Part shown: in pieces, positions 1 to 64,000 of the stretch | Layout: every line of letters starts with the position of its first letter | Position numbering within the stretch: position 1 is the first letter of the stretch | Notes under the pieces: generated by a model | Told to the model about the DNA's origin: nothing | What the model saw: the letters and a program-made list of their open reading frames with translations, nothing else | The model's database searches: none | Assembly (NCBI RefSeq): GCF_003386285.1 | Contig: NZ_QPNC01000008.1 | Coordinates: forward strand, 62,001-126,000 | DNA: 64,000 nucleotides | Reading direction: 5' to 3' | From: Nocardiopsis sp. FIRDI 009 | GTDB lineage: Bacteria; Actinomycetota; Actinomycetes; Streptosporangiales; Streptosporangiaceae | Translations under genes and position numbers: made by a program

Positions 1-213
1 CCGAAGAGCGCCACGGGGTGCCCCCGACGAGGGTCCGGCACCACGGTGTCCAGCAGGAATCCCGCCAACAGTCCTAGAGATCGCACGGGACCACGGTAGC
101 CGCGTCAACAGCGGCTCCAGGCAACCCCAAACCACGGCAAACCAGCGTTTGCCACGCAATGTATTCGCCCATACACGTAGAGCGCCCTACAGTCGACCGT
201 GGAGGGAAACCAG
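1..213. other. left edge without recognised gene
   Basis: No reading frame here resembles a known protein. The last part may hold a promoter for the mini-ORF that follows: TTGCCA near 150, 17 bases of spacer, then TACACG. That promoter is a guess from spacing alone. Confidence 0.3.
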
Positions 214-270
214 ATGCTCGTCACGTTGGCGTCCATGATGCTCCTCGCGGGTCAGTGGTGGATGTTCTGA
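214..270 (+). CDS. 18-codon Trp-containing mini-ORF, possible leader peptide
   Basis: An ATG lies behind a strong ribosome binding site (GGAGGG, 7 bases upstream) and opens 18 codons ending Q-W-W-M-F before TGA. A GC-rich hairpin follows at about 275-298 (GGCGGGG, loop GCAG, CCCCGCC). A good RBS, tandem Trp codons and a hairpin resemble an attenuation leader. However, no tryptophan gene follows; the next feature is a tRNA. It could equally be a chance ORF or the remnant of a lost operon. I cannot assign a function. Confidence 0.3.
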   Translation: MLVTLASMMLLAGQWWMF

Positions 271-627
271 CCCGCCGGGCCGCCCGGGGCGGGGGCAGCC
301 CCGCCGGACTTCACGAAACGCCAGCGGCGCAGCACCGCATCGGGGGTTAATCACCGGTAACGTGGTACGCGAGGCCCATAGAACCCGGTTTGGTGGAGCA
401 CGAGTGGTAACGAGACGCATCTACGAATGACCGTAGTTGGTCAGACTTTGCCCACCTGTGGGCGAGATCAGGCAAATACCCTAGAATGTCTCCTCGGGAG
501 CCACAGGCACCACGACACGGGCCCTCCGGTCGCAGGTCACCGCCCCGGCCCCCACCCACAGTGACCCACCCGCGCCACAGGTAACGGCTCGGCAAAGCAC
601 TGACACGTAGGGCGACAATTGAAACAG
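271..627. other. intergenic region upstream of tRNA-Arg
   Basis: It begins with the GC hairpin described for the mini-ORF. The rest contains short open frames on both strands with no recognisable protein. It presumably carries the tRNA promoter, but I see no convincing -35/-10 pair. Confidence 0.3.
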
Positions 628-703
628 GCACCCGTAGCTCAGTGGATAGAGCGTCGGACTTCTAATCCGGGGGTCGCAGGTTCGAATCCTGCCGGGTGCG
701 CCA
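628..703 (+). tRNA. tRNA-Arg (anticodon TCT), CCA encoded
   Basis: A complete cloverleaf can be folded by eye. The acceptor stem is GCACCCG (628-634) paired with CGGGTGC (693-699). There is a D arm, an anticodon stem TCGGA/TCCGG with loop CTTCTAA giving anticodon TCT (reads AGA), and a T arm with GTTCGAATC. Discriminator G700 is followed by encoded CCA. AGA is rare in such GC-rich genomes, so this is a low-usage tRNA. tRNA 3' ends are common integration sites, but I see no second copy of this 3' end near the recombinase at 4290-5756. Confidence 0.96.
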
Positions 704-1163
704 CAAAACCCCAGGTCAGACGGGGTGCACGAGTCGAACAGACGAGGCGCGAGGCCCCGTTCGGGGCCTGAAATGCTCCTCGTGTGCTCCCCAGTGCAAG
801 GTCCAGTACAGGTGGGCACCCACCTCCCGGAGCATTTTGCCATCCCGTGACCCTGGCCGCCCGGGCCCAGCCCCGCCCGCCGGGGCGGCCCCGCGTCCGC
901 CCGCCAGCGCCCCCGCAGCCGCCCTGACACCCCACGTGGGGCACCGTTGGGCCCGGGTGCGCCCTGTCGCCCCACCGGCCGCATACGGCCGATTCCACCG
1001 AAACCCCTTACCCCACACGGGTTCCCGCGCCACAATCAGATGGCACGAAGCACACCGCAGAGAACCAGACCCCAACCCCACCCACCGGTCCACCAACCCA
1101 CGAGTCCTTCACCTGACACACCGGGCACCCACCACCAGCCCTCCCCCTGGCAGAAAGCCCCCC
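704..1163. other. tRNA 3' flank and kinase upstream region
   Basis: It contains a hairpin after the tRNA (listed separately). It also has a longer inverted repeat, AAATGCTCC near 771 with GGAGCATTT near 830. A reading frame stays open from within the tRNA into the kinase, but its N-terminal part is proline-rich composition artefact and starts inside the tRNA. The kinase start is therefore placed at 1164. Confidence 0.4.
752..769 (+). terminator. hairpin downstream of tRNA-Arg
   Basis: A perfect 7-bp stem AGGCCCC/GGGGCCT encloses the loop GTTC. It lies 49 bases after the encoded CCA, with no run of T. Its position suits a processing or termination hairpin for the tRNA transcript. Confidence 0.45.
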
Positions 1164-3221
1164 GTGGAACCCCTTCACCCCACCGACCCCCCACACATCA
1201 GCGAATACAAGCTCACCGCACGCCTGGGTACCGGCGGCATGGGCCAGGTCTACCTCGCACGCACCACCTCCGGACGACAGCTCGTCGTCAAGGTCATCCG
1301 CCCCGAACTCGCCAACGAAACCGGCTTCCGCGCACGCTTCGCCCGCGAGGCCGAGGCCGCCCGCCGCGTCGGCGGCTTCCACACCGCCCAGATCATCGAC
1401 GCCGACCCCCACGCCGACGCCCCGTGGATCGCCACCGCCCACATCCCCGGACCCACGTTGACGGAGGCCGTGCGCGAGAACGGGCCCATCACCCCGCCCG
1501 CCCTGCACGTCCTGGCCACCGGCCTGGCCGAAGGACTCAAGGCCGTCCACTCCTGTGACCTGGTGCACCGCGACCTCAAACCCGGCAACATCATCCTGGC
1601 CGACGACGGCCCCCGCATCATCGACTTCGGGATCGCCCGCCCCCTGGACGCCGACAGCATGACCACCCACGGCGCCATCTTCGGCACCCTGCCCTACATG
1701 TCGCCCGAGCAGACCGACGGCTCCCGCGTCGGCCCGGCCTCGGACCTGTTCTCCCTGGGCACCGTGCTCGCCTACGCCGCCACCGGCACCAACCCCTTCA
1801 ACGGCGCCACCATGGCCCAGACCCTGCGCCGCCTCATCAGCCCACCACCCGACCCCGGCGACATCGACCCGGCCACCCGGGACCTGATCACCGCCTGCTG
1901 GAACCACGACCCCACCCAGCGCCCCACACCCGAACAGATCCTCGCCCGCTTCGCAGACCACGACCTTCACGACTCCTGGCCACCGCCTCAGCCCACCACA
2001 CCGTCCCGTCCCGAACCGGCCATCCGTCCTCTACCGACACCGCCGATCCCGACACGATCCAAGGAAGAGTCCTCCCCCGCGCCACGCGAACCCCGAGTCA
2101 CACCCCCCGCTGCAACCAAGACGAAGAGGGAGGGCGACGCTGTCCCGCAACGCGCCGAAGCCCAAAGCCCTCCTCCGAACGCTGGGAAGACCTCCCTCGC
2201 GAAGGCCACCCCCCTAACAAAGGCACGTCCTGACCAACACCGTGGGAAGCGAAAGGTCAGGGCATCGTGGTTCTACGGGATATCCGCAGTCATCGCCGCG
2301 GTCGTCCTGCTCTCGTGGTACATCTCCAACCCGCGCCTCGGTGAGTCCGGGGCGAGCGAACCTGGCATGGGTAAATCCGAGGCAGATGAGTTCAGTACGT
2401 CTGAATCCAGCGCGCTGCTACCCACCTCGATTACCCGCATAGGCTACGGAGACGCGTATTCAGTGGCGTTCAGCCCAGACAGTACTACAGTCGCCACCGG
2501 CCGCACCGATAGCACTGCCGAACTTTGGGATGTCACCACCGGCGAACTCATCACCACTATCACGAGCAACGAATCATCGATGCCAGGCAACAACACTATA
2601 TTGTCGGTGGCTTTCAGTCCGGACGGATTCATAATCGCGACCGGTAATTCATTTGGCACTGCTCAACTTTGGGACGCCAACACCGGAGAACCGATCACCA
2701 CCATCACTGGACACGACGAAGCCGTATATGCGTTAGCTTTCAGTCCTGACAGCACCACGATCGCCGTCGGTATGGAGTATGGCAGTTCCACTTCTGACAA
2801 CGTTGTCGCCCAGTTGCTGGATACTGAGACAGGCGACCTGATCACCACTCTTACCGGGCATAACGGCTCCGTGGTTTCGGTGGCTTTCAGTCCGGACGGC
2901 ACTGCGCTCGCCACCAGCAGCGCAGACGGCACCGCCCGACTCTGGGACGCCAACACCGGAGAACCGATCACCACCATCACTGGACACGACGAAGCCGTAT
3001 CAGCGGTGGCTTTCAGCCCCGACAGCGCTACACTCGCCACCGGCAGCACAGACGGCACTACTCGACTCTGGGACACTGAAAGCGGTGACCTCATCACTAG
3101 TCTGGACGACTACGGAAGTCGGGTTCGGTCGGTGGCTTTCAGCCCCGATGGCGCCCTGCTCGCCACTGCTAGCACCAATACCGACCGAAGTGGCTCTGTC
3201 CGAATATGGGAGCTCAACTGA
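1164..3221 (+). CDS. membrane-anchored Ser/Thr protein kinase with WD40 propeller
   Basis: 685 residues from a GTG start. The kinase domain spans about residues 15-275. It has the glycine loop GTGGMG (22-27), the ATP-binding lysine in VVKV (about 43), the catalytic loop HRDLKPGN (about 135-142), DFG (about 154-156) and an SPEQ activation-segment end. A Pro/Arg-rich linker and one membrane segment (about 369-387) follow. Outside the membrane, six WD40-type repeats with VAFSPD and LWD signatures run to the C-terminus. Kinase inside, propeller outside is a familiar actinobacterial Hanks-kinase layout, and the propeller probably senses or scaffolds. The WD40 part is richer in A+T than the kinase and holds a 58-bp exact repeat. 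An alternative upstream start cannot be excluded. Confidence 0.9.
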   Translation: MEPLHPTDPPHISEYKLTARLGTGGMGQVYLARTTSGRQLVVKVIRPELANETGFRARFAREAEAARRVGGFHTAQIIDADPHADAPWIATAHIPGPTLTEAVRENGPITPPALHVLATGLAEGLKAVHSCDLVHRDLKPGNIILADDGPRIIDFGIARPLDADSMTTHGAIFGTLPYMSPEQTDGSRVGPASDLFSLGTVLAYAATGTNPFNGATMAQTLRRLISPPPDPGDIDPATRDLITACWNHDPTQRPTPEQILARFADHDLHDSWPPPQPTTPSRPEPAIRPLPTPPIPTRSKEESSPAPREPRVTPPAATKTKREGDAVPQRAEAQSPPPNAGKTSLAKATPLTKARPDQHRGKRKVRASWFYGISAVIAAVVLLSWYISNPRLGESGASEPGMGKSEADEFSTSESSALLPTSITRIGYGDAYSVAFSPDSTTVATGRTDSTAELWDVTTGELITTITSNESSMPGNNTILSVAFSPDGFIIATGNSFGTAQLWDANTGEPITTITGHDEAVYALAFSPDSTTIAVGMEYGSSTSDNVVAQLLDTETGDLITTLTGHNGSVVSVAFSPDGTALATSSADGTARLWDANTGEPITTITGHDEAVSAVAFSPDSATLATGSTDGTTRLWDTESGDLITSLDDYGSRVRSVAFSPDGALLATASTNTDRSGSVRIWELN
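2670..2727 (+). repeat. 58-bp exact direct repeat, copy 1 (second at 2943-3000)
   Basis: The same 58 bases occur at 2943-3000, in the same frame and 273 bases (91 codons) downstream. They encode a blade-to-blade segment beginning W-D-A-N-T-G-E-P. Exact identity between WD40 repeats that otherwise differ points to a recent duplication or gene conversion within the propeller. Confidence 0.9.
2943..3000 (+). repeat. 58-bp exact direct repeat, copy 2
   Basis: This is the second copy of the block at 2670-2727. The bases on either side of the two copies differ. Confidence 0.9.
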
Positions 3222-3436
3222 TCTCCAAAAATATCAGTTTTTTTACAGCCTAGCAGAGGAGTTTGAATCTCTTATCGAAGTAGCAAATTCTCGTATCCAA
3301 TAGCGGACCACGAGAAGGAGGTGTACCTACTTTGAAGGAACCGACCTCCTAAGTTACACCACCTAGCGAAAAACAATCGAGTAGAACCGGATGCAAGCAA
3401 TACCGCTATCCAACTGGACCTTTGATCCGGTGGGGC

Positions 3437-4138
3437 TCAGTTCTGGTTCACCGGCCAGACCACCGCCGGATCACAGTGCTCCGGGCAGGCCAACAGGTAG
3501 ACCTCGTTCCCCAGAAACAGGTCATAGTGGCCCTCCGCGCCGCTGTCGGGCTGCTCCGGCTGTCCCGGAACAACAGCGAACCCCATATCCTCCGGCACCT
3601 GGCACACATACACCAGCTCGGCACCGCACGCGCATTGGTAGTGCTTGGGGTCCTGCGCCCAGGACGGCGTACCGCCCACCTTGAAGATCTGGGCTCCCTT
3701 CCCCCGCTCGTTGAGGGTGTCTGTGAAGGGCCGCAGCGTCAGTGGCCGAGCGCGCAGGGACGGTTCGGACTCTGCCGAAGGCCGCACTGCGCGGCGCTGA
3801 AGTAGCACGCGCCAGAACGACTCGTTTGGATCATCCCAGTACCGGGGTGCCAACCGACCGTCATCGGACAGTTCGGGGTCAGCGACCTCGTTGTGCGCGC
3901 GGCAATGGAAGACCAGCAGGTGGTCACCACCGAAGGGCCCCAGATCCTGGGGGAGATCCAGTTGGAAGAACAGCACCAGCCGCTCGCCGCAGAAGCACTC
4001 CGGCCACTCCTGCCCCTCATCGAGGAAGGGCCAGCCACCCACCGAGTTCCGCGACGGCCACTCCAGCGGCTCGGCACCGATCTCGATCGTGTACGCAGCG
4101 AACGCCTCCTGAGGAGGTCGCATATCAGGTTCGACCAT
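3437..4138 (-). CDS. DUF1963/YwqG-like protein
   Basis: 233 residues, convergent with the kinase. The N-terminal half has G-G-W-P-F-L and F-F-Q-L-D-L-P segments. The C-terminal half has an I-F-K-V-G-G-T-P-S-W element, a CxC pair (QCACG) and a closing Y-L-L-A-C-P-E-H-C. Such G-G-x-P-x-W and F-x-Q-x-D elements recur in the DUF1963/YwqG group, which often sits near toxin-immunity loci. The cysteines might bind a metal. Function is unknown. The start codon and upstream region lie in repeat A (4114-4279), so its promoter is part of that repeat. Family assignment is from memory of motifs and is moderately sure. Confidence 0.65.
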   Translation of the reverse strand: MVEPDMRPPQEAFAAYTIEIGAEPLEWPSRNSVGGWPFLDEGQEWPECFCGERLVLFFQLDLPQDLGPFGGDHLLVFHCRAHNEVADPELSDDGRLAPRYWDDPNESFWRVLLQRRAVRPSAESEPSLRARPLTLRPFTDTLNERGKGAQIFKVGGTPSWAQDPKHYQCACGAELVYVCQVPEDMGFAVVPGQPEQPDSGAEGHYDLFLGNEVYLLACPEHCDPAVVWPVNQN

Positions 4139-4279
4139 CCGCTCACCCTAAAGGAGACCTTTGATCCGATCGGATGGCGCCCCCGGGAACGAGGAAACCC
4201 CAGGCCAGTACGGGTGAGTCTCCCGCCTGACCCGGGGTGTGGGGCGACTTCTCGCTCCTGGTGTGCTCACAGGTCCGGC
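4114..4279 (+). repeat. 166-bp imperfect direct repeat A (partner at 24165-24330)
   Basis: It aligns without gaps to 24165-24330 in the same orientation. The first 88 bases differ at about 12 positions, the middle is diverged, and the last 30 bases are again similar (both contain GCTCCTGGTGTGCTC). A 23-base block is identical (4127-4149 and 24178-24200). The recombinase gene ends at 4290, directly inside this repeat, which is where an attachment site would be expected. Confidence 0.75.
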
Positions 4280-4289
4280 TACCCCGCTA

Positions 4290-5756
4290 CTACGCCCTCG
4301 CGGGTTTGAGCATCGCCGCCGTCGCTTCGGCCGCCGCCCTGGCGACCTCGGGGAACACCGTCTGGTAGGTGTCCTGCGTGAAATGGGTGGTCGCGTGGCC
4401 CAGCTCGGTGGAGACCACCTTCACGTCCGCCCCCGCCGCCAGGGCGAGGGAGGCGGCCCCATGACGGAGCCCGTGCAGGTGGATCGGCGGGAGCCCCGCC
4501 GCACGCACGATCCGGTTGAACCAGCGGGTCACCACCCCCGGATGCCACCCGGTCCCGTCAGGCTGGGTGAACACCAACCCCGAATCCGCCCACCCCTGCC
4601 CCGCCTGCAGGCGAGCCTCGTTCTGGAACCGCTTCCACGAACGCAACACCCGCACCGTGCCGGAGTCCAGAGTGATCGTCCTCCGTCCGGCCGCGCTCTT
4701 CGGGATGGTCGTGATCGTCTTCCACCCGAGGGTCACCACCTGGGTGCGGATGTCAACCTGACCGTCGGTCAACCGGGTGTTGGACCAGGGCAACCCGACC
4801 GCCTCACCCTGCCGGAGCCCCTTGACGGCGATCAGGTGGAACATCGGGAACAACCACCGGTACTTCTTCGCGTGGGTCAGGAAGGTGATGGTCTGCTCCG
4901 GGGTCCACACCATCACCTCCCCCGGCACCACCCCACCCACCTGCCACTGACGCACCCGCTCAGCCGTCCACACCAACGGCTTGCTGCGCGGGCACGACGG
5001 CAGTCGGGCGTGGGAGGCGATGTTCACGGCCACCGGCAGGTCCGGGCGTCGCACCGCTTCGGAGAACGCACTCCGAAGGGTCGCGCGGATGCGGTGCTTG
5101 GTCGACAGCGAGATCACCCGCTGCCCACGAACGGACGCCCGCACCTTCGCGTCGTCGGACTCGCGGCACTCCAGGATGCGCTGGTTGTTCTCCTCGATCG
5201 CGGCGAACATCTCCTCCACCTGCCACGACGTCAACTTGTCCAGACGTGTGGCCCCCAGGTGCGGGGCGAGGTGGTTGCGGATGTGGTCCTCATAGGAAGC
5301 CCGGGTCTTGGGTGCCAGGTCGGGTTTGCCATCCAACCACTCCTTCAACCATTGGGCGACGGTCGGGACCTTCTCCCGTGTGCGCACCCCGACCCCGATG
5401 CGGCGTTTGACCTCGACCGTCTCCGGGAGCGGGCGGCGGGCCTTGAGCGCCTGCTGGATCAGGTCGGCGACCTGAACCTCGATCTCGGGCTCGTCCTCGG
5501 CCAGCCGCATCAGCGCCTTGAGGTGATCGAGCTGGGCCTGGGCCTGCTCCTGGGAAGCCAACCCGCCCCGCCGCGCCTGGCGGCGCTTCCCCTCAGTCGT
5601 GCGGGGGAGTTCGAGTTGGAAGGCCCACTCGCCGTGGCGGGGGTTCCACGCCCCGTCCTCACGGCGCAGCTTCGGGCACTTCGCCCCCAACAGCTTGCTG
5701 GTGGCCTCGCGGCGGCATCCGCAGCGTTTGAACACCGACCCGTCCTGAGAAGCCAT
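4290..5756 (-). CDS. tyrosine-type site-specific recombinase (integrase)
   Basis: 488 residues, full length. A Cys/Arg-rich N-terminal arm-binding region (F-K-R-C-G-C-R) is followed by a core-binding SAM-like segment (V-A-Q-W-L-K-E-W) and the catalytic domain. The catalytic residues are Arg in GLRQGE, Lys in IPKSAAGRR, the box HGLRHG, the second His in LGHAT, and the nucleophile Tyr in DTYQ. All are present, so the enzyme looks active. This architecture is typical of integrases of actinobacterial integrative elements and phages. The RBS GAGG precedes ATG. A decayed excisionase-like frame lies just upstream, and repeat A abuts the 3' end. Together these suggest it moved or once moved the island between repeats A and B. 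Confidence 0.93.
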   Translation of the reverse strand: MASQDGSVFKRCGCRREATSKLLGAKCPKLRREDGAWNPRHGEWAFQLELPRTTEGKRRQARRGGLASQEQAQAQLDHLKALMRLAEDEPEIEVQVADLIQQALKARRPLPETVEVKRRIGVGVRTREKVPTVAQWLKEWLDGKPDLAPKTRASYEDHIRNHLAPHLGATRLDKLTSWQVEEMFAAIEENNQRILECRESDDAKVRASVRGQRVISLSTKHRIRATLRSAFSEAVRRPDLPVAVNIASHARLPSCPRSKPLVWTAERVRQWQVGGVVPGEVMVWTPEQTITFLTHAKKYRWLFPMFHLIAVKGLRQGEAVGLPWSNTRLTDGQVDIRTQVVTLGWKTITTIPKSAAGRRTITLDSGTVRVLRSWKRFQNEARLQAGQGWADSGLVFTQPDGTGWHPGVVTRWFNRIVRAAGLPPIHLHGLRHGAASLALAAGADVKVVSTELGHATTHFTQDTYQTVFPEVARAAAEATAAMLKPARA

Positions 5757-5873
5757 TCACGGCCTCACTTTCGTGTTGTCGTCCTCGCGCCCACCACACC
5801 GCCCGCACCCACCGCGGTCGAGGAAGGCAGCATCCAGGCCGAGGTGGGCCAACACCCCCGCCGTCGGAACCAC

Positions 5874-5981
5874 TCACGCCCTGCCCGCACGATGCGCGGG
5901 TACCGGGAAGGCGCCTTGGCGCAGGAGCTTGTAGGTGGTGGTGCGGCCCAGGCCGCGCACGACGTCACGGGTGGGCCTACG
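5874..5981 (-). pseudogene. excisionase / helix-turn-helix remnant
   Basis: On the minus strand one frame reads T-R-D-V-V-R-G-L-G-R-T-T-T-Y-K-L-L-R-Q-G and then runs to TGA at 5874-5876. This matches the MerR/Xis-type pattern (short helix, turn, Y-x-L-L-R-x-G). There is an in-frame stop just before it and no start codon, because the 5' part is replaced by the transposase remnant that follows. The order Xis then Int is the usual one. I infer a small excision factor that has lost its N-terminus. Confidence 0.55.
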
Positions 5982-6214
5982 TCATCGTCGACGCCCGCCC
6001 TGATCGCCTGCGACCGTGTGGGAGCCGACCGCCCGTTCTACTCCGGTAAGCACCGGCAGCACGGCATGAACATCCAGGTCGTCGCGGCCCGGATGGTGAA
6101 CCCCTCTGGACCTCGCACTCGCGGTTGGGATCGGTGCACGATGTCAGAGCCGCACGGGTATGGAGAATCGCCGAGCGCATCGCCGCCTCAGGTCTGCTCG
6201 GCCTGGGCGACAAG
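5978..6214 (+). pseudogene. IS5-type DDE transposase remnant
   Basis: Pieces of one transposase are spread over different frames: Y-V-I-V-D-A, then A-C-D-R-V-G-A-D-R-P-F-Y-S-G-K-H-R, then S-V-H-D-V-R-A-A-R-V-W-R and L-G-D-K. At least two single-base indels separate them. The H-D-V/R-A-A and S-G-K-H segments are typical of the DDE_Tnp_4-like transposases common in Streptomyces. The left part is missing, and the right end is cut by the ISAs1-family element at 6215. It is a dead fragment. Confidence 0.7.
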
Positions 6215-7514
6215 CAGGGCTGTTTCAAAGTCGGGGTCGTGGTGCATCAGCGCTGATCACAGCCCTGTAGCGATCCGGTCGAAGCCCCCACCAACGAGCA
6301 ACGGAGCCCGCTAGAAGATCAGGGACTCTCACATCTCTGATTTCCAAGGGACTCCGTTGCGCCCCCGGTCTGCCACGCCCACGGTCGCCCCTGTCGACCT
6401 TCTCGGCAAACTCGCGGCCCTGGACGATCCCCGCTCACCGCGAGGACGCCGCCACAGCCTGGCCAGCGTCCTGCTCTGCGCCCTGTCCGCGATGCTCGCC
6501 GGAGCCCGCCACCTGCGGGCGATCGGCCAGTGGGCCGACGCCGCACCGCAACACACCCTGGCCCGGCTGGGCTGCCGGATCACCTGCCCCGCCCTGGGAA
6601 CGCGCACCGCTCCGTCCCCGGCGACCACCCGCCGCGTCCTGCTCGCCCTGGCCCCCGAGACCCTGACCGCCCTGGCCAAGCCCGAGACCCTCGAGGTGGT
6701 GGCGGTGGACGGCAAGACCCTGCGCGGATCGGCCACGTCCACCGAGACGGCGGTGCACCTGCTCGCCGCCCTGACCCCCGACCGGCACCTGGCCGCGCAG
6801 GTACGGGTCCCCGCTGACACCAGCGAGATCGACGCCCTGGCCGTCCTGCTGGACGGTGTGGACCTGGCCGACGCCGTGGTCACCGCCGATGCCCTGCACA
6901 CCCGGACCGACACCGCCTCGTACTTGGTGGAGGAGTTGCACGCCGACTATGTGTTGACCGTCAAACGCAACCAGAAGACGTTATTCGACCAGGTCAAAGC
7001 CCTGCCCTGGACTCAAGCCCCCACCTTGGGCACCACCCGGGACCGCGGCCACGGGCGAGCCGAGACCCGCACCGTCAAGGCCATCGACCTCGCCGGACGG
7101 ACCGGTTTCCCGCACGCGGTCCAGGCGGTACGCGTGCGCCGTCACGTGAAGAATGTGCGCACCGGGGAAGTGTCGTGGACCTGCGCGTATGCGGTGACCT
7201 CGCTGGAGGTCGGTCAGGCGGACGTAGCCCGGATCGGTGCGCTGGTGCGGAGACATTGGGGCATCGAGGCCTGGCATCACGTCAAGGACGTCACTTTGGG
7301 TGAGGGCGCCTGCAAGGTCCGCTCCGGGCACGTTCCCGACAACCTGGCCGCGCTGCGAGCGGTCGCCCTGGTGTTCCTGGACCGGTTGGGGCAGGACACG
7401 GTGCCCGACGCGATCCGGTGGGTGTCGTATGAGGCGTTCACCCGCCCGCTGGACGTGATCGGTCTTCTCTGACCAGTGCGAACGTCACCACTCACCGAGA
7501 ATGAAACAGCCCTG
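6215..7514 (+). mobile_element. ISAs1-family insertion sequence, 1300 bp
   Basis: It is bounded by exact 13-bp inverted repeats: CAGGGCTGTTTCA at 6215-6227 and its complement at 7502-7514, with further partial matches inward. It carries one complete transposase gene. The ten bases outside each end (gggcgacaag left, cggttgggct right) do not match, so there is no visible target duplication. The left neighbour is a transposase remnant and the right neighbour an integrase remnant. This suggests deletion or recombination after insertion. Confidence 0.88.
6357..7472 (+). CDS. ISAs1-family transposase
   Basis: 371 residues from a TTG start. The N-terminal segment has D-P-R-S-P-R-G-R-R-H-S-L and A-R-H-L-R-A-I-G-Q-W. 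The DDE nuclease core follows: VVAVDGKTLRGS (first Asp, about residue 118), VVTADALHT (second Asp), then D-Y-V-L-T-V-K-R-N-Q and R-H-W-G-I-E-A-W-H-H (Glu) near residue 305. These are the standard signatures of ISAs1/H-repeat transposases and all catalytic residues are present. Length is normal for the family. The only oddity is the TTG start, which lies well inside the element. Confidence 0.92.
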   Translation: MRPRSATPTVAPVDLLGKLAALDDPRSPRGRRHSLASVLLCALSAMLAGARHLRAIGQWADAAPQHTLARLGCRITCPALGTRTAPSPATTRRVLLALAPETLTALAKPETLEVVAVDGKTLRGSATSTETAVHLLAALTPDRHLAAQVRVPADTSEIDALAVLLDGVDLADAVVTADALHTRTDTASYLVEELHADYVLTVKRNQKTLFDQVKALPWTQAPTLGTTRDRGHGRAETRTVKAIDLAGRTGFPHAVQAVRVRRHVKNVRTGEVSWTCAYAVTSLEVGQADVARIGALVRRHWGIEAWHHVKDVTLGEGACKVRSGHVPDNLAALRAVALVFLDRLGQDTVPDAIRWVSYEAFTRPLDVIGLL

Positions 7515-7636
7515 CGGTTGGGCTGGAGCTGACGCACCCCACACACCACGCCCTTGACCAGATCAACGTCCGGCCACCGCAAGCCCAAGACCTCGCCACG
7601 ACGCAGCCCTGTCTTCACCGCCAAAGAGAAAGACAT
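7515..7636 (-). pseudogene. tyrosine recombinase fragment truncated by IS
   Basis: About 40 codons on the minus strand encode L-A-V-K-T-G-L-R-R-G-E-V-L-G-L-R-W-P-D-V-D-L, the first catalytic-arginine box of tyrosine recombinases. The reading frame then runs into the end of the ISAs1-family element. Neither the upstream nor the downstream integrase domains are present. It differs in sequence from the intact recombinase (which has GLRQGEAVGLPW), so it is a second integrase and evidence of earlier element turnover here. Confidence 0.75.
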
Positions 7637-7648
7637 CCAGACTCTGCG

Positions 7649-8128
7649 TCAACGCCCAGGAACTCTTCTAAAAACCACCCGACACGCCGAAGCGGCGGCC
7701 GCTCGACTGGGGGATGTTTCTTGAAGAAAACCACTCACCGCAGAATATTCGATCGCATCCAGATCCCAATCGAATGCGTCATCAATTCTTGAAACAAGGG
7801 CTTGCAGGTCGGAGACACTAGCATCTTCAAGCCGAGAGAATACTCCATAATCAACATCTAGATAAAACCATCGAAAGCCATCACCAAAAGAAATAAGAGA
7901 CACCGTTCGATAACATCGCCACTCCCTTTTTTTAAAGTAAGCATAAAGGTAAGCCGAAGATGTATCAGGCAGTCGATCAACGAATGCTACTCTACCCCGA
8001 GGCCCCTTTCCTCTGGGCCAGGCACTCCGACACAACTCCAAAAAAAGCCCTTTGGGTGCTGTCTTTACGTTTCCCAAGATGGGCTCGCCGGTTACAATCT
8101 CAGGGAAAAATCCCCATTCATCTCGCAT
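7649..8128 (-). CDS. probable immunity protein of orphan toxin cassette
   Basis: 159 residues, not recognised by family. The sequence is markedly richer in A+T than the genome around it. It has aromatic-rich segments (Y-L-Y-A-Y-F-K-K-R-E-W and F-R-W-F-Y-L-D-V-D-Y) and an acidic D-D-A-F-D-W-D-L-D-A. No signal peptide or membrane segment is seen, so it is cytoplasmic. Its ATG overlaps the stop of the toxin-like frame upstream as TGATG, giving translational coupling. That arrangement, with the same coupling at the main RHS locus, is the basis for the immunity call. The target would be the product tip at 8128-8414. Confidence 0.6.
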   Translation of the reverse strand: MRDEWGFFPEIVTGEPILGNVKTAPKGLFLELCRSAWPRGKGPRGRVAFVDRLPDTSSAYLYAYFKKREWRCYRTVSLISFGDGFRWFYLDVDYGVFSRLEDASVSDLQALVSRIDDAFDWDLDAIEYSAVSGFLQETSPSRAAAASACRVVFRRVPGR

Positions 8129-8414
8129 CAGAAGTAGTTAATCTTGATCGGAGTGTCCCATTGAATCAATCCGTCGCCCCGCTTCGCCCTAATCATCAGC
8201 TGGTAGCTCCGGTGATTTCCATTTTCAATTACACCCCTTTCCCCGCGATCGAGATCGACTGCAATTCCAAGTGGGTCTCTGTCTCTGTTTCTCTCGTGAT
8301 GGTTGACTATCTGAAGGAGCTTATCGTCCGATATATTTCTCACCTCTTCCATTTTTCCTTCTTCAACTGGGTTTCCGAATGTATATCTCCTCAAGTCTGA
8401 AACTGTCGAATTAA
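8128..8414 (-). pseudogene. orphan polymorphic-toxin C-terminal tip, 5' cut by IS
   Basis: The frame is open from the IS edge at 8414 to TGA at 8128-8130, about 95 codons. A TTG at 8394 could start an 88-residue product, but the frame continues upstream to the IS junction. This argues for truncation rather than a short gene. The recognisable part, I-S-D-D-K-L-L-Q-I-V-N then I-E-N-G-N-H-R-S-Y-Q-L-M-I-R-A and D-T-P-I-K-I, follows the pattern of ParB-like toxin tips found at RHS C-termini (G-x-H-R, then helix, then D-T-x-I). Low GC and tandem placement behind the complete RHS locus suit a displaced toxin cassette. Activity of the truncated form is unknown. Confidence 0.6.
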
Positions 8415-9274
8415 GAGCTCATCTCAAAAGTCCTGCGAGGCGACTCTGAGCCTGGCATGATCATGTGCTGTGAGCGATGTGTTGCCCGACGGGCTCTGGG
8501 AGATCGTCCAGCCCCTGCTGCCCCCACCACCGAAGACCGGCCGCCCCCGCGCGGACCAGAGAGCGGTGCTGACCACGGTGCTGTTCGTCCAGGCCTCGGG
8601 CTGCTCCTGGGAGAAGGCCGACGGCCTCTTCGGCGTCACCCGGGCCACCGCCCACCGCTGGTTCCAGACCTGGACCGAGACCGGCCTGTGGCCCCGCATC
8701 CACCAAGCAGTCCTGGACGAACTGGGCAGACGCGCCCTACTGGACTGGTCCCGCTCCACGGTCGACTCCCAGTCGATCCGCGCCAAGAGAGGGGGAGAAG
8801 ACAGGGCCAAACCCCACCGACCGGGGTAAACCCGGCTCCAAGCCCCACCTTGTGTGCGACAACCAGGGACTACCGTTGACCTGCGCGATCTCCGCGGCCA
8901 ACGTCAACGACGGTGAAGCACTCCAACCCCTGGCGCGGGGCATCCCCACGGTGCGCTCACGGCGAGGTCCCAGGAGGCGCCGCCCAGCCAAGCTTCACGG
9001 AGACAAGGACTACCACTCCCGTGACCGGCGCCGCTGGCTGCGCGAACGCGGGATCGGCGTGCGCCTCGCCCGGCCCGGCATCGAGTCCTCCCAGCGGCTG
9101 GGCCGCCACCGGTACAAGATCGAGCGCTCGATCGCCTGGCTGGGCTCCTACCGCAGGTTGAACGTGCGCTGGGAGCGCAAGGCCTCCAACTTCCTGGCCA
9201 TGCTCGGCATCGCCTGCATCCTCATCTGCTACAAGCACTTGGCCAAGCACACCGACGGCTTTTGAGATGAGCTC
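8415..9274 (+). mobile_element. IS5-family insertion sequence, 860 bp
   Basis: The ends are exact inverted repeats of 16 bp, GAGCTCATCTCAAAAG at 8415-8430 and its complement at 9259-9274. The A at 8414 and T at 9275 extend the match by one. It contains one transposase in two frames. No clear target duplication is seen (taa left, tca right). It separates the main toxin/immunity pair from the orphan cassette and interrupts the orphan's reading frame. Confidence 0.9.
8470..9265 (+). CDS. IS5-family transposase, two overlapping frames
   Basis: The first frame (GTG 8470 to TAA about 8829) has L-W-E-I-V-Q-P-L-L-P and the first catalytic Asp in S-T-V-D-S-Q-S. The second frame (about 8790 to 9265) has P-G-S-K-P-H-L-V-C-D, H-G-D-K-D-Y (second Asp) and R-Y-K-I-E-R-S-I-A-W-L (Glu), ending the DDE core. 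To join them the ribosome would have to shift +1 near 8793 (ggggagaagacaggg). Related IS5 elements use programmed frameshifting between two ORFs. A 2-base deletion would look the same, so the element may be active or newly dead. Confidence 0.8.
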
Positions 9275-9661
9275 TCAGTGAGATGAGCCCATAAAATCCT
9301 CTTCTATCTCATCCAGCTCTTCCTCGCTGGGAATCATGGGCGCCCAACCTGTGGATTCGGCATGACGAACAAAGCGATCAGGGAGTCGAACATTGTATTC
9401 ACGAACGTAGTAAGACAAATCAGAAGGCCACAGCCAGACCCCATCGGTGAGAACCGACAGAGAGCAGATCGCAGGGCATTTCTCATCCAGTACGTCAAAC
9501 AGCACCTGGGTCGATGCCGCGACAACCGAACCTCGGTCCAGATATTCCGCGATTTTCCCTTTCCGAGTTTCGTCGCCTTTCGACACATGAGACTTCAGAC
9601 TTTCCCCGCGATCATCACCGTGCGAAAGCTCCCGAAAGAAACCAATCTTCTCTACCCCCAT
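9275..9661 (-). CDS. immunity protein for the RHS toxin
   Basis: 128 residues. ATG at 9661 overlaps the RHS stop codon as TGATG, so the two are translationally coupled. This start is preferred over an upstream in-frame ATG at 9694 inside the RHS gene. The C-terminal half D-G-V-W-L-W-P-S-D-L-S-Y-Y-V and the acidic tail E-E-E-L-D-E-I-E-E-D-F match a recurring small immunity family placed after actinobacterial RHS genes (family number not recalled). No signal peptide is seen, so it protects from the cytoplasm. It is AT-richer than the RHS core, like other exchangeable tips. The IS5-family element begins immediately after its stop. Confidence 0.78.
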   Translation of the reverse strand: MGVEKIGFFRELSHGDDRGESLKSHVSKGDETRKGKIAEYLDRGSVVAASTQVLFDVLDEKCPAICSLSVLTDGVWLWPSDLSYYVREYNVRLPDRFVRHAESTGWAPMIPSEEELDEIEEDFMGSSH

Positions 9662-12600
9662 CAAGGCATCACCCCCGGACTGAACAATCTCCACAAATCA
9701 GGCGACAGACTCTTCTTGGCGCTGGTCGGACCAACGAAGAGAGTGCCATGACGACCTGCCCAAAGCGTATCCACAGGAGCCATGACATTGACTCCGAGCT
9801 TGTTCGCGAGATTCTGCGCGAACGAACCGTCGGGAGAACCGGTCGAGCAGGCGCACAAACGGATGTCACCTCCGGGATACGAAGGATCACGCATGAGCCT
9901 GTTCGCGAGCTCACGATGGCCGAACTGCCTGCCCATTGGGGCACTGGAAACGGAGTTCGGTGTCCCATGGATCACTACATCATGAAAACCTTCCATGGGC
10001 TTCGTCCTGGCATGGTTGGCAGCAAAGGGATCCCCCGGCTCCATGTAATTGGTCCGGGGATTGCAGTTGTGGTTGAGGAGGTCGAGCTCCCCCGCCGCCA
10101 CATGGTACGTGTGCAGGTCCGCGACCGTCAGGTTGTGGACCGTGGCGGGCTGGGTGGCGACCTCCACCGCGGAGACCTGCACCCACGTACCGGCCGAGGT
10201 CTGCAGCCACATCCCCGGCGCCAGGTCGATCGCCTCGACCCAGGCGTTCAGCTCCGGAACCCAGAACGGGTGCCCCTCGGTCGCGATCACCACCTCTCCG
10301 ACCGCCACCGGACCGGGAACCTCCGAGGCGCTGTCGGAACCGGCCGACTCGCCCTCGGGCGGCGCCTCGCGTTCGGTGGTCGGGTCCACGGTGATCTCGA
10401 CCAGTGTCTTGGCGCCCTGGCCGACGATCGTCGCCGCGACCGTCCGCGTCCCCTGCTCACCGGCCTCGGGGTCGGTGGCCAGCACCCGGTCGCCGACCTC
10501 GACCTCCTCGATCGGCTTGGTCGACCCGTCGGCCATCAGCACACCCGTACCGGGCGCGAAGCTGTTGCAGGTGCCACGCGCCCCCGAGGTGGCCGGGGTC
10601 GTACGCGGCGCCGACGTCGTCGGCGTCGTGCGCGGTGTGGTCCGCACCGGAGCGGGTGTACGCGGCTGCACCGGAGCACGGCCCGACGTCGCGGCCCCCG
10701 ACCGCGATCCCGCCCCACCGAACCAGGACGAGAACCGGCTCGCGACCGATCCGCCGAACCGCTGACCGGCCCACCGGGCCCCGGCACTGGCCGCGCTGCC
10801 CAGCGCGGCACCGGCCGCGCCGCCCACGGCGCCGCCGATGGCGCCGGTGACCACCGAGGTGGCCGCACCCGACCACGTCCAGTCGTTGCGCGGGGTGTCC
10901 AGCCCGTACTGGACCAGGCCGCCCACGGCGCCGCCCAGCGCGGCACAGCCGACCACTCCGGCTCCGCCAGTCAGGGCCGTGCAGCCCACGCCCACGGCCG
11001 TGCCCACACCCACCGAGATGATGGTGTTCTTGTTCCTGCTGGCCCAGTCCTTGGCGGAGTTGTAGCCGGACCGCACGGCGCTGCCGACCCTGCTGGCGCC
11101 GGACTTGACCTTGTCCCACGCCTTGCTCAGCCACAGACCCGTGGGGTCGGAGAAGGTCACCGGGCTGTTGTTGGCGTAGGCGTAGCCGTTGAGCTGCAGC
11201 GGGTCGGAGGTGTCCAGCACCGGGTCCGCGGACAGGAAGCGGCCCAACGCGGCGTCGTACTCGCGCGCGCCGACCAGGACCAGCCCGGTGGAGGTGTCCA
11301 GGGTCTTGCCGAGGAAGCGCTTGTCGTCGGGCCAGGCCCAACCATCTCCGCCGCGCTCCTCGCCGAAGGGCGTCATGTAGCGGCGGACCATCTGCTCGTT
11401 GTCGGCGTTCATGGACACCTGTCCGGTGCCCTGGTGGTCGGCGGCGAGCATGTGCACCTGGTCGGGGGTGCGCAGCGCCACGGTCCGACCGGCGTGCTCG
11501 TAGTAGCGGGTGGCCTTCACCTCTCCGGTGAACTTGTCCGAGCGCACCTCCATGCCCGGCAGGTACAGGACGTCCTCGTAGGGGGTGGAGCGCACCAGCC
11601 GGTCGCCCGAGGGGGTGTAGACGTAGGAGGTCTCGCCCACGTCGTTGGTGACCGTGTCCAGCCTGCCCTCGGCCGTCCAGTCCAGTTCCTGGCGTTCCCC
11701 GGCGATGTCGCGGACGGTGGTGTTGCCCGAGGCGTCGTAGTCGAAGGTCGCCAGGGTGTCGCCCTGGGCCGTCCGTTCCACGACCTCGCGCAGGGTGTTG
11801 GGCTGGGGCCCCTCCCCCTGCGGGTAGGTGTAGTCGCGGGTGACGTCACCGCCGTTGCCGGTGGTGTCGTGCCGGACCTCGCTGATCCGGTTGCCCGCCG
11901 CGTCGTAGGTGTAGGAGTGCCAGTAGGCGCCGGGACCGCCCACTGACTGGGCGGTGGGCTCGGCGTCGCACCCGGTCGGGTCGCCCTGCGGTAGCGTCCA
12001 CGCCTCGGTGAGCTGGAGCAGCCCGTCGTAGGTGAAGCACTGGGTCTCCTGCTGACCGCCGTTGGGCGCGTCGGTGATGGCGACGACGTTGCCGGAGGCG
12101 TCGTAGTGGTACCCGGTGTCCAGCAGGGGCGCCGCAGCACCCTGGCGGTCGACGCGGGTGCCGATCAGGCGCTGGGTGCCCTTCTCATAGCTGTTGGTGA
12201 TCCACGCCTTGGGGCCGGTGCCCGGGTTCAGCTCGATCTGGAGGGGCAGTCCGGCCTGGGTGTAGTCGGTCCGGGTGACGTAGGAGCCGGCCCCGTCCAA
12301 CGTGGTGGGGCGGAGCAGGTCGTCGTAGCCGATGGTCAGTGACTCGGCGGGCAGGCCGCCGGCGGCGGGCATGCCCGTCCCCTGGACGGTGCCGTCGGGG
12401 TTGTAGCTGACGGAGAACTCGTAGTCGCCCGCGAGGTCTCCCTGTGAGGCGGGGATGCCGTAGAGGATGTTGGTGGGCCGGTACAGCTCGTCCTGCCCGA
12501 CGAGGCCGATACGGAAGTCGCCCTGGTCGGTGTGCCGGGTCTGGATGAACAGCTCGCCCTTGTACTTGGTGTCGTACTGGTACGAGGTGAGCTTGGTGCC

Positions 12601-15600
12601 CTGCTCCGGCTCGCCCTCCCAGCTCTCCACCATGCGGCCGAGGTCGTCGTAGACGTAGGAGACGGTCCGGCCGTCGGCGTCCGTGGTCGAGACGAGTTGG
12701 TCGAGGTGGTCGTAGGTGCTGGTGGTGGTGCCGGTGTCGGGGCTGTGCACCGCCACTCGGCGCCCCTTGTGGTCGTACTCGTAGCGCCACTCGTCGCCGG
12801 CCGGGGTGGTCATCGTGGAGAGCTGACCACCGGGGGTGTAGGAGTAGGTGGTGGAGACGTGGTCGCCCTCGGGGGCGTCCCCGGTGTACTGGCGCTGTTC
12901 CACCCGTTGGCCACGGGCGTCCCGGATGACGGTGACCGGCACGCCCCCTTCCGGCGGGGTGACGTGGACGCGGTCGCCCTCGTGGACGGCGGTGGTCCGC
13001 CACTTCTCCTCACCCGCGACGCGACGGATGGTGGCCACGGGCCGTTCGGCGCCGTCGTAGGTGTAGACGGTCTGGCCCTGGACGTCGCCGTCACGGACGA
13101 CGAGCAGGCCGGGAGCGGGAGCCCCGGTGGCGTAGTAGGGGTCGTTGGTCTTGGCGACCTCACCGATGCCGTTGTAGAAGGTGTCGGTGACCAGGCGGCC
13201 GCCGTCCGGCCCGGGCGCCTGGGTCTGCCGCGTGCGCAGGAAGCCGTCGAGGATCTCGTAGGAGGTCGCGTAGGAGCCGTCGTTGCGGATGCTGTGGGTG
13301 GCGACCGAGACGGGTGCGTCCTCGGCGATGGTGTAGTCGTACTTGACGTTGGGGGTCATCCCCTGGCTCTTGGGCCGGTTCGGCAGCCAGACGGCGGTGA
13401 CCCTGCCCAGGGGGTCGTGGCCGATGTCGGTGCGTCGGCCGTTGGCGTCCACCTCGGCGTGGACCGAGCCCCGCGCCGGGTCGATGTGGGTGACCTGGGT
13501 GTGGTCCAGGGCGTTGGTGGCGGTGACCTCGGTGACCAGACCGTGGGTGTAGGTGTGGTCGGTGGTCTGGGTGACCAGGCCCTCGGCGTCGGTGATCTGG
13601 GTGACCTGGCCGTACTCGTCGTAGGAGAAGCCCTTGACGGTGCTGTAGACGGGGTCGCCGTCGGCGTCGCGGCCGTCGAACTCCTCCATGACGGTGATGT
13701 CGCCCCGGGTGGGCGCGTCGCCGTAGCCGCCGCCGTCGTAGTGGCGGCGCACGTCGGAGATCAGGTCGTCGGGTCCGGACTCCCGCGAGCAGGCGACCGC
13801 GACGCTCTCCACCCGTGCGATGAGCGTGTAGATGTGCGCGTCGGCGTTGTCGGCGTAGGTGGTGCGCGTGCACGTGTCGTCGTCGGGTGTGGAGGTGTCC
13901 CCGCGGTCCTCGACGCGTTCGGCGCGCCCGGTGTCGGTGTCGAAGGCGGTGACGCGTTCGGTCTCCATCCACGACCCGTCCGACAGCGCGGTGTAGCCGC
14001 GTTCGGTGTCGGTGGCGGTGTAGGCCGCGTGGTCGGTGCCCCAGTCCTCGGTGCGGGTGGCGGTGACGTGCCGCCAGGGCTCGGAGATCGACTTGGTGAC
14101 GACGTCCTCGCCGTCGTAGGTGATCGTCTCCAGCTCGTGCCCGGCGAGCTCGTCGTGGTCGGTGTACTCGGTGCCGGTGGAGTCGGTCACCGTCACCGAG
14201 GCGGTGCCTCCGCCGGGTTCCTCCCCGCCGTCCAGTCCGCGCAGGTAGGTGTGGTCCGTGCGGGTGGGCATGGTCTGGCCGTCGCCGGTGCGTACCCGGA
14301 CGGTCTCGTAGCCCCGCCACTGGTTCCAGGTCTGGTACTCGTCCTCGGTGATGCCGTCGGGTTCGGTGTGGCGCCACCCCGCGTCGCCGACGTACTCGTA
14401 CCGGGTGTACTGGTCGGGCGCCTTGCCGGTGAGGTCGGACTCGATGACCTCTTCGACCACGTACTTGTGGAACCAGTCGGTGATCGGGTCCTCGGCACCC
14501 GGCGGGTTCCACTTGACCGGGTAGCAGCGCCCGGTCTGCTCACCCTCCGCGGGCAGGTCGTCGTGCGAGCACGTTCCGCCCGCGTAGTTGACGTCGATCT
14601 GTCCGCCGGTCTCGGTGAAGATCCTGGACAGGCGGAACCGGACCAACGGCTGGATGTTGTCGTCGGGGTCGTCGACCCGGTTGGGCAGTTGCTGACCGTC
14701 GAGTTGGACCGGCGGCAGGGCCTGCTGTTCGTCCCCGTCGTGCCCGGTGCGGGTGATCTCCGACAGCCACAGGGTGCGCGAACCGTCGCCGTTGTCGGTG
14801 AACAGGTGGGTCAGTTCCCAGGAGTCGACGGTCTGGTATCCGTCGTCGGTCCTGTACTGGGTGCGGACCTGTTCCAGACGCTTGCGGGTCCAGAAGGAGG
14901 GCGAGGTCTGGGTCCAACCGCAGTCGGTGCCCTCCTCACAGGCCAGGTCGTAGGGGACGTCCGGCCAGTGCCGGGCGTTGTCCTCGGTCAGCTTGTCGGC
15001 GGCGCAGTCGAAGTCGTCGTCGGGCAGGCAGCGTTCGGTGGTGTCGAAGACGACGCGTGCCGGGGCGTCGCCGTCGTAGACCTCGCCCGCGCGCTGTCCG
15101 TAGTCGATGCGGGTGAGGTAGCCGCCGCGGGTGTAGGCGGTGCCGTTGGTGTCGGTCTCGCCGTTGAGGGCGTAGTGGTTGGTCTCCTTGGCGTAGAAGT
15201 AGGTCATCACGTTGCCGTGGGCGTCCTCGACGTAGTCGAGGTTCCAGCGCCAGCCCTGCTGGCACCAGGAGTCGGCGAACGTGGAGTCGTGGCAGGGTTC
15301 ACCGGCGTCGTCGCCGAAGACGGGGACGGTCCAGACCGAGTCGGTGGTCTCGTCGCCGCTGCCGTAGCCGGGCAGGCGGTTGCGGCCGAAGTAGTAGCGG
15401 GTGCCGTCGGTGGTGGTGACCCGCCAGTACTCGCCGTCGTCGTCGCCGTTCTCGGCTCCGGTGAGGCGTTCGATCCTGGAGTTGTCGTCCGACTCCAGTC
15501 GCCACTGGCCGGTGTCGTCGTCCTTGATCAGCTTCCCCGAGGTGCCGTTGAGCATCAGGGTGGCGTTCTCGGTGGCCCAGCACTGGTCGCCCTTGGCGTC

Positions 15601-16668
15601 GTGGCCGTCGTCGGTGCAGGCCTTGTAGGCGCGTTCGATGTAGCCGGGCTCGTAGGAGAAGCCCTCACCGATCCAGGAGCCCTGGTTGTTGGTGGCGCTG
15701 GTGCGCCCGTCCACGGACTGGGAGGAGTAGTCGAGCGACAGTTTCGGCTGGAGGCTGGAGGGGACCGGCACCGACTCCAGCGGGTAGGACCAGGTGAAGG
15801 CGCCCGAGGAGGTGGACACCGTCCATGTGGAGGAGGGTTGGAGGGCGGTGGCCCCGTAGTCACCGCCGGAGGAGGAGGTGGACGCGGCCAGGGCGAAGAC
15901 GCCCGTGGACACGGTCACCGGTTCGGCGGGCGGGGCGGCCGGGACGCCTGGGGCGCGGGCCTCGTCCGCCTCCGGGCCGTCTCCCCGCTGCGGGGTGAGC
16001 GTGGCGGCCACCGTGTCGGGGCTGTCGGTGGTGACCGGGGACAACTCCAGCGGCGTGTGGCACTCGGGTTCCGCCGGTGTGGTGAGGAAACAGTCCGGCA
16101 TGGGCCACAGGGCCAGCCGGTTCCCGTAGGAACCGCCGAAGGCGTCGGCGAAGTCCGAGGGGTCCACGTGCACTTCCGCGCCCTCGGGCGCGGTCACTCG
16201 CAGTGCGAGCCCGTGGGCGCCCGCTCTGGCTGCGGGTTCGGCTCCCACCACCTCGACCTCCGCGGTGCCCTCGGCCCCTTCGGCGACGACCTGCACCGGC
16301 AGACCGCCGACCGTCGTCATGCCGTCGCGCCCGGCGGTGTCACCGATCGGGACGGTGGCGCTGTCCTGGGAGGGCCAGGACGCCCGGGGTTCTCCTCCGG
16401 CGGCGTCGGCCAGTTCCTCGCCCATCTCGCGGGGTTCGACCTCACCGGTGGCGCCGGTGACGGGGTCGGCCAGTTCCTGGGTGTCGGGGACGGAGTCGTC
16501 GCCCATCCAGTCGGGCAGCCGGGGCAGGACCACAGCGAGCGTGACGGTCACCACCACCGACATGAGGGCGGCGGTGGTGGCGAGCACGCCCTTGCGCAGC
16601 CGTGTCCTGGTGGCTTTGGGCTGGTCCGCCTCGTCGGTGGGGGCGTCGGTGTCGCGGTGCGGGGGCAT
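9661..16668 (-). CDS. RHS/YD-repeat polymorphic toxin with Hint domain
   Basis: 2335 residues from ATG 16668, six bases after the LamG gene; an overlapping GTG at 16677 is an alternative. A basic N-terminus leads into one membrane segment (about 27-49). A SpvB-like start (S-L-D-Y-S-S-Q-S) and many YD repeats follow (Y-D-x-x-G-R, Y-T-Y-D-A-A-G-N). The RHS-associated core ends with A-R-E-Y-D-A-A-L-G-R-F-L-S-A-D-P and N-N-S-P-V-T-F. A glycine-rich hydrophobic stretch precedes a Hint domain (about 2034-2202, from C-N-S-F-A-P-G-T-G to L-L-N-H-N-C). The last 133 residues are the toxin tip, with V-I-H-G (His about 2234) and R-L-C-A-C-S-T-G (Cys about 2274). The tip's H-G and A-C motifs recall clan CD (caspase-like) peptidases; that is inference. 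The Hint domain should release the tip by autocleavage. Confidence 0.9.
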   Translation of the reverse strand: MPPHRDTDAPTDEADQPKATRTRLRKGVLATTAALMSVVVTVTLAVVLPRLPDWMGDDSVPDTQELADPVTGATGEVEPREMGEELADAAGGEPRASWPSQDSATVPIGDTAGRDGMTTVGGLPVQVVAEGAEGTAEVEVVGAEPAARAGAHGLALRVTAPEGAEVHVDPSDFADAFGGSYGNRLALWPMPDCFLTTPAEPECHTPLELSPVTTDSPDTVAATLTPQRGDGPEADEARAPGVPAAPPAEPVTVSTGVFALAASTSSSGGDYGATALQPSSTWTVSTSSGAFTWSYPLESVPVPSSLQPKLSLDYSSQSVDGRTSATNNQGSWIGEGFSYEPGYIERAYKACTDDGHDAKGDQCWATENATLMLNGTSGKLIKDDDTGQWRLESDDNSRIERLTGAENGDDDGEYWRVTTTDGTRYYFGRNRLPGYGSGDETTDSVWTVPVFGDDAGEPCHDSTFADSWCQQGWRWNLDYVEDAHGNVMTYFYAKETNHYALNGETDTNGTAYTRGGYLTRIDYGQRAGEVYDGDAPARVVFDTTERCLPDDDFDCAADKLTEDNARHWPDVPYDLACEEGTDCGWTQTSPSFWTRKRLEQVRTQYRTDDGYQTVDSWELTHLFTDNGDGSRTLWLSEITRTGHDGDEQQALPPVQLDGQQLPNRVDDPDDNIQPLVRFRLSRIFTETGGQIDVNYAGGTCSHDDLPAEGEQTGRCYPVKWNPPGAEDPITDWFHKYVVEEVIESDLTGKAPDQYTRYEYVGDAGWRHTEPDGITEDEYQTWNQWRGYETVRVRTGDGQTMPTRTDHTYLRGLDGGEEPGGGTASVTVTDSTGTEYTDHDELAGHELETITYDGEDVVTKSISEPWRHVTATRTEDWGTDHAAYTATDTERGYTALSDGSWMETERVTAFDTDTGRAERVEDRGDTSTPDDDTCTRTTYADNADAHIYTLIARVESVAVACSRESGPDDLISDVRRHYDGGGYGDAPTRGDITVMEEFDGRDADGDPVYSTVKGFSYDEYGQVTQITDAEGLVTQTTDHTYTHGLVTEVTATNALDHTQVTHIDPARGSVHAEVDANGRRTDIGHDPLGRVTAVWLPNRPKSQGMTPNVKYDYTIAEDAPVSVATHSIRNDGSYATSYEILDGFLRTRQTQAPGPDGGRLVTDTFYNGIGEVAKTNDPYYATGAPAPGLLVVRDGDVQGQTVYTYDGAERPVATIRRVAGEEKWRTTAVHEGDRVHVTPPEGGVPVTVIRDARGQRVEQRQYTGDAPEGDHVSTTYSYTPGGQLSTMTTPAGDEWRYEYDHKGRRVAVHSPDTGTTTSTYDHLDQLVSTTDADGRTVSYVYDDLGRMVESWEGEPEQGTKLTSYQYDTKYKGELFIQTRHTDQGDFRIGLVGQDELYRPTNILYGIPASQGDLAGDYEFSVSYNPDGTVQGTGMPAAGGLPAESLTIGYDDLLRPTTLDGAGSYVTRTDYTQAGLPLQIELNPGTGPKAWITNSYEKGTQRLIGTRVDRQGAAAPLLDTGYHYDASGNVVAITDAPNGGQQETQCFTYDGLLQLTEAWTLPQGDPTGCDAEPTAQSVGGPGAYWHSYTYDAAGNRISEVRHDTTGNGGDVTRDYTYPQGEGPQPNTLREVVERTAQGDTLATFDYDASGNTTVRDIAGERQELDWTAEGRLDTVTNDVGETSYVYTPSGDRLVRSTPYEDVLYLPGMEVRSDKFTGEVKATRYYEHAGRTVALRTPDQVHMLAADHQGTGQVSMNADNEQMVRRYMTPFGEERGGDGWAWPDDKRFLGKTLDTSTGLVLVGAREYDAALGRFLSADPVLDTSDPLQLNGYAYANNSPVTFSDPTGLWLSKAWDKVKSGASRVGSAVRSGYNSAKDWASRNKNTIISVGVGTAVGVGCTALTGGAGVVGCAALGGAVGGLVQYGLDTPRNDWTWSGAATSVVTGAIGGAVGGAAGAALGSAASAGARWAGQRFGGSVASRFSSWFGGAGSRSGAATSGRAPVQPRTPAPVRTTPRTTPTTSAPRTTPATSGARGTCNSFAPGTGVLMADGSTKPIEEVEVGDRVLATDPEAGEQGTRTVAATIVGQGAKTLVEITVDPTTEREAPPEGESAGSDSASEVPGPVAVGEVVIATEGHPFWVPELNAWVEAIDLAPGMWLQTSAGTWVQVSAVEVATQPATVHNLTVADLHTYHVAAGELDLLNHNCNPRTNYMEPGDPFAANHARTKPMEGFHDVVIHGTPNSVSSAPMGRQFGHRELANRLMRDPSYPGGDIRLCACSTGSPDGSFAQNLANKLGVNVMAPVDTLWAGRHGTLFVGPTSAKKSLSPDLWRLFSPGVMP

Positions 16669-16673
16669 GCCGA

Positions 16674-19600
16674 TCACAGCTCCGGGTTCTCGGTGGTCCG
16701 GCTGAGGGCGGAGATGAGGGTCTCGTCGGCGGCTCCGGCGTAGACGCGGACGTCGTCGACCGCGCCGGAGAAGTACTGGCGCCACGAGTAGGAGTCGGCC
16801 TTGGCCCGGCCGACGTTGAGCAGGACCCACGGGGCGTTCGGGTCCTCGGCCAGGTCCTGCGGGGTGGGCCACAGCGGGTGGAAGCCGCGGGTGACGGCGT
16901 GCGTGCCGTTCACGTAGAAGCGCACCTCCTGGGCGAAGGCGTCGAAGACCAGCAGGAGGTGGTCGCCCCGGTTCTCGTGGCTCGGGGCGACGTCGGACGC
17001 CTCGAGCACGGTGGGGTCGGCTTCGGGTGTGTCCGCGTCGGACAGGACGGCCTCCCACCGTCCGCTCGCGGCGTTGTACCGGAGGTCGATGAGGGTGTTG
17101 TAGGCGGTCTGGGAGAGGACCGTCATCGACTCCTCGGGGGCGGCCGCCGCCAGGCGGGCCCGGGCGCTGATGGTGAAACTGCCTGCCAGGGGCGCGTCCA
17201 TGAAGGCGCCCGCCGAGTCGCCGTCACCGTCGAGCCGTAGGTGACCCTGGCCCATCAGGGCGCTGTCGCCTCCCCAGGGGTCGGACTCGTGGATGGCCGC
17301 GTCTCCGTTGAGGACCATCGGGTCCCGACCGTCGGCCTCGGGGCTGGTGCCGTCCACGGCCGCGTTGAACGGCCAGTAGGACCGTCGGTCGACCGGGAGC
17401 ATCCGGAGCCGGTCGAACTCGTATCCGCTGACGATGCGGTCGAAGACACGCACGTCGGCCACGGCGCCGCGCAGGAAACGGTCGTAGCCGCTGCGGGTGG
17501 TCGAGCGGCCGATCTGGAGTGCACCGGGGGCGGACCAGACGGTTTCGCGCTCGACGGTTCCCTCCGGGGAGCCGTTGACGTAGAAGCGGACGGTGTCGGT
17601 GTGGCTGTCGTGGGCGAAGGCCAGGTGCGCCCACTGGCCCTCGGTGACCGTCGCCTCCGCGGAGATCCCCCACCCGCCGAGGGCGTCCATGTCCGCGTCG
17701 GGGAAGGCGACACGCCATGCCTGGTCGGAGGCGTCGTAGCCGAGGGTGAACCCGGGCTCGCCGGTGCCGTCCTGGGAGACGACCACCTGGTCGCGGCTCA
17801 GGTCGTCCAGGCGGACCCAGGCCGAGACCGAGAACAGGCCGGTGGTGTCGACCAGCCGCGCGTCGGGGGTGAGGTAGGCCCCCTCCGTACCGTCCAGGGC
17901 GGCGGCGCGGCTGCCGTCTCCGCCGGGTCCCTCCTCCCCGAAGGTGACCCCGGCACCGGCGACGGCGGTGCGACCGCCCTCGGCCGCGTCGGCGGCGCCG
18001 TCGGAACCCGCGTCGTCGCCCATGCTCCACTGGCCGACCGCGGGCCTGCCTCCGTCGACGAGGAACAGGTGGTTGGCCCGGCTGCTGACCTTGCCCGCCC
18101 GGTCGACCGCCTCGACGTAGAGGCTGTGCGGCCCCTCGTGCCACGGGCTCCAGGTGAGGGTCGCCGTACCGTCGGCGTCGGCGGGCAGCGTGTTGGCGGC
18201 GGAGGGGTCCTCGTTGACGCCGTAGCGGTATTCGACCACGTCGTCGGAGGGCGAGGAGAAGGTGAAGTCGCCGTAGACGCCCACGCCGTCGTGCCAGGCG
18301 TCGTCGGCGGGGAAGTCGTCCGAGGTGATCTCGGGTTCGCCGGGGGCGGTGGAGTCGTAGACGAACTCGCATCGGGTCTGCGCGCCCGTCCAGCTCCACG
18401 GTCCCCAGGCGTGTCCGTCGGAGGCACGCACGATCCACCCGACGGTGGTGTTCTCCGGGATGTCGTCGGGCACCTGGTAGTGGAAGAAGGAGCCGGACGC
18501 CTTCTCCGAGGTGGTGTGGGTGCGCTCCTGTTCCTCGCCGTTCTGGTCGGTCCAGAACACACGGAACTGGGCCTTGAGCTTCTCGGTGGAGGAGCTGAAC
18601 TCGTCACCGTCGGACAGGTACGCCGTCAGGCGCGGCGGCTGGTCGACGTAGGGGCGGTCGGTCCCGTAGACGCAGGCGCCTCCCGGAGACATCCCCATCC
18701 AGGACTGGTCGGGGATGTCGGGCACCGTGTTGTAGCGCACCTCGAGTTGGGCGTTGTCGCAGAAGCGCTTCCACTGGACGGCGGTGGACTCGTCACCCGC
18801 GCGCAGGCCGAAGGACGTGGAGGAGTAGCCGTTGTCGGCGGCCCTGCCGACCGCTTCGGAAACGTCGAAGCGCACGTTCTGGTTGGTGGGGGTGCAGGAG
18901 GCCGTCGGGTCGGAGGGGCTCCTGGTGTCCTGCCGTTTGGACCAGGAGGGCTGGTTGTTCCAGGTGGTGGAGCTGTTGAACCCGCCGGTGCGGTAGGCGC
19001 GCACGGGGTAGGCGGTGGAGTTGTAGGTGTGGCGCAGCGTCACCGCCAGTTCGGCGGACAGGATCTGCTTGTCGGCGTAGGCGCCGGTGGGGATGCGGTA
19101 GAAGAGCCGCTTGACGCCCGTGCCGTTGCAGTGGAAGGGGTCGCCGTACAACTGCGGGCAGCGGCCGACGCCCTCGTGGTCGTTGCCGGAGAACTTCCAG
19201 TAGGAGGTCCCCGGATAGCCGGAGGAGACCATGGCCCAGGCCGAGAGGGTGGAGGTCTTCCACACGGGGTCGATGTAGATCGGGTAGGCGGTGTCCTCGG
19301 CGGAGGCCATCTCCTGGTCCGGGCGCAGGACGATGTCGCCGTCCTCGACGTCGGTGCTCACGGTGGCGACCCGGGAGGACTCCAGCGGTCCGTCCTCGGG
19401 CCGAGCGCCCTCAGGCTCGGCGGTTCCCTCCGGTTCCTCGGCTGCGAGGGGGGCGATCCGGGACGATTCCGTCGGCCCCTCCTCGGTCTGGGAGCCCTCC
19501 GGACCGGCGGCTCCGTCCGAGCTCTGACCGGCCTCCCCCTGGTCACCGGAGTCCCACATCAGCGGCTCGGGGGCCTCGAACACGTTCCCCCCGGCCCCGG

Positions 19601-20303
19601 TGTCCACCGCGGCCAGTCCCCGCTCCGCGACGGTGATCTCCAGACCGGTGGCCTCGGTGGCCAGTCGCAGCTCGGCCAGTTCGGGGCTGGCCGCCGCCTC
19701 GGGTGTGTGCACGACCAGAACGTGGGAGAAGCCGTCGACATCGGCCCGTACCACCAGGTCCACGTCGGGCAGGACCGAGGTGTAGCGGGCACGGGGACCG
19801 TCGAGTTCGGGTTCGGGGAGGGCGGTGGGCCAGTCGACGGACAGCTCCTTCCCGGCCCGGGTGAGGGTGGCCAGTGGCCCCTCACCGCCCGGGGAGATGC
19901 TCAGCCCGACCGTTGAGGCCCGGGGGGTGATGGTGCCGTCGTCGTGGCGGACGAGGGTGGGGTCCGGATCGACCCACGCTCCTTCGCTCAGCACGCGGAC
20001 CGGGTTGAGGTGCTCGACGGCGGTGAAGCTGCCGTCCGGTTGGGCGTAGACGGTCCGGCGCTCCTGGCGCAGGTCGGTGACCTCGACCCGCTCCCCCGAC
20101 CCGGCCGCCTGGCGCAGGGCCTCGGCCTCGGTCGCCGCGGTCGGTCCATCCTCGGCGTACGCCGCACCGTCGCCGGAGGGGGTACCGGTGACCGGCAGCG
20201 CGACGGCCAGGGCGGTGACCAGAGCGGTGGCCGAGAGGGCGGCCGCGGTGCGGCGCAGCAGGGCACGGACACGCGCGTGTTCGGGAGCGCCGTGGGTGTG
20301 CAC
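16674..20303 (-). CDS. secreted LamG-domain protein upstream of RHS toxin
   Basis: 1209 residues from a GTG with AAGGA upstream. An N-terminal signal peptide (R-R-T-A-A-A-L-S then a hydrophobic run, cleaved near A-Y-A-E-D) is followed by a beta-rich region, a low-complexity acidic linker and a DNRLRE-like or TIGR-type coat segment with F-D-V-S-E-A-V. Two LamG/concanavalin-like domains occupy roughly 750-950 and the C-terminal 230 residues; both have V-R-F-Y-V-N-G and D-V-R-V-F/Y endings. Actinobacterial RHS genes often follow such a protein, which probably helps display or export the toxin. It ends six bases before the RHS ATG, so the two genes are almost certainly co-transcribed. Confidence 0.85.
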   Translation of the reverse strand: MHTHGAPEHARVRALLRRTAAALSATALVTALAVALPVTGTPSGDGAAYAEDGPTAATEAEALRQAAGSGERVEVTDLRQERRTVYAQPDGSFTAVEHLNPVRVLSEGAWVDPDPTLVRHDDGTITPRASTVGLSISPGGEGPLATLTRAGKELSVDWPTALPEPELDGPRARYTSVLPDVDLVVRADVDGFSHVLVVHTPEAAASPELAELRLATEATGLEITVAERGLAAVDTGAGGNVFEAPEPLMWDSGDQGEAGQSSDGAAGPEGSQTEEGPTESSRIAPLAAEEPEGTAEPEGARPEDGPLESSRVATVSTDVEDGDIVLRPDQEMASAEDTAYPIYIDPVWKTSTLSAWAMVSSGYPGTSYWKFSGNDHEGVGRCPQLYGDPFHCNGTGVKRLFYRIPTGAYADKQILSAELAVTLRHTYNSTAYPVRAYRTGGFNSSTTWNNQPSWSKRQDTRSPSDPTASCTPTNQNVRFDVSEAVGRAADNGYSSTSFGLRAGDESTAVQWKRFCDNAQLEVRYNTVPDIPDQSWMGMSPGGACVYGTDRPYVDQPPRLTAYLSDGDEFSSSTEKLKAQFRVFWTDQNGEEQERTHTTSEKASGSFFHYQVPDDIPENTTVGWIVRASDGHAWGPWSWTGAQTRCEFVYDSTAPGEPEITSDDFPADDAWHDGVGVYGDFTFSSPSDDVVEYRYGVNEDPSAANTLPADADGTATLTWSPWHEGPHSLYVEAVDRAGKVSSRANHLFLVDGGRPAVGQWSMGDDAGSDGAADAAEGGRTAVAGAGVTFGEEGPGGDGSRAAALDGTEGAYLTPDARLVDTTGLFSVSAWVRLDDLSRDQVVVSQDGTGEPGFTLGYDASDQAWRVAFPDADMDALGGWGISAEATVTEGQWAHLAFAHDSHTDTVRFYVNGSPEGTVERETVWSAPGALQIGRSTTRSGYDRFLRGAVADVRVFDRIVSGYEFDRLRMLPVDRRSYWPFNAAVDGTSPEADGRDPMVLNGDAAIHESDPWGGDSALMGQGHLRLDGDGDSAGAFMDAPLAGSFTISARARLAAAAPEESMTVLSQTAYNTLIDLRYNAASGRWEAVLSDADTPEADPTVLEASDVAPSHENRGDHLLLVFDAFAQEVRFYVNGTHAVTRGFHPLWPTPQDLAEDPNAPWVLLNVGRAKADSYSWRQYFSGAVDDVRVYAGAADETLISALSRTTENPEL

Positions 20304-20351
20304 GGGGGAGTCCTTACGGGCAGTCGGGGAGCGGGGGAAACGGTGTTCGGG

Positions 20352-21869
20352 TCAGCTCAGCGCGGCGCCGAAGGCACGGCCGCCTTCGGGCAGACCGTCC
20401 TGGCCGGGGCGCCAGGTACGCCATTCGGGCGCACCACCGTCCAGGGCGGCCCAGGAGGTGGCGTACACGGCCCCGGGATCACCCGGGTCGAACGGGGTCG
20501 CCAGATAGAGGTCATCGGCGGTGGTGTGGAAGGACATGCCGAAGTACCCGCCCGCGACGGGAGCGCCCAGGGCTTCGTGGCCGGAGCGGTCCAGGTCGGT
20601 CCGGTCGGTGACGGCTTCGGTGAGGGGATGGAAGATCTGCACCAAACCCGCGGCGTGTTCTGCGCCGACGGTGTGCCCGGGGGTGCCCGCGACGAGTTTG
20701 ATCGAGGTGTCGGTGGCGTTCTGGCCGGGGGTGGTGTCCACGAGGCGGACGTGCTGCCCGAGGAAGTCGGAACTCTGGGCCAGGTCCATACCACCGGAAT
20801 TGCGGCCGACGGCCCAGATCTGCCGCCGGGTTCCGTCCGCCTCGGCGCTGAAGACGTGCGCTCCGCCGACGTCGGTTTCCCCCTCACCCAGGTCCTCGCC
20901 GGGGGAGCCGACCGCGATCATGGTCTCGGTGTCGCCGTCCGCGGTGCGGTAGTCGAGAGCGTGGACGGAGGTCCCGGTGCGGTCGCCGGCCTCCGAGCTG
21001 CCGCTGACCCCGCCGGGCAGGTCCGAGTTCTGGTGGAGGGACCCGACGTAGTCGAGTCCGGCGCTCGCCTGCTCGTGGTTGAACAGGAGCACGCTGCCGG
21101 CGAACTCCTCGGCACCGATGGCCTCACCGGGGCTCCCGACGGCGATGAGGGTGTCGCTCGCGGAGACGTCGAACCCGAGGCGGTCATTGCGCTCAGCCGC
21201 GCCGCCCACGCCGTCGGTGTCCTGGTGGACGGAGTCGGTGAGGTCTCCGCGCAGGTAGTGGACGTATCCGGCGTCGTCGATGTCGCCGATGCTCTCACCG
21301 GGGACGCCGATCACGGCGTAGGGAGTTCCGTCGGCGGCGTTGCCCGCGGCCACCGCGTGCCCGAACCAGTCCCCGGCTTCCGGTGCGCCACCGAACCCGG
21401 AGGTGTCCTGGTCCCAGAGTTGGGTGGCGGCTCCCGTGCCGAGTCCCTGCGGTGATCCGTGGACGAGCATGACCGCGCCTGCCTCGTCCAGGTCGTCGAC
21501 CCGCTCGTAGGGCAGTCCCACGAGCAGGTCGGAGCAGCCGTCGCCGTCGTGGTCGAAGGTGTCGAGCACCTCGCCGAAGCGGTCTCCCTCAGCCGGACTC
21601 CCGGGTATGCCACCGGTTCCGCGTTCGAGCAGGTCGGCCCCGCCCGCTCCGTAGGCCACGGTGATGCGACCGGCCCTGGAGGCGCCGCCGACCTCGGCGT
21701 CGGGGTCACCGATCACCAGGTCGGCCACACCGTCGCCGTCGAAGTCGGAGTCGACGCCGCCCTGGCAGGTGTCCGCGTCGGCCTGGGGCGGGGCGAGCGC
21801 GACCAGCACGAGGGCCGTGGCGGCCAGGAGAGCGCTCACCCGCACCGGAGCATGGGCAGGGGATGTCAT
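20352..21869 (-). CDS. secreted FG-GAP (integrin-alpha-like) propeller protein
   Basis: 505 residues with a signal peptide (A-L-L-A-A-T-A-L-V-L-V-A-L-A, cleaved near A-D-A). About seven FG-GAP repeats follow. They begin with the calcium-loop form D-S-D-F-D-G-D-G-V-A-D-L-V-I-G and repeat as G-D-x-F-G and L-I-A-V-G-S-P-G-E. It is first in the operon, 48 bases before the LamG gene, and has the long AT-rich leader. FG-GAP propellers bind ligands or surfaces. Here it may act as an adhesion or presentation factor for the toxin complex (inference). Confidence 0.85.
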   Translation of the reverse strand: MTSPAHAPVRVSALLAATALVLVALAPPQADADTCQGGVDSDFDGDGVADLVIGDPDAEVGGASRAGRITVAYGAGGADLLERGTGGIPGSPAEGDRFGEVLDTFDHDGDGCSDLLVGLPYERVDDLDEAGAVMLVHGSPQGLGTGAATQLWDQDTSGFGGAPEAGDWFGHAVAAGNAADGTPYAVIGVPGESIGDIDDAGYVHYLRGDLTDSVHQDTDGVGGAAERNDRLGFDVSASDTLIAVGSPGEAIGAEEFAGSVLLFNHEQASAGLDYVGSLHQNSDLPGGVSGSSEAGDRTGTSVHALDYRTADGDTETMIAVGSPGEDLGEGETDVGGAHVFSAEADGTRRQIWAVGRNSGGMDLAQSSDFLGQHVRLVDTTPGQNATDTSIKLVAGTPGHTVGAEHAAGLVQIFHPLTEAVTDRTDLDRSGHEALGAPVAGGYFGMSFHTTADDLYLATPFDPGDPGAVYATSWAALDGGAPEWRTWRPGQDGLPEGGRAFGAALS

Positions 21870-22356
21870 ATGCGTTGGGTCCTAGCTGGGGGAACAGAGA
21901 TCCAAACGGAACGGGAAGCTAGAGACTCAACAAAACGTAACAATAACAACACAAAAACACAAAACAGGCACAAGGGATTCAAGGCACATTAAAAGCAATC
22001 TTCAAATCCTGACCCACGCAGGTCAAAGCGACGACTGACACCACGGAAGCATCTCACGCGCACGTGATGAGAACGTTATGAAAGATGTGACCGCCGGAAC
22101 ACCGCGCAGAATCCGAGTCGAGCCCCTCCGGCCGCGTGGCCCGACTGAGCCGCCGTCGCCGTTCACCCTGTTCAACGGGGTACCGGTGCGTGACACGCCC
22201 CGCGTGACATCACCCGTGTGACCCTCGTCCTGCTCACGGTCGGTGGGGGTGGCGCCCAACGGCAGGACGAGTGCGGTCGGTCACCGCAAGGGTGGAGTGC
22301 CGACATGCTCGCTGACCGGGTCGTGTCCCGACCCGCCTCGAGCCTCGTCGGACCTC
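21870..22356 (-). promoter_or_regulatory. AT-rich leader and promoter region of the toxin operon
   Basis: About 110 bases (21905-22015) are strikingly A-rich on the plus strand, with CAAAACA-like words, so the minus-strand transcript would have a U-rich leader. This stands out in GC-rich surroundings and sits directly upstream of the FG-GAP gene. A TTGAAG near 21996 may be a -35. The stretch 22023-22356 has weak frames only and nothing I recognise. Confidence 0.45.
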
Positions 22357-22941
22357 TCAGGCACCAGCGGGCAGGAGCCGGACCAACCCGACACAGGTGT
22401 CCGGGTCCGCCCACGCCTGGGTCGCCCGCACCCGCCACCGGCCGGGCGGCAAGGACACGGGTGCCTGCTCAGGTACCCCTCCATCGGGGTACACCTCGTT
22501 CAGCTCCGCTCCCGGCACAGCGGCGTCCATGAGCACGGCCGGACCGTCCGTCACCCAGGTGCCGCACTCGTCCCACCTCGCGGCCGGATCGGCCAGCACA
22601 TCCTCAGCCGCGCTCCTCAGGTCGGATTCGGAGTCAGCGGCGAGCCAGCGCAGGAAGGCCCGGTGTTCGGGCAGGTAGCAACTGGTGTCGGGCTCCTCGC
22701 CCAGGACCAGCGCCTGCCCGCCGCCGTCGCCCACGGGGAGCACCCCAGCCAGGCCGTCCACCGCACAGGCCCGGTCGTAGTCGTCGGGGACATCCCCTCC
22801 CATGAGGACCCCGGTCGTCGTACCGCCGCCCCATGCGGCCAGTGCCGACACGGGGACGACGACCAACGGACCGCCCAGTGACTCCACCCACGTGGGGGAG
22901 GGAGGACCCCCATCGGCACGAGGGGCCGGAGAAGCGCTCAT
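22357..22941 (-). CDS. Imm21-family immunity protein
   Basis: 194 residues from the second in-frame ATG, chosen because GGGGAG lies eight bases upstream. It contains the family hallmarks W-V-E-S-L-G-G-P-L, D-Y-D-R-A-C-A-V-D-G, P-V-G-D-G-G-G-Q-A-L-V-L-G and C-Y-L-P-E-H-R-A-F-L-R-W-L. These match the Imm21 family as I remember it. The protein is cytoplasmic. No matching toxin is next to it; the only neighbours are another small orphan protein and the RHS operon on the same strand. It may give protection against toxins of related strains. Confidence 0.85.
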   Translation of the reverse strand: MSASPAPRADGGPPSPTWVESLGGPLVVVPVSALAAWGGGTTTGVLMGGDVPDDYDRACAVDGLAGVLPVGDGGGQALVLGEEPDTSCYLPEHRAFLRWLAADSESDLRSAAEDVLADPAARWDECGTWVTDGPAVLMDAAVPGAELNEVYPDGGVPEQAPVSLPPGRWRVRATQAWADPDTCVGLVRLLPAGA

Positions 22942-22973
22942 ACCATCGACTCCCCAATCAGGACCGTGGCCGC

Positions 22974-23396
22974 TCACAGCTCAACGGCCTTGCGGACCCG
23001 TTCCAGCCGCGCCCGGTTCTCCTCCACCCACTCATCCGTGAAACCGATCGGCACGCGCACCGCGATCTGTGTCGAGGGCATGTCGTGCACGGTCATCTCC
23101 ACCGGATCGTCGGGCACCACTTCCAGCCAAGGGGTGCGGTCGCCCGGGGGCCACTCGACCCGCTCCTCGGCATCGAGCGCGTCCAGGCAGCGCTCCCAGT
23201 CGTCCAGGTCCCCGTCCGAGAGCGCCAGTTGGAGACGGCCGCTGACGAAATCGCTCTCCACCACGAGGAGGGCGGGATGATAGCGCTGTGGTTCCGCTGC
23301 TCCCACCGTCCAGGAATCACCGCACTCGACCACGACGGCCACGCTCTGCCCGATATCGGAGAACCGGAAGAGCTCCAACGACCGCTTTCCGCTCAC
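22974..23396 (-). CDS. DUF5959-like small protein
   Basis: 140 residues from a GTG with GGGAGG seven bases upstream; the longer open frame upstream is not needed. The segments F-V-S-G-R-L-Q-L-A-L-S-D-G-D-L-D-D-W and I-G-F-T-D-E-W-V-E-E-N-R-A-R-L match the pattern of DUF5959 proteins, which occur near orphan immunity genes in Streptomyces. It precedes the Imm21 gene by 32 bases on the same strand and is probably co-transcribed with it. Function is unknown; an immunity-type role is inferred from context. Confidence 0.7.
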   Translation of the reverse strand: MSGKRSLELFRFSDIGQSVAVVVECGDSWTVGAAEPQRYHPALLVVESDFVSGRLQLALSDGDLDDWERCLDALDAEERVEWPPGDRTPWLEVVPDDPVEMTVHDMPSTQIAVRVPIGFTDEWVEENRARLERVRKAVEL

Positions 23397-23792
23397 TGAC
23401 GAACCTCCCAGGAGTACCCAACGGACCCGGCCGGCCCCGATCTTTGCTACACCACCCCCAAGACAACCGACGCCCCACCGCCACGCACACCGTGAGTTCG
23501 CCCCCACCTGTCAGGGTGAGGTGAGACCGGCGCCCCACAGCAACCCCGCCTGACGCAGGAGCAGAACCAGTACCCCGTATCGCCCATGGCCAGCGGCGGG
23601 TCGACGTCGAGGGTCAACCTGCTCCCAGCGGCAACACGCTTCGTCCCCGACGGGGATGCTGCGCCCGGCAGGGGCACCAGGCGCGGCTGACGAGGTCTCG
23701 CGGACGGGCGCGCGGCCAAGAGCGCCGGCGCCGTCATCCAGGATGAACTGACGGATAGCGGTGAGACCGTTCCCCACGCAGAGGAGTACACG
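23397..23792. other. intergenic region, possible decayed coding DNA
   Basis: On the minus strand (about 23520-23700) one frame reads S-G-T-K-R-V-A-A-G-S-R-L-T-L-D-V-D-P-P-L-A and looks coding-like, but no complete gene can be built. I recognise nothing else. Confidence 0.25.
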
Positions 23793-23950
23793 ATGGCGTC
23801 TGTGGACGATCTGATCACCCTGCTGCCCCCCGAGGGGCACCCCTCACCGGTCAGGGAAGAGCCACTGAACGTGGACCTGACGTCCGACTTCCGGGAGTTC
23901 CTCACCCGCCTCGGCGGCGGCATCGACAAAGATGGACGTTGCGTTGAGCC
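23793..23950 (+). pseudogene. SUKH/SMI1-like immunity stub
   Basis: ATG follows AGAGGAG. About 50 codons read S-V-D-D-L-I-T-L-L-P-P and then D-F-R-E-F-L-T-R-L-G-G-G, the start of a SUKH (SMI1/KNR4) protein. After about codon 50 the frame, though open to 24281, turns into unrelated sequence that includes repeat B. A normal SUKH protein has 140-200 residues. I read this as a 5' stub left after recombination close to the island edge. Confidence 0.5.
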
Positions 23951-24164
23951 TCCCTCGCCAGAATTAAGAACACACATTGCCATTTCCACCGGACCGCGAT
24001 TCTCCGACGCCCCCGCCAGGGCTGATGTTCATATCTGCACGGCAAGCACCTCGCAAGGTGCCATCGGACGCCACCAACCGGCCGTTCATACTCTGTTTGC
24101 GCCCTTCAGTTCCGCACTGACACGACACCGGGAGGCACCACACGGCCTCAGGCAGCACGACGGA

Positions 24165-24330
24165 GAGGCCGCACATGAGGTTCGACCATCCGCTCACCCT
24201 GGAGCAGACCTTTCATCCGATTGGACGACGCACCCGGGAACGGGGAAACCCCCGGTCACGCTGGATCTGCACTCCGCATGACCTGCGGTCGGAGGCGCCT
24301 TCCCGCTCCTGGTGTGCTCGCCGGTCCCGC
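24165..24330 (+). repeat. 166-bp imperfect direct repeat B (partner at 4114-4279)
   Basis: This is the same-orientation partner of repeat A, with a shared 23-base exact block at 24178-24200. Here the block does not lead into a DUF1963-like gene: the corresponding minus-strand frame stops early. Repeats A and B enclose the recombinase, all insertion sequences and the toxin locus, about 20 kb. Confidence 0.75.
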
Positions 24331-24418
24331 ACACCCCCACCGTTGCGTCGCCGCCCCCTGGTCCTCCGCGACCCCGATCGACACCCGCTGTCTGGGACGG
24401 CTGCTACCGTCCGGCGGT

Positions 24419-24793
24419 GTGAACGATGGCGTGTACGTAGGCAACGCGGGCAAGGACGCGGCCCTGGACCGAGGGTGGCTCCTCGGACACTTCAAGGACT
24501 CAGGCGACCCCCGCCACAGCGAGGACGTGGAGATCAAGTGGGGCGTCCACCCACGCGGAGACACCAGGGCACAGTGGGTGACGGGTGAGCGGCGCACCGC
24601 TCTCCTGGTCCTCATCAGCGGACGTTTCCGCGTCCAGCTTCCCCACCGCGACGTCGTCCTCCAGCAGCAGGGCGACTACATCGTGTGGGGACACGGAACC
24701 GACCACTCCTGGGTCGCGGAGGAGGAGTCGGTGGTGCTGACCGTCAGGTGGCCGTCCGTGCCCGGCTACGCGGTGACCGCGATGGAACCGTGA
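24419..24793 (+). CDS. cupin-like small protein
   Basis: 124 residues from a GTG. Strongly conserved-looking segments are H-F-K-D-S-G-D-P-R-H-S-E-D-V-E-I-K-W-G and L-V-L-I-S-G-R-F-R-V, followed by Q-Q-Q-G-D-Y-I-V-W-G-H-G-T-D-H-S-W. The second half has the G-(X)-F-x-V ... D-Y-V-x-x-x-x-x-x-x-H-x-W order of a cupin barrel, with several possible metal-binding His residues. Close relatives carry the name 'signal peptidase I' in some annotations; nothing here resembles a peptidase. Substrate is unknown. It lies just outside repeat B. Confidence 0.65.
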   Translation: MNDGVYVGNAGKDAALDRGWLLGHFKDSGDPRHSEDVEIKWGVHPRGDTRAQWVTGERRTALLVLISGRFRVQLPHRDVVLQQQGDYIVWGHGTDHSWVAEEESVVLTVRWPSVPGYAVTAMEP

Positions 24794-25056
24794 CCCCCGT
24801 CGAAGGTTCACCCAGGAGGACGTGCTCAGGAGGGGACCCGGCACTGACGTCTTCGTGCTCGTCACCCGCCTGAGCGCACCGGGAGCCGCCTTCACGGGCT
24901 CCTTCCCCATCGGCTCCGACGAACCCCCACGGTGGAGACTGCTCCTCGTCAGCCCCGCCGCCCTCCCAAGACGAATGACGTCTCGTGCCGGGTTCATTGG
25001 AGGCTGGTGGTGTGTCCCGCGTTTTTCGGAGTCGGATTCCTGGATCCTGGGACCAC

Positions 25057-25229
25057 ATGACCTCAAGGAGGCGTCGCGGGACGTCGTGGATGCCCCGCCG
25101 AGTTCCGCCGCGAGGTCCTGAACCTGGTCGGAGCAGGGCGCGGCGTGGCCGACGTGGCGCGCGATCCGGGCATCAGCACGACACACTTGTGTCGGGTGCG
25201 GCGGGAATACACGAACCGAGGGAGGCCCC
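25057..25229 (+). pseudogene. transposase OrfA-type HTH fragment
   Basis: From 25094 one frame reads P-A-E-F-R-R-E-V-L-N-L-V, then V-A-D-V-A-R-D-P-G-I-S. This is the N-terminal helix-turn-helix of IS3-type OrfA proteins. An ATG at 25057 starts an Arg-rich lead in another frame, so there is a frameshift. The fragment runs into the HAD gene and supplies that gene's ribosome binding site (GAGGGAGG). Confidence 0.6.
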
Positions 25230-25904
25230 ATGGTCGCTCGCCCGAGCGCCGTTGCTTTCGATGTGCTCGAAACCCTGGTGAACCTGGCTCCGCTCCGCAC
25301 GCGGTTGGAGGAGATCGGTCAGCCCGCTCAGCTGTTGGAGCCGTGGTTCATGCGTTTCCAGCGCGACTCGATGGCGTTGACCCTTGCCGGGGATTTCGGA
25401 TCGTTCGAGTCGGTGGCACGGCAGGCGTTGCGCACCGACACCGGACACACCGCCTCCGAGGACGAGATCGGCTACGTGCTGGAGGGGTTCGGCCGACTGC
25501 CCGCGTATCCCGACGCCGAACCGGCGCTGCGTCGGCTCTCCGAAGCCGGGCTGCGGATCGGCTGCCTGACCGTCGGCAGCGCGGAGAACACGGCGCTCTG
25601 CCTGGAACGAGCGGGCCTGGCGCACCACGTGGACCAGGTGATCACCGCGGAGAAGGCCGGCACTTGGAAACCCGCGCCGTCCGTCTACCGGGTGGCGGCC
25701 AGCGAACTCGGAACATCACCCGGCGACATGGCGCTGGTCGCGGTACACGCCTGGGACTGTCACGGCGCCAAACGCGCCGGCTGTCTCGCCGGTTGGTGTG
25801 AGCGGTTGGAAGGCCGACACGGTGACGTCTTCACAGCACCTGACGTAAGCGGCGCCGATCTTGTCCAGGTCGCCGAACGCCTGCTGCGGCTGTCCTCCGA
25901 CTGA
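25230..25904 (+). CDS. HAD-family hydrolase (haloacid dehalogenase-like)
   Basis: 224 residues with ATG behind GAGGGAGG. HAD motif I is F-D-V-L-E-T-L (nucleophile Asp about 10; many relatives have F-D-V-N-E-T). Motif II is L-T-V-G-S-A-E-N, motif III the Lys in W-K-P-A-P-S-V-Y, and motif IV A-V-H-A-W-D-C-H-G-A. The cap has A-L-T-L-A-G-D-F, as in type II 2-haloacid dehalogenase relatives. It is a soluble enzyme acting on a small phosphorylated or halogenated compound; substrate is unknown. It stands alone. Confidence 0.85.
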   Translation: MVARPSAVAFDVLETLVNLAPLRTRLEEIGQPAQLLEPWFMRFQRDSMALTLAGDFGSFESVARQALRTDTGHTASEDEIGYVLEGFGRLPAYPDAEPALRRLSEAGLRIGCLTVGSAENTALCLERAGLAHHVDQVITAEKAGTWKPAPSVYRVAASELGTSPGDMALVAVHAWDCHGAKRAGCLAGWCERLEGRHGDVFTAPDVSGADLVQVAERLLRLSSD

Positions 25905-26296
25905 GTTCCGCCCAGAGCGTTCCGTTCAGGATGTGATGGGGGTTCTCGCATCTGTCGGGCGGGGAGCGAGGATGAACGGGCGACTGTTTCCCATCGACCG
26001 CACCGCACCGTGCGATGGAAGGTGGCCTCCGGCCCGTGGACCCCGTGAGGCGCCATCGGGGGCCACCTCCCCGACACCCGCCGGAGCATATCCCCAGGGC
26101 TGTGCCCCGGTCTGCGCCCTGAGCCGCCCCACCCCGCGCCGGAGTCCGCCGGAACGCGGTTCATCCGCACAGATCGCGGGAGGAGCGCGAGGCCGCGACC
26201 CCACACTGCGGCAGACCTGACGGGACGACCTGATCACGGTTGGGGCCGGAGACGGACCGAGACCGGGGACACGGCGGCGTGGAAGACCCACCGACC
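25905..26296. other. intergenic region
   Basis: No gene recognised. It contains a wide 8-bp inverted repeat, AGGTGGCC near 26021 and GGCCACCT near 26064, which may end HAD-gene or regulator transcription from either side. Confidence 0.3.
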
Positions 26297-27253
26297 TCAC
26301 TGGTTGGCTTCGATCAGCCCCCGGGCGCGGCGGAGCAGTGCCTCACGCACGGCGTCGGTGGAGAGCACCCTGAAAGGTGTGCCGAGGCCGAGCAGGTAGT
26401 CGACGAGCTGTTCCACGTCGTTGCCGCCGATCTCGACCACCGTGGCACCGGGACCGTCGGGGGCGTGCGCGCCGATCGTGGACGGGACCACGGCCAGGGC
26501 CCGGTCCAGGGGAAGCGGGAGCCGAACCGTCGCATACACCGGGTACACGACGCTCGCGATGCCCCGGGAGACCAGCGACGCGGCATCCGGCGGATCGACC
26601 AGGTCGACCGGCTCGGCGGTGATCCGCGTCCCCGTCACACGGTCGGCCCGGAACGTACGCCACTGGCCCCGGCCGACGTCGCGGGCGACGAAGTACCAGC
26701 GAAGGCCCGTGTGGACGAGGCGGTACGGATCGACGTACCGGATGGTCGAACGCCCCGCGTGGTCCCGGTACGACAGCTCGGTACGCGTCCCGCCGCGGCA
26801 CGCTGTCGCCAGTTCCAGCAGCCTGTCCGGGCTGATCTGCGGCTCCTCGGACCGCGGGGTGTGCGCCAGGGTGGCGTCGAGTTCGCCCAGTCGGCCGGCC
26901 AGCCGCCTCGGCAGGGCCTGTCGGAGCTTCAGAAGGGCCGACAACGCGGCTTGGTCAGCGCCCAGGGCCCCGCTGAGCGCGGCCGACCGCAGGCCGACGG
27001 CCACGGCCAGAGCCTCCTCGTCGTCCAGAACCAGCGGGGGCAACCGGGTGCCGGGGCTGAGCCGGTAGCCGCCCCAGGGCCCCGGGGCGGATTCGATGCC
27101 GTAGCCCAGATCCCGTAGCCGAGCGATGTCACGCCGGACCGTCCGCTCGGTGACCGACATGTGTTCGGCCAGTTCACCGCAGGTCCGGACCGGTCGTGTG
27201 GACAACAGCGACACCAGTCGCAGCAGTCGAGAAGTGGCATGCGTCACGGTCAC
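26297..27253 (-). CDS. WYL-domain HTH transcriptional regulator
   Basis: 318 residues if started at GTG 27253 (GTG 27247 is also possible; no RBS is seen, so the mRNA may be leaderless). The N-terminal winged helix (R-L-L-R-L-V-S-L-L-S, T-V-R-R-D-I-A-R-L-R-D-L-G-Y) belongs to the YafY/DeoR type. The linker has L-S-P-G-T-R-L-P-P-L-V-L-D-D-E-E. The WYL domain has Y-V-D-P-Y-R-L-V, R-W-Y-F-V-A-R-D and T-F-R-A-D-R-V, and a WCX C-terminal extension follows. Such proteins bind DNA as dimers and sense nucleic acid or metabolite ligands. It is divergent from the VOC gene at 27311, which it probably controls. Confidence 0.9.
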   Translation of the reverse strand: MTVTHATSRLLRLVSLLSTRPVRTCGELAEHMSVTERTVRRDIARLRDLGYGIESAPGPWGGYRLSPGTRLPPLVLDDEEALAVAVGLRSAALSGALGADQAALSALLKLRQALPRRLAGRLGELDATLAHTPRSEEPQISPDRLLELATACRGGTRTELSYRDHAGRSTIRYVDPYRLVHTGLRWYFVARDVGRGQWRTFRADRVTGTRITAEPVDLVDPPDAASLVSRGIASVVYPVYATVRLPLPLDRALAVVPSTIGAHAPDGPGATVVEIGGNDVEQLVDYLLGLGTPFRVLSTDAVREALLRRARGLIEANQ

Positions 27254-27310
27254 CCGGTGTGGGGGAAGACCAGGACAGTACCTGTCCGGGTCGCCCTCTA
27301 CCGTCCCACC

Positions 27311-27703
27311 ATGAGCACAGGAGATACCCCGTCCACCCCCGTGATCCGATTCCTCTCCGTCGACTTCGACTGCCCGGACCCGGCCGAGCTCGCCCGCTTC
27401 TATCGCGACGCCCTCGACCTGCCCGTGCTGTTCTCCAGCGACGACTTCGTCCTGCTCGGCCGGGCGGACGCCCCTGGGCTGGGGTTCGTCCGGCAGACCG
27501 ACTACCGGCCCCCGACCTGGCCCGACCCCGCCCAGCAGAAACAGGCGCACATCGAACTGGGTGTCGAGGACCTGGACGCCGCGCAGGACCGGATGCTGGC
27601 CCTGGGCGCCGTGGCGGCCCCGTTCCAGCCGCGGCCCGATGTGTGGCGGGTGCTGCTGGACCCGGCGGGCCACCCCTTCTGCCTCTCCACGCACGGAGTC
27701 TGA
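27311..27703 (+). CDS. VOC-family (glyoxalase-like) protein
   Basis: 130 residues with two beta-alpha-beta-beta-beta modules: F-D-C-P-D-P-A-E-L-A-R-F-Y-R-D-A-L-D-L and H-I-E-L-G-V-E-D-L-D-A-A, ending in D-P-A-G-H-P-F-C-L. It follows the subgroup in which the C-terminal module carries His and Glu ligands. The substrate is probably a small electrophile or antibiotic. It is divergent from the WYL regulator with 57 bases between starts, the usual arrangement for a regulator and its target. Confidence 0.87.
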   Translation: MSTGDTPSTPVIRFLSVDFDCPDPAELARFYRDALDLPVLFSSDDFVLLGRADAPGLGFVRQTDYRPPTWPDPAQQKQAHIELGVEDLDAAQDRMLALGAVAAPFQPRPDVWRVLLDPAGHPFCLSTHGV

Positions 27704-28120
27704 CACCAGGGGCCCTTCGAGCCGAGCCGGAGTCCGTGGCGCGGGATCGGGCGGCTCCTCGTTCTGCGGCGGTGACGACGTCGTCGCGCCCGAGGTCCCG
27801 CCTGACGGCGAACCCCAGCCTGTAGACCACGGGGCAGAGCTCCCCGATCGCCCGGGTGAGGGCCGGTGAGGTGTTCGGATCCCTGTGTCCGTCGATCATG
27901 AGGTGCCGCCGATCCGGCGCCTCCGCCACCGGGTACCCGGACATCGGGTCCCCGGACTCGGAGGGCGAGTCCCGGCCTTTCCGCCTCCAGGAGGCTCGGT
28001 GATCAGGAGGCCCGGTGGGCACGAGAACACCTCACGCGCCGCCTGCGCGGAGGGGGTCCGCGCCCGCTCGGCGTTCCGCGCTCCGGCACACCGGTCGCGC
28101 GGGCCGGGTCGGACGAGCGG
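27704..28120. other. intergenic region with one unrecognised minus-strand frame
   Basis: A minus-strand frame from about 27944 reads H-L-M-I-D-G-H-R-D-P-N-T-S-P-A-L-T-R-A-I and then V-Y-R-L-G-F-A-V-R-R-D-L-G. It looks coding-like but belongs to no family I recognise and has no clear RBS. It could be a gene fragment. Confidence 0.3.
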
Positions 28121-28840
28121 TCAGACGCCGGGGCGGGCCGCGGCGGGGGACCGCGTGCCGATGTCGGGGTCCGGCACGGCTCTGATCAGCAGCCACGCGA
28201 TGAACGAGAGTTCCGCGATCGCCGCGGGGGTCATGGCGAACGCTGAGATGTCCGCGCCGAACTCGGGGGCGAGGAGGCGCGCGAACACGTCCGTGAGGTG
28301 GCCGCAGCAACCGATCACCAACAGGACGCCCAGCGCCTTGGGGAAGTAGCCGGACCTGACGACCAGGTAGCCCAGCGGCAGCAGCCACAGACCGAAGTAC
28401 GTCTGCGCGATCAGGTACCCGTCGTGCTGCATCCCGGTGAACAGCAGGGTGAGCTGGTCGGAGGCGGCCGGGCCGAGAGCGTCGGCGTGGCCCTGGTCGG
28501 TGGCGACCCTCAGCGCCGCGTTCTGGTTGAGCAGGTTCAGGCTCTGCATCGCGACGCTGACCGCGACGATGGTGACCATCGCGGCGGCGACCAGCTGGTT
28601 GACGCGCCTGAGCAGCAGGTACAGGGTCATGGCGGTCAGTAGGAAGGCGGTGGCCCCCACCAGTTCGCTGACGAGCCCGACACGGAACAGGGTGGCCGAG
28701 GCGTCGATGTTGTCGGCGGTGGCCCCGGCGTCCCCCGGATCGACGATCCGCGTGTTCACCACTCCGGCGAAGATGGTGAACACGGCGACGAGCAGGTACA
28801 GGGCACCCGCGGCCCGCGCGAGCGTCTTCGGTGCGGTCAC
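28121..28840 (-). CDS. DUF4386 membrane protein
   Basis: 239 residues from a GTG with AGGAGAGG upstream. About six membrane helices are visible. The order A-R-A-A-G-A-L-Y-L, then R-I-V-D-P-G-D, then A-F-L-L-T-A-M-T-L-Y-L-L-L-R and G-L-W-L-L-P-L-G-Y-L-V is that of the DUF4386 family, whose function is unknown. It lies 65 bases after the NmrA-type gene on the same strand. Both are divergent from the TetR gene at 29741, so they probably form its regulon. Confidence 0.85.
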   Translation of the reverse strand: MTAPKTLARAAGALYLLVAVFTIFAGVVNTRIVDPGDAGATADNIDASATLFRVGLVSELVGATAFLLTAMTLYLLLRRVNQLVAAAMVTIVAVSVAMQSLNLLNQNAALRVATDQGHADALGPAASDQLTLLFTGMQHDGYLIAQTYFGLWLLPLGYLVVRSGYFPKALGVLLVIGCCGHLTDVFARLLAPEFGADISAFAMTPAAIAELSFIAWLLIRAVPDPDIGTRSPAAARPGV

Positions 28841-28905
28841 GGTGTGGTCCTCTCCTGGTGCGCGGAGCCGGGCGGTCGGGCCCGGCGCTGGCGGCCGACG
28901 GGCGC

Positions 28906-29640
28906 TCACGCCGGGCCGCCGGCGTGAGCGAGGGCCGACGGGGTCAGCCGGCCGACGATGGCCGGCGCCTCGTGGACGAGGTCGTCGTTCTCCACCGCCT
29001 CGACCATGAAGCGGGCGTAGTCCACGCGGCGGGTCAGGTTGCTCGCGAGGACGGGATCGCCCACGTGCCGACTCCACACCGGCAGCCCCTGGCTGTCGCC
29101 CTCCTCCAGGTCGCTGCCGCGCACGACCGTCCACCGGGTGTCGCTGGCGAAGACCCGCCGGCACGCCGCCACCTGGTCGTCCACGTCGACGACACGGGCG
29201 AGCTTGGCCAGCCGACCGAACACGGCCGCGTACAGCCTGAACCGCCGGGTGTAGACGTCCTTGCCGTCGCGGGTGATGTGCCAGCCGCAGGAGAACACCA
29301 GGCGCGCGCCCGGGGGCGCGTGGTCGAGCACGGCCTGGGCCGTTCCGGAGGCGTAGTGGTGCACCCCCCACGGCACCAGCACCGTGAGCACGGCGTCGCA
29401 CCCGTCCACCGCCCGCGCGATGACCTCGCGGTCGTCGGTCATGCCGGGGAGCACCGTGATCCGCCCCTCGAACTCGGCGAGCTTGTCCACGCTCTGCTCG
29501 CGGCAGACCCCCACGACCTCGTACCCGCGGTCCAGCGCGTGCCGCACCATGTGGCGGCCGAGCTTCCCGGAGGCGCCGACGACGCACATCCTCTTCCCCG
29601 TGCCCGGTTTCCCGGTTCCGTCCCTGCTGATCGGTTCCAC
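28906..29640 (-). CDS. NmrA/atypical SDR NAD(P)-binding protein
   Basis: 244 residues. The N-terminal Rossmann motif V-V-G-A-S-G-K-L-G-R-H is typical of NmrA-like and extended SDR proteins, followed by A-L-D-R-G-Y-E-V-V-G-V-C-R. No Tyr-x-x-x-Lys catalytic pair is evident, so it may be a redox sensor or an isoflavone-reductase-like enzyme. It is the first gene downstream of the divergent TetR operator region, followed by the DUF4386 gene. Confidence 0.82.
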   Translation of the reverse strand: MEPISRDGTGKPGTGKRMCVVGASGKLGRHMVRHALDRGYEVVGVCREQSVDKLAEFEGRITVLPGMTDDREVIARAVDGCDAVLTVLVPWGVHHYASGTAQAVLDHAPPGARLVFSCGWHITRDGKDVYTRRFRLYAAVFGRLAKLARVVDVDDQVAACRRVFASDTRWTVVRGSDLEEGDSQGLPVWSRHVGDPVLASNLTRRVDYARFMVEAVENDDLVHEAPAIVGRLTPSALAHAGGPA

Positions 29641-29669
29641 GGCCCTCTCCCTCGTCCGCCACCGCCTGT

Positions 29670-29703
29670 CTTACGCCGTAAGGTATATGCCTTGCAGTGT
29701 AAG
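29670..29703. promoter_or_regulatory. paired operator-like palindromes between nmrA-like and TetR genes
   Basis: CTTACGCCGTAAG (29670-29682) is a perfect palindrome around three bases. CTTGCAGTGTAAG (29691-29703) matches it at 9 of 13 positions and keeps both outer arms. The two sites are 21 bases apart, two turns of the helix, so two TetR dimers could bind the same face. They lie between the divergent starts at 29640 and 29741. Confidence 0.65.
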
Positions 29704-29740
29704 GTTGTCAAGAGTCCGCGTATCCCAGACAGGAGGACCC

Positions 29741-30412
29741 GTGACCACGGAGCCCGCCGACACACCCCGCCGCGACCCGCTCAGCAGGGAGGCGGTGATC
29801 CGCACGGCGGTCGCGCTGGCGGACGAGTCCGGCACCGGCGCGCCGAGCATGCGCGGCCTCGCCAAACGGCTCGGCGTCGAGGCCATGTCGCTGTACCACC
29901 ACTTCCGCAACAAGGAGGCGATCCTCGACGGCATGGTCGACCTCGTCTTCGGTGAGGTCGAACTCCCACCGGACGACGTCGACTGGCGGACCGCGATGCG
30001 ACGGCGCGCCTCCTCGCTGCGCGACGCGCTGACCCGTCACCCGTGGGCGATCAGCCTGATGGACTCCCGGACCAGCCCCGGCCACGCGACCCTGCGCCAC
30101 CACGACGCGGTCATCGGCTGCCTACGCGCGGGCGGCTTCTCGATCTCCGGCGCCGCGCACGCGCTCTCGGTGCTGGACAGCTACGTGTACGGGTTCACGC
30201 TCCAGGAGCTCAGCCTGCCCTTCACCTCGTCGGCCGATCTCGAGGACGTGGCGGGCGCCATGCTGGAACGACTCCCCCGCGACGAGTTCCCCCACCTCAG
30301 CGAGATGATCGTCGACCGGGCCCTCAAGCCCGGCTACGCCTACTCCGAGGAGTTCGGGGTCGGGCTCGACCTGATCCTCGACGGGCTCCAGCGGCGGCGC
30401 GAGAGCCTCTGA
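29741..30412 (+). CDS. TetR-family transcriptional regulator
   Basis: 223 residues from a GTG with AGGAGG six bases upstream. The N-terminal HTH has A-V-A-L-A-D-E-S-G, M-R-G-L-A-K-R-L-G-V and M-S-L-Y-H-H-F-R-N-K. The C-terminal part (L-T-R-H-P-W-A-I-S-L-M, L-D-S-Y-V-Y-G-F) is the TetR_C_1 type seen in TetR-class drug-responsive repressors. It is divergent from the NmrA-like and DUF4386 genes and probably represses them and itself through the sites at 29670-29703. Confidence 0.92.
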   Translation: MTTEPADTPRRDPLSREAVIRTAVALADESGTGAPSMRGLAKRLGVEAMSLYHHFRNKEAILDGMVDLVFGEVELPPDDVDWRTAMRRRASSLRDALTRHPWAISLMDSRTSPGHATLRHHDAVIGCLRAGGFSISGAAHALSVLDSYVYGFTLQELSLPFTSSADLEDVAGAMLERLPRDEFPHLSEMIVDRALKPGYAYSEEFGVGLDLILDGLQRRRESL

Positions 30413-30528
30413 GCCGGTGGCCGCGGGACGACCGCGCGATCGGACGACGGAAAGGGAGCCCCCACCATGACCGGACGCCTCCTGCGGGTGGGACCGGTGA
30501 TCGTCGACGTCGTCGCCGCGGCGTCGTC

Positions 30529-31239
30529 TCACGGCCCGTCGCCCACCTCGCGCAGGACCAGCTCCCCGGCGTCCGGGAAGCCCCGGAGGAGACGCTCCCG
30601 GTGAGGCCCCAGCTCGGCTCCGCCGCGGCGGAGCCAGTCGGCCGTCAGGGAACGGAAGGCGGCCTCCCGCCGCCGTCCCGGGAGGGCGCCCGCCGACAGG
30701 ATGTCCCGTCCGGCCCCCTCCAGGGCGCGACAGCACGCCGCCAGGGGAAACCCGGCGGCCTCCCGGGGGTGGCGGGCCGAGCGCATCCGGATCATGGCCC
30801 AGGCCGCGAAGGTCGCCGCTCCACAGGTGGAACCCGCCAGGTCCCCCCACGGCGCGGGGCGCTCCGACAGACCGCCGCGGCGGAGCGGGAACAGCGCGCC
30901 GACCCGGCGGGCGGGTCCCGGCCGCCGCTCGGGGCCGAGCAGCGCGTCGATCCGGTGTCCGGCGGCCGCGCCCTGCTCCACCATCCACGCGCGGCGTTCG
31001 GGCCCCAGCCGCGCCATCCACTCCAGGACCGCCCGGGCACGCCGTTCCCGCTCGTTCCCGGACGGGCCCGTCGCCGCCCGGAACAGGGGGAGGGTGCCGT
31101 TGTCCCACACGTCGGCCGCGGTCCTGACCGTCCGGCGGTCGAACACGGGGGCGGAGGCGGCGTCGGCGATCTGGGTGAGGGACCGGTCCAGCAGGGCGCC
31201 CAGGGCGGCGAGGGCCGGTCCGGGAGGGGCGTGGCGCAC
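30529..31239 (-). CDS. hypothetical protein
   Basis: 236 residues from a GTG with AGGA nine bases upstream. It is helix-rich and full of Arg and Ala, with G-S-T-C-G-A-A-T-F-A-A-W-A-M and a Cys pair (A-A-C-C-R-A-L-E). No signal peptide, membrane segment or known motif is seen. It lies 46 bases before the membrane-protein gene on the same strand and may be co-transcribed with it. I do not recognise it. Confidence 0.6.
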   Translation of the reverse strand: MRHAPPGPALAALGALLDRSLTQIADAASAPVFDRRTVRTAADVWDNGTLPLFRAATGPSGNERERRARAVLEWMARLGPERRAWMVEQGAAAGHRIDALLGPERRPGPARRVGALFPLRRGGLSERPAPWGDLAGSTCGAATFAAWAMIRMRSARHPREAAGFPLAACCRALEGAGRDILSAGALPGRRREAAFRSLTADWLRRGGAELGPHRERLLRGFPDAGELVLREVGDGP

Positions 31240-31285
31240 ATCTGAGATCCTGCCACCCCTCCCGGCGCGACCCTCCCTCGGGGGT

Positions 31286-32101
31286 TCAGTCCTCCCGCAT
31301 GCCCTGGAGGGCCTCCTCGACGCGGTCGAGGGTGTGGTTGGCGTCGGTGTAGCCCGCGACGGTGTTCTTCCCCGCGAGGTAGTCGCGCCCGTTCCGGACC
31401 GCGGGGAGCTCCTGGTACAGGGTGGTCGCCTGGAGGAGGTCCGCCATGAACGCGTTGACCTCGCCGCGCAGGTTCGAGTCGACGAACAGGACGGCCGCGT
31501 CGCCCACGACCGACCCGAGCCGCTCGTTCGAGACGACGGCCTCAGGCTCCGCCTCGTCGGCGACGGTGGCGTTCTCCTGCTCCGACCAGGTGAAGCCGAG
31601 CGGCGTCAGCAGGGTGCCGCTCATGTTGTCCTCACCCCACCGGACGGCCGTCGTGACGCCGCCGAACACCGCGGTGAGCGCCACCCCAGCGAGGGTCATG
31701 GGCACGGGGGTCGCCGGTCCGCGGCCGGTGGACGACAGCGACAGGACGGCGACCGCCGCGAAGGCGGCGCCCGCGAGGGCGGGGCAGACGAGCACGCCGA
31801 CCGTGGCCGCCGACCCGCCGAGGACCGCCAGGGCGCCGACGAGGATCGCGCGGTCGTGCGCGGACCACCGGTCCCCGGCGGCGCCCGGCAGGTGGACCGG
31901 CCGGCCGTGGGCGACCCGCCCGGCCGTGTACGGGGCGGCGTCGCCGGAGACGGCGAGGGTGCGGGCGTCGGCGGCCACGGGGAGCTTGGCCAGCGGCTCC
32001 AGCACGTACTGGAGCAGGTCGGCGGCGCGGTCCTGGTGGGCGGTGTCGAGGTCGGGCACCCAGTACCTGACGCTCTCCACGGGGTGGAGGGGCGCGCTCA
32101 C
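31286..32101 (-). CDS. hypothetical membrane protein
   Basis: 271 residues. The N-terminal third is soluble (Y-W-V-P-D-L-D-T-A-H-Q-D-R). Two or three helices lie around residues 90-155 (A-I-L-V-G-A-L-A-V-L-G-G and M-T-L-A-G-V-A-L-T-A-V-F-G-G-V). A helical C-terminal domain with acidic patches (V-A-D-E-A-E-P-E) is probably cytoplasmic. No family is recognised. It sits 65 bases downstream of the Spo0M-like gene. Confidence 0.6.
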   Translation of the reverse strand: MSAPLHPVESVRYWVPDLDTAHQDRAADLLQYVLEPLAKLPVAADARTLAVSGDAAPYTAGRVAHGRPVHLPGAAGDRWSAHDRAILVGALAVLGGSAATVGVLVCPALAGAAFAAVAVLSLSSTGRGPATPVPMTLAGVALTAVFGGVTTAVRWGEDNMSGTLLTPLGFTWSEQENATVADEAEPEAVVSNERLGSVVGDAAVLFVDSNLRGEVNAFMADLLQATTLYQELPAVRNGRDYLAGKNTVAGYTDANHTLDRVEEALQGMRED

Positions 32102-32166
32102 CGGTCCACGTCAACGGGACGGCGGGCCGGAGGGGCGGACCCGCCGTCCGGTCGCGGACCGCACCG

Positions 32167-32979
32167 TCAGAACAGGCCGCGCTCACCGGCGATCGCGTCG
32201 ATCCACTCGTGGAGGGTGCCCGCGATCGCCTCCGGGTCGGTGGACTCGTGCTCGATGCTCAGGCGCAGGAGCGTGTCGCCGCCCTCGCCGAACAGGACGC
32301 CGGGCTTCTTGTCCAGCTCCAGCACCACGTCCATCCCCTCCTCGTCGGTGAGGAAGGTCAGTTCGAGCGACTCCAGGCCCTCGTACTGCCCGGCGCCGGT
32401 GTACTCGAACTCCTGGTAGAAGGGCAGCTTCTGGCGGGTGCCGGGGATCTCGGCCTTCTCCAGGTCGACGTCCTTGAGCTCGAAGCCCAGCGCGTGCAGG
32501 GCCGCCAGGACCGCGACCTGGGCGGGGAGCGGCTCGATGAGCAGCGGGTCCACGTCCTTGCGGTCCAGGGCGTTGTCCACGTGCAGGCGCGTGTTGAGCC
32601 CCACCCCCTCCAGGAAGTGGTGGCCGTCCACCGCGGTGATGGGCGCCTCCATGGGAATGGTCAGCTCGAAGGCGACCTCGAACTCCTGCTCGGGCTCCAG
32701 CTCGAACGCCTCGTCGCTGACGACCTGCTCGGCGACGACCACGTCGATGGTGTACTCGCCCGGCTGCTCCTCGCCCTCGGAGTCCTCGTACTCGTACTCC
32801 TTCTCCACGGTGGCGCGCAGTCCGACGCTGATGCCCTCCACGGTCTGGGCGACGTTGCCGCCGGTGACCTTGATCGTGCCGGTGACGGTGCCGCCCGGGG
32901 TGACGGTCTCCTCGTCCAGGGTGGTCTCCACCGTGGCACCGCCGATGCCGACGCTGGCGAGCATGCGCTTGAAGATCAC
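32167..32979 (-). CDS. Spo0M-like sporulation-control protein
   Basis: 270 residues from a GTG. It starts F-K-R-M-L-A-S-V-G-I-G-G-A-T-V-E-T and continues with T-V-T-P-G-G-T-V-T-G-T-I-K-V-T-G-G, an arrestin-like beta-sandwich start. L-E-G-V-G-L-N-T-R-L-H-V-D-N-A-L-D and D-P-L-L-I-E-P follow. These match Spo0M (SpoOM) of Bacillus and Streptomyces, a cytoplasmic arrestin-fold protein affecting sporulation and cell division. Length is normal. The upstream region on the plus strand is a dense G-run block. Confidence 0.88.
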   Translation of the reverse strand: MIFKRMLASVGIGGATVETTLDEETVTPGGTVTGTIKVTGGNVAQTVEGISVGLRATVEKEYEYEDSEGEEQPGEYTIDVVVAEQVVSDEAFELEPEQEFEVAFELTIPMEAPITAVDGHHFLEGVGLNTRLHVDNALDRKDVDPLLIEPLPAQVAVLAALHALGFELKDVDLEKAEIPGTRQKLPFYQEFEYTGAGQYEGLESLELTFLTDEEGMDVVLELDKKPGVLFGEGGDTLLRLSIEHESTDPEAIAGTLHEWIDAIAGERGLF

Positions 32980-33445
32980 GGGGCGTCTCTTTCCTCGGTC
33001 CCGCCACCCCGGGCGCCGGGGGAAGGGGGTGGTGGACCCGTACGCGGGTGGATGGGGTACCGGCGCCGTGTTCTAGGACGCGGTGGGCTCGGTGCGGGTT
33101 TCCCGCCGTGCGCGGAGATTCGTGCCGGACGGGCTCACGGCGGTCCGTCCGGGTGGGGGAACGCGAGGTGGGGAGCGGGGCGGGAAGGCGGGAGGCGGGT
33201 GGTGGTGGGGGGTCGGGATACGGGCGCCGGAGGTGGGGGTTGAGGGTGGTGGGGCCGCGGGTCGGGGCACACGGCGCCGCCGGGCCGATGACAGCGCCCC
33301 CGAATCAATGGTCTCCCGGCGTGCGGCGCGCGGGCAACGCACGGTTCACGGCCTGTGGACGGCACGCGGACGCGCACCCGCGCGCGGAACCCCGGGAGCG
33401 CCGAGCCCGTGGACGGACCCCCGGCAGGTGCGCCAGGATCGGCGG
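32980..33445. other. intergenic region with dense G-run block
   Basis: Between 33151 and 33266 the plus strand carries more than ten runs of three or more G separated by one to seven bases. That is strong potential for G-quadruplexes on the plus strand and C-rich RNA from the minus strand. No gene is recognised on either strand. Confidence 0.6.
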
Positions 33446-33868
33446 ATGATCATCATGGAACCGGTCCTGGAGATCCGTCCGTCCGACGGCTTCGCCCTGT
33501 GGCCGGTCGGCGGCTCCGCCCCCTACGGCTTCCTGCCCCTCGACGGCGCGCTCGATCCGGCCGGGATCGGCTCGGCCGTGATGAGCGTCGCCGACGACAA
33601 CGACGTCGGCAGCTCCGAGGACCGTCCGACCCGCCCCGAGGAGTCGCCTGACGGATTCCTCCACGGGCTGCTCACCTCGGACGGCCCCGTCACGCCCGGC
33701 GGGCTGCGGGTCACCGACACCGCGAGCGGCACCACGCTGGTCCCCGGGTGCTGCGCGGGACTGGAGACCTGGCGGGAGTGGTGCGGACTCCCCGACGACC
33801 CCGGACCGGTCTGCCTCGGCCACGACCCCTCCCCCTCGCCGAACGCGTCGGAGGGGACATCCGGTTGA
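33446..33868 (+). CDS. hypothetical protein, possibly frameshifted
   Basis: 140 residues from ATG 33446 (ATG 33455 also possible). It begins M-E-P-V-L-E-I-R-P-S-D-G-F-A-L-W-P-V and contains C-C-A-G-L-E-T-W-R-E-W-C-G-L, then L-G-H-D-P-S-P-S-P and stops. Directly after a C-rich tract at 33833-33842 another frame reads E-R-V-G-G-D-I-R-L-T-V-D and then G-P-V-I-E-L-P-V-A-A-L-R-T-L-L, which looks like the natural end of such a protein. A one-base indel could therefore have cut the gene. The family is unknown. Confidence 0.55.
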   Translation: MIIMEPVLEIRPSDGFALWPVGGSAPYGFLPLDGALDPAGIGSAVMSVADDNDVGSSEDRPTRPEESPDGFLHGLLTSDGPVTPGGLRVTDTASGTTLVPGCCAGLETWREWCGLPDDPGPVCLGHDPSPSPNASEGTSG

Positions 33869-34031
33869 CCGTCGACACCGCGCGGGAGGGCGGTCCGGTG
33901 ATCGAGCTGCCCGTGGCTGCGCTCCGAACGCTGCTGGCCGGAGTCGCCGTGCCCGCACGACCACGGAAGCCGGCCCGGCCGGGGCGGCCGGACCGGCTCC
34001 GTCACCGGGCGTCAGGCACCCGGGGTGAGCA

Positions 34032-36708
<2,677 letters not shown>

Positions 36709-36832
36709 GCTCAGTAGTCTGGCTCGTTTTCTGGAGTAAGTCAAATGATGTGGTGAGTCTGACCTGACTCGGGGCAGCGCCGCTCCGCCACCCCGGACGC
36801 GGCACGCGCGGAGCGGGTGGTTTGATGACCGC

Positions 36833-37229
36833 ATGGCCCCTCCCCCACGGATGACGCGCACCCTCGCCCCCGCCGCGGCTCTGTCCCTGGTCTGGTTCTA
36901 CGAGGGCCTGTGGTGCAAGGTCTGGCCGGGCCGCGCCGACCACCGGGCGATCATCGCCGACCTGCCGCTGCTGCCCGAACCCCTGGTCACCCCCCCTCAT
37001 GGTGGGGATCGGTCTGGTGGAGGCCGCCATCGGGCTGTGGGTCCTGTCCGGTCGTCGGCGGTACGCGGCCGCGGCCGTCCAGACGGCGCTCATCGGGGTG
37101 TTCAACCTCGGCGGGCTGCTCCTCTCCCCCGCCGCCATCGACGAACCCGGGCGGATGCTGACCGCCAACCTGGCGATCGTCGCGCTGGCCTGGGTCGTCG
37201 CGGCGCGAAGCGCCGAGGCCCGGTCATGA
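36833..37229 (+). pseudogene. DoxX-like membrane protein with +1 frameshift in a C run
   Basis: The first part (M-T-R-T-L-A-P-A-A-A-L-S-L-V-W-F-Y-E-G-L-W-C-K-V) and the second part (M-V-G-I-G-L-V-E-A-A-I-G-L-W-V-L-S-G to A-A-R-S-A-E-A-R-S) together form a four-helix DoxX-like protein. They are in different frames, and the switch is at a run of seven C at 36990-36996. Removing one C restores about 131 residues. It may be a true frameshift, slippage or a sequencing error. Its stop overlaps the next gene's ATG (ATGA), so the gene belongs to the cluster that follows. Confidence 0.75.
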
Positions 37230-38140
37230 CCGGCACCCCCTGGTCCGCCGGGCGCGTCCTCGCCCTTCCCGGGCGCGGCCCCCGTCTGCTGTTCGGCCGG
37301 ATGTACGAGGACCCGCGCGTGGAGGAACGCGTCTTCCCGGCCGCCCCCGCCCGTGTGCTGTGCGTGGCCTCGGCCGGGGACACCGCCGCCGCGCTGGCCC
37401 GCGCGGGGTACGACGTGACCGCGATCGACGTCAACCCGGTGCAGCTGGCCTACGCCCGCGCCCGTGTCGAGGAGGGCGCTCCGGCGGCCCGGGGCAGCGC
37501 CGAGCTCATGCTGGCGGCGGCCCGGCGGACCACCGCCGCCGCGCTTGTGTCCTGGCGCCCCGACGCGCTGCGCGCCTTCCTCGACCTGGCCGACCCGCGG
37601 ATCCAGTCCCTGTGGTGGCGCACCCGACTCGACGGCCCCGGGCTGCGGCTGCTCATGGGGGCGGCCCTGCGTCCGGTCGGGGTGCTCGCCGCGGCCCTGG
37701 CCCCGGGCTTGCGCCACGCGGTCCCGGCCCGTTTCGACACCGAGCTGCGCGCCCGGATCGCCCGCGTCGTCGCCCGCCACCCGAACGCGGACAACCCCCT
37801 GCTCGCGGCGCTGCTGACCGGACGCGCACCGGAGCCGCCCCCGGACGGCCCGTCCCCCGCCGACGGAGTGCGGTTCGTGCTCGGTGAGATCACCGAACAC
37901 CTGGAGTCGGTCCCGGCCGGAAGCTACGACGCGGTGACCCTGTCCAACGTTCTGGACGGCCCCGGGCCCGCCTACCGCCGGCGGCTGCGCGCCGCGGTCG
38001 AGCGCGCGGTACGGCCGGGCGGGACCGCCGTCCTGCGCAGCGTGGGTTCGGCGGAAGGCGCGGCCGCCGTCCGCGCGGAGGCCGAACGCTGCCCCCTGTG
38101 GGGAAGCCTGTACGTCACGACCGTCGGAGGGACGGCTTGA
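37226..38140 (+). CDS. BtaA-like (DUF3419) SAM-dependent transferase
   Basis: 304 residues. The SAM-binding motif is R-V-L-C-V-A-S-A-G-D-T-A-A-A-L-A followed by V-T-A-I-D-V-N-P-V-Q-L-A-Y. The form A/S-x-G-D ... D-x-N-P-x-Q is that of DUF3419, the family of BtaA, which moves the aminocarboxypropyl group of SAM to diacylglycerol. Later segments S-Y-D-A-V-T-L-S-N-V-L-D-G and A-V-R-P-G-G-T-A-V-L-R-S fit as well. It is shorter than the usual BtaA of about 400 residues. It overlaps the DoxX-like gene (ATGA) and the DUF2071 gene (TTGA). The lipid role is inference. Confidence 0.72.
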   Translation: MTGTPWSAGRVLALPGRGPRLLFGRMYEDPRVEERVFPAAPARVLCVASAGDTAAALARAGYDVTAIDVNPVQLAYARARVEEGAPAARGSAELMLAAARRTTAAALVSWRPDALRAFLDLADPRIQSLWWRTRLDGPGLRLLMGAALRPVGVLAAALAPGLRHAVPARFDTELRARIARVVARHPNADNPLLAALLTGRAPEPPPDGPSPADGVRFVLGEITEHLESVPAGSYDAVTLSNVLDGPGPAYRRRLRAAVERAVRPGGTAVLRSVGSAEGAAAVRAEAERCPLWGSLYVTTVGGTA

Positions 38141-38928
38141 GGATCCGGGAACACCCCCTGCCCATGCGCGCGCACTTCACCGACTCGTTGGTGCTCACCT
38201 ACGCGTTCCCGCCGCGGGTCCTGCGTCCGTTACTCACCCCCGGCCTGGAGTTGGACACCTACCGCGCGCCGGACGGAACCGAGTACGGCTTCGCGGCGGT
38301 GGCCGCCGTGGCCCTCCGGGACCTGCGTCCGGCCTTCCTGCCCGCGTGGACGGGTGCGGACCAGGTGATGACCGGCTACCGCGTCTTCGCGCGACTGCCG
38401 GTGGAACGGGCGAGGACCGAGGGAGGACCCCGCACCCTCCGGGGCCTGCGCATCCTGCGGAGTCAGACGTCGAGCCGGGCGCTGGCCGCCGTGGGCGCGC
38501 TGCTCACCCGCTACCGGTACGAACGCGCCGTGCTCGGGACGCGCCGGACCGGCGACCGGTGGGAGGTCGCGGTGCGGTCCGCCGACGGGCGGGCCGACCT
38601 GCGCGTCAGCGCCGACCTGGGCGGACCGGCCGCACCGCTGCCCGAGGGCTCCCCCTTCGCTACGTGGCGGGACGCCCGGCGCTTCGCCGGGCCGCTGCCC
38701 CACACGTTCGAGCATGACGAGCGCGGCGGCGACGTGCTGGTGGTCAAGGCGTTGCGGACGAACTGGGAGCCGCGCCCGGTGTCGGTGGACGTGGAACGGT
38801 TGACCTTCTTCCGCCACGGCCCCTTCGCGGGGACCCGGCCCGTCCTCGCCAACGCCTTCCACGTCGCGGACGTCGACTACGGCTGGCACCGGGGTCGGCG
38901 GATGACCCCGGCGGGGAGGCGGGGATGA
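38137..38928 (+). CDS. DUF2071 family protein
   Basis: 263 residues from TTG 38137, chosen because GGAGG lies eight bases upstream and TTGA overlaps the previous stop; an ATG at 38164 is an alternative. It has L-V-L-T-Y-A-F-P-P-R-V-L-R-P-L-L, V-M-T-G-Y-R-V-F-A-R-L and F-E-H-D-E-R-G-G-D-V-L-V-V-K, the pattern of DUF2071 (an acetoacetate-decarboxylase-like fold). Activity is unknown. It is a middle member of a run of genes overlapping by four bases, hence translationally coupled to a lipid-type transferase and a methyltransferase. Confidence 0.78.
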   Translation: MRIREHPLPMRAHFTDSLVLTYAFPPRVLRPLLTPGLELDTYRAPDGTEYGFAAVAAVALRDLRPAFLPAWTGADQVMTGYRVFARLPVERARTEGGPRTLRGLRILRSQTSSRALAAVGALLTRYRYERAVLGTRRTGDRWEVAVRSADGRADLRVSADLGGPAAPLPEGSPFATWRDARRFAGPLPHTFEHDERGGDVLVVKALRTNWEPRPVSVDVERLTFFRHGPFAGTRPVLANAFHVADVDYGWHRGRRMTPAGRRG

Positions 38929-39707
38929 GCCGCCGCGGGGACCGCCGGCGGCGCCCGTCCGGGGCGCGGCACGTGGTCGCCTACAACTGGCCCCTGTACC
39001 TGGCGGGCGGCGCGGTGGCCGTCGGCGGGGCGCTGGTCGCCCCGCGGCTGCGGGGGATCGCCCGCGCGGCGGCGTGGACGGCCGGGGCCGCCGCGTCCTG
39101 GTGGACCGCCGCCTCCCTGGTGGCCTCCCACGTCGTCTACGACCGGTCGCCGCTGCACGGCTGGGGGTGGCTCGCCTCGGACCTGGCGCGGGCGGGGCGA
39201 CCCGCCGACCCGGGCGACCACCTGGTGGTCTCGTCCGGTCTGGACGAGGCGAGCGAGGTGATCGGCGCGCTGCACCCCGGGGGCGGGCAGACCGTCGCCG
39301 ACCTGTACCACACGCTGCCCGTCGTGGAGCCGTCGCTGCGGCGGGCGCGCCGCAGGGTTCCGCCGCGCCCGGGGTCGGTGGCGTGCGCGGCGAACGCGCT
39401 GCCCGTCCCGGACGCCTCCGTGGACACGGTCATCGCCCCCTTCGCGCTGCACGAGCTGCGCGCGGCGGCGGATCGGGAGGCGGCGTTCGGCGAGGTGGCG
39501 CGGGTGCTGCGCCCGGGAGGCGCACTGGTCCTGGTCGAGCACTGCCGCGACGCGGCCAACATCGCCGTCTACGGCCCGGGGGCCGGGCACTTCATGCCGC
39601 GCGCCCGCTGGTTGCGGGCCGCGCGCGGCACCGGGCTCCGGCTCGCCCACGAACGGCGGTTGGGCGGCTTGGTCACGGTGTTCGTCCTGGTGGGGCCGGA
39701 GCGGTGA
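38925..39707 (+). CDS. membrane-associated class I methyltransferase
   Basis: 260 residues. One or two hydrophobic segments come first (L-Y-L-A-G-G-A-V-A-V-G-G-A-L-V and A-A-A-W-T-A-G-A-A-A-S-W-W-T-A). A methyltransferase-11-like domain follows, with S-V-D-T-V-I-A-P-F-A-L-H-E-L-R and V-L-R-P-G-G-A-L-V-L-V-E-H-C-R-D. A membrane-bound methyltransferase beside a BtaA-like enzyme suggests N-methylation of a lipid head group (inference). ATGA overlap upstream and GTGA overlap downstream. Confidence 0.75.
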   Translation: MSRRGDRRRRPSGARHVVAYNWPLYLAGGAVAVGGALVAPRLRGIARAAAWTAGAAASWWTAASLVASHVVYDRSPLHGWGWLASDLARAGRPADPGDHLVVSSGLDEASEVIGALHPGGGQTVADLYHTLPVVEPSLRRARRRVPPRPGSVACAANALPVPDASVDTVIAPFALHELRAAADREAAFGEVARVLRPGGALVLVEHCRDAANIAVYGPGAGHFMPRARWLRAARGTGLRLAHERRLGGLVTVFVLVGPER

Positions 39708-40129
39708 CCGCCTGGGTGTTCTCGCTCCAGGGCCAGGTGCACCTGGTGGGGGCGGTGCTGGTGGCTCTCGGCGCGTTCCACCTGGTGCTGCCCCGACTGA
39801 TCGGCTGGCCCGAGCAGGTGGCGCGGATGGCGGCGCTGCCCCGGCAGGTGGCGGGGGCGCACTTCTTCTTCATCGGCCTGACCTGCGTGCTCCTGGGCGC
39901 GCTGCCGCTGCTGCTGGCCCCGGAGCTGTTGGCCGGGGGTCCCCTGGCACGCGCGCTGCTCGTCGCGGAGACCGTGTTCTGGTCCCTGCGCTGGCTGTTC
40001 CAGTTCGCCTACTTCTCCCCCGCCCTGTGGCGGGGGGACCCGCCGCGCACCCTCGCCCACGCGGGGTTCTGCCTGCTGTGGACGTGGGTGGCCGGGGTCT
40101 TCGGACTCGCACTGCACGCGACCGTCTGA
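39704..40129 (+). CDS. small four-helix membrane protein
   Basis: 141 residues from GTG 39704, overlapping the previous stop. Four helices are visible (A-V-L-V-A-L-G-A-F-H-L-V-L, F-F-F-I-G-L-T-C-V-L-L-G-A, E-T-V-F-W-S-L-R-W-L-F-Q and F-C-L-L-W-T-W-V-A-G-V-F). No catalytic motif is seen. It is last in the coupled cluster and may anchor or transport its product. Confidence 0.72.
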   Translation: MTAWVFSLQGQVHLVGAVLVALGAFHLVLPRLIGWPEQVARMAALPRQVAGAHFFFIGLTCVLLGALPLLLAPELLAGGPLARALLVAETVFWSLRWLFQFAYFSPALWRGDPPRTLAHAGFCLLWTWVAGVFGLALHATV

Positions 40130-40229
40130 TCCCGCCCGGCACGGACCCGCGCACGCGAGGAGACTCGGGGCCCGAGAGGGCGTCGGTAGAGTCGCCAGCG
40201 CCCTGTCCCAGGAACGGTGAGAAGGGTCC

Positions 40230-41288
40230 ATGCGCACCACACAACATCCGGCGGGAACGAGAATTCCGAAGGTCGTCGTCGTCAACTCCGCGCTGGCCGC
40301 CTGCGTGTGGCTGGTGTGGGCGCTGGTGTGGGGACCGCGGTTCCTCGACGCCCTCCAGGCCAACTGGCCAGTGGCGCTCACGATGGTGTTCGGTTCGCTC
40401 ATCGGCGGCGGGACCAGTGAGGGCGGCGGCGCGGTCTCCTTCCCGGTCATGACCAAGCTGCTCGGTGTCCCCGCCGACGAGGCCCGCGTCTTCACGTTCG
40501 CGATCCAGTCGGTCGGCATGACCGCGGCGTCGATCTCCATCCTGGCGTGCCGGGTGCCCATCGAGAGGCGCGTGGTGGTCTACGGTTCGGCCGCGGGCGT
40601 GGTCGGCGTGGTCGTCAGCGCCGTGTACCTGGCGCCCCTGGTGCCGCTCCCGATGGTCCGCGTGCTGTTCACGATGCTGCTCGTGGCGCTCGCCGTCGCG
40701 CTCCTGCTCCAGCTGTTCCAACGCGGGTACCGGAGGAACCCGGTCATCCCCGAGTGGACCGCCCGGGAACGGGCCCTGGTGGTCGGCACCGGGTTCGCGG
40801 GCGGACTGCTCAGCGGTGTGGCGGGCGTGGGCGAGAACTGCGTGATGTTCCTCCTCCTGGTGCTGCTGTTCCGTGTCTCGGAGAAGGTGAGCACGCCCAC
40901 GACCGTGATCATGATGACCGTGGTCTCGCTCGCCGCGTTCGCCACGCACGTGTTCGTCATCGGGGACTTCACCGGGGCGGTGGTCGGCTACTGGGTGGCG
41001 GCCTCGCCCGTCGTCGCGGTCGGCGCGCCGCTGGGCGCGTGGATCTGTACGCGGCTCACGCCGTTCACGATCCGGATGATCCTGTTCGTGCTGATCGGGA
41101 GCGAACTGGTGAGCACGCTGCTGTTCGTGCCCTTCACACCCCTGCTGACGGTCCTGAGTCTGACGACGCTCGCCGTCTTCACGGTGCTCTGTGTGGCCTT
41201 CATCCGGACCGGCCGGTACGCGGCCCCACCGGCCGTGTCGGGAGAGGCCGACGGAGCCGGGACCCCGCAGCGGGCCGGAGCCCTGTGA
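40230..41288 (+). CDS. TSUP (TauE/SafE) sulfite or organic-acid exporter-type permease
   Basis: 352 residues with about nine membrane helices. The two TSUP repeats are visible: S-L-I-G-G-G-T-S-E-G-G-G-A-V-S-F-P and A-G-G-L-L-S-G-V-A-G-V-G-E-N. RBS GAGAAGGG. The family moves sulfonates, sulfite or related anions. This subgroup is less studied, with charged E-G-G and G-E-N in place of the plain glycine loops, so substrate is open. It follows the lipid-type cluster by 100 bases but need not belong to it. Confidence 0.85.
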   Translation: MRTTQHPAGTRIPKVVVVNSALAACVWLVWALVWGPRFLDALQANWPVALTMVFGSLIGGGTSEGGGAVSFPVMTKLLGVPADEARVFTFAIQSVGMTAASISILACRVPIERRVVVYGSAAGVVGVVVSAVYLAPLVPLPMVRVLFTMLLVALAVALLLQLFQRGYRRNPVIPEWTARERALVVGTGFAGGLLSGVAGVGENCVMFLLLVLLFRVSEKVSTPTTVIMMTVVSLAAFATHVFVIGDFTGAVVGYWVAASPVVAVGAPLGAWICTRLTPFTIRMILFVLIGSELVSTLLFVPFTPLLTVLSLTTLAVFTVLCVAFIRTGRYAAPPAVSGEADGAGTPQRAGAL

Positions 41289-41358
41289 CGACGTCGCGGT
41301 CCGCCCCCGCCCGGGGGTTCCGGTCGGGGGCGGACCGCGAGGCGCGGGCCGGTGGGGC

Positions 41359-44113
<2,755 letters not shown>

Positions 44114-44115
44114 GG

Positions 44116-44451
44116 GTGTCCTGTTCTCTGCCCGGCCTCGGGAGCGCACGGGTCGGGGTCTCGTCGGTCGAAGGGGAGGCCCCCGCGGTCCGGTCGGGTC
44201 CCGCCGGGGTCGACAAGCACGGTAGCCGCCCACCGGACCCGGCGCACACGTGGCGGGCGGCCCCCGACGACCTCGTCCCCCGCCTCGCGGCAGCCCAGCT
44301 GGCCGCCGCCGACCGGACCCTGTTCCGACGGGTGCAGGAACTGACCCTCGGCGGATGGGACGACGCCCGGATCGCCGAGACCGTGGCTGCCTCCGCCGAA
44401 CGGGCGTTCGCGCTCCTGGAGGGCTCCCTCAAGGACTACGCCGTGCGGTGA
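44116..44451 (+). CDS. small hypothetical protein, doubtful start
   Basis: Up to 111 residues. Only the last 60 look coding: L-V-P-R-L-A-A-A-Q-L-A-A-A-D-R-T-L-F-R-R-V, then L-T-L-G-G-W-D-D-A-R-I-A-E-T-V and A-L-L-E-G-S-L-K-D-Y. These would make two or three helices. The GTG start has no RBS and lies two bases from the divergent MurG-like start. I do not recognise it. Confidence 0.35.
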   Translation: MSCSLPGLGSARVGVSSVEGEAPAVRSGPAGVDKHGSRPPDPAHTWRAAPDDLVPRLAAAQLAAADRTLFRRVQELTLGGWDDARIAETVAASAERAFALLEGSLKDYAVR

Positions 44452-44658
44452 CGGCGGGCGGAGGAGCGCCGGGGCGGCCCCTTCCGCCGCACCGCCCTTG
44501 CCCCCGAGCGGGTCTCTCGCGCTTTTCGCGCGTGTCGTGAAGGTTTTCCACAGAACCTCCGGACTCCGCTGCCGCACGTGTCCGGAAAGCTACGATGAGA
44601 TCACACTCGGTGTCTGGCCCACGCACAGCTTCCAGGGAGGAAGCCGGAAGGAGCCACG

Positions 44659-46299
44659 TTGACGCGACCGACACGGGACCGGCCCGCCCCCGAGGGCACC
44701 GCGGCGCGGACCCGCGCCCCCCGTACCCTCCTCCTGAGCGGCGCGCTCGCCGCCGCGCTCACCGCCGTCCCGCTCCACGCGCCGCCCGCCGCCGCCGATC
44801 CGGGGTACGGCCACCGCAACGGGCCCGCGGAGTGCGCGGCCGATCCGCTCGCCCCGCCCAAGCGCGAGATGCGCGCCGAATGGATCGCGAGCGTGGTCAA
44901 CATCGACTGGCCCAGCGAGCAGGGGCTCACCGCCGAGGAGCAGCGGGCCGAACTCGTCGAACTCTACGACGAGGCCCGCGCCAACGGGCTCAACGCCGTG
45001 TTCGTACAGATCCGTCCCACCGCCGACGCCTTCTGGCCCTCTCCGTACGAGCCGTGGTCGGAGTGGCTCACCGGTGAACAGGGGCGGGATCCCGGATACG
45101 ACCCCCTGGAGTTCGCGGTCGAGGAGGCCCACGCCCGCAACCTGGAGTTCCACGGGTGGTTCAACCCCTACCGCGTGGCCATGCACGACGATCCGGACCG
45201 CCTGGTCGAGGACCACCCGGCCCGACGGAACCCGGACTGGGTGTTCGACTACGGCGGGCGCCTCTACTACGACCCGGGCGTCCCCGAGGTGCGCGAGTTC
45301 GTGATCCGGGCGATGACGCACGCGGTGGAGAACTACGATCTGGACGGCGTCCACTTCGACGACTACTTCTACCCCTATCCGGTGTCCGGGCGGGCCATCC
45401 CGGACCAGGACACCTTCGCCGAGTACGGCGGCGCCTACGACGACATCGGCGACTGGCGGCGCGACAACGTCAACCGCCTGGTGCGGGAGATGGGCGAGGC
45501 GGTGCACGCCGTCAAGCCGCACGTGCGGTTCGGCATCAGTCCGTTCGGGATCTGGCGCAACTCCTCCAGCGATCCGGACGGCTCCGACACCCGGGGGTTC
45601 GAGTCCTACGACGCCATCTACGCCGACAGTCGCAGATGGGTCCGCGAGGGGTGGCTCGACTACGTCAACCCCCAGGTCTACTGGGAGATCGGGCTGCCGA
45701 TCGCCGACTACGCGGTGCTGGTCCCCTGGTGGGAGGAGGTCACCGCGGGCACCGGCACCCACCTGTACATCGGCCAGGCCGCCTACAAGGTCGGCAATGA
45801 CGGTTCCTGGTCCGACCCGCGCGAACTCGCCCGGCACGTGGAGCTGAACCGGGAGCGCTCCGGGGTGCACGGCGACGTCTACTTCAGCGCCACCTCACTG
45901 CGCACCAACGCGGCCGACGCCATGGCCGTCCTCGCCCGGGAGCACTACGCCCACCCCGCCCTCATCCCGGTGACACCGGGTCGGGGCGGCCGGGCTCCCG
46001 GACGGCCGCTGCTGGTCGAGGCGCGCGAGACCGACGGCGAGGTCCGTCTGACCGTCCTCGCCGGTCGCGGCCAGGACCCCGCCTACTACGCGGTCTATGC
46101 ACTCGACGGGCAGGACGGCCGCAGACCGGACCCGTGTCTGCTGGCGGACCCGCGCTCGATGGTCACCACCGTCCGTGCCTCGGGCGGCCGGGAGACGGTC
46201 CTGACGGTACCGGGCGGAGGAGAGCACACCTACCTCGTGACCGCGCTCGACCGGCTGCACCACGAGAGCCAGCCGAGCAACCCGCGCCGCCTTCCCTGA
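44659..46299 (+). CDS. secreted GHL10-family glycoside hydrolase
   Basis: 546 residues from a TTG with a strong AAGGAG seven bases upstream. A signal peptide (R-T-L-L-L-S-G-A-L-A-A-A-L-T-A-V-P, cleaved near P-A-A-A-D) is followed by the GHL10/DUF187 barrel: E-M-R-A-E-W-I-A-S-V-V-N-I-D-W-P, N-A-V-F-V-Q-I-R-P-T-A-D-A, G-V-H-F-D-D-Y-F-Y-P-Y and V-R-F-G-I-S-P-F-G-I-W-R. A C-terminal beta domain ends the protein. It is secreted and probably cleaves peptidoglycan or another polysaccharide. It stands alone. Confidence 0.9.
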   Translation: MTRPTRDRPAPEGTAARTRAPRTLLLSGALAAALTAVPLHAPPAAADPGYGHRNGPAECAADPLAPPKREMRAEWIASVVNIDWPSEQGLTAEEQRAELVELYDEARANGLNAVFVQIRPTADAFWPSPYEPWSEWLTGEQGRDPGYDPLEFAVEEAHARNLEFHGWFNPYRVAMHDDPDRLVEDHPARRNPDWVFDYGGRLYYDPGVPEVREFVIRAMTHAVENYDLDGVHFDDYFYPYPVSGRAIPDQDTFAEYGGAYDDIGDWRRDNVNRLVREMGEAVHAVKPHVRFGISPFGIWRNSSSDPDGSDTRGFESYDAIYADSRRWVREGWLDYVNPQVYWEIGLPIADYAVLVPWWEEVTAGTGTHLYIGQAAYKVGNDGSWSDPRELARHVELNRERSGVHGDVYFSATSLRTNAADAMAVLAREHYAHPALIPVTPGRGGRAPGRPLLVEARETDGEVRLTVLAGRGQDPAYYAVYALDGQDGRRPDPCLLADPRSMVTTVRASGGRETVLTVPGGGEHTYLVTALDRLHHESQPSNPRRLP

Positions 46300-46490
46300 T
46301 CCGGGCGGGCGGCCCCTCGGGTGGTGGAGGGCGACGAAGAGGGAGAAACCGCGCCGCAGGCGTCCGTCGAGGGTGACTCCCGCCGCGAAGCGGCCCCCGG
46401 GCGGTGGAGGGCGACGGGCGGGCAGGGCCCCAGCCGCACGGGCGCCCGAACACGGGCCGAAGCGCGGCGCAGGCCCGAGGCGAACACCGC
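46300..46490. other. intergenic region between convergent genes
   Basis: The word GGTGGAGGGCGACG occurs at 46322 and 46403. No gene or clear terminator is seen. Confidence 0.3.
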
Positions 46491-47174
46491 CTACGCCCGG
46501 GCGGCCCTACGGCGGGGCGGCGCGGGCTCGATGCCGGGGTCGGGCACGTGCTCGGGAAGCTCGCGGTCGGTGAAGGGCAGGCGGGCCGGGTAGCCGATGG
46601 CCAGGGCCACGTGCCGCCCGGCCAGTTCCCGTGCCTCCGGGACGGTCAGCGCCGGGTCCCGGGCCAGAAGACGCACGGCCAGTCCGCCCAGCAGCGCGTG
46701 GGCGGCGGTGGCGGCCTCCTCCGGGTCGCAGGGACCGAAGTCCCCCGCGGCGACACCGTCACGGACCGCCGCCGCGAAGGGCTCGCGCATCCGGGCGTAC
46801 AGGTCGGCCAGCGCCCCGGCCAGGTCGGCAGAGCGCACGGCGCGGCCCTCCAGCTCCGACCACAGCATCCATTCGCGCACGTCGTCCGGGGTGAGCGGTA
46901 GCCAGAAGTCGACCAGGTCGGCGACGCGCTCGGGCGGTGAGGTGCGTCCGACGTCGTCGGCCAGGTCGGCGAAGCGCGCGTGTTCGCGGTCCAGCGAGTG
47001 GGTGATGGCCGCGGCCAACAGCTGGGTGCGCGTGGCGAAGTGGTAGTGGATCAGGGCCGTGGACGACCGGGCGTGCCGGGCGATCTCGGCCAGACGGACG
47101 CCGTCGTATCCGTCCCTGGCGATGAGCTCGACGGCGGCGTCCAGGATGCGGGTGCGGCTGTCACTGGAGGTCAT
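46491..47174 (-). CDS. TetR-family regulator of NCS1-ureohydrolase operon
   Basis: 227 residues from ATG 47174, the second Met of the open frame; the first would lie six codons further into the operator region. The HTH is I-L-D-A-A-V-E-L-I-A-R-D-G-Y-D-G-V-R-L-A-E-I-A, then A-L-I-H-Y-H-F-A-T-R-T-Q-L-L. The effector domain has P-D-D-V-R-E-W-M-L-W-S-E-L-E-G-R-A. It is a BetI/TetR-like one-component regulator, divergent from the permease gene, with a 10-bp inverted repeat between. It probably senses the substrate of the operon. Confidence 0.92.
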   Translation of the reverse strand: MTSSDSRTRILDAAVELIARDGYDGVRLAEIARHARSSTALIHYHFATRTQLLAAAITHSLDREHARFADLADDVGRTSPPERVADLVDFWLPLTPDDVREWMLWSELEGRAVRSADLAGALADLYARMREPFAAAVRDGVAAGDFGPCDPEEAATAAHALLGGLAVRLLARDPALTVPEARELAGRHVALAIGYPARLPFTDRELPEHVPDPGIEPAPPRRRAARA

Positions 47175-47215
47175 GGCGCCATTCTTTACCATCGGCGGCT
47201 TGTGTCGCAGCTCAC

Positions 47216-47254
47216 CCTGACTTTAGGATCAGTTACATTGATTTTAAAGTCAGG
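47216..47254. promoter_or_regulatory. 10-bp inverted repeat in divergent promoter region
   Basis: CCTGACTTTA (47216-47225) and TAAAGTCAGG (47245-47254) are exact inverted copies, 19 bases apart. The block is AT-rich and lies 15 bases before the permease ATG, with the RBS GAGGAG just after. It is probably the operator of the TetR regulator at 46491-47174. Confidence 0.7.
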
Positions 47255-47269
47255 ACCCGAGGAGTACAC

Positions 47270-48733
47270 ATGCCCGACCCCCACGGCATCCGCCCGCCGA
47301 GCACGGGAGTGGCCACGGACGAGGTCTTCCAGGTCGAGACGCACGGCGCCGACCGCATCCCGCACGGCGACCGCCACGGCGGCCCTCGCGAACTCTTCTG
47401 GGTGTGGTTCGGCGCCAACCTGACCTTCACCTTCGTCATCAACGGCGCCCTCGTGGTCGGCTTCGGCCTCTCCTTCTGGGAGGCGACCGCGATCTTCCTC
47501 GTCGGCAACCTGGCCTTCTTCGCGGTCGGCGCCGCCTCGATCACCGGCGCCCGCACCGGGTCGCCCACCCTGGTCGTCGCCCGCGCCTCGTTCGGCCGCT
47601 GGGGCAACTACCCGGTCGCCGTGCTCAACTGGCTCGTCAGCATCGGCTACATCATCCTCAACACGGTCGTCGGGGTCCTGGCCCTGACCGTCCTGGCCGA
47701 CACCGTCGGCCTGGGCGACGGCGCGGCGGTCCGCGTCATCGCCCTGGTCCTGATGATCGTGTGCACCGCCAGCGTCGCCATCTGGGGACACGCCACCGTC
47801 GAGGTCATGCAGCGCTGGCTGGGCGTGGGCCTGGTGGTGTGCACGGTCGTCCTGGGCGCCCTCGTGCTGCCGCAGGCCGACCTGTCCGCCACCGCCCCGA
47901 CCGAGCCCCGCCTGTGGGCGTGGAGCCTGGGGCTGGTCGTCGCCGTCTCCGGCGGAGCCCTGTCCTACATCGCCATCTGCGCCGACTTCACCCGCTACCT
48001 GCCCGCCGCCAGCCGGGCGCGCGGCATCACCCTGGCCACCGGACTGGGCGCGGCGCTGCCCTCGGTCGCTCTGGGCGTCATCGGCATCGCCGCCGCCACC
48101 CGGGTCGGGATCGGTGGCGACACCGACCCCGTCGAGGCCGTCGCGGGTCTACTGCCGGTGTGGTTCCAGATCCCGTTCCTGCTGGTCGTGGTGGGCGGCT
48201 CGGTCACCAACACGATCATGACCCTCTACTCCTCCGGCCTGAACCTCCAGGTCCTCGGTGTGCCGCTGAAGCGGGCCCGGACCGTGCTGATCCAGGTCGT
48301 CCTGGTCACCACGGGGTCGGCGGTCGCTCTGTTCGTCGTCGACTTCACCTCGGCCGTGCTGTCCCTGCTGTCGGTCATGGTCGTGGTCTTCACGCCCTGG
48401 GCCGGGGTGTTCCTCACCGACGCCGCCCTGCGTCGCGCCCGCTACGACGACGCCGGGCTGCACGATCTCCACGGCGGCCCCTACCGCTACACCCGCGGCT
48501 TCCACCGCTCCGGCCTGGTCGCCCTGGCCGCGGGCACCGTGTTCTCGACGCTGGCCGCCGACTCCGAACTGTGGCTCGGCCCGCTGGCCGCTGCCGCCGG
48601 CGCGGACCTGTCCCTGCTGGGCGGACCGGTCGCCGGAGCCGTCTACTACCTGCTCGTCCGGCGCCGGGTGGGTCCGCACACCGCCCCCGGACCGAACACC
48701 ACCGCAACCACCACCGAAGGAGACCGTCCATGA
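47270..48733 (+). CDS. NCS1-family cytosine/purine-type permease
   Basis: 487 residues with about twelve membrane helices. It has the NCS1 start D-R-I-P-H-G-D-R-H-G-G-P-R-E-L-F-W-V-W-F-G-A-N (shown by motif), G-A-R-T-G-S-P-T-L-V-V-A-R-A-S-F-G and A-D-F-T-R-Y-L-P. It would import a cationic or N-rich compound with sodium or protons. It overlaps the ureohydrolase gene by ATGA, so both are made together. The pairing suggests the substrate is a guanidino compound such as agmatine, guanidinobutyrate or guanidine itself. Confidence 0.92.
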   Translation: MPDPHGIRPPSTGVATDEVFQVETHGADRIPHGDRHGGPRELFWVWFGANLTFTFVINGALVVGFGLSFWEATAIFLVGNLAFFAVGAASITGARTGSPTLVVARASFGRWGNYPVAVLNWLVSIGYIILNTVVGVLALTVLADTVGLGDGAAVRVIALVLMIVCTASVAIWGHATVEVMQRWLGVGLVVCTVVLGALVLPQADLSATAPTEPRLWAWSLGLVVAVSGGALSYIAICADFTRYLPAASRARGITLATGLGAALPSVALGVIGIAAATRVGIGGDTDPVEAVAGLLPVWFQIPFLLVVVGGSVTNTIMTLYSSGLNLQVLGVPLKRARTVLIQVVLVTTGSAVALFVVDFTSAVLSLLSVMVVVFTPWAGVFLTDAALRRARYDDAGLHDLHGGPYRYTRGFHRSGLVALAAGTVFSTLAADSELWLGPLAAAAGADLSLLGGPVAGAVYYLLVRRRVGPHTAPGPNTTATTTEGDRP

Positions 48734-49731
48734 CCCGTTTCGCACCGTTGTTCGGCCCCGACATCACGTTCCTCGGCATCGACCGGTGTGACCTCGACGA
48801 GCCCGCCACCTGGGCCGACTCCGAGGCGGTCATCATGGGGGTGCCGTTCGACGGAGGCACCTCCTACCGGGCGGGCACGCGCTTCGGCCCGCGGGCGCTC
48901 CGGGGCACCGACTACCTGCCGCACGACGGCCGGCGGCCGCACCTGGCGGTCCGCGCCGACGGCCTGGTCGAGCTCAACGTCAGGGACGCGGGCGACGTCG
49001 ACTGCTTCAACGGCGACATCGAGGGGATGGTCGCCAACGTCCGCCGGGCCGTGACCACGGTGGCCGCGGCCGGGAAGATCCCCGTCATGCTCGGCGGCGA
49101 CCACACCATCGCCCTGCCCGACGTGCAGGGCGTGGCCAGCCACCACGGGTGGGGGCGCGTGTCGGTGATCCACTTCGACGCGCACGCCGACACCGGCGAC
49201 ATCGACTTCGGCTCCCTGCTCGGTCACGGGCTGCCCATGCGTCGGCTGATCGAGTCGGGGGCCGTGCGCGGCGACCGGTTCATCCAGATGGGGCTGCGCG
49301 GGTACTGGCCGGAGGAGGAGACGCTGTCCTGGATGGCGCGGCAGGGGATGCGCTGCTACGAGATGAGCGAGATGGACGCGCGCGGCCTCAACACCTGTCT
49401 GGACGAGGCCTTCGCCCTGGCCACCGACGAGTGCGAGGGCGTGTTCCTGTCGGTCGACGTGGACGTCGTCGACCCCGGGATGGCCCCGGGCACCGGGACC
49501 CCGGAGCCGGGCGGCCTCACCTCGCGCCAGCTGCTCGACGCCGTGCGCCGTATCTGTGTGGAGCTGCCCGTGGTCGGCGTGGACATCGTGGAGGTGTCCC
49601 CGGACCACGACCACGCGGACGTCACCGCGATGCTGGGCAACCGCGTCGTGCTGGAGGCGCTGTCGGGGATCGCCGCCCGTCGCCGGGGACAGGGCTGGGA
49701 CCCCACCCGTCCGATGCTGGGCGGCCGCTGA
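48730..49731 (+). CDS. ureohydrolase (agmatinase / guanidino-acid hydrolase)
   Basis: 333 residues. The arginase-fold manganese (or nickel) ligands are L-G-G-D-H-T-I-A-L, F-D-A-H-A-D-T and S-V-D-V-D-V-V-D-P, followed by G-T-G-T-P-E-P-G-G. It splits urea from a guanidino group. The early motif V-P-F-D-G-G-T-S-Y-R-A-G-T-R-F-G-P belongs to the agmatinase branch, which also includes guanidinobutyrase, guanidinopropionase and the recently described guanidine hydrolases; the sequence alone does not settle which. It is coupled by ATGA overlap to the permease. Confidence 0.93.
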   Translation: MTRFAPLFGPDITFLGIDRCDLDEPATWADSEAVIMGVPFDGGTSYRAGTRFGPRALRGTDYLPHDGRRPHLAVRADGLVELNVRDAGDVDCFNGDIEGMVANVRRAVTTVAAAGKIPVMLGGDHTIALPDVQGVASHHGWGRVSVIHFDAHADTGDIDFGSLLGHGLPMRRLIESGAVRGDRFIQMGLRGYWPEEETLSWMARQGMRCYEMSEMDARGLNTCLDEAFALATDECEGVFLSVDVDVVDPGMAPGTGTPEPGGLTSRQLLDAVRRICVELPVVGVDIVEVSPDHDHADVTAMLGNRVVLEALSGIAARRRGQGWDPTRPMLGGR

Positions 49732-49905
49732 CCCGGCCCCTCGCACCGCGACCGCCGGGCCCCGTACGTCCGGGGCCCGGCACCGCTCCGGGAACGTCCA
49801 TGACGGCGGGGCGTGGTGTGACGTCCCGCTCCCCGGCCTCCCCTGTGGGCGCCCCCGGCGAATCCGGGTCTAACGTGGGGTGAACACCGGCAGGAGGAGG
49901 ACACC

Positions 49906-50313
49906 GTGGCGCAGGCGCACCACATGCGGATCGGCGAGGTGGCGGAACGCACGGGGCTGTCCCTGCGCACGATCCGCTACTACGGCGAGGTCGACCTCGT
50001 CGTGCCCTCCGCGCGCTCACGCGGCGGGTACCGGCTCTACACCGAGACCGACGTCGACCGCCTCCAGCTGATCAAGCGGATGAAGCCGCTCGGGTTCAGC
50101 CTGGACGAGACCCGTGAGCTCCTGGCCGCCGTCGACGGACTCAGCGCGGACGACACCGACGAGGACGAGCGCGCCGCCCTGGCCGAGCGGCTCGACTCCT
50201 TCGAGGCGGCCATCGCCGACCGCTGTGTCACCCTGCGACGTCAACTGGAGATGGCCGAGGAGTTCGCCGAACGTCTACGACGGCGGCGCGCCGGTCGCGC
50301 CGCGTCCGCCTGA
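49906..50313 (+). CDS. MerR-family transcriptional regulator
   Basis: 135 residues from a GTG with a strong AGGAGG. The winged helix is M-R-I-G-E-V-A-E-R-T-G-L-S-L-R-T-I-R-Y-Y-G, followed by R-L-Y-T-E-T-D-V-D-R-L and a dimerisation coiled coil (L-A-E-R-L-D-S-F-E to M-A-E-E-F-A-E-R-L-R). No cysteine pair for metal binding is seen, so it is not a metal sensor of the MerR or CueR kind. Target is unknown. Confidence 0.92.
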   Translation: MAQAHHMRIGEVAERTGLSLRTIRYYGEVDLVVPSARSRGGYRLYTETDVDRLQLIKRMKPLGFSLDETRELLAAVDGLSADDTDEDERAALAERLDSFEAAIADRCVTLRRQLEMAEEFAERLRRRRAGRAASA

Positions 50314-50790
50314 CGCCCGATCCGTCCGGCCGCGCCTCCCGCCCGGCCCCGAGCGGGTGATCGGAAGGTGTGAACCACTCGGGCGTTCCGCACTGATCAT
50401 CACACAGCGTCATCGGCGACGAAACACCGGTGTGATCCACGTTTCCGGCTGTTGTCAGGCGGAACGACACCGACCGCCGCCCCTGTGAGAGTTGTCTCAG
50501 TCGCGCACAGTGACACCAACCCTCACGTAACGGTAGGGTCGTTCGCGTTGGGCCCACTCGTCACGATCCCGTCCAACCCTCCTTCTTCCCGGCGCGTCCC
50601 GTGGGGCGACACGCTCCCACCAGCGCGGCCGGGCACGCGGCGACGCGGCCGCGCTCCGGGGCACCCACCCGTGCCGCACCGGAACCCCAGGCGCCACCCC
50701 TTCACCACCACCGGTGTGGGTCGCCGCGCGCCGTCACCGCACACCTGACCCGAACATCGCGGCCCCACCCGTCGGGCTGCCCGACCCCAG
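50314..50790. other. intergenic region upstream of SulP gene
   Basis: No gene recognised. It contains ATCACAC near 50398 and GTGTGAT near 50431 as a 7-bp inverted repeat, which may be regulatory. Confidence 0.3.
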
Positions 50791-52293
50791 ATGGGTTCCA
50801 TGAATCTGCCTGTGAAGACCCGCACCGGGTCGCTCAAGTCCAAGATCCCGGGCGTGGCCCGACTGCGCACCGAGGTCCTGGCCGGTCTGGTCGTCGCCCT
50901 CGCGTTGATCCCCGAGGCCATCGCCTTCTCCATCATCGCCGGGGTCGACCCCCGCGTCGGGCTGTACGCCTCCTTCGTCATGGCCGTCTCGATCGCCTTC
51001 CTGGGCGGGCGCCCCGCCATGATCTCGGCGGCCACCGGCGCCATGGCCCTGGTCGCGGCCCCCCTGTCCAAGGAATACGGGGTCGACTACCTGCTGGCCG
51101 CCACCATCCTGGCCGGAATCATCCAGGTCGTCCTCGGCCTGCTCGGGGTGGCCAAGCTCATGCGGTTCGTGCCCCCGTCGGTGATGACCGGGTTCATCAA
51201 CGCCCTGGCCATCCTCATCTTCCTGGCCCAGATACCCCACCTGGTGGGCGTGGGCGTGCCGATCTACGTCATGGTCGCCGTCGGGTTGGCCATCATCTTC
51301 GGCCTGCCCTACCTGACCAAGGCCGTCCCCGCGCCGCTGGTGGCGATCGTCGTACTGACCGTGGCCTCCCTCGCGTTGGGCATCAACGCCCGCACCGTCG
51401 GGGACATGGGCGAGCTGCCCGACAGCGTCCCCGTCCCGTTCCTGCCCGACGTGCCCTTCACCCTGGACACCCTCACCCTCATCGCCCCCTACGCCCTGAC
51501 GTTGGCGCTGGTGGGTCTGATGGAGTCGCTGATGACCGCCAAGGTCGTCGACGAGCAGACCGAGACCAGTTCCAACCACGCCCGCGAGGCCCGCGGGCAG
51601 GGCATCGCCAACGTCATCGTCGGCTTCTTCGGCGGTATGGCCGGGTGCGCCATGATCGGCCAGACCATGATCAACGTCTCCTCCGGCGCCCGCACCCGGA
51701 TCTCGACGTTCCTGGCCGGGCTCTTCCTGCTGATCCTGTGCGTCGGCCTGGGTGACATCGTCGGCATGATCCCGATGGCCGCCCTGGTCGCGGTGATGAT
51801 CTTCGTGTCGATCGTCACCTTCGACTGGCACAGCATCGCCCCCCGAACGGTCCGGCGCATGCCCTGGACCGAGACCCTGGTCATGGTCGTCACCGTCGGC
51901 GTCGTGGTCTACACCCACAACCTTGCGTTCGGGGTGATCGTCGGCGTGATCGTGTCGATGGTGCTCTTCGCGCAGAAGGCCGCCACCCAGGCCGACGTGA
52001 CCAGCGTGCTGGACCCCGAGGGCGGCACACGGGTGTACACGGTGCACGGCGAGCTGTTCTTCGCCTCCACCAACCAGCTGGTGGGCCGGTTCGACTACGC
52101 CGAGAAGGACCTGACCAAGGTCATCGTGGACATGTCCGAGGCCCACGTGTGGGACTCCTCCGCGGTGGCCGCCCTGGACCACGTGGCCGAGCACTTCCGC
52201 AGGCACGACGTCGAGGTCGAGATCACCGGCCTCAACCAGCCCAGCCAACGGCTGCACACCGAACTGACCGGCACCCTGTCCGGCGGACACTGA
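50791..52293 (+). CDS. SulP-family anion transporter with STAS domain
   Basis: 500 residues. It has about eleven helices, starting [21 protein letters not shown], then [18 protein letters not shown] and [20 protein letters not shown]-terminal STAS domain ([11 protein letters not shown] and [15 protein letters not shown]) follows. The family carries sulfate, bicarbonate or dicarboxylates. The loop [11 protein letters not shown] points to a SulP branch often found as bicarbonate or sulfate importers. ATG 50800 is an alternative start. Confidence 0.92.
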
Positions 52294-52339
52294 CCGACCG
52301 GGCCCGCCAGGCGGCACCGACGGCTGACCGGCTCGGCCG

Positions 52340-53605
52340 TCAGTGCCGCCGCGCTCCGAACCGGTCGGCGCGGAAGGGCTCCAGGACGGCGGGACGGGCG
52401 CCCTCCACCAGGAAGGCGGCCAGCGCCTCGGCCGCCGGTGCGGACAGGGTCAGCCCGAGCATGGAGTACCCGGTGGCCACGTAGGCGTTGGCGTACCCCG
52501 GGAGTCGGTCGACGACGGGCAGGCCGTCGGGGGTGAGGGGGCGCTCCCCCGCCCAGGCGTGCCGTCGGTCCGTCCAGTCCGCGCCGACGATCATCGGCGC
52601 GGCGCCGCGTGTGATGGCGTCGATCCGGGCAGGGTCGGGCCGGATGGGGCCGCGGCCGAAGTCCATGCCGCCCGACACGCGCAGCCGTCCGCTCATGGGG
52701 GCGCACGCCACGTGCGCGTCGAGCAGCAGGGTGGACGCCCGGGGCAGCCGCTCTACGGGCACGTCGAAGCTGTACCCCCGGCCGCCGACGACCGGGACGC
52801 GCCGCCCCAACCGGGTGGTGAGCGCGGCGGCCTTGGCGCCGGTCGCGACCACGAGCGCGCCCACCGGGCGCTCCCCCGCCGTCGTCCGCACGGCGTCGAC
52901 CACCCCGCCGCGCGTCCTGACGTCGGTCACGGCCACCCCCTCCTCGACCGGGACGCCGCCCGCCCGCAGGTGCGCGGTCAGCCCGGCGACGAGGCTGGCC
53001 GGTTCGGTCTGGACGTGGTCGCGCAGGAGCGCCCCCGCGCGCACGCGGTCGGACAGGGCCGGTTCGATCTCGCGCAGCCGGTCCCCGTCCAGGGCGGTGG
53101 TGGGCAGGTCGAAGCCCGCCTCGCGCAGGGGTTCGAGGGAGCCGAGGTAGGCCCGGACCGCCTCCGGTTCCCGGGCGACGGCGAGGAAGTCGGTCCGGGT
53201 GCGGGTGAACTCGACCCCGTCCTCGGCGAGCTGGTCCAGGAGGGGGAGGGCACGGGTGCCCAGCGCGGCGAGCGCGCGGGCGCCGCGGGCGTGGCGGGCC
53301 CGGGTGCAGTTGCGCAGGAACCGCAGGAACCACGGGGAGAGGAGGGGCAGCGCGTCGGGGGCGATCCGCAGCGGGGCGTCCGGGTCGCGGAAGGCCCGGA
53401 GGGCGTCCCCGAGAAGGACGGGATCGGGCAGGGGCCCGGCCTGGGCCGGGTTGACCCAGCCCGCGTTGCCGTGGGAGGCGCCCGCACCCGGGTGGCGGGA
53501 GTCCACGACCGCGACGTCGACCCCCCGTCTGCGCAGCTGGTGGGCGATGTTGAGCCCGGCCACGCCGGCGCCGACGACGAGCACCCCCATCTCACCTGCG
53601 GGCAT
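52340..53605 (-). CDS. FAD-dependent amino-acid oxidoreductase (DadA-like)
   Basis: 421 residues. The FAD-binding N-terminus is L-V-V-G-A-G-V-A-G-L-N-I-A-H-Q-L with the E/D at the second strand (V-V-D-S-R). A-G-A-S-H-G-N-A-G-W-V and the C-terminal W-A-G-E-R-P-L-T-P-D-G-L-P-V-V-D and A-T-G-Y-S-M-L-G-L-T-L-S are signatures of DAO-family D-amino-acid dehydrogenases. It oxidises an amino acid, probably a D-form or a glycine derivative, passing electrons to a carrier or oxygen. It stands alone, convergent with the SulP gene. Confidence 0.9.
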   Translation of the reverse strand: MPAGEMGVLVVGAGVAGLNIAHQLRRRGVDVAVVDSRHPGAGASHGNAGWVNPAQAGPLPDPVLLGDALRAFRDPDAPLRIAPDALPLLSPWFLRFLRNCTRARHARGARALAALGTRALPLLDQLAEDGVEFTRTRTDFLAVAREPEAVRAYLGSLEPLREAGFDLPTTALDGDRLREIEPALSDRVRAGALLRDHVQTEPASLVAGLTAHLRAGGVPVEEGVAVTDVRTRGGVVDAVRTTAGERPVGALVVATGAKAAALTTRLGRRVPVVGGRGYSFDVPVERLPRASTLLLDAHVACAPMSGRLRVSGGMDFGRGPIRPDPARIDAITRGAAPMIVGADWTDRRHAWAGERPLTPDGLPVVDRLPGYANAYVATGYSMLGLTLSAPAAEALAAFLVEGARPAVLEPFRADRFGARRH

Positions 53606-53763
53606 GGCACGACTCCTCTCGGTGATGGACCCCCGTGGTGTTGCACTGCCCGCCTGGGCGGTGGGGAAACGGCCGCACCGGTGTGCGGCGGTCGGGCTAC
53701 CGGACGGTAGGAATGGAGGCGGCGCGCATCTTCCGAGCCCCGTGACCCCCGAGGAGACTCCCC

Positions 53764-54567
53764 ATGTCCACCGCCCCCACCCGAACCGCCCTCGTGACCG
53801 GTGCGTCCTCCGGCATCGGCGCGGCCGTCGCCGCCGCCCTGGTGCGGCGCGGGTACCGCGTGTACGGCACCAGCCGCAGGCCCGAGGCGGTCACCGCCCC
53901 GGTCCCCGGTGTGGAGTACCTGGCGCTGGACCTGACCGACGACGCGTCGATCGAGGCGTGTGCCGCCGCCGCGGGGCCGGTGGACGTACTGGTCAACAAT
54001 GCCGGGGAGAGTCAGAGCGGGCCGCTGGAGGAGTTGCCGACGGCGGCCCTGGAACGGGTGTTCCGGACCAACGTGTTCGGGGCGGTGCGCCTGACCCAGC
54101 TCGTGCTGCCGGGGATGCGGGAGCGGCGTTACGGGCGCGTGGTGATGGTGGGGTCGATGCTGGCCAGCTTCCCGCTCGCCTTCCGGTCGTCGTACGTGGC
54201 GACCAAGGCGGCGATCAAGGGGTTCGCCGACGCGCTGCGCCGCGAGGTGTCGCCCTACGGGGTCGGTGTGACGACGGTGGAGCCGGGGTCGATCAACACG
54301 GGCATCAGCGAACGGCGGACGCAGTACCTGGCGGCGGACTCGCCGTTCGCCGACGAGTACCAGACGATGCTCAGCGCGCTCAACGCCAACGAGACGCGGG
54401 GGATCTCGGCGGACACGGTCGCCCGGACCATCGTGCGCGCGATCGAGGCGGACCAGCCGCGCCCGCTGTACGCGGTGGGCAGCAACGCCCCGCTGGTGTT
54501 CGCCCTGCGGCGGCTGTTCCCGCGCTCGGTCGTGCTGCGGATGGTCTCGCGCAGACACGGACTCTGA
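53764..54567 (+). CDS. short-chain dehydrogenase/reductase
   Basis: 267 residues, RBS GAGGAG. The classical SDR motifs are T-G-A-S-S-G-I-G (cofactor), N-N-A-G, the catalytic Ser in V-M-V-G-S-M-L-A-S, and Y-V-A-T-K. The Y-x-x-x-K pair and a basic residue after the first strand (S-R-R-P) suggest NADP. Substrate is unknown. It stands alone. Confidence 0.93.
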   Translation: MSTAPTRTALVTGASSGIGAAVAAALVRRGYRVYGTSRRPEAVTAPVPGVEYLALDLTDDASIEACAAAAGPVDVLVNNAGESQSGPLEELPTAALERVFRTNVFGAVRLTQLVLPGMRERRYGRVVMVGSMLASFPLAFRSSYVATKAAIKGFADALRREVSPYGVGVTTVEPGSINTGISERRTQYLAADSPFADEYQTMLSALNANETRGISADTVARTIVRAIEADQPRPLYAVGSNAPLVFALRRLFPRSVVLRMVSRRHGL

Positions 54568-54648
54568 CACGGGCGCGTGGGTCCCCGCGGTGTCGGCGGC
54601 CTGGGGCAGGATGTGGTGGGCGACCCACACCGATCCGGGGAGTCCACC

Positions 54649-55089
54649 GTGAAGCAGCAGGTCCACTTCGTCACCCTCGCCACCGCCGACCTCGACGCCG
54701 CCCGGTCCTTCTACTGCGACGGACTCGGCTGGCAGCGGCTCCTGGACGTGCCCGGCGAGATCGTCTTCTTCCAGATCGCGCCGGGCGTGGTCCTGGGGTT
54801 GTTCGACGCTGAGAAGTTCGACCGCGACCTCGGCGGCGCGACGGGCGTGACGGGGACGGCCGGCGCGTCCGGGGTGACGTTGGCGCACAACGTCGACAGC
54901 CCCGAGGAGGTCGAGGAGACCGTGGCGCTGATGGCGGCGGCGGGCGGTTCGGTGCTCAAGCGCCCCCAGCCGGGGGAGTTCGGCGGGGTCTTCCACGCCC
55001 ACGTGCAGGACCCCAACGGGGTGGTGTGGGAGATCGCGCACAACCCGGGGTGGCGGGTCGACGAGAACGGCGACGTCGTCTTCGGCTGA
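54649..55089 (+). CDS. VOC-family protein
   Basis: 146 residues from a GTG with GGGGAG upstream; an earlier in-frame ATG (54577) lacks an RBS. The N-module is [17 protein letters not shown] and the C-module has [12 protein letters not shown] and [10 protein letters not shown]. The end pattern places the metal or substrate-binding Glu in V-W-E. It is a resistance or glyoxalase-type enzyme of unknown substrate. Confidence 0.87.
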
Positions 55090-55138
55090 TCTGCGCCCGA
55101 TAGGTTGGGGCCGTATCGAACAACGCGAAGGGTGCGAC

Positions 55139-55495
55139 ATGAGCGTCGTCAAGTTCAACGTCCTGACCGTCCCCGAGGGCGCGGGAGCCACCCTGGAGGA
55201 GCGCTTCGCCAAGCGGGCGGGGCTGGTGGAGAACCAGCCGGGGTTCGAGGAGTTCCAGCTGCTCCGCCCCGTCGAGGGCACCGACCGGTACCTGGTCTAC
55301 ACCCGGTGGCGGTCGGAGGAGGACTTCCAGAACTGGGTGGACAGCCAGGACTTCCGGCACGGGCACGCCCAGGCCGCGCGGGAGTCCGGGCGGAGCGGCC
55401 ACGGGCACGGCGGCGCGGAGGGGGACGGGCCCGCCGCGACCGGAAGCGAGCTGTGGGGCTTCGAGGTCGTCCAGCGGGTCTCCGGCCGGGCGTAG
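55139..55495 (+). CDS. antibiotic-biosynthesis-monooxygenase (ABM) domain protein
   Basis: 118 residues. It begins V-V-K-F-N-V-L-T-V-P-E and has L-V-E-N-Q-P-G-F-E-E-F-Q-L-L-R-P and Y-L-V-Y-T-R-W-R-S-E-E-D-F-Q-N-W, the ferredoxin-like ABM fold. Members include haem-degrading HmoA/MhuD enzymes and quinone-forming monooxygenases. A His-rich loop (H-G-H-G) is extra. ABM dimers bind haem or aromatic substrates; which one applies here is unknown. Confidence 0.88.
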   Translation: MSVVKFNVLTVPEGAGATLEERFAKRAGLVENQPGFEEFQLLRPVEGTDRYLVYTRWRSEEDFQNWVDSQDFRHGHAQAARESGRSGHGHGGAEGDGPAATGSELWGFEVVQRVSGRA

Positions 55496-55559
55496 CCCGG
55501 CGCACGGCGTGCGAGGGGGCCGGACCCCGGTCGGGTCCGGCCCCGGCTGGACGGGGCGT

Positions 55560-55988
55560 TCAGCTCTTGATCTCCCGCTTCCGGCCGCCGCCACCGGTGA
55601 TGCTGATCCGGCGCGGCTTGGCCTTCTCCGCCACGGGGATGGTCACCGTGAGCACGCCGTCGGCGTACTCGGCGGACATGTTGTCGGTGTCCAGTTCCTC
55701 GCCGAGGTAGAGCTGCCGGGAGAACTTCCCCGAGGGCCGCTCGGCCACGACGGCCTCGCTCCCCTCGGGAACCGTCAGCGGACGCTCCGCCTTGCAGGTG
55801 AGGACGTTCCGCTCGATCTCCAGGTCGATGGAGTCGGCCCGGACCCCGGGCAGGTCGAACCGCACGACGAACTCGTCGCCCTCGCGGTAGGCGTCGATCG
55901 GCATGACGACGGGGTGGACCGCGTCGCCGAGGAGACGCTGGGTGATCCGCTCGAACTCCTGGAACGGGTCGGTGCGCATGAGCATCAT
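55560..55988 (-). CDS. Hsp20/alpha-crystallin small heat-shock protein
   Basis: 142 residues, the usual length. The alpha-crystallin domain has F-V-V-R-F-D-L-P-G-V and I-D-L-E-I-E-R-N-V-L-T, followed by S-G-K-F-S-R-Q-L-Y-L-G and A-E-Y-A-D-G-V-L-T-V-T-I-P-V. It is a cytoplasmic holdase that binds unfolding proteins. A strong RBS (GGAGG) precedes, and an exact palindrome overlaps the leader, which suggests heat-shock repressor control. Confidence 0.95.
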   Translation of the reverse strand: MMLMRTDPFQEFERITQRLLGDAVHPVVMPIDAYREGDEFVVRFDLPGVRADSIDLEIERNVLTCKAERPLTVPEGSEAVVAERPSGKFSRQLYLGEELDTDNMSAEYADGVLTVTIPVAEKAKPRRISITGGGGRKREIKS

Positions 55989-55999
55989 GACGACCTCCA

Positions 56000-56016
56000 G
56001 GTTCGTGAATCGAACC
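56000..56016. promoter_or_regulatory. palindrome upstream of hsp20
   Basis: GGTTCGtgaatCGAACC has a perfect 6-bp stem around five bases. It lies 12-28 bases before the hsp20 ATG and touches the RBS. It is neither the CIRCE nor the HAIR consensus. Confidence 0.5.
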
Positions 56017-56160
56017 GAGATTGCCTCACGTTCGCTTCATTCCAGCAAAGCCCGTCGGATAAACCGTGCACCGCCCGCCACGGCCCCGCCGGTACCGCCC
56101 GCCCCCTCGGGGGCACCGGACCGGCTGCGGGACGCCTCCGCGCCGGAGGTCACGGGTCCG

Positions 56161-57747
56161 TCACGACCTGCCCCCGGAGCCCCCTCGCCGCCGTACCGAC
56201 AGCGGGCGCACCCGGGCGGGTTCGGCCACCATCTCCCGTCTCAGGGAGCGCAGAAGGGCCGCCATCATGATGAAGGCGATGACGAAGAACGGCAGGCCGA
56301 ACACGATGATGGTCTGCTGGAGGGCGTCCAGTCCGCCCACGCCGGAGGCGGTGAGCACGGTGGCGGCGACCACCCCCTCGGCCACCCCCCAGAAGACCCG
56401 CTGTCGGGTGGGGTTCTTCGCCTCCCCCGAACACAGCATGTCCACCACCAGGGACGCCGAGTCCGAGGAGGTGGTGAAGAAGATGACGACGATGAGGATC
56501 GAGACCGCCGACAGCAGGGTCGTCAGCGGGTAGTGCTCCAGGAACGCGAACAGCGCGCCGGGCAGGTCCTCCTCCACCACGACCGCCTGGACGAGCCCTC
56601 CCCCTCCGTGCATCTCGATGTCGAAGGACGACAGCCCGAACACGCTGAACCACACGATGCTGAACGCGGTCGGGATGAACAGGACCCCGATCACGAACTC
56701 GCGGATGGTGCGGCCCTTGGAGACCCGGGCGATGAAGATGCCCACGAACGGTGACCACGTGATCGTCCAGGCCCAGTAGAAGACGGTCCAGGAGCCCTGC
56801 CAGCCGGTGTCGCCGAAGGTGTCGTTCCAGAACGACAGCGGGATGAGCGCCTCCAGGTACACGCCGGTGGTCTCGATGATCCCGCGGGCGAGGAAGACCG
56901 ACGAGCCCAGCACGAACACGTAGGCGAGCAGTGCCACGGCCATGACGATGTTCATGGTCGACAGCCACTTGATGCCGACGTCCAGACCGGAGGCGACCGA
57001 GGCCACCGCGATGCAGGTGACGATGGTGATGAGCGCGAGCTGGGTCACCCGGTTCTCGGAGACCCCGAACAGCTCGTTGAGGCCGCTGTTGATCTGCATC
57101 GTGCCGAGGCCGATGGTGACCGCCACCCCGAACAGGGTGCCCAGGACGGCGACGATGTCGACGGTCCGCCCGGCAGGCCCGCTGATCCGGTCGCCGATGA
57201 ACGGGTGGAGGACGGAGCTGAGCCGGAACGGCAGCCCCCTGCGGTACACGAAGTAGGCGAAGGCGAGCGCGGGCAGGCAGAAGATCGTCCAGGTGTGCAG
57301 GCCGAAGTGGTAGAGCGTGAACCCCATGGCCTGCCGGGCCGCCTCCACCGACTCCGGTTCCACGTCCGCCCTGGGCGGGTCCGCGTAGTGGCTGATCGGC
57401 TCGGCCACCCCCCAGAACATGAGGATGCTCCCGATCCCGGCCGCGAACAGCATGCAGAACCAGATGAAGTCGTTGTACTCCGGCTTGCTGTCCTGCGGCC
57501 CGAGCCGGACGTGGCCGTACCGGCTGAGGGCGATTCCGATAAGGAAGACGAGGAATGTGGTGACGCCGAGGATGTAGAGCCATCCGAGGTTGGTGAGAAT
57601 CCACCCGGACACGGCTCCGAAAGCGGTGTCGACGGCGTCGGTGAAGACGATCGCGCTCACCACGAAGACGATGGCCAACGCGGCGGAGACGGAGAAGATG
57701 ACCGGATCCGTCCGCAGCCCCAGCCGTTGTGTGATTCTGTCGAGCAT
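56161..57747 (-). CDS. BCCT-family betaine/carnitine/choline transporter
   Basis: 528 residues from ATG 57747, with about twelve helices. The signatures are L-F-A-A-G-I-G-S-I-L-M-F-W-G-V-A-E-P (shown by motif) and W-T-V-F-Y-W-A-W-T-I-T-W-S-P-F-V-G-I-F-I-A-R-V-S-K-G-R-T-I-R-E-F (by motif), the BCCT signature. It imports quaternary amines as osmoprotectants or nutrients. The open frame extends upstream beyond the ATG without good start sites. The long AT-rich leader with an inverted repeat suits regulation by osmolarity. Confidence 0.93.
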   Translation of the reverse strand: MLDRITQRLGLRTDPVIFSVSAALAIVFVVSAIVFTDAVDTAFGAVSGWILTNLGWLYILGVTTFLVFLIGIALSRYGHVRLGPQDSKPEYNDFIWFCMLFAAGIGSILMFWGVAEPISHYADPPRADVEPESVEAARQAMGFTLYHFGLHTWTIFCLPALAFAYFVYRRGLPFRLSSVLHPFIGDRISGPAGRTVDIVAVLGTLFGVAVTIGLGTMQINSGLNELFGVSENRVTQLALITIVTCIAVASVASGLDVGIKWLSTMNIVMAVALLAYVFVLGSSVFLARGIIETTGVYLEALIPLSFWNDTFGDTGWQGSWTVFYWAWTITWSPFVGIFIARVSKGRTIREFVIGVLFIPTAFSIVWFSVFGLSSFDIEMHGGGGLVQAVVVEEDLPGALFAFLEHYPLTTLLSAVSILIVVIFFTTSSDSASLVVDMLCSGEAKNPTRQRVFWGVAEGVVAATVLTASGVGGLDALQQTIIVFGLPFFVIAFIMMAALLRSLRREMVAEPARVRPLSVRRRGGSGGRS

Positions 57748-58048
57748 CCCGTGTGCTTTCTGGTGTCGGTGGCCCGCTCCACCGCGCCGGGGCGGGCCCT
57801 GACACCCGCTCCGGCCTCGCACGATACAACGGACGTTGGAAAGCCGGACGGCACCGTTCCGAGGCTTCGGCGAGCGTCTCTTATGCCCTCCCCCAAAATC
57901 CCGGAAAGCACACGGTGAAATCCCCGACAATCCCCTGAGAGGGATTGTTTCGAAGTGATCCGTCGTTTTTTGGGGTGAAGTATCACAATATTTCAGACAA
58001 GGGACGGCGCGATCATCGTCCCCTCCGCACCCGGTTCTCCCCATGAAA
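57748..58048. other. BCCT upstream region with inverted repeat
   Basis: It is AT-rich relative to its neighbours. It contains the 8-bp inverted repeat ACAATCCC (57927-57934) and GGGATTGT (57941-57948), six bases apart, which could be an operator or hairpin. No gene recognised. Confidence 0.45.
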
Positions 58049-58080
58049 AGGGCGCGCACGCCGTGCGGCGTGCGCGCCCT
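58049..58080 (-). terminator. strong terminator hairpin after aldo/keto reductase
   Basis: AGGGCGCGCACGCC (58049-58062) and its exact complement (58067-58080) enclose the loop GTGC, a 14-bp stem. On the minus strand a short T-rich tail follows (TTTTCATG). It ends transcription of the gene at 58098-58922. Confidence 0.85.
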
Positions 58081-58081
58081 C

Positions 58082-58097
58082 CGGCCCTTCGGGGCCG
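58082..58097 (-). terminator. UUCG-type hairpin at the gene end
   Basis: CGGCCC, loop TTCG (CGAA on the minus strand), GGGCCG. It touches the stop codon at 58098 and comes before the 14-bp hairpin, so the gene ends in two hairpins in series. Confidence 0.55.
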
Positions 58098-58922
58098 TCA
58101 GGCGTGGTTGAACGTGGCCGGGTCCGGGCCGATCCGGCCGTCACGGTCGAGCGCGGAGACCGCCGCCATGTCGCCGCCGTCGAGCTCGAAGTCGAAGACG
58201 TCGATGTTCTCGCGGATGCGCGCGGGGGTCACGGACTTGGGGATGACGATGTTGCCGAGCTGGAGGTGCCAGCGCAGCACGACCTGGGCGGGTCTCTTGC
58301 CGTGCTTGGCCGCCAGCCGGGTCAGCACCGGGTCCTCCAGCAGCCCCTTGCCCTGGCCGAGCGGGCTCCACGCCTCGGTGCGGACGCCATGCGCGTCGTT
58401 GGCGGCGCGCATGGCCTCCTGGGACAGGTACGGGTGCAGCTCGATCTGGTTGACCGCCGGGACGGTCCCGGTCTCGGCGACCAGCCGGTCCAGGTGCTCG
58501 GCGGTGAAGTTGGAGACGCCGATCGAGCGGGCGCGCCCCTCGTCGCGGATCCGCTCCAGGGCCCGCCAGGTCTCGACGTACAGGTCTCGCGCCGGGGTCG
58601 GCCAGTGGATCAGGTACAGGTCGACGTAGTCCGTGCCGAGGCGGTCGAGGCTGGCGTCGAAGGCCTTCAGCGTGCGGTCGAAGCCCTGGTCGTCGTTCCA
58701 CAGCTTCGTCGTGACGAACAGGTCCTCCCTGGGCAGGCCGGACTGCGCGACGGCCCTGCCCACGCCCGCCTCGTTGGCGTACAGCTTGGCGGTGTCGATG
58801 GACCGGTAACCGGCCTCCAGCGCGGTGGTGACGGCCCGCTGGGCCTCGTCGTCGGAAACCTGCCAGACGCCGAAACCCAGTTGCGGCATGGAACGGCCGT
58901 CGTTCAACGTGACGTGCTGCAT
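58098..58922 (-). CDS. aldo/keto reductase
   Basis: 274 residues. It has the catalytic tetrad in the usual places: Asp in I-D-T-A, Tyr in K-L-Y-A-N-E-A-G-V-G, Lys in V-T-T-K-L-W-N and His in L-I-H-W-P. The C-terminal I-P-K-S-V-T-P-A-R-I-R-E-N is the NADPH-binding loop. It belongs to the AKR5-like group (2,5-diketo-D-gluconate reductase kin), which reduces aldehydes and keto-sugars. It lies 69 bases downstream of the MDR oxidoreductase gene, the same strand, so probably one transcript. Confidence 0.94.
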   Translation of the reverse strand: MQHVTLNDGRSMPQLGFGVWQVSDDEAQRAVTTALEAGYRSIDTAKLYANEAGVGRAVAQSGLPREDLFVTTKLWNDDQGFDRTLKAFDASLDRLGTDYVDLYLIHWPTPARDLYVETWRALERIRDEGRARSIGVSNFTAEHLDRLVAETGTVPAVNQIELHPYLSQEAMRAANDAHGVRTEAWSPLGQGKGLLEDPVLTRLAAKHGKRPAQVVLRWHLQLGNIVIPKSVTPARIRENIDVFDFELDGGDMAAVSALDRDGRIGPDPATFNHA

Positions 58923-58991
58923 GGATCTCTCTCCGGTGGTGGGGCTGACGGTCGGTGGTGCCGGGTCCGCGGCGCGGCCCCGGCCGGGCCC

Positions 58992-60002
58992 TCAGGATCC
59001 CAGACGCACCAGCATCTTGCCGGTGTTGGCCCCGCGCATCATGTCGAGGAAGCCGTCGACCGCGTGGTCGATCCCGTCGACGACGGTGCGCTCCGCCCGC
59101 AGCGAGCCCTCGGCCAGCCAGGTCGCGGCGCGCCGGGCGTACTCCCCGAACAGGTCGTAGTGGTCGCCGACGATGAACCCGCGCAGGGTGAGCCGCTTGC
59201 CCACCGCGAGGAAGAGGTTGTCCGGGCCGGGCACCGGCTCGGTCGCGTTGTACATGGAGATGGCCCCGCACAGCGCGATCCGCCCGTGGGTGCGCGCCGC
59301 GCCGATCGCCGCGCGCAGGTGGTCTCCGCCGACGTTGTCGAAGTAGACGTCGATCCCGTCGGGGGCGGCCTCGGCCAGCTGGCCCTTCAGGTCGCCCTCG
59401 CGGTAGTCGATCGCCGCGTCGTAGCCGAACTCCTCCAGCAGACGGCGCTTCTTCTCCGGACCGCCCGCCGAACCGATGACACGGGAGGCGCCGAGCTGGC
59501 GCGCGATCTGCCCGGCGAGGCTGCCGACCGCGCCCGCCGCGCCCGAGACGAACACGACGTCGCCCTCCTCGACCGGGGCGACCCGGGTCAGACCCGCGTA
59601 GGCGGTGAGTCCGACCATGCCCAGGACACCCAGGTAGTCCTCCGCGGCCGCCTGGTCGGTATCGACCACGCGCACCGCGTCCGCGTCCAGCAGGGCGTAC
59701 TCGCGCCAGCCGCCCGTGTGCAGGACGGTGGCGCCGACGGGGACGGCGTCGCTGCCCGAGGCGGTCACGGTGCCGACGGCCCCGCCCTCCATCACCTCGC
59801 CGAGGCGGAAGGGGGGCACGTAGGACTCGGTGTCGTTCATCCGACCGCGCATGTACGGGTCGACGGACATCCAGTCGTTGCGGACCAGGACCTGCCCGGG
59901 GCCGGGGTCGGCGACGGAGGTCTCGACCAGGGCGAAGTCCCCGGGCTTCGGTTCGCCGACCGGACGCGCGACGAGGTGGACTTCCCTGCTGGTGACGGAC
60001 AT
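58992..60002 (-). CDS. MDR-family NADP-dependent oxidoreductase (CurA/PTGR-like)
   Basis: 336 residues from ATG 60002 with AGAGGAAG upstream. It has D-P-Y-M-R-G-R-M-N, the catalytic-domain mark of the leukotriene B4 12-hydroxydehydrogenase (PTGR/CurA) group. The cofactor loop is S-G-A-A-G-A-V-G-S, then Y-D-A-A-I-D-Y-R and Y-F-D-N-V-G-G. It lacks zinc-binding cysteines. It reduces the double bond of enones or quinones with NADPH. An AT-rich palindrome lies 90 bases upstream. Confidence 0.93.
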   Translation of the reverse strand: MSVTSREVHLVARPVGEPKPGDFALVETSVADPGPGQVLVRNDWMSVDPYMRGRMNDTESYVPPFRLGEVMEGGAVGTVTASGSDAVPVGATVLHTGGWREYALLDADAVRVVDTDQAAAEDYLGVLGMVGLTAYAGLTRVAPVEEGDVVFVSGAAGAVGSLAGQIARQLGASRVIGSAGGPEKKRRLLEEFGYDAAIDYREGDLKGQLAEAAPDGIDVYFDNVGGDHLRAAIGAARTHGRIALCGAISMYNATEPVPGPDNLFLAVGKRLTLRGFIVGDHYDLFGEYARRAATWLAEGSLRAERTVVDGIDHAVDGFLDMMRGANTGKMLVRLGS

Positions 60003-60335
60003 GGTGCTTCCTCTTGCCTGGGATCGGGTGGTACGTGTCGCGCGGTCAGGCGCGCACCCGCCCACGGTAGACCTGACCCTGATCGCGTTACCAATAGAAA
60101 TGCCTGAGGTCGGCATAGATTTTTCTATGGGAATGTCGGCCGGTGAGCGGGATCCGCGGCCACCGTGCGGGAATCGCCGTCCTGTGGGCCGGCCCATGTG
60201 ACCAGGGGCACCGCGCGAGGCCGGTCACCGGGTCCGCCGAGGCGCGGGCCGTGGCGGTGCGGACGCGAACCATCGGGCTCGCCCCGTGGTCCCATGGGTG
60301 AGGACGTTACCCGGAGCACGGAGGGGGTCGGTTCG
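60003..60335. other. intergenic region with AT-rich palindrome
   Basis: CCAATAGAAA (60091-60100) and TTTCTATGG (60122-60130) form an imperfect inverted repeat. The whole 60091-60130 block is AT-rich within very GC-rich DNA. It probably holds the operator or promoter of the MDR gene. The rest (60140-60335) shows no gene. Confidence 0.5.
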
Positions 60336-61388
60336 ATGGTCGGGCGGGAGGCGGCGTGGGAGGCGGAGCCGGACCGCGCACGTGAGCGCACGGGCCGACG
60401 GCGGAACCCGGTCGTGACCGTGGCGGTCTGGGCGACGGCGGTCGCCTTCGCCGTGTTCGCCCTCGTCCGGCTGTTCGGCTGGGAGCGGGGGTACCCGCTG
60501 GTGCCCCTTCTGGCCTTCACCCCGTACGTGCTGGCGGCCGGGCTCCCGGCCGTGCTCGTCGCCGCCCTGCTCCGCCGATGGATCCCGCTGGCGGCGCTGG
60601 CCGTGGCCGTGACCGTGCTGGCGGCGGTGGTGGTGCCGCGCACGATCGGCTTCGGGGTCTTCGTGTCGGGCGACGTGGCGGTGCGGCTCCTGACGTTGAA
60701 CGTCCTGGGCGGCGGTGTGGACGCCGACGACGTGGTGGAACTCGTCCGTGACCGCGAGGTGGACGTCCTGGCCCTCCAGGAGGTCACCCCGGAGGTGGTG
60801 GACGGTCTGGACGCGGCGGGTCTGGGCGAGCGGCTGCCGCACGCGGTCGACCACTCCGCCCCCGGCCCGTACGGCAGCAGCATCCACTCGGTCTTCCCCC
60901 TGACCGACCTGGGCGACCCGGGACGGGAGGTCGGCGGGTTCCACATGGCGCACGCGAGTTTCGAGGTGCCCGGGTACGAGGAGGAGATGGCGGGGTACGG
61001 TTGGGACCCGCCCCCGGTGGAGGTGGTGTCGGTGCATCCCGTGCCCCCGCACTCGGCGGAGAGCCTGCCCCTGTGGCGGGCGGGCCTGGCCGCGCTCCCG
61101 GCGCAGGACGAGATCGACGGGTTCGGGATCCTGGCGGGGGACTTCAACGCCACCCTCGACCACGCCCGGATGCGCGAGGTCCTGGACTCGGGTTACACCA
61201 GTGCCGCCCAGGTCCACGGCGCGGGGCTGGTCGGAACCTGGCCCGCCGACGGACCGCCGCGGGTCACCATCGACCACGTGCTGGTGCCGGGCTGGGAGAT
61301 CGGGGTCGAGGAGTACGAGGTGCTGGACGTGGACGGCACCGACCACCGGGGGATCCTCGCCGAACTGACACTCCCCGGCTGGCGGTAG
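60336..61388 (+). CDS. membrane-anchored endonuclease/exonuclease/phosphatase protein
   Basis: 350 residues from ATG 60336 (in-frame ATG 60294 is an alternative). Three helices fill about residues 25-105. An EEP domain follows: L-L-T-L-N-V-L-G-G (Asn), V-L-A-L-Q-E-V-T-P-E (metal-binding Glu), H-P-V-P-P (His), L-A-G-D-F-N-A-T (Asp and Asn) and T-I-D-H-V-L-V (Asp-His). The active site is complete and faces out. Substrate may be a phosphodiester or a lipid; members of this group are widespread in actinobacteria and poorly studied. Confidence 0.88.
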   Translation: MVGREAAWEAEPDRARERTGRRRNPVVTVAVWATAVAFAVFALVRLFGWERGYPLVPLLAFTPYVLAAGLPAVLVAALLRRWIPLAALAVAVTVLAAVVVPRTIGFGVFVSGDVAVRLLTLNVLGGGVDADDVVELVRDREVDVLALQEVTPEVVDGLDAAGLGERLPHAVDHSAPGPYGSSIHSVFPLTDLGDPGREVGGFHMAHASFEVPGYEEEMAGYGWDPPPVEVVSVHPVPPHSAESLPLWRAGLAALPAQDEIDGFGILAGDFNATLDHARMREVLDSGYTSAAQVHGAGLVGTWPADGPPRVTIDHVLVPGWEIGVEEYEVLDVDGTDHRGILAELTLPGWR

Positions 61389-61425
61389 CGTGCGTCGGGA
61401 ACACAGCGACCGATCGGAGGAACGC

Positions 61426-62052
61426 GTGGGCGACTACGCCGAGGCGACCGTCCTGTTCGACCTGGACGGGGTCCTGGTCGACTCCGGGGCGAGCATCGCC
61501 GCGGGACTCACCGCGTGGGCACGGGAGCGCGGTCTGGACGTGGGGGAGGTGCTGCGGCACCACGCGGGCCGCACCGACCTCGATCTGGTCCGCCTCGTCG
61601 CCCCGCACCTGGCCCCGGGGGCGGAGGCGCACCGGATCCAGGCCCACGAGGTGGCCCGGGCGGAGGACGTCGACGCGATGCCGCACGCCCGCGAGCTGAT
61701 CGCCGGGCTCGACGCCCGGCGCCGCCCCTGGGCGATCGTGACCTCCGGCGGCGACCTGATCGCGCACGCCCGCCTGGAGGCGGCGGGGCTGCCGTTCCCC
61801 GAGGTGTTGGTGACCGCCGACCACGTTACGGAGGGCAAGCCGCATCCGGCCCCGTACCTGCTGGGGGCCGAGCGGATGGGGACCGCGCCCGAGCGCTGCG
61901 TGGTGGTGGAGGACTCCCCGTCGGGTGTGCGGGCGGGCCGGAGCGCGGGGATGCCGGTCATCGCCGTGGCCTCCACCCACACGCCCGAGGAGCTGGCGGA
62001 GGCGACCGTGGTGGCGGCCGACCTGCGCGAGGTGGCCGACCTGCTGCTCTGA
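61426..62052 (+). CDS. HAD-family phosphatase
   Basis: 208 residues from a GTG with GGAGG upstream. Motif I is L-F-D-L-D-G-V-L-V-D-S (nucleophile and acid Asp), motif II I-V-T-S-G-G, motif III Lys in T-E-G-K-P-H-P and motif IV V-V-E-D-S-P-S-G-V-R-A-G. It is of the subfamily IA (phosphoglycolate or sugar-phosphatase) type. It follows the EEP gene by 37 bases, possibly co-transcribed. Confidence 0.93.
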   Translation: MGDYAEATVLFDLDGVLVDSGASIAAGLTAWARERGLDVGEVLRHHAGRTDLDLVRLVAPHLAPGAEAHRIQAHEVARAEDVDAMPHARELIAGLDARRRPWAIVTSGGDLIAHARLEAAGLPFPEVLVTADHVTEGKPHPAPYLLGAERMGTAPERCVVVEDSPSGVRAGRSAGMPVIAVASTHTPEELAEATVVAADLREVADLLL

Positions 62053-62181
62053 CCGGGGCCGCGGTCCGGGCCGTGGCCGGGAACGGGTGGGGGGTCGACG
62101 AGTGGTACCGCATCGACACCCCCGATCCGCGTGCTTTCGGATGGTTCGCTACGTTTGCCGCATCCGAGTCGAGGAGATCCC

Positions 62182-62640
62182 GTGACCGAACCCGTCACCT
62201 TCGCCCCCGCCCGCGCCGAGGACGTTCCGGCGATCGTCGCGCTGCTCGCCGACGACCAACTGGGAGCGGCCCGTGAGGACGCGACCGACCCCACGCCCTA
62301 CCTCACCGCGTTCGAGGCGATCGACGCCGATCCCGGAGAGCTGCTCATGGTCGGCCGCCGCGACGGCCGGGTGGTCGCCACCTTCCAGCTCTCCTTCATC
62401 CCCGGCCTGTCCCGGGGCGGGGCGATCCGCGCCCAGATCGAGGCGGTGCGGGTGCACGCCGACGAGCGCGGCAACGGGGTCGGGGCCGACCTCATGGCCT
62501 GGGCCGAGGCGGAGGCTCGCCGACGCGGGTGCGCGCTGCTCCAACTCACCTCGGACGCCACGCGTGAGGACGCGCACCGCTTCTACGAGCGGCTGGGCTA
62601 CGTCCCCTCGCACGTCGGCTTCAAGAAGCGCCTGACCTGA
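62182..62640 (+). CDS. GNAT-family N-acetyltransferase
   Basis: 152 residues from a GTG with GAGGAG. Acetyl-CoA motif A is V-R-V-H-A-D-E-R-G-N-G-V-G-A-D-L-M, followed by the helix and R-F-Y-E-R-L-G-Y-V. Substrate is unknown. It is followed by the isochorismatase-like gene after 87 bases. Confidence 0.93.
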   Translation: MTEPVTFAPARAEDVPAIVALLADDQLGAAREDATDPTPYLTAFEAIDADPGELLMVGRRDGRVVATFQLSFIPGLSRGGAIRAQIEAVRVHADERGNGVGADLMAWAEAEARRRGCALLQLTSDATREDAHRFYERLGYVPSHVGFKKRLT

Positions 62641-62727
62641 CCGCCCCGCCACCGGTGACCGGATCGGTCCGGCCACCGGCGCGATCGTGTCTACCGCGGA
62701 CCGGGGCCGCGCCGCCACGATCGACCC

Positions 62728-63333
62728 ATGGCACACGCACTCCTCGTCATCGACGCCCAGCAGTCCTTCCTCCGGCGCGAGAGCTGGACGGCCGCCTCCG
62801 ACCCGGACGTCGCCGACCGGATCGCCGTCCTGGTCGACCACGCCCGCGAGCGGGGCGACCTGGTGGTCTGGGTCCTGCACGCAGAGCCCGGCACCGGCAC
62901 CGTCTTCGACCCCGACCGCGGGTTCGTCGAACTCATGGACGGGCTCGTCCCGCGCACGGGCGAACCGGTGCGCACCAAGAGCGTGCACAACGCGATCACC
63001 GGCGCCGACCTGCACGGGTACCTGACCGAGCGCGCCGTGGACGAGGTCACCGTCTGCGGCGTGCGCACCGAGCAGTGCTGCGAGACCACCGCCCGGGTCG
63101 CCTCCGACCTCGGCTACCGGGTGACGTTCGCGGTGGACGCCACCGCCACCGAGCCGATCGAGGCCCCCGGCGCCCCCGCAGGCCGCTCCCTGGAGGAGGT
63201 CCTGGCCGACCCCGCCACCCTGCTCCCCGACGCGATCATCCGGCGGACCGTGTACGCGCTCTCGGGCCGGTTCGCCGAGGTGCGCACGGTCGCCGAGATC
63301 ACCGAGGGGGCCGCTACACTGACCGGATCGTGA
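62728..63333 (+). CDS. isochorismatase-like cysteine hydrolase
   Basis: 201 residues. The Asp-Lys-Cys triad is visible: V-I-D-A-Q-Q-S-F (Asp about 8), T-K-S-V-H-N-A (Lys about 90) and V-R-T-E-Q-C-C-E (Cys). It is an amidohydrolase of the nicotinamidase/carbamoylsarcosine group. The T-E-Q-C-C-E-T-T form suggests carbamoyl-type or small amide substrates rather than isochorismate. Its stop overlaps the start of the GlxA-type regulator (GTGA), so they are coupled. Confidence 0.9.
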   Translation: MAHALLVIDAQQSFLRRESWTAASDPDVADRIAVLVDHARERGDLVVWVLHAEPGTGTVFDPDRGFVELMDGLVPRTGEPVRTKSVHNAITGADLHGYLTERAVDEVTVCGVRTEQCCETTARVASDLGYRVTFAVDATATEPIEAPGAPAGRSLEEVLADPATLLPDAIIRRTVYALSGRFAEVRTVAEITEGAATLTGS

Positions 63334-64000
63334 CCACTGTCGTCTTCCTCCTCACACCGGGCCTGCACCTGCTCGACCTCGCGGGCCCGGCGCAGGTGTT
63401 CTCCACCGCCGCGACCCTGCTGGGACCGGAGTACCGGACCCGGTACGTCGCCGAGCGCCCGGAGGTCCCCACCGCCCAGGGCGTGACCCTGCTCGCCGAG
63501 ACCTCCTGGCCCGAGCTGGGGACGGACGACCTGGTCCTGGTCCCGGGGTGGCGCACCGGGGGCACCGCCGTGCGCCGGGTGCTGTCCGACGCCCGGGCCC
63601 GTGCCCTGGCCGCCCACCACGCGGCGGGCGGCACCGTGGCGAGCGTGTGCTCGGGGGCCTTCGCCCTGGCCGAGGCGGGGCTGCTCGACGGGCGGCGCTG
63701 CACCACCCACCACGAACTCCAGGCGCTGCTGGCGCGGAGCCACCCCCGGGCACGCGTGGTGCCCGACGTGCTGTACGTGACCGACGGCGGCGTCGTGACG
63801 TCGGCGGGGATCGCCAGCGGCATCGATCTCGCGCTGCACCTGGTCACCGTCCGGCACGGCCCCTCGGCGGCGGCGTCGGTGGCGCGGCAGATGGTGGTCT
63901 ACGCACGCCGCAACGGCGACGAACCGCAGGCCAGCGCCATGCTGCGGCACCGGGGGCACGTGGTGGACGTCGTGCACCGGGTGCAGGACGCCATCGACGC
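63330..64000 (+). CDS. GlxA-family regulator (DJ-1/PfpI + AraC), cut by window end
   Basis: About 223 codons are visible from GTG 63330 and the frame stays open to the edge. The DJ-1/PfpI domain begins L-T-P-G-L-H-L-L-D-L-A-G-P-A-Q-V-F-S and has the nucleophile elbow V-C-S-G-A-F-A-L-A-E-A-G-L-L-D-G-R-R. The linker ends M-L-R-H-R-G-H-V-V and runs into where the AraC DNA-binding domain should begin. GlxA-type proteins control nearby amidohydrolase or arginine and carnitine genes. The overlap with the isochorismatase-like gene fits that. Confidence 0.88.
   Translation, partial: MTTVVFLLTPGLHLLDLAGPAQVFSTAATLLGPEYRTRYVAERPEVPTAQGVTLLAETSWPELGTDDLVLVPGWRTGGTAVRRVLSDARARALAAHHAAGGTVASVCSGAFALAEAGLLDGRRCTTHHELQALLARSHPRARVVPDVLYVTDGGVVTSAGIASGIDLALHLVTVRHGPSAAASVARQMVVYARRNGDEPQASAMLRHRGHVVDVVHRVQDAID

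What the first reader, a model, noticed from the sequence alone, without database searches (positions are those of the whole stretch)
9275..16668. RHS toxin with Hint domain and a caspase-like H-G / A-C toxin tip, coupled to its immunity gene
The last 133 residues after the Hint domain hold V-I-H-G and, about 40 residues on, R-L-C-A-C-S-T-G. Those are the His-Gly and Ala-Cys marks of clan CD peptidases. The tip is not one of the usual nuclease, deaminase or ADP-ribosyltransferase tips. A peptidase-type warhead with a Hint self-release step and TGATG-coupled immunity would be an uncommon design. Seen: motifs and coupling. Known: RHS-Hint-tip architecture. Inferred: peptidase activity.
Basis: partly seen in the sequence, partly recalled or inferred. 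Interest (0 to 1): 0.72.

Follow-up and report, generated by a model that had tools for sequence, protein, structure and literature searches.

The report
RHS toxin with caspase-like protease tip
A soil bacterium carries a large secreted RHS toxin whose swappable tip is predicted to be a small caspase-like protein-cutting enzyme, encoded right next to the protein that should protect its owner; the same toxin-plus-antidote pair is found in distant bacteria on different delivery proteins.

The parts
9661..16668 (-). RHS polymorphic toxin gene, 2335 aa: hydrophobic N-terminal segment, RHS repeats, RHS core, Hint, tip
   Evidence: the N-terminal segment was judged by eye
10066..10569 (-). Hint domain, from CNSFAPGTG to LLNHN; predicted cut before Cys2202
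   Evidence: PT-HINT; residues read; the cut site is recalled Hint chemistry
9664..10065 (-). Toxin tip, caspase-like (clan CD) fold, Cys2202 to Pro2335; the model covers the last 133 residues
9967..9969 (-). His2234 codon (VIHG), predicted catalytic His
   Evidence: H in 36 of 37 distinct sequences complete at both positions
9847..9849 (-). Cys2274 codon (LCACSTG), predicted catalytic Cys
   Evidence: C in 37 of 37 distinct sequences complete at both positions
9275..9661 (-). Immunity gene, 128 aa, TGATG overlap with the tip
16674..20303 (-). Upstream gene, 1209 aa, two Laminin_G_3 stretches, CBM96, Big_13 (below its cut-off); ends 5 nt before the RHS start; probable operon partner
8414..9275 (.). 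Insertion element with 17-bp perfect terminal inverted repeats, inserted at the stop codon of the immunity gene, apparently without shortening it
   Evidence: not compared with an IS library

Best explanation
This is an RHS polymorphic toxin of an actinomycete (same genus as Nocardiopsis sinuspersici) whose exchangeable tip is a compact clan CD (caspase/MARTX-CPD-like) cysteine peptidase, with its immunity protein encoded in overlap. Likely working: the protein is exported by its hydrophobic N-terminal segment, the RHS shell carries the tip, the Hint domain cuts at HN/Cys2202 and frees it, the tip reaches a competing bacterium and cuts an essential protein with a His2234-Cys2274 dyad, and the 128-aa protein binds and blocks it in the producer and its kin. 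Shown by computation: architecture, predicted fold, conserved dyad residues, cassette exchange, co-travelling immunity gene. Inferred: export, Hint cutting, entry, protease activity, target, and the inhibitory binding.
Against: No sequence model of a clan CD family matches the tip: nothing credible in Pfam, NCBIfam or PDB sequences, and the C80 model finds nothing in the whole genome at E up to 10. The best Foldseek E-value is only 9.8e-4, and TM-scores are modest (0.55-0.58 by query length for the six MARTX rows). Related domains also sit inside giant WXG100-type proteins, where they may be releasing peptidases rather than warheads. The nearest solved secreted effector, Tce1, was not toxic in E. 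coli or yeast, and Tce2 only in yeast (PMC13323088). One locus (L033) has Tyr for His, though the same place (G102) has two TAA stops inside the match; L043 lacks the His part and the immunity relative; L040 and L041 keep His and Cys but have another gene downstream.
Confidence: 0.74

Rival explanations
1. The tip is a releasing (self-processing) peptidase, not a warhead: it cuts the RHS protein itself, and the real toxin is elsewhere or lost.
For: Zhang et al. 2012 say most caspase-like domains of polymorphic toxins are releasing peptidases. Related domains lie inside giant WXG100-type proteins, including one with ADP-ribosyltransferase domains.
Against: Nothing follows the tip, a Hint domain already sits in the releasing position, the tip is what changes between orthologues, and an immunity gene travels with it across phyla.
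Confidence: 0.1
2. The tip has the clan CD fold and is a toxin, but its chemistry is not plain proteolysis (for example a transpeptidase, or a domain that binds and blocks a target).
For: Clan CD includes ligases such as the asparaginyl ligases listed; the tip is small (133 aa) and has no known activating site.
Against: His and Cys are near invariant, so catalysis with a thiol is likely; a pure binder would not need them.
Confidence: 0.12
3. The HG and AC motifs are chance and the tip has an ordinary nuclease or deaminase fold.
For: The bare motif occurs in 3.5% of shuffles and in 1 of 22 other RHS tips examined.
Against: Confident model with clan CD matches at the top and conservation down to about 30% identity.
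Confidence: 0.03

Closest known systems
Tox-Caspase domains of polymorphic toxins (Zhang et al. 2012, PMC3482391; passages read)
   Same: Caspase-like fold with H and C, in polymorphic toxins with RHS repeats, found in Actinobacteria; C-terminal versions predicted to be toxins
   Different: Its listed immunity partners are Imm36 and Imm57; the partner here is not matched by the Pfam model that I take for Imm36, and no Imm57 match was listed. Whether this exact tip was among their sequences could not be checked (supplements not open).
MARTX and TcdA/TcdB cysteine protease domains (peptidase family C80)
   Same: Best structural matches
   Different: The tip is 133 aa against about 200-250 for the solved chains, ends the protein instead of lying inside it (their internal place is recalled), has an immunity gene, and does not match the Pfam C80 model
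Tce1 and Tce2 of Pseudomonas aeruginosa (PMC13323088; passages read)
   Different: No immunity gene nearby and no marked effect on E. coli growth, according to that paper
Cpe1, interbacterial cysteine protease toxin (PMC12136450; search listing and start of abstract; called papain-like in PMC13323088)
   Same: Cysteine protease used against bacteria
   Different: Papain-like, not clan CD; targets GyrB and ParE
Orphan RHS tip beside yibG in Escherichia coli (its gene is named DUF8616 in one genome)
   Same: Profile match E 5e-14 with the H and C kept in L021; 3422 of 5426 genomes hold at least 80% of the 1-kb region
   Different: Next gene is a Sel1-repeat protein, not this immunity family. Which part of the protein DUF8616 covers was not seen, and whether the tip is intact in each genome was not checked

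Membership tests
RHS polymorphic toxin | RHS repeats and RHS-associated core | tested here: met
RHS polymorphic toxin | Variable C-terminal tip on a constant chassis | tested here: met
   5 of 5 orthologues with 77.6-84.8% core identity have other tips; cassette displacement
RHS polymorphic toxin | Immunity gene directly downstream | tested here: met
   Coupling; co-travel. Protection itself was not tested
Clan CD cysteine peptidases | Caspase-like alpha/beta fold | tested here: met
   predicted model only
Clan CD cysteine peptidases | His-Gly and Cys, each just after a strand, conserved | tested here: met
   that the two strands are neighbours was not measured
Clan CD cysteine peptidases | His and Cys close enough to form a dyad | not testable with these tools
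   Model coordinates were not in the Python box
Clan CD cysteine peptidases | Peptidase activity | not testable with these tools
   Needs an assay
Peptidase family C80 (MARTX/TcdB CPD) | Match to the C80 sequence model | tested here: not met
   PF11713 finds nothing in the whole genome at E up to 10. Of 20 tips scanned, single members matched DUF7320, RNaseT2L_C, gag-asp_proteas and DUF4347 at E 0.005-0.095, no C80
Peptidase family C80 (MARTX/TcdB CPD) | Inositol hexakisphosphate activation and self-cleavage | not tested
   Needs an assay
Tox-Caspase (Zhang 2012) | Caspase-like domain at the C-terminus of a polymorphic toxin | tested here: met
Tox-Caspase (Zhang 2012) | Partner Imm36 (also called DUF600) | tested here: not met
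   PF04634 matches three other places in the genome, not the immunity gene, at E up to 10; that PF04634 is DUF600/Imm36 is recalled. The source lists partners seen, not a requirement
Tox-Caspase (Zhang 2012) | Partner Imm57 | tested here: inconclusive
   Not listed for P0002 at E up to 1 or for 12 members at E up to 0.1; that the library holds an Imm57 model was not checked

The most novel reading that the evidence does not exclude
A new family of antibacterial clan CD peptidase toxins with a dedicated inhibitor of a fold not matched in the PDB, spreading as one cassette between RHS, CdiA-type and small-ORF carriers in Actinobacteria, Firmicutes and Proteobacteria, with a cousin in most E. coli genomes.
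Probability: 0.55. Interest if true: 0.7.

Novelty: new variant of a known kind. Interest (0 to 1): 0.57.

Why it matters
Most well-known RHS tips attack nucleic acids or nucleotides (recalled); a clan CD protease used against bacteria with its own immunity protein would be a different weapon. None of the papers seen in ten searches shows an antibacterial clan CD toxin with an immunity partner; all but three were seen only as listings, and subscription journals and preprints are largely absent from the library. Two questions become answerable: which bacterial protein is cut, and how a 128-aa protein blocks a caspase-like enzyme. A cousin next to yibG in E. coli makes part of this testable in a laboratory strain.

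Tried and rejected

Rows dropped before counts: of 53 profile matches, 8 duplicates were merged to 45; 8 of these lack a letter at the His or Cys position (fragments, degenerate copies, or weak alignment at the His), leaving 37, the window's own included; 20 of the matches stem from the alignment that made the profile. By eye, one of the 8 (L012) has Cys where His is expected, and an internal copy in L050 has Asn at both. One search returned 30 loci of a much longer list of matches; one search used these 30, one being the window. Of the 29 others, 7 showed no Hint end and were left out of the 22 tips; of the 22, two are identical and one is cut off by the locus end. One search covered the 22 loci and 9 others that I chose, not every locus with a tip.

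Full report
What is there. On the minus strand a 2335-aa RHS protein (9661-16668) starts 5 nt after a gene for a 1209-aa protein with laminin-G-like and CBM96 domains. It has a hydrophobic N-terminal segment (by eye), RHS repeats, an RHS core and a PT-HINT domain. The Hint domain begins CNSFAPGTG and ends LLNHN-C, and the 133-aa tip follows. The tip's stop codon overlaps the start of a 128-aa gene by TGATG.

Is the motif more than chance? Alone, barely: HG followed by [AGS]C at 30-55 residues is seen in 3531 of 100000 shuffles of the tip, and in 1 of 22 unrelated RHS tips. Relatives settle it. A profile built from 20 tips found 53 matches in the loci held, 45 distinct, of which 37 have letters at both positions, the window's tip included; 36 have both His and Cys. 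The exception, L004 (the same place as L033), has Tyr for His and two TAA stops inside the match.

It is a warhead cassette. The RHS core is widespread: 77 of 120 genomes, the window's own among them, have a match. Of 29 other loci examined, the five closest (77.6-84.8% core identity) end in unrelated tips, and none of the 29 scores above 45 against the tip, where the window's own scores 734. In Nocardiopsis sinuspersici (L022; G002 has a contig of the same length, 421736) the DNA match to the window's RHS gene ends at window 10060, next to the Hint end, and the window's tip plus immunity (9357-10100, 72% identity) lies downstream, behind another tip. In G003 the RHS match stops at 10091 and a decayed piece of the cassette lies downstream. 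In the window's own genome, contig C41 holds a tip remnant with an open immunity relative. These are the usual marks of polymorphic toxin exchange.

The immunity partner. With the window's own 128-aa protein as query, a relative lies within about 200 nt downstream on the same strand in 19 of 22 loci from the genome scan (misses: L040, L041, L043), and in 7 of 9 other loci (misses: the E. coli RHS tip L021, and L057; weakest hit E 4e-5). In two searches of 198 relatives, taken to be the same genomes, 12 have the tip (one sequence as query), 18 an immunity relative (a profile as query) and 11 both; P is 1e-12 if genomes were independent, which they are not. Tip relatives are uncommon in the wider phylum: 6 of 396 genomes. 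The immunity model is confident (pLDDT 94.1) but has no match among solved structures. Its most conserved stretch is TDGxWxWPxDLxYYV.

Carriers. The tip ends an RHS-Hint protein in Saccharothrix and, by eye, in Streptomyces L028 and Lentzea L027; a CdiA-type haemagglutinin with VENN in Limnobaculum; a haemagglutinin in Rhizobium; and small ORFs in Lachnospiraceae. A cousin follows an RHS core fragment in E. coli: 3422 of 5426 genomes hold at least 80% of that 1-kb region, and its neighbour is the Sel1-repeat gene yibG. In some actinomycetes the domain lies inside giant proteins, two of them with a WXG100-like start, with further sequence after it, where it may be a releasing peptidase.

What is known. 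Zhang et al. 2012 (PMC3482391, passages read) describe caspase-like domains in polymorphic toxins, mostly as releasing peptidases and sometimes, at the C-terminus, as likely toxins, with Imm36 and Imm57 among their partners. So the idea is not new. The P. aeruginosa proteins Tce1 and Tce2 have the TcdB-like fold, but the authors found no marked effect in E. coli and no immunity gene nearby (PMC13323088, passages read). Cpe1 is an interbacterial cysteine protease of the papain kind (listing; called papain-like in PMC13323088). In one E. coli record the cousin's gene is named DUF8616, a name found in no paper of the library.

Limits. No activity, toxicity, target, Hint cutting or protection was tested. 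The survey of Firmicutes and Proteobacteria is thin (searches failed).

Noticed in passing
window 7649-8128 and 8128-8394, minus strand: A second TGATG-coupled pair beyond the insertion element: an 88-aa frame followed by a 159-aa gene. It looks like a truncated orphan tip with its immunity gene; neither matches NCBIfam, and the 159-aa protein matches no Pfam family.
   Followed up: partly
window 8414-9275: Insertion element with 17-bp perfect inverted repeats, placed at the stop codon of the immunity gene; the C41 copy matches up to that point (from 9274) and keeps the same protein end.
   Followed up: partly
G000 contig C41 9229-9697 (L125): Tip remnant plus an open immunity relative elsewhere in the same genome, 88% identical over 472 nt to window 9274-9745.
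   Followed up: partly
L029-L032, L034, L036, L038, L039, L041 (Lachnospiraceae and other Firmicutes): The tip sits in small ORFs, about 160-190 aa where unbroken, that share a start like MGAGxHGGFGxTxG; it may be an export or docking tag.
   Followed up: no
L040, L041: Related tips followed by a different small protein with CxxC pairs instead of the usual immunity relative; possibly another immunity family.
   Followed up: no
L050 (G076): A 3297-aa WXG100-type protein with ADP-ribosyltransferase domains, a RelA/SpoT-like domain (below its cut-off) and two internal copies of the tip domain, one with Asn in place of the Cys.
   Followed up: partly
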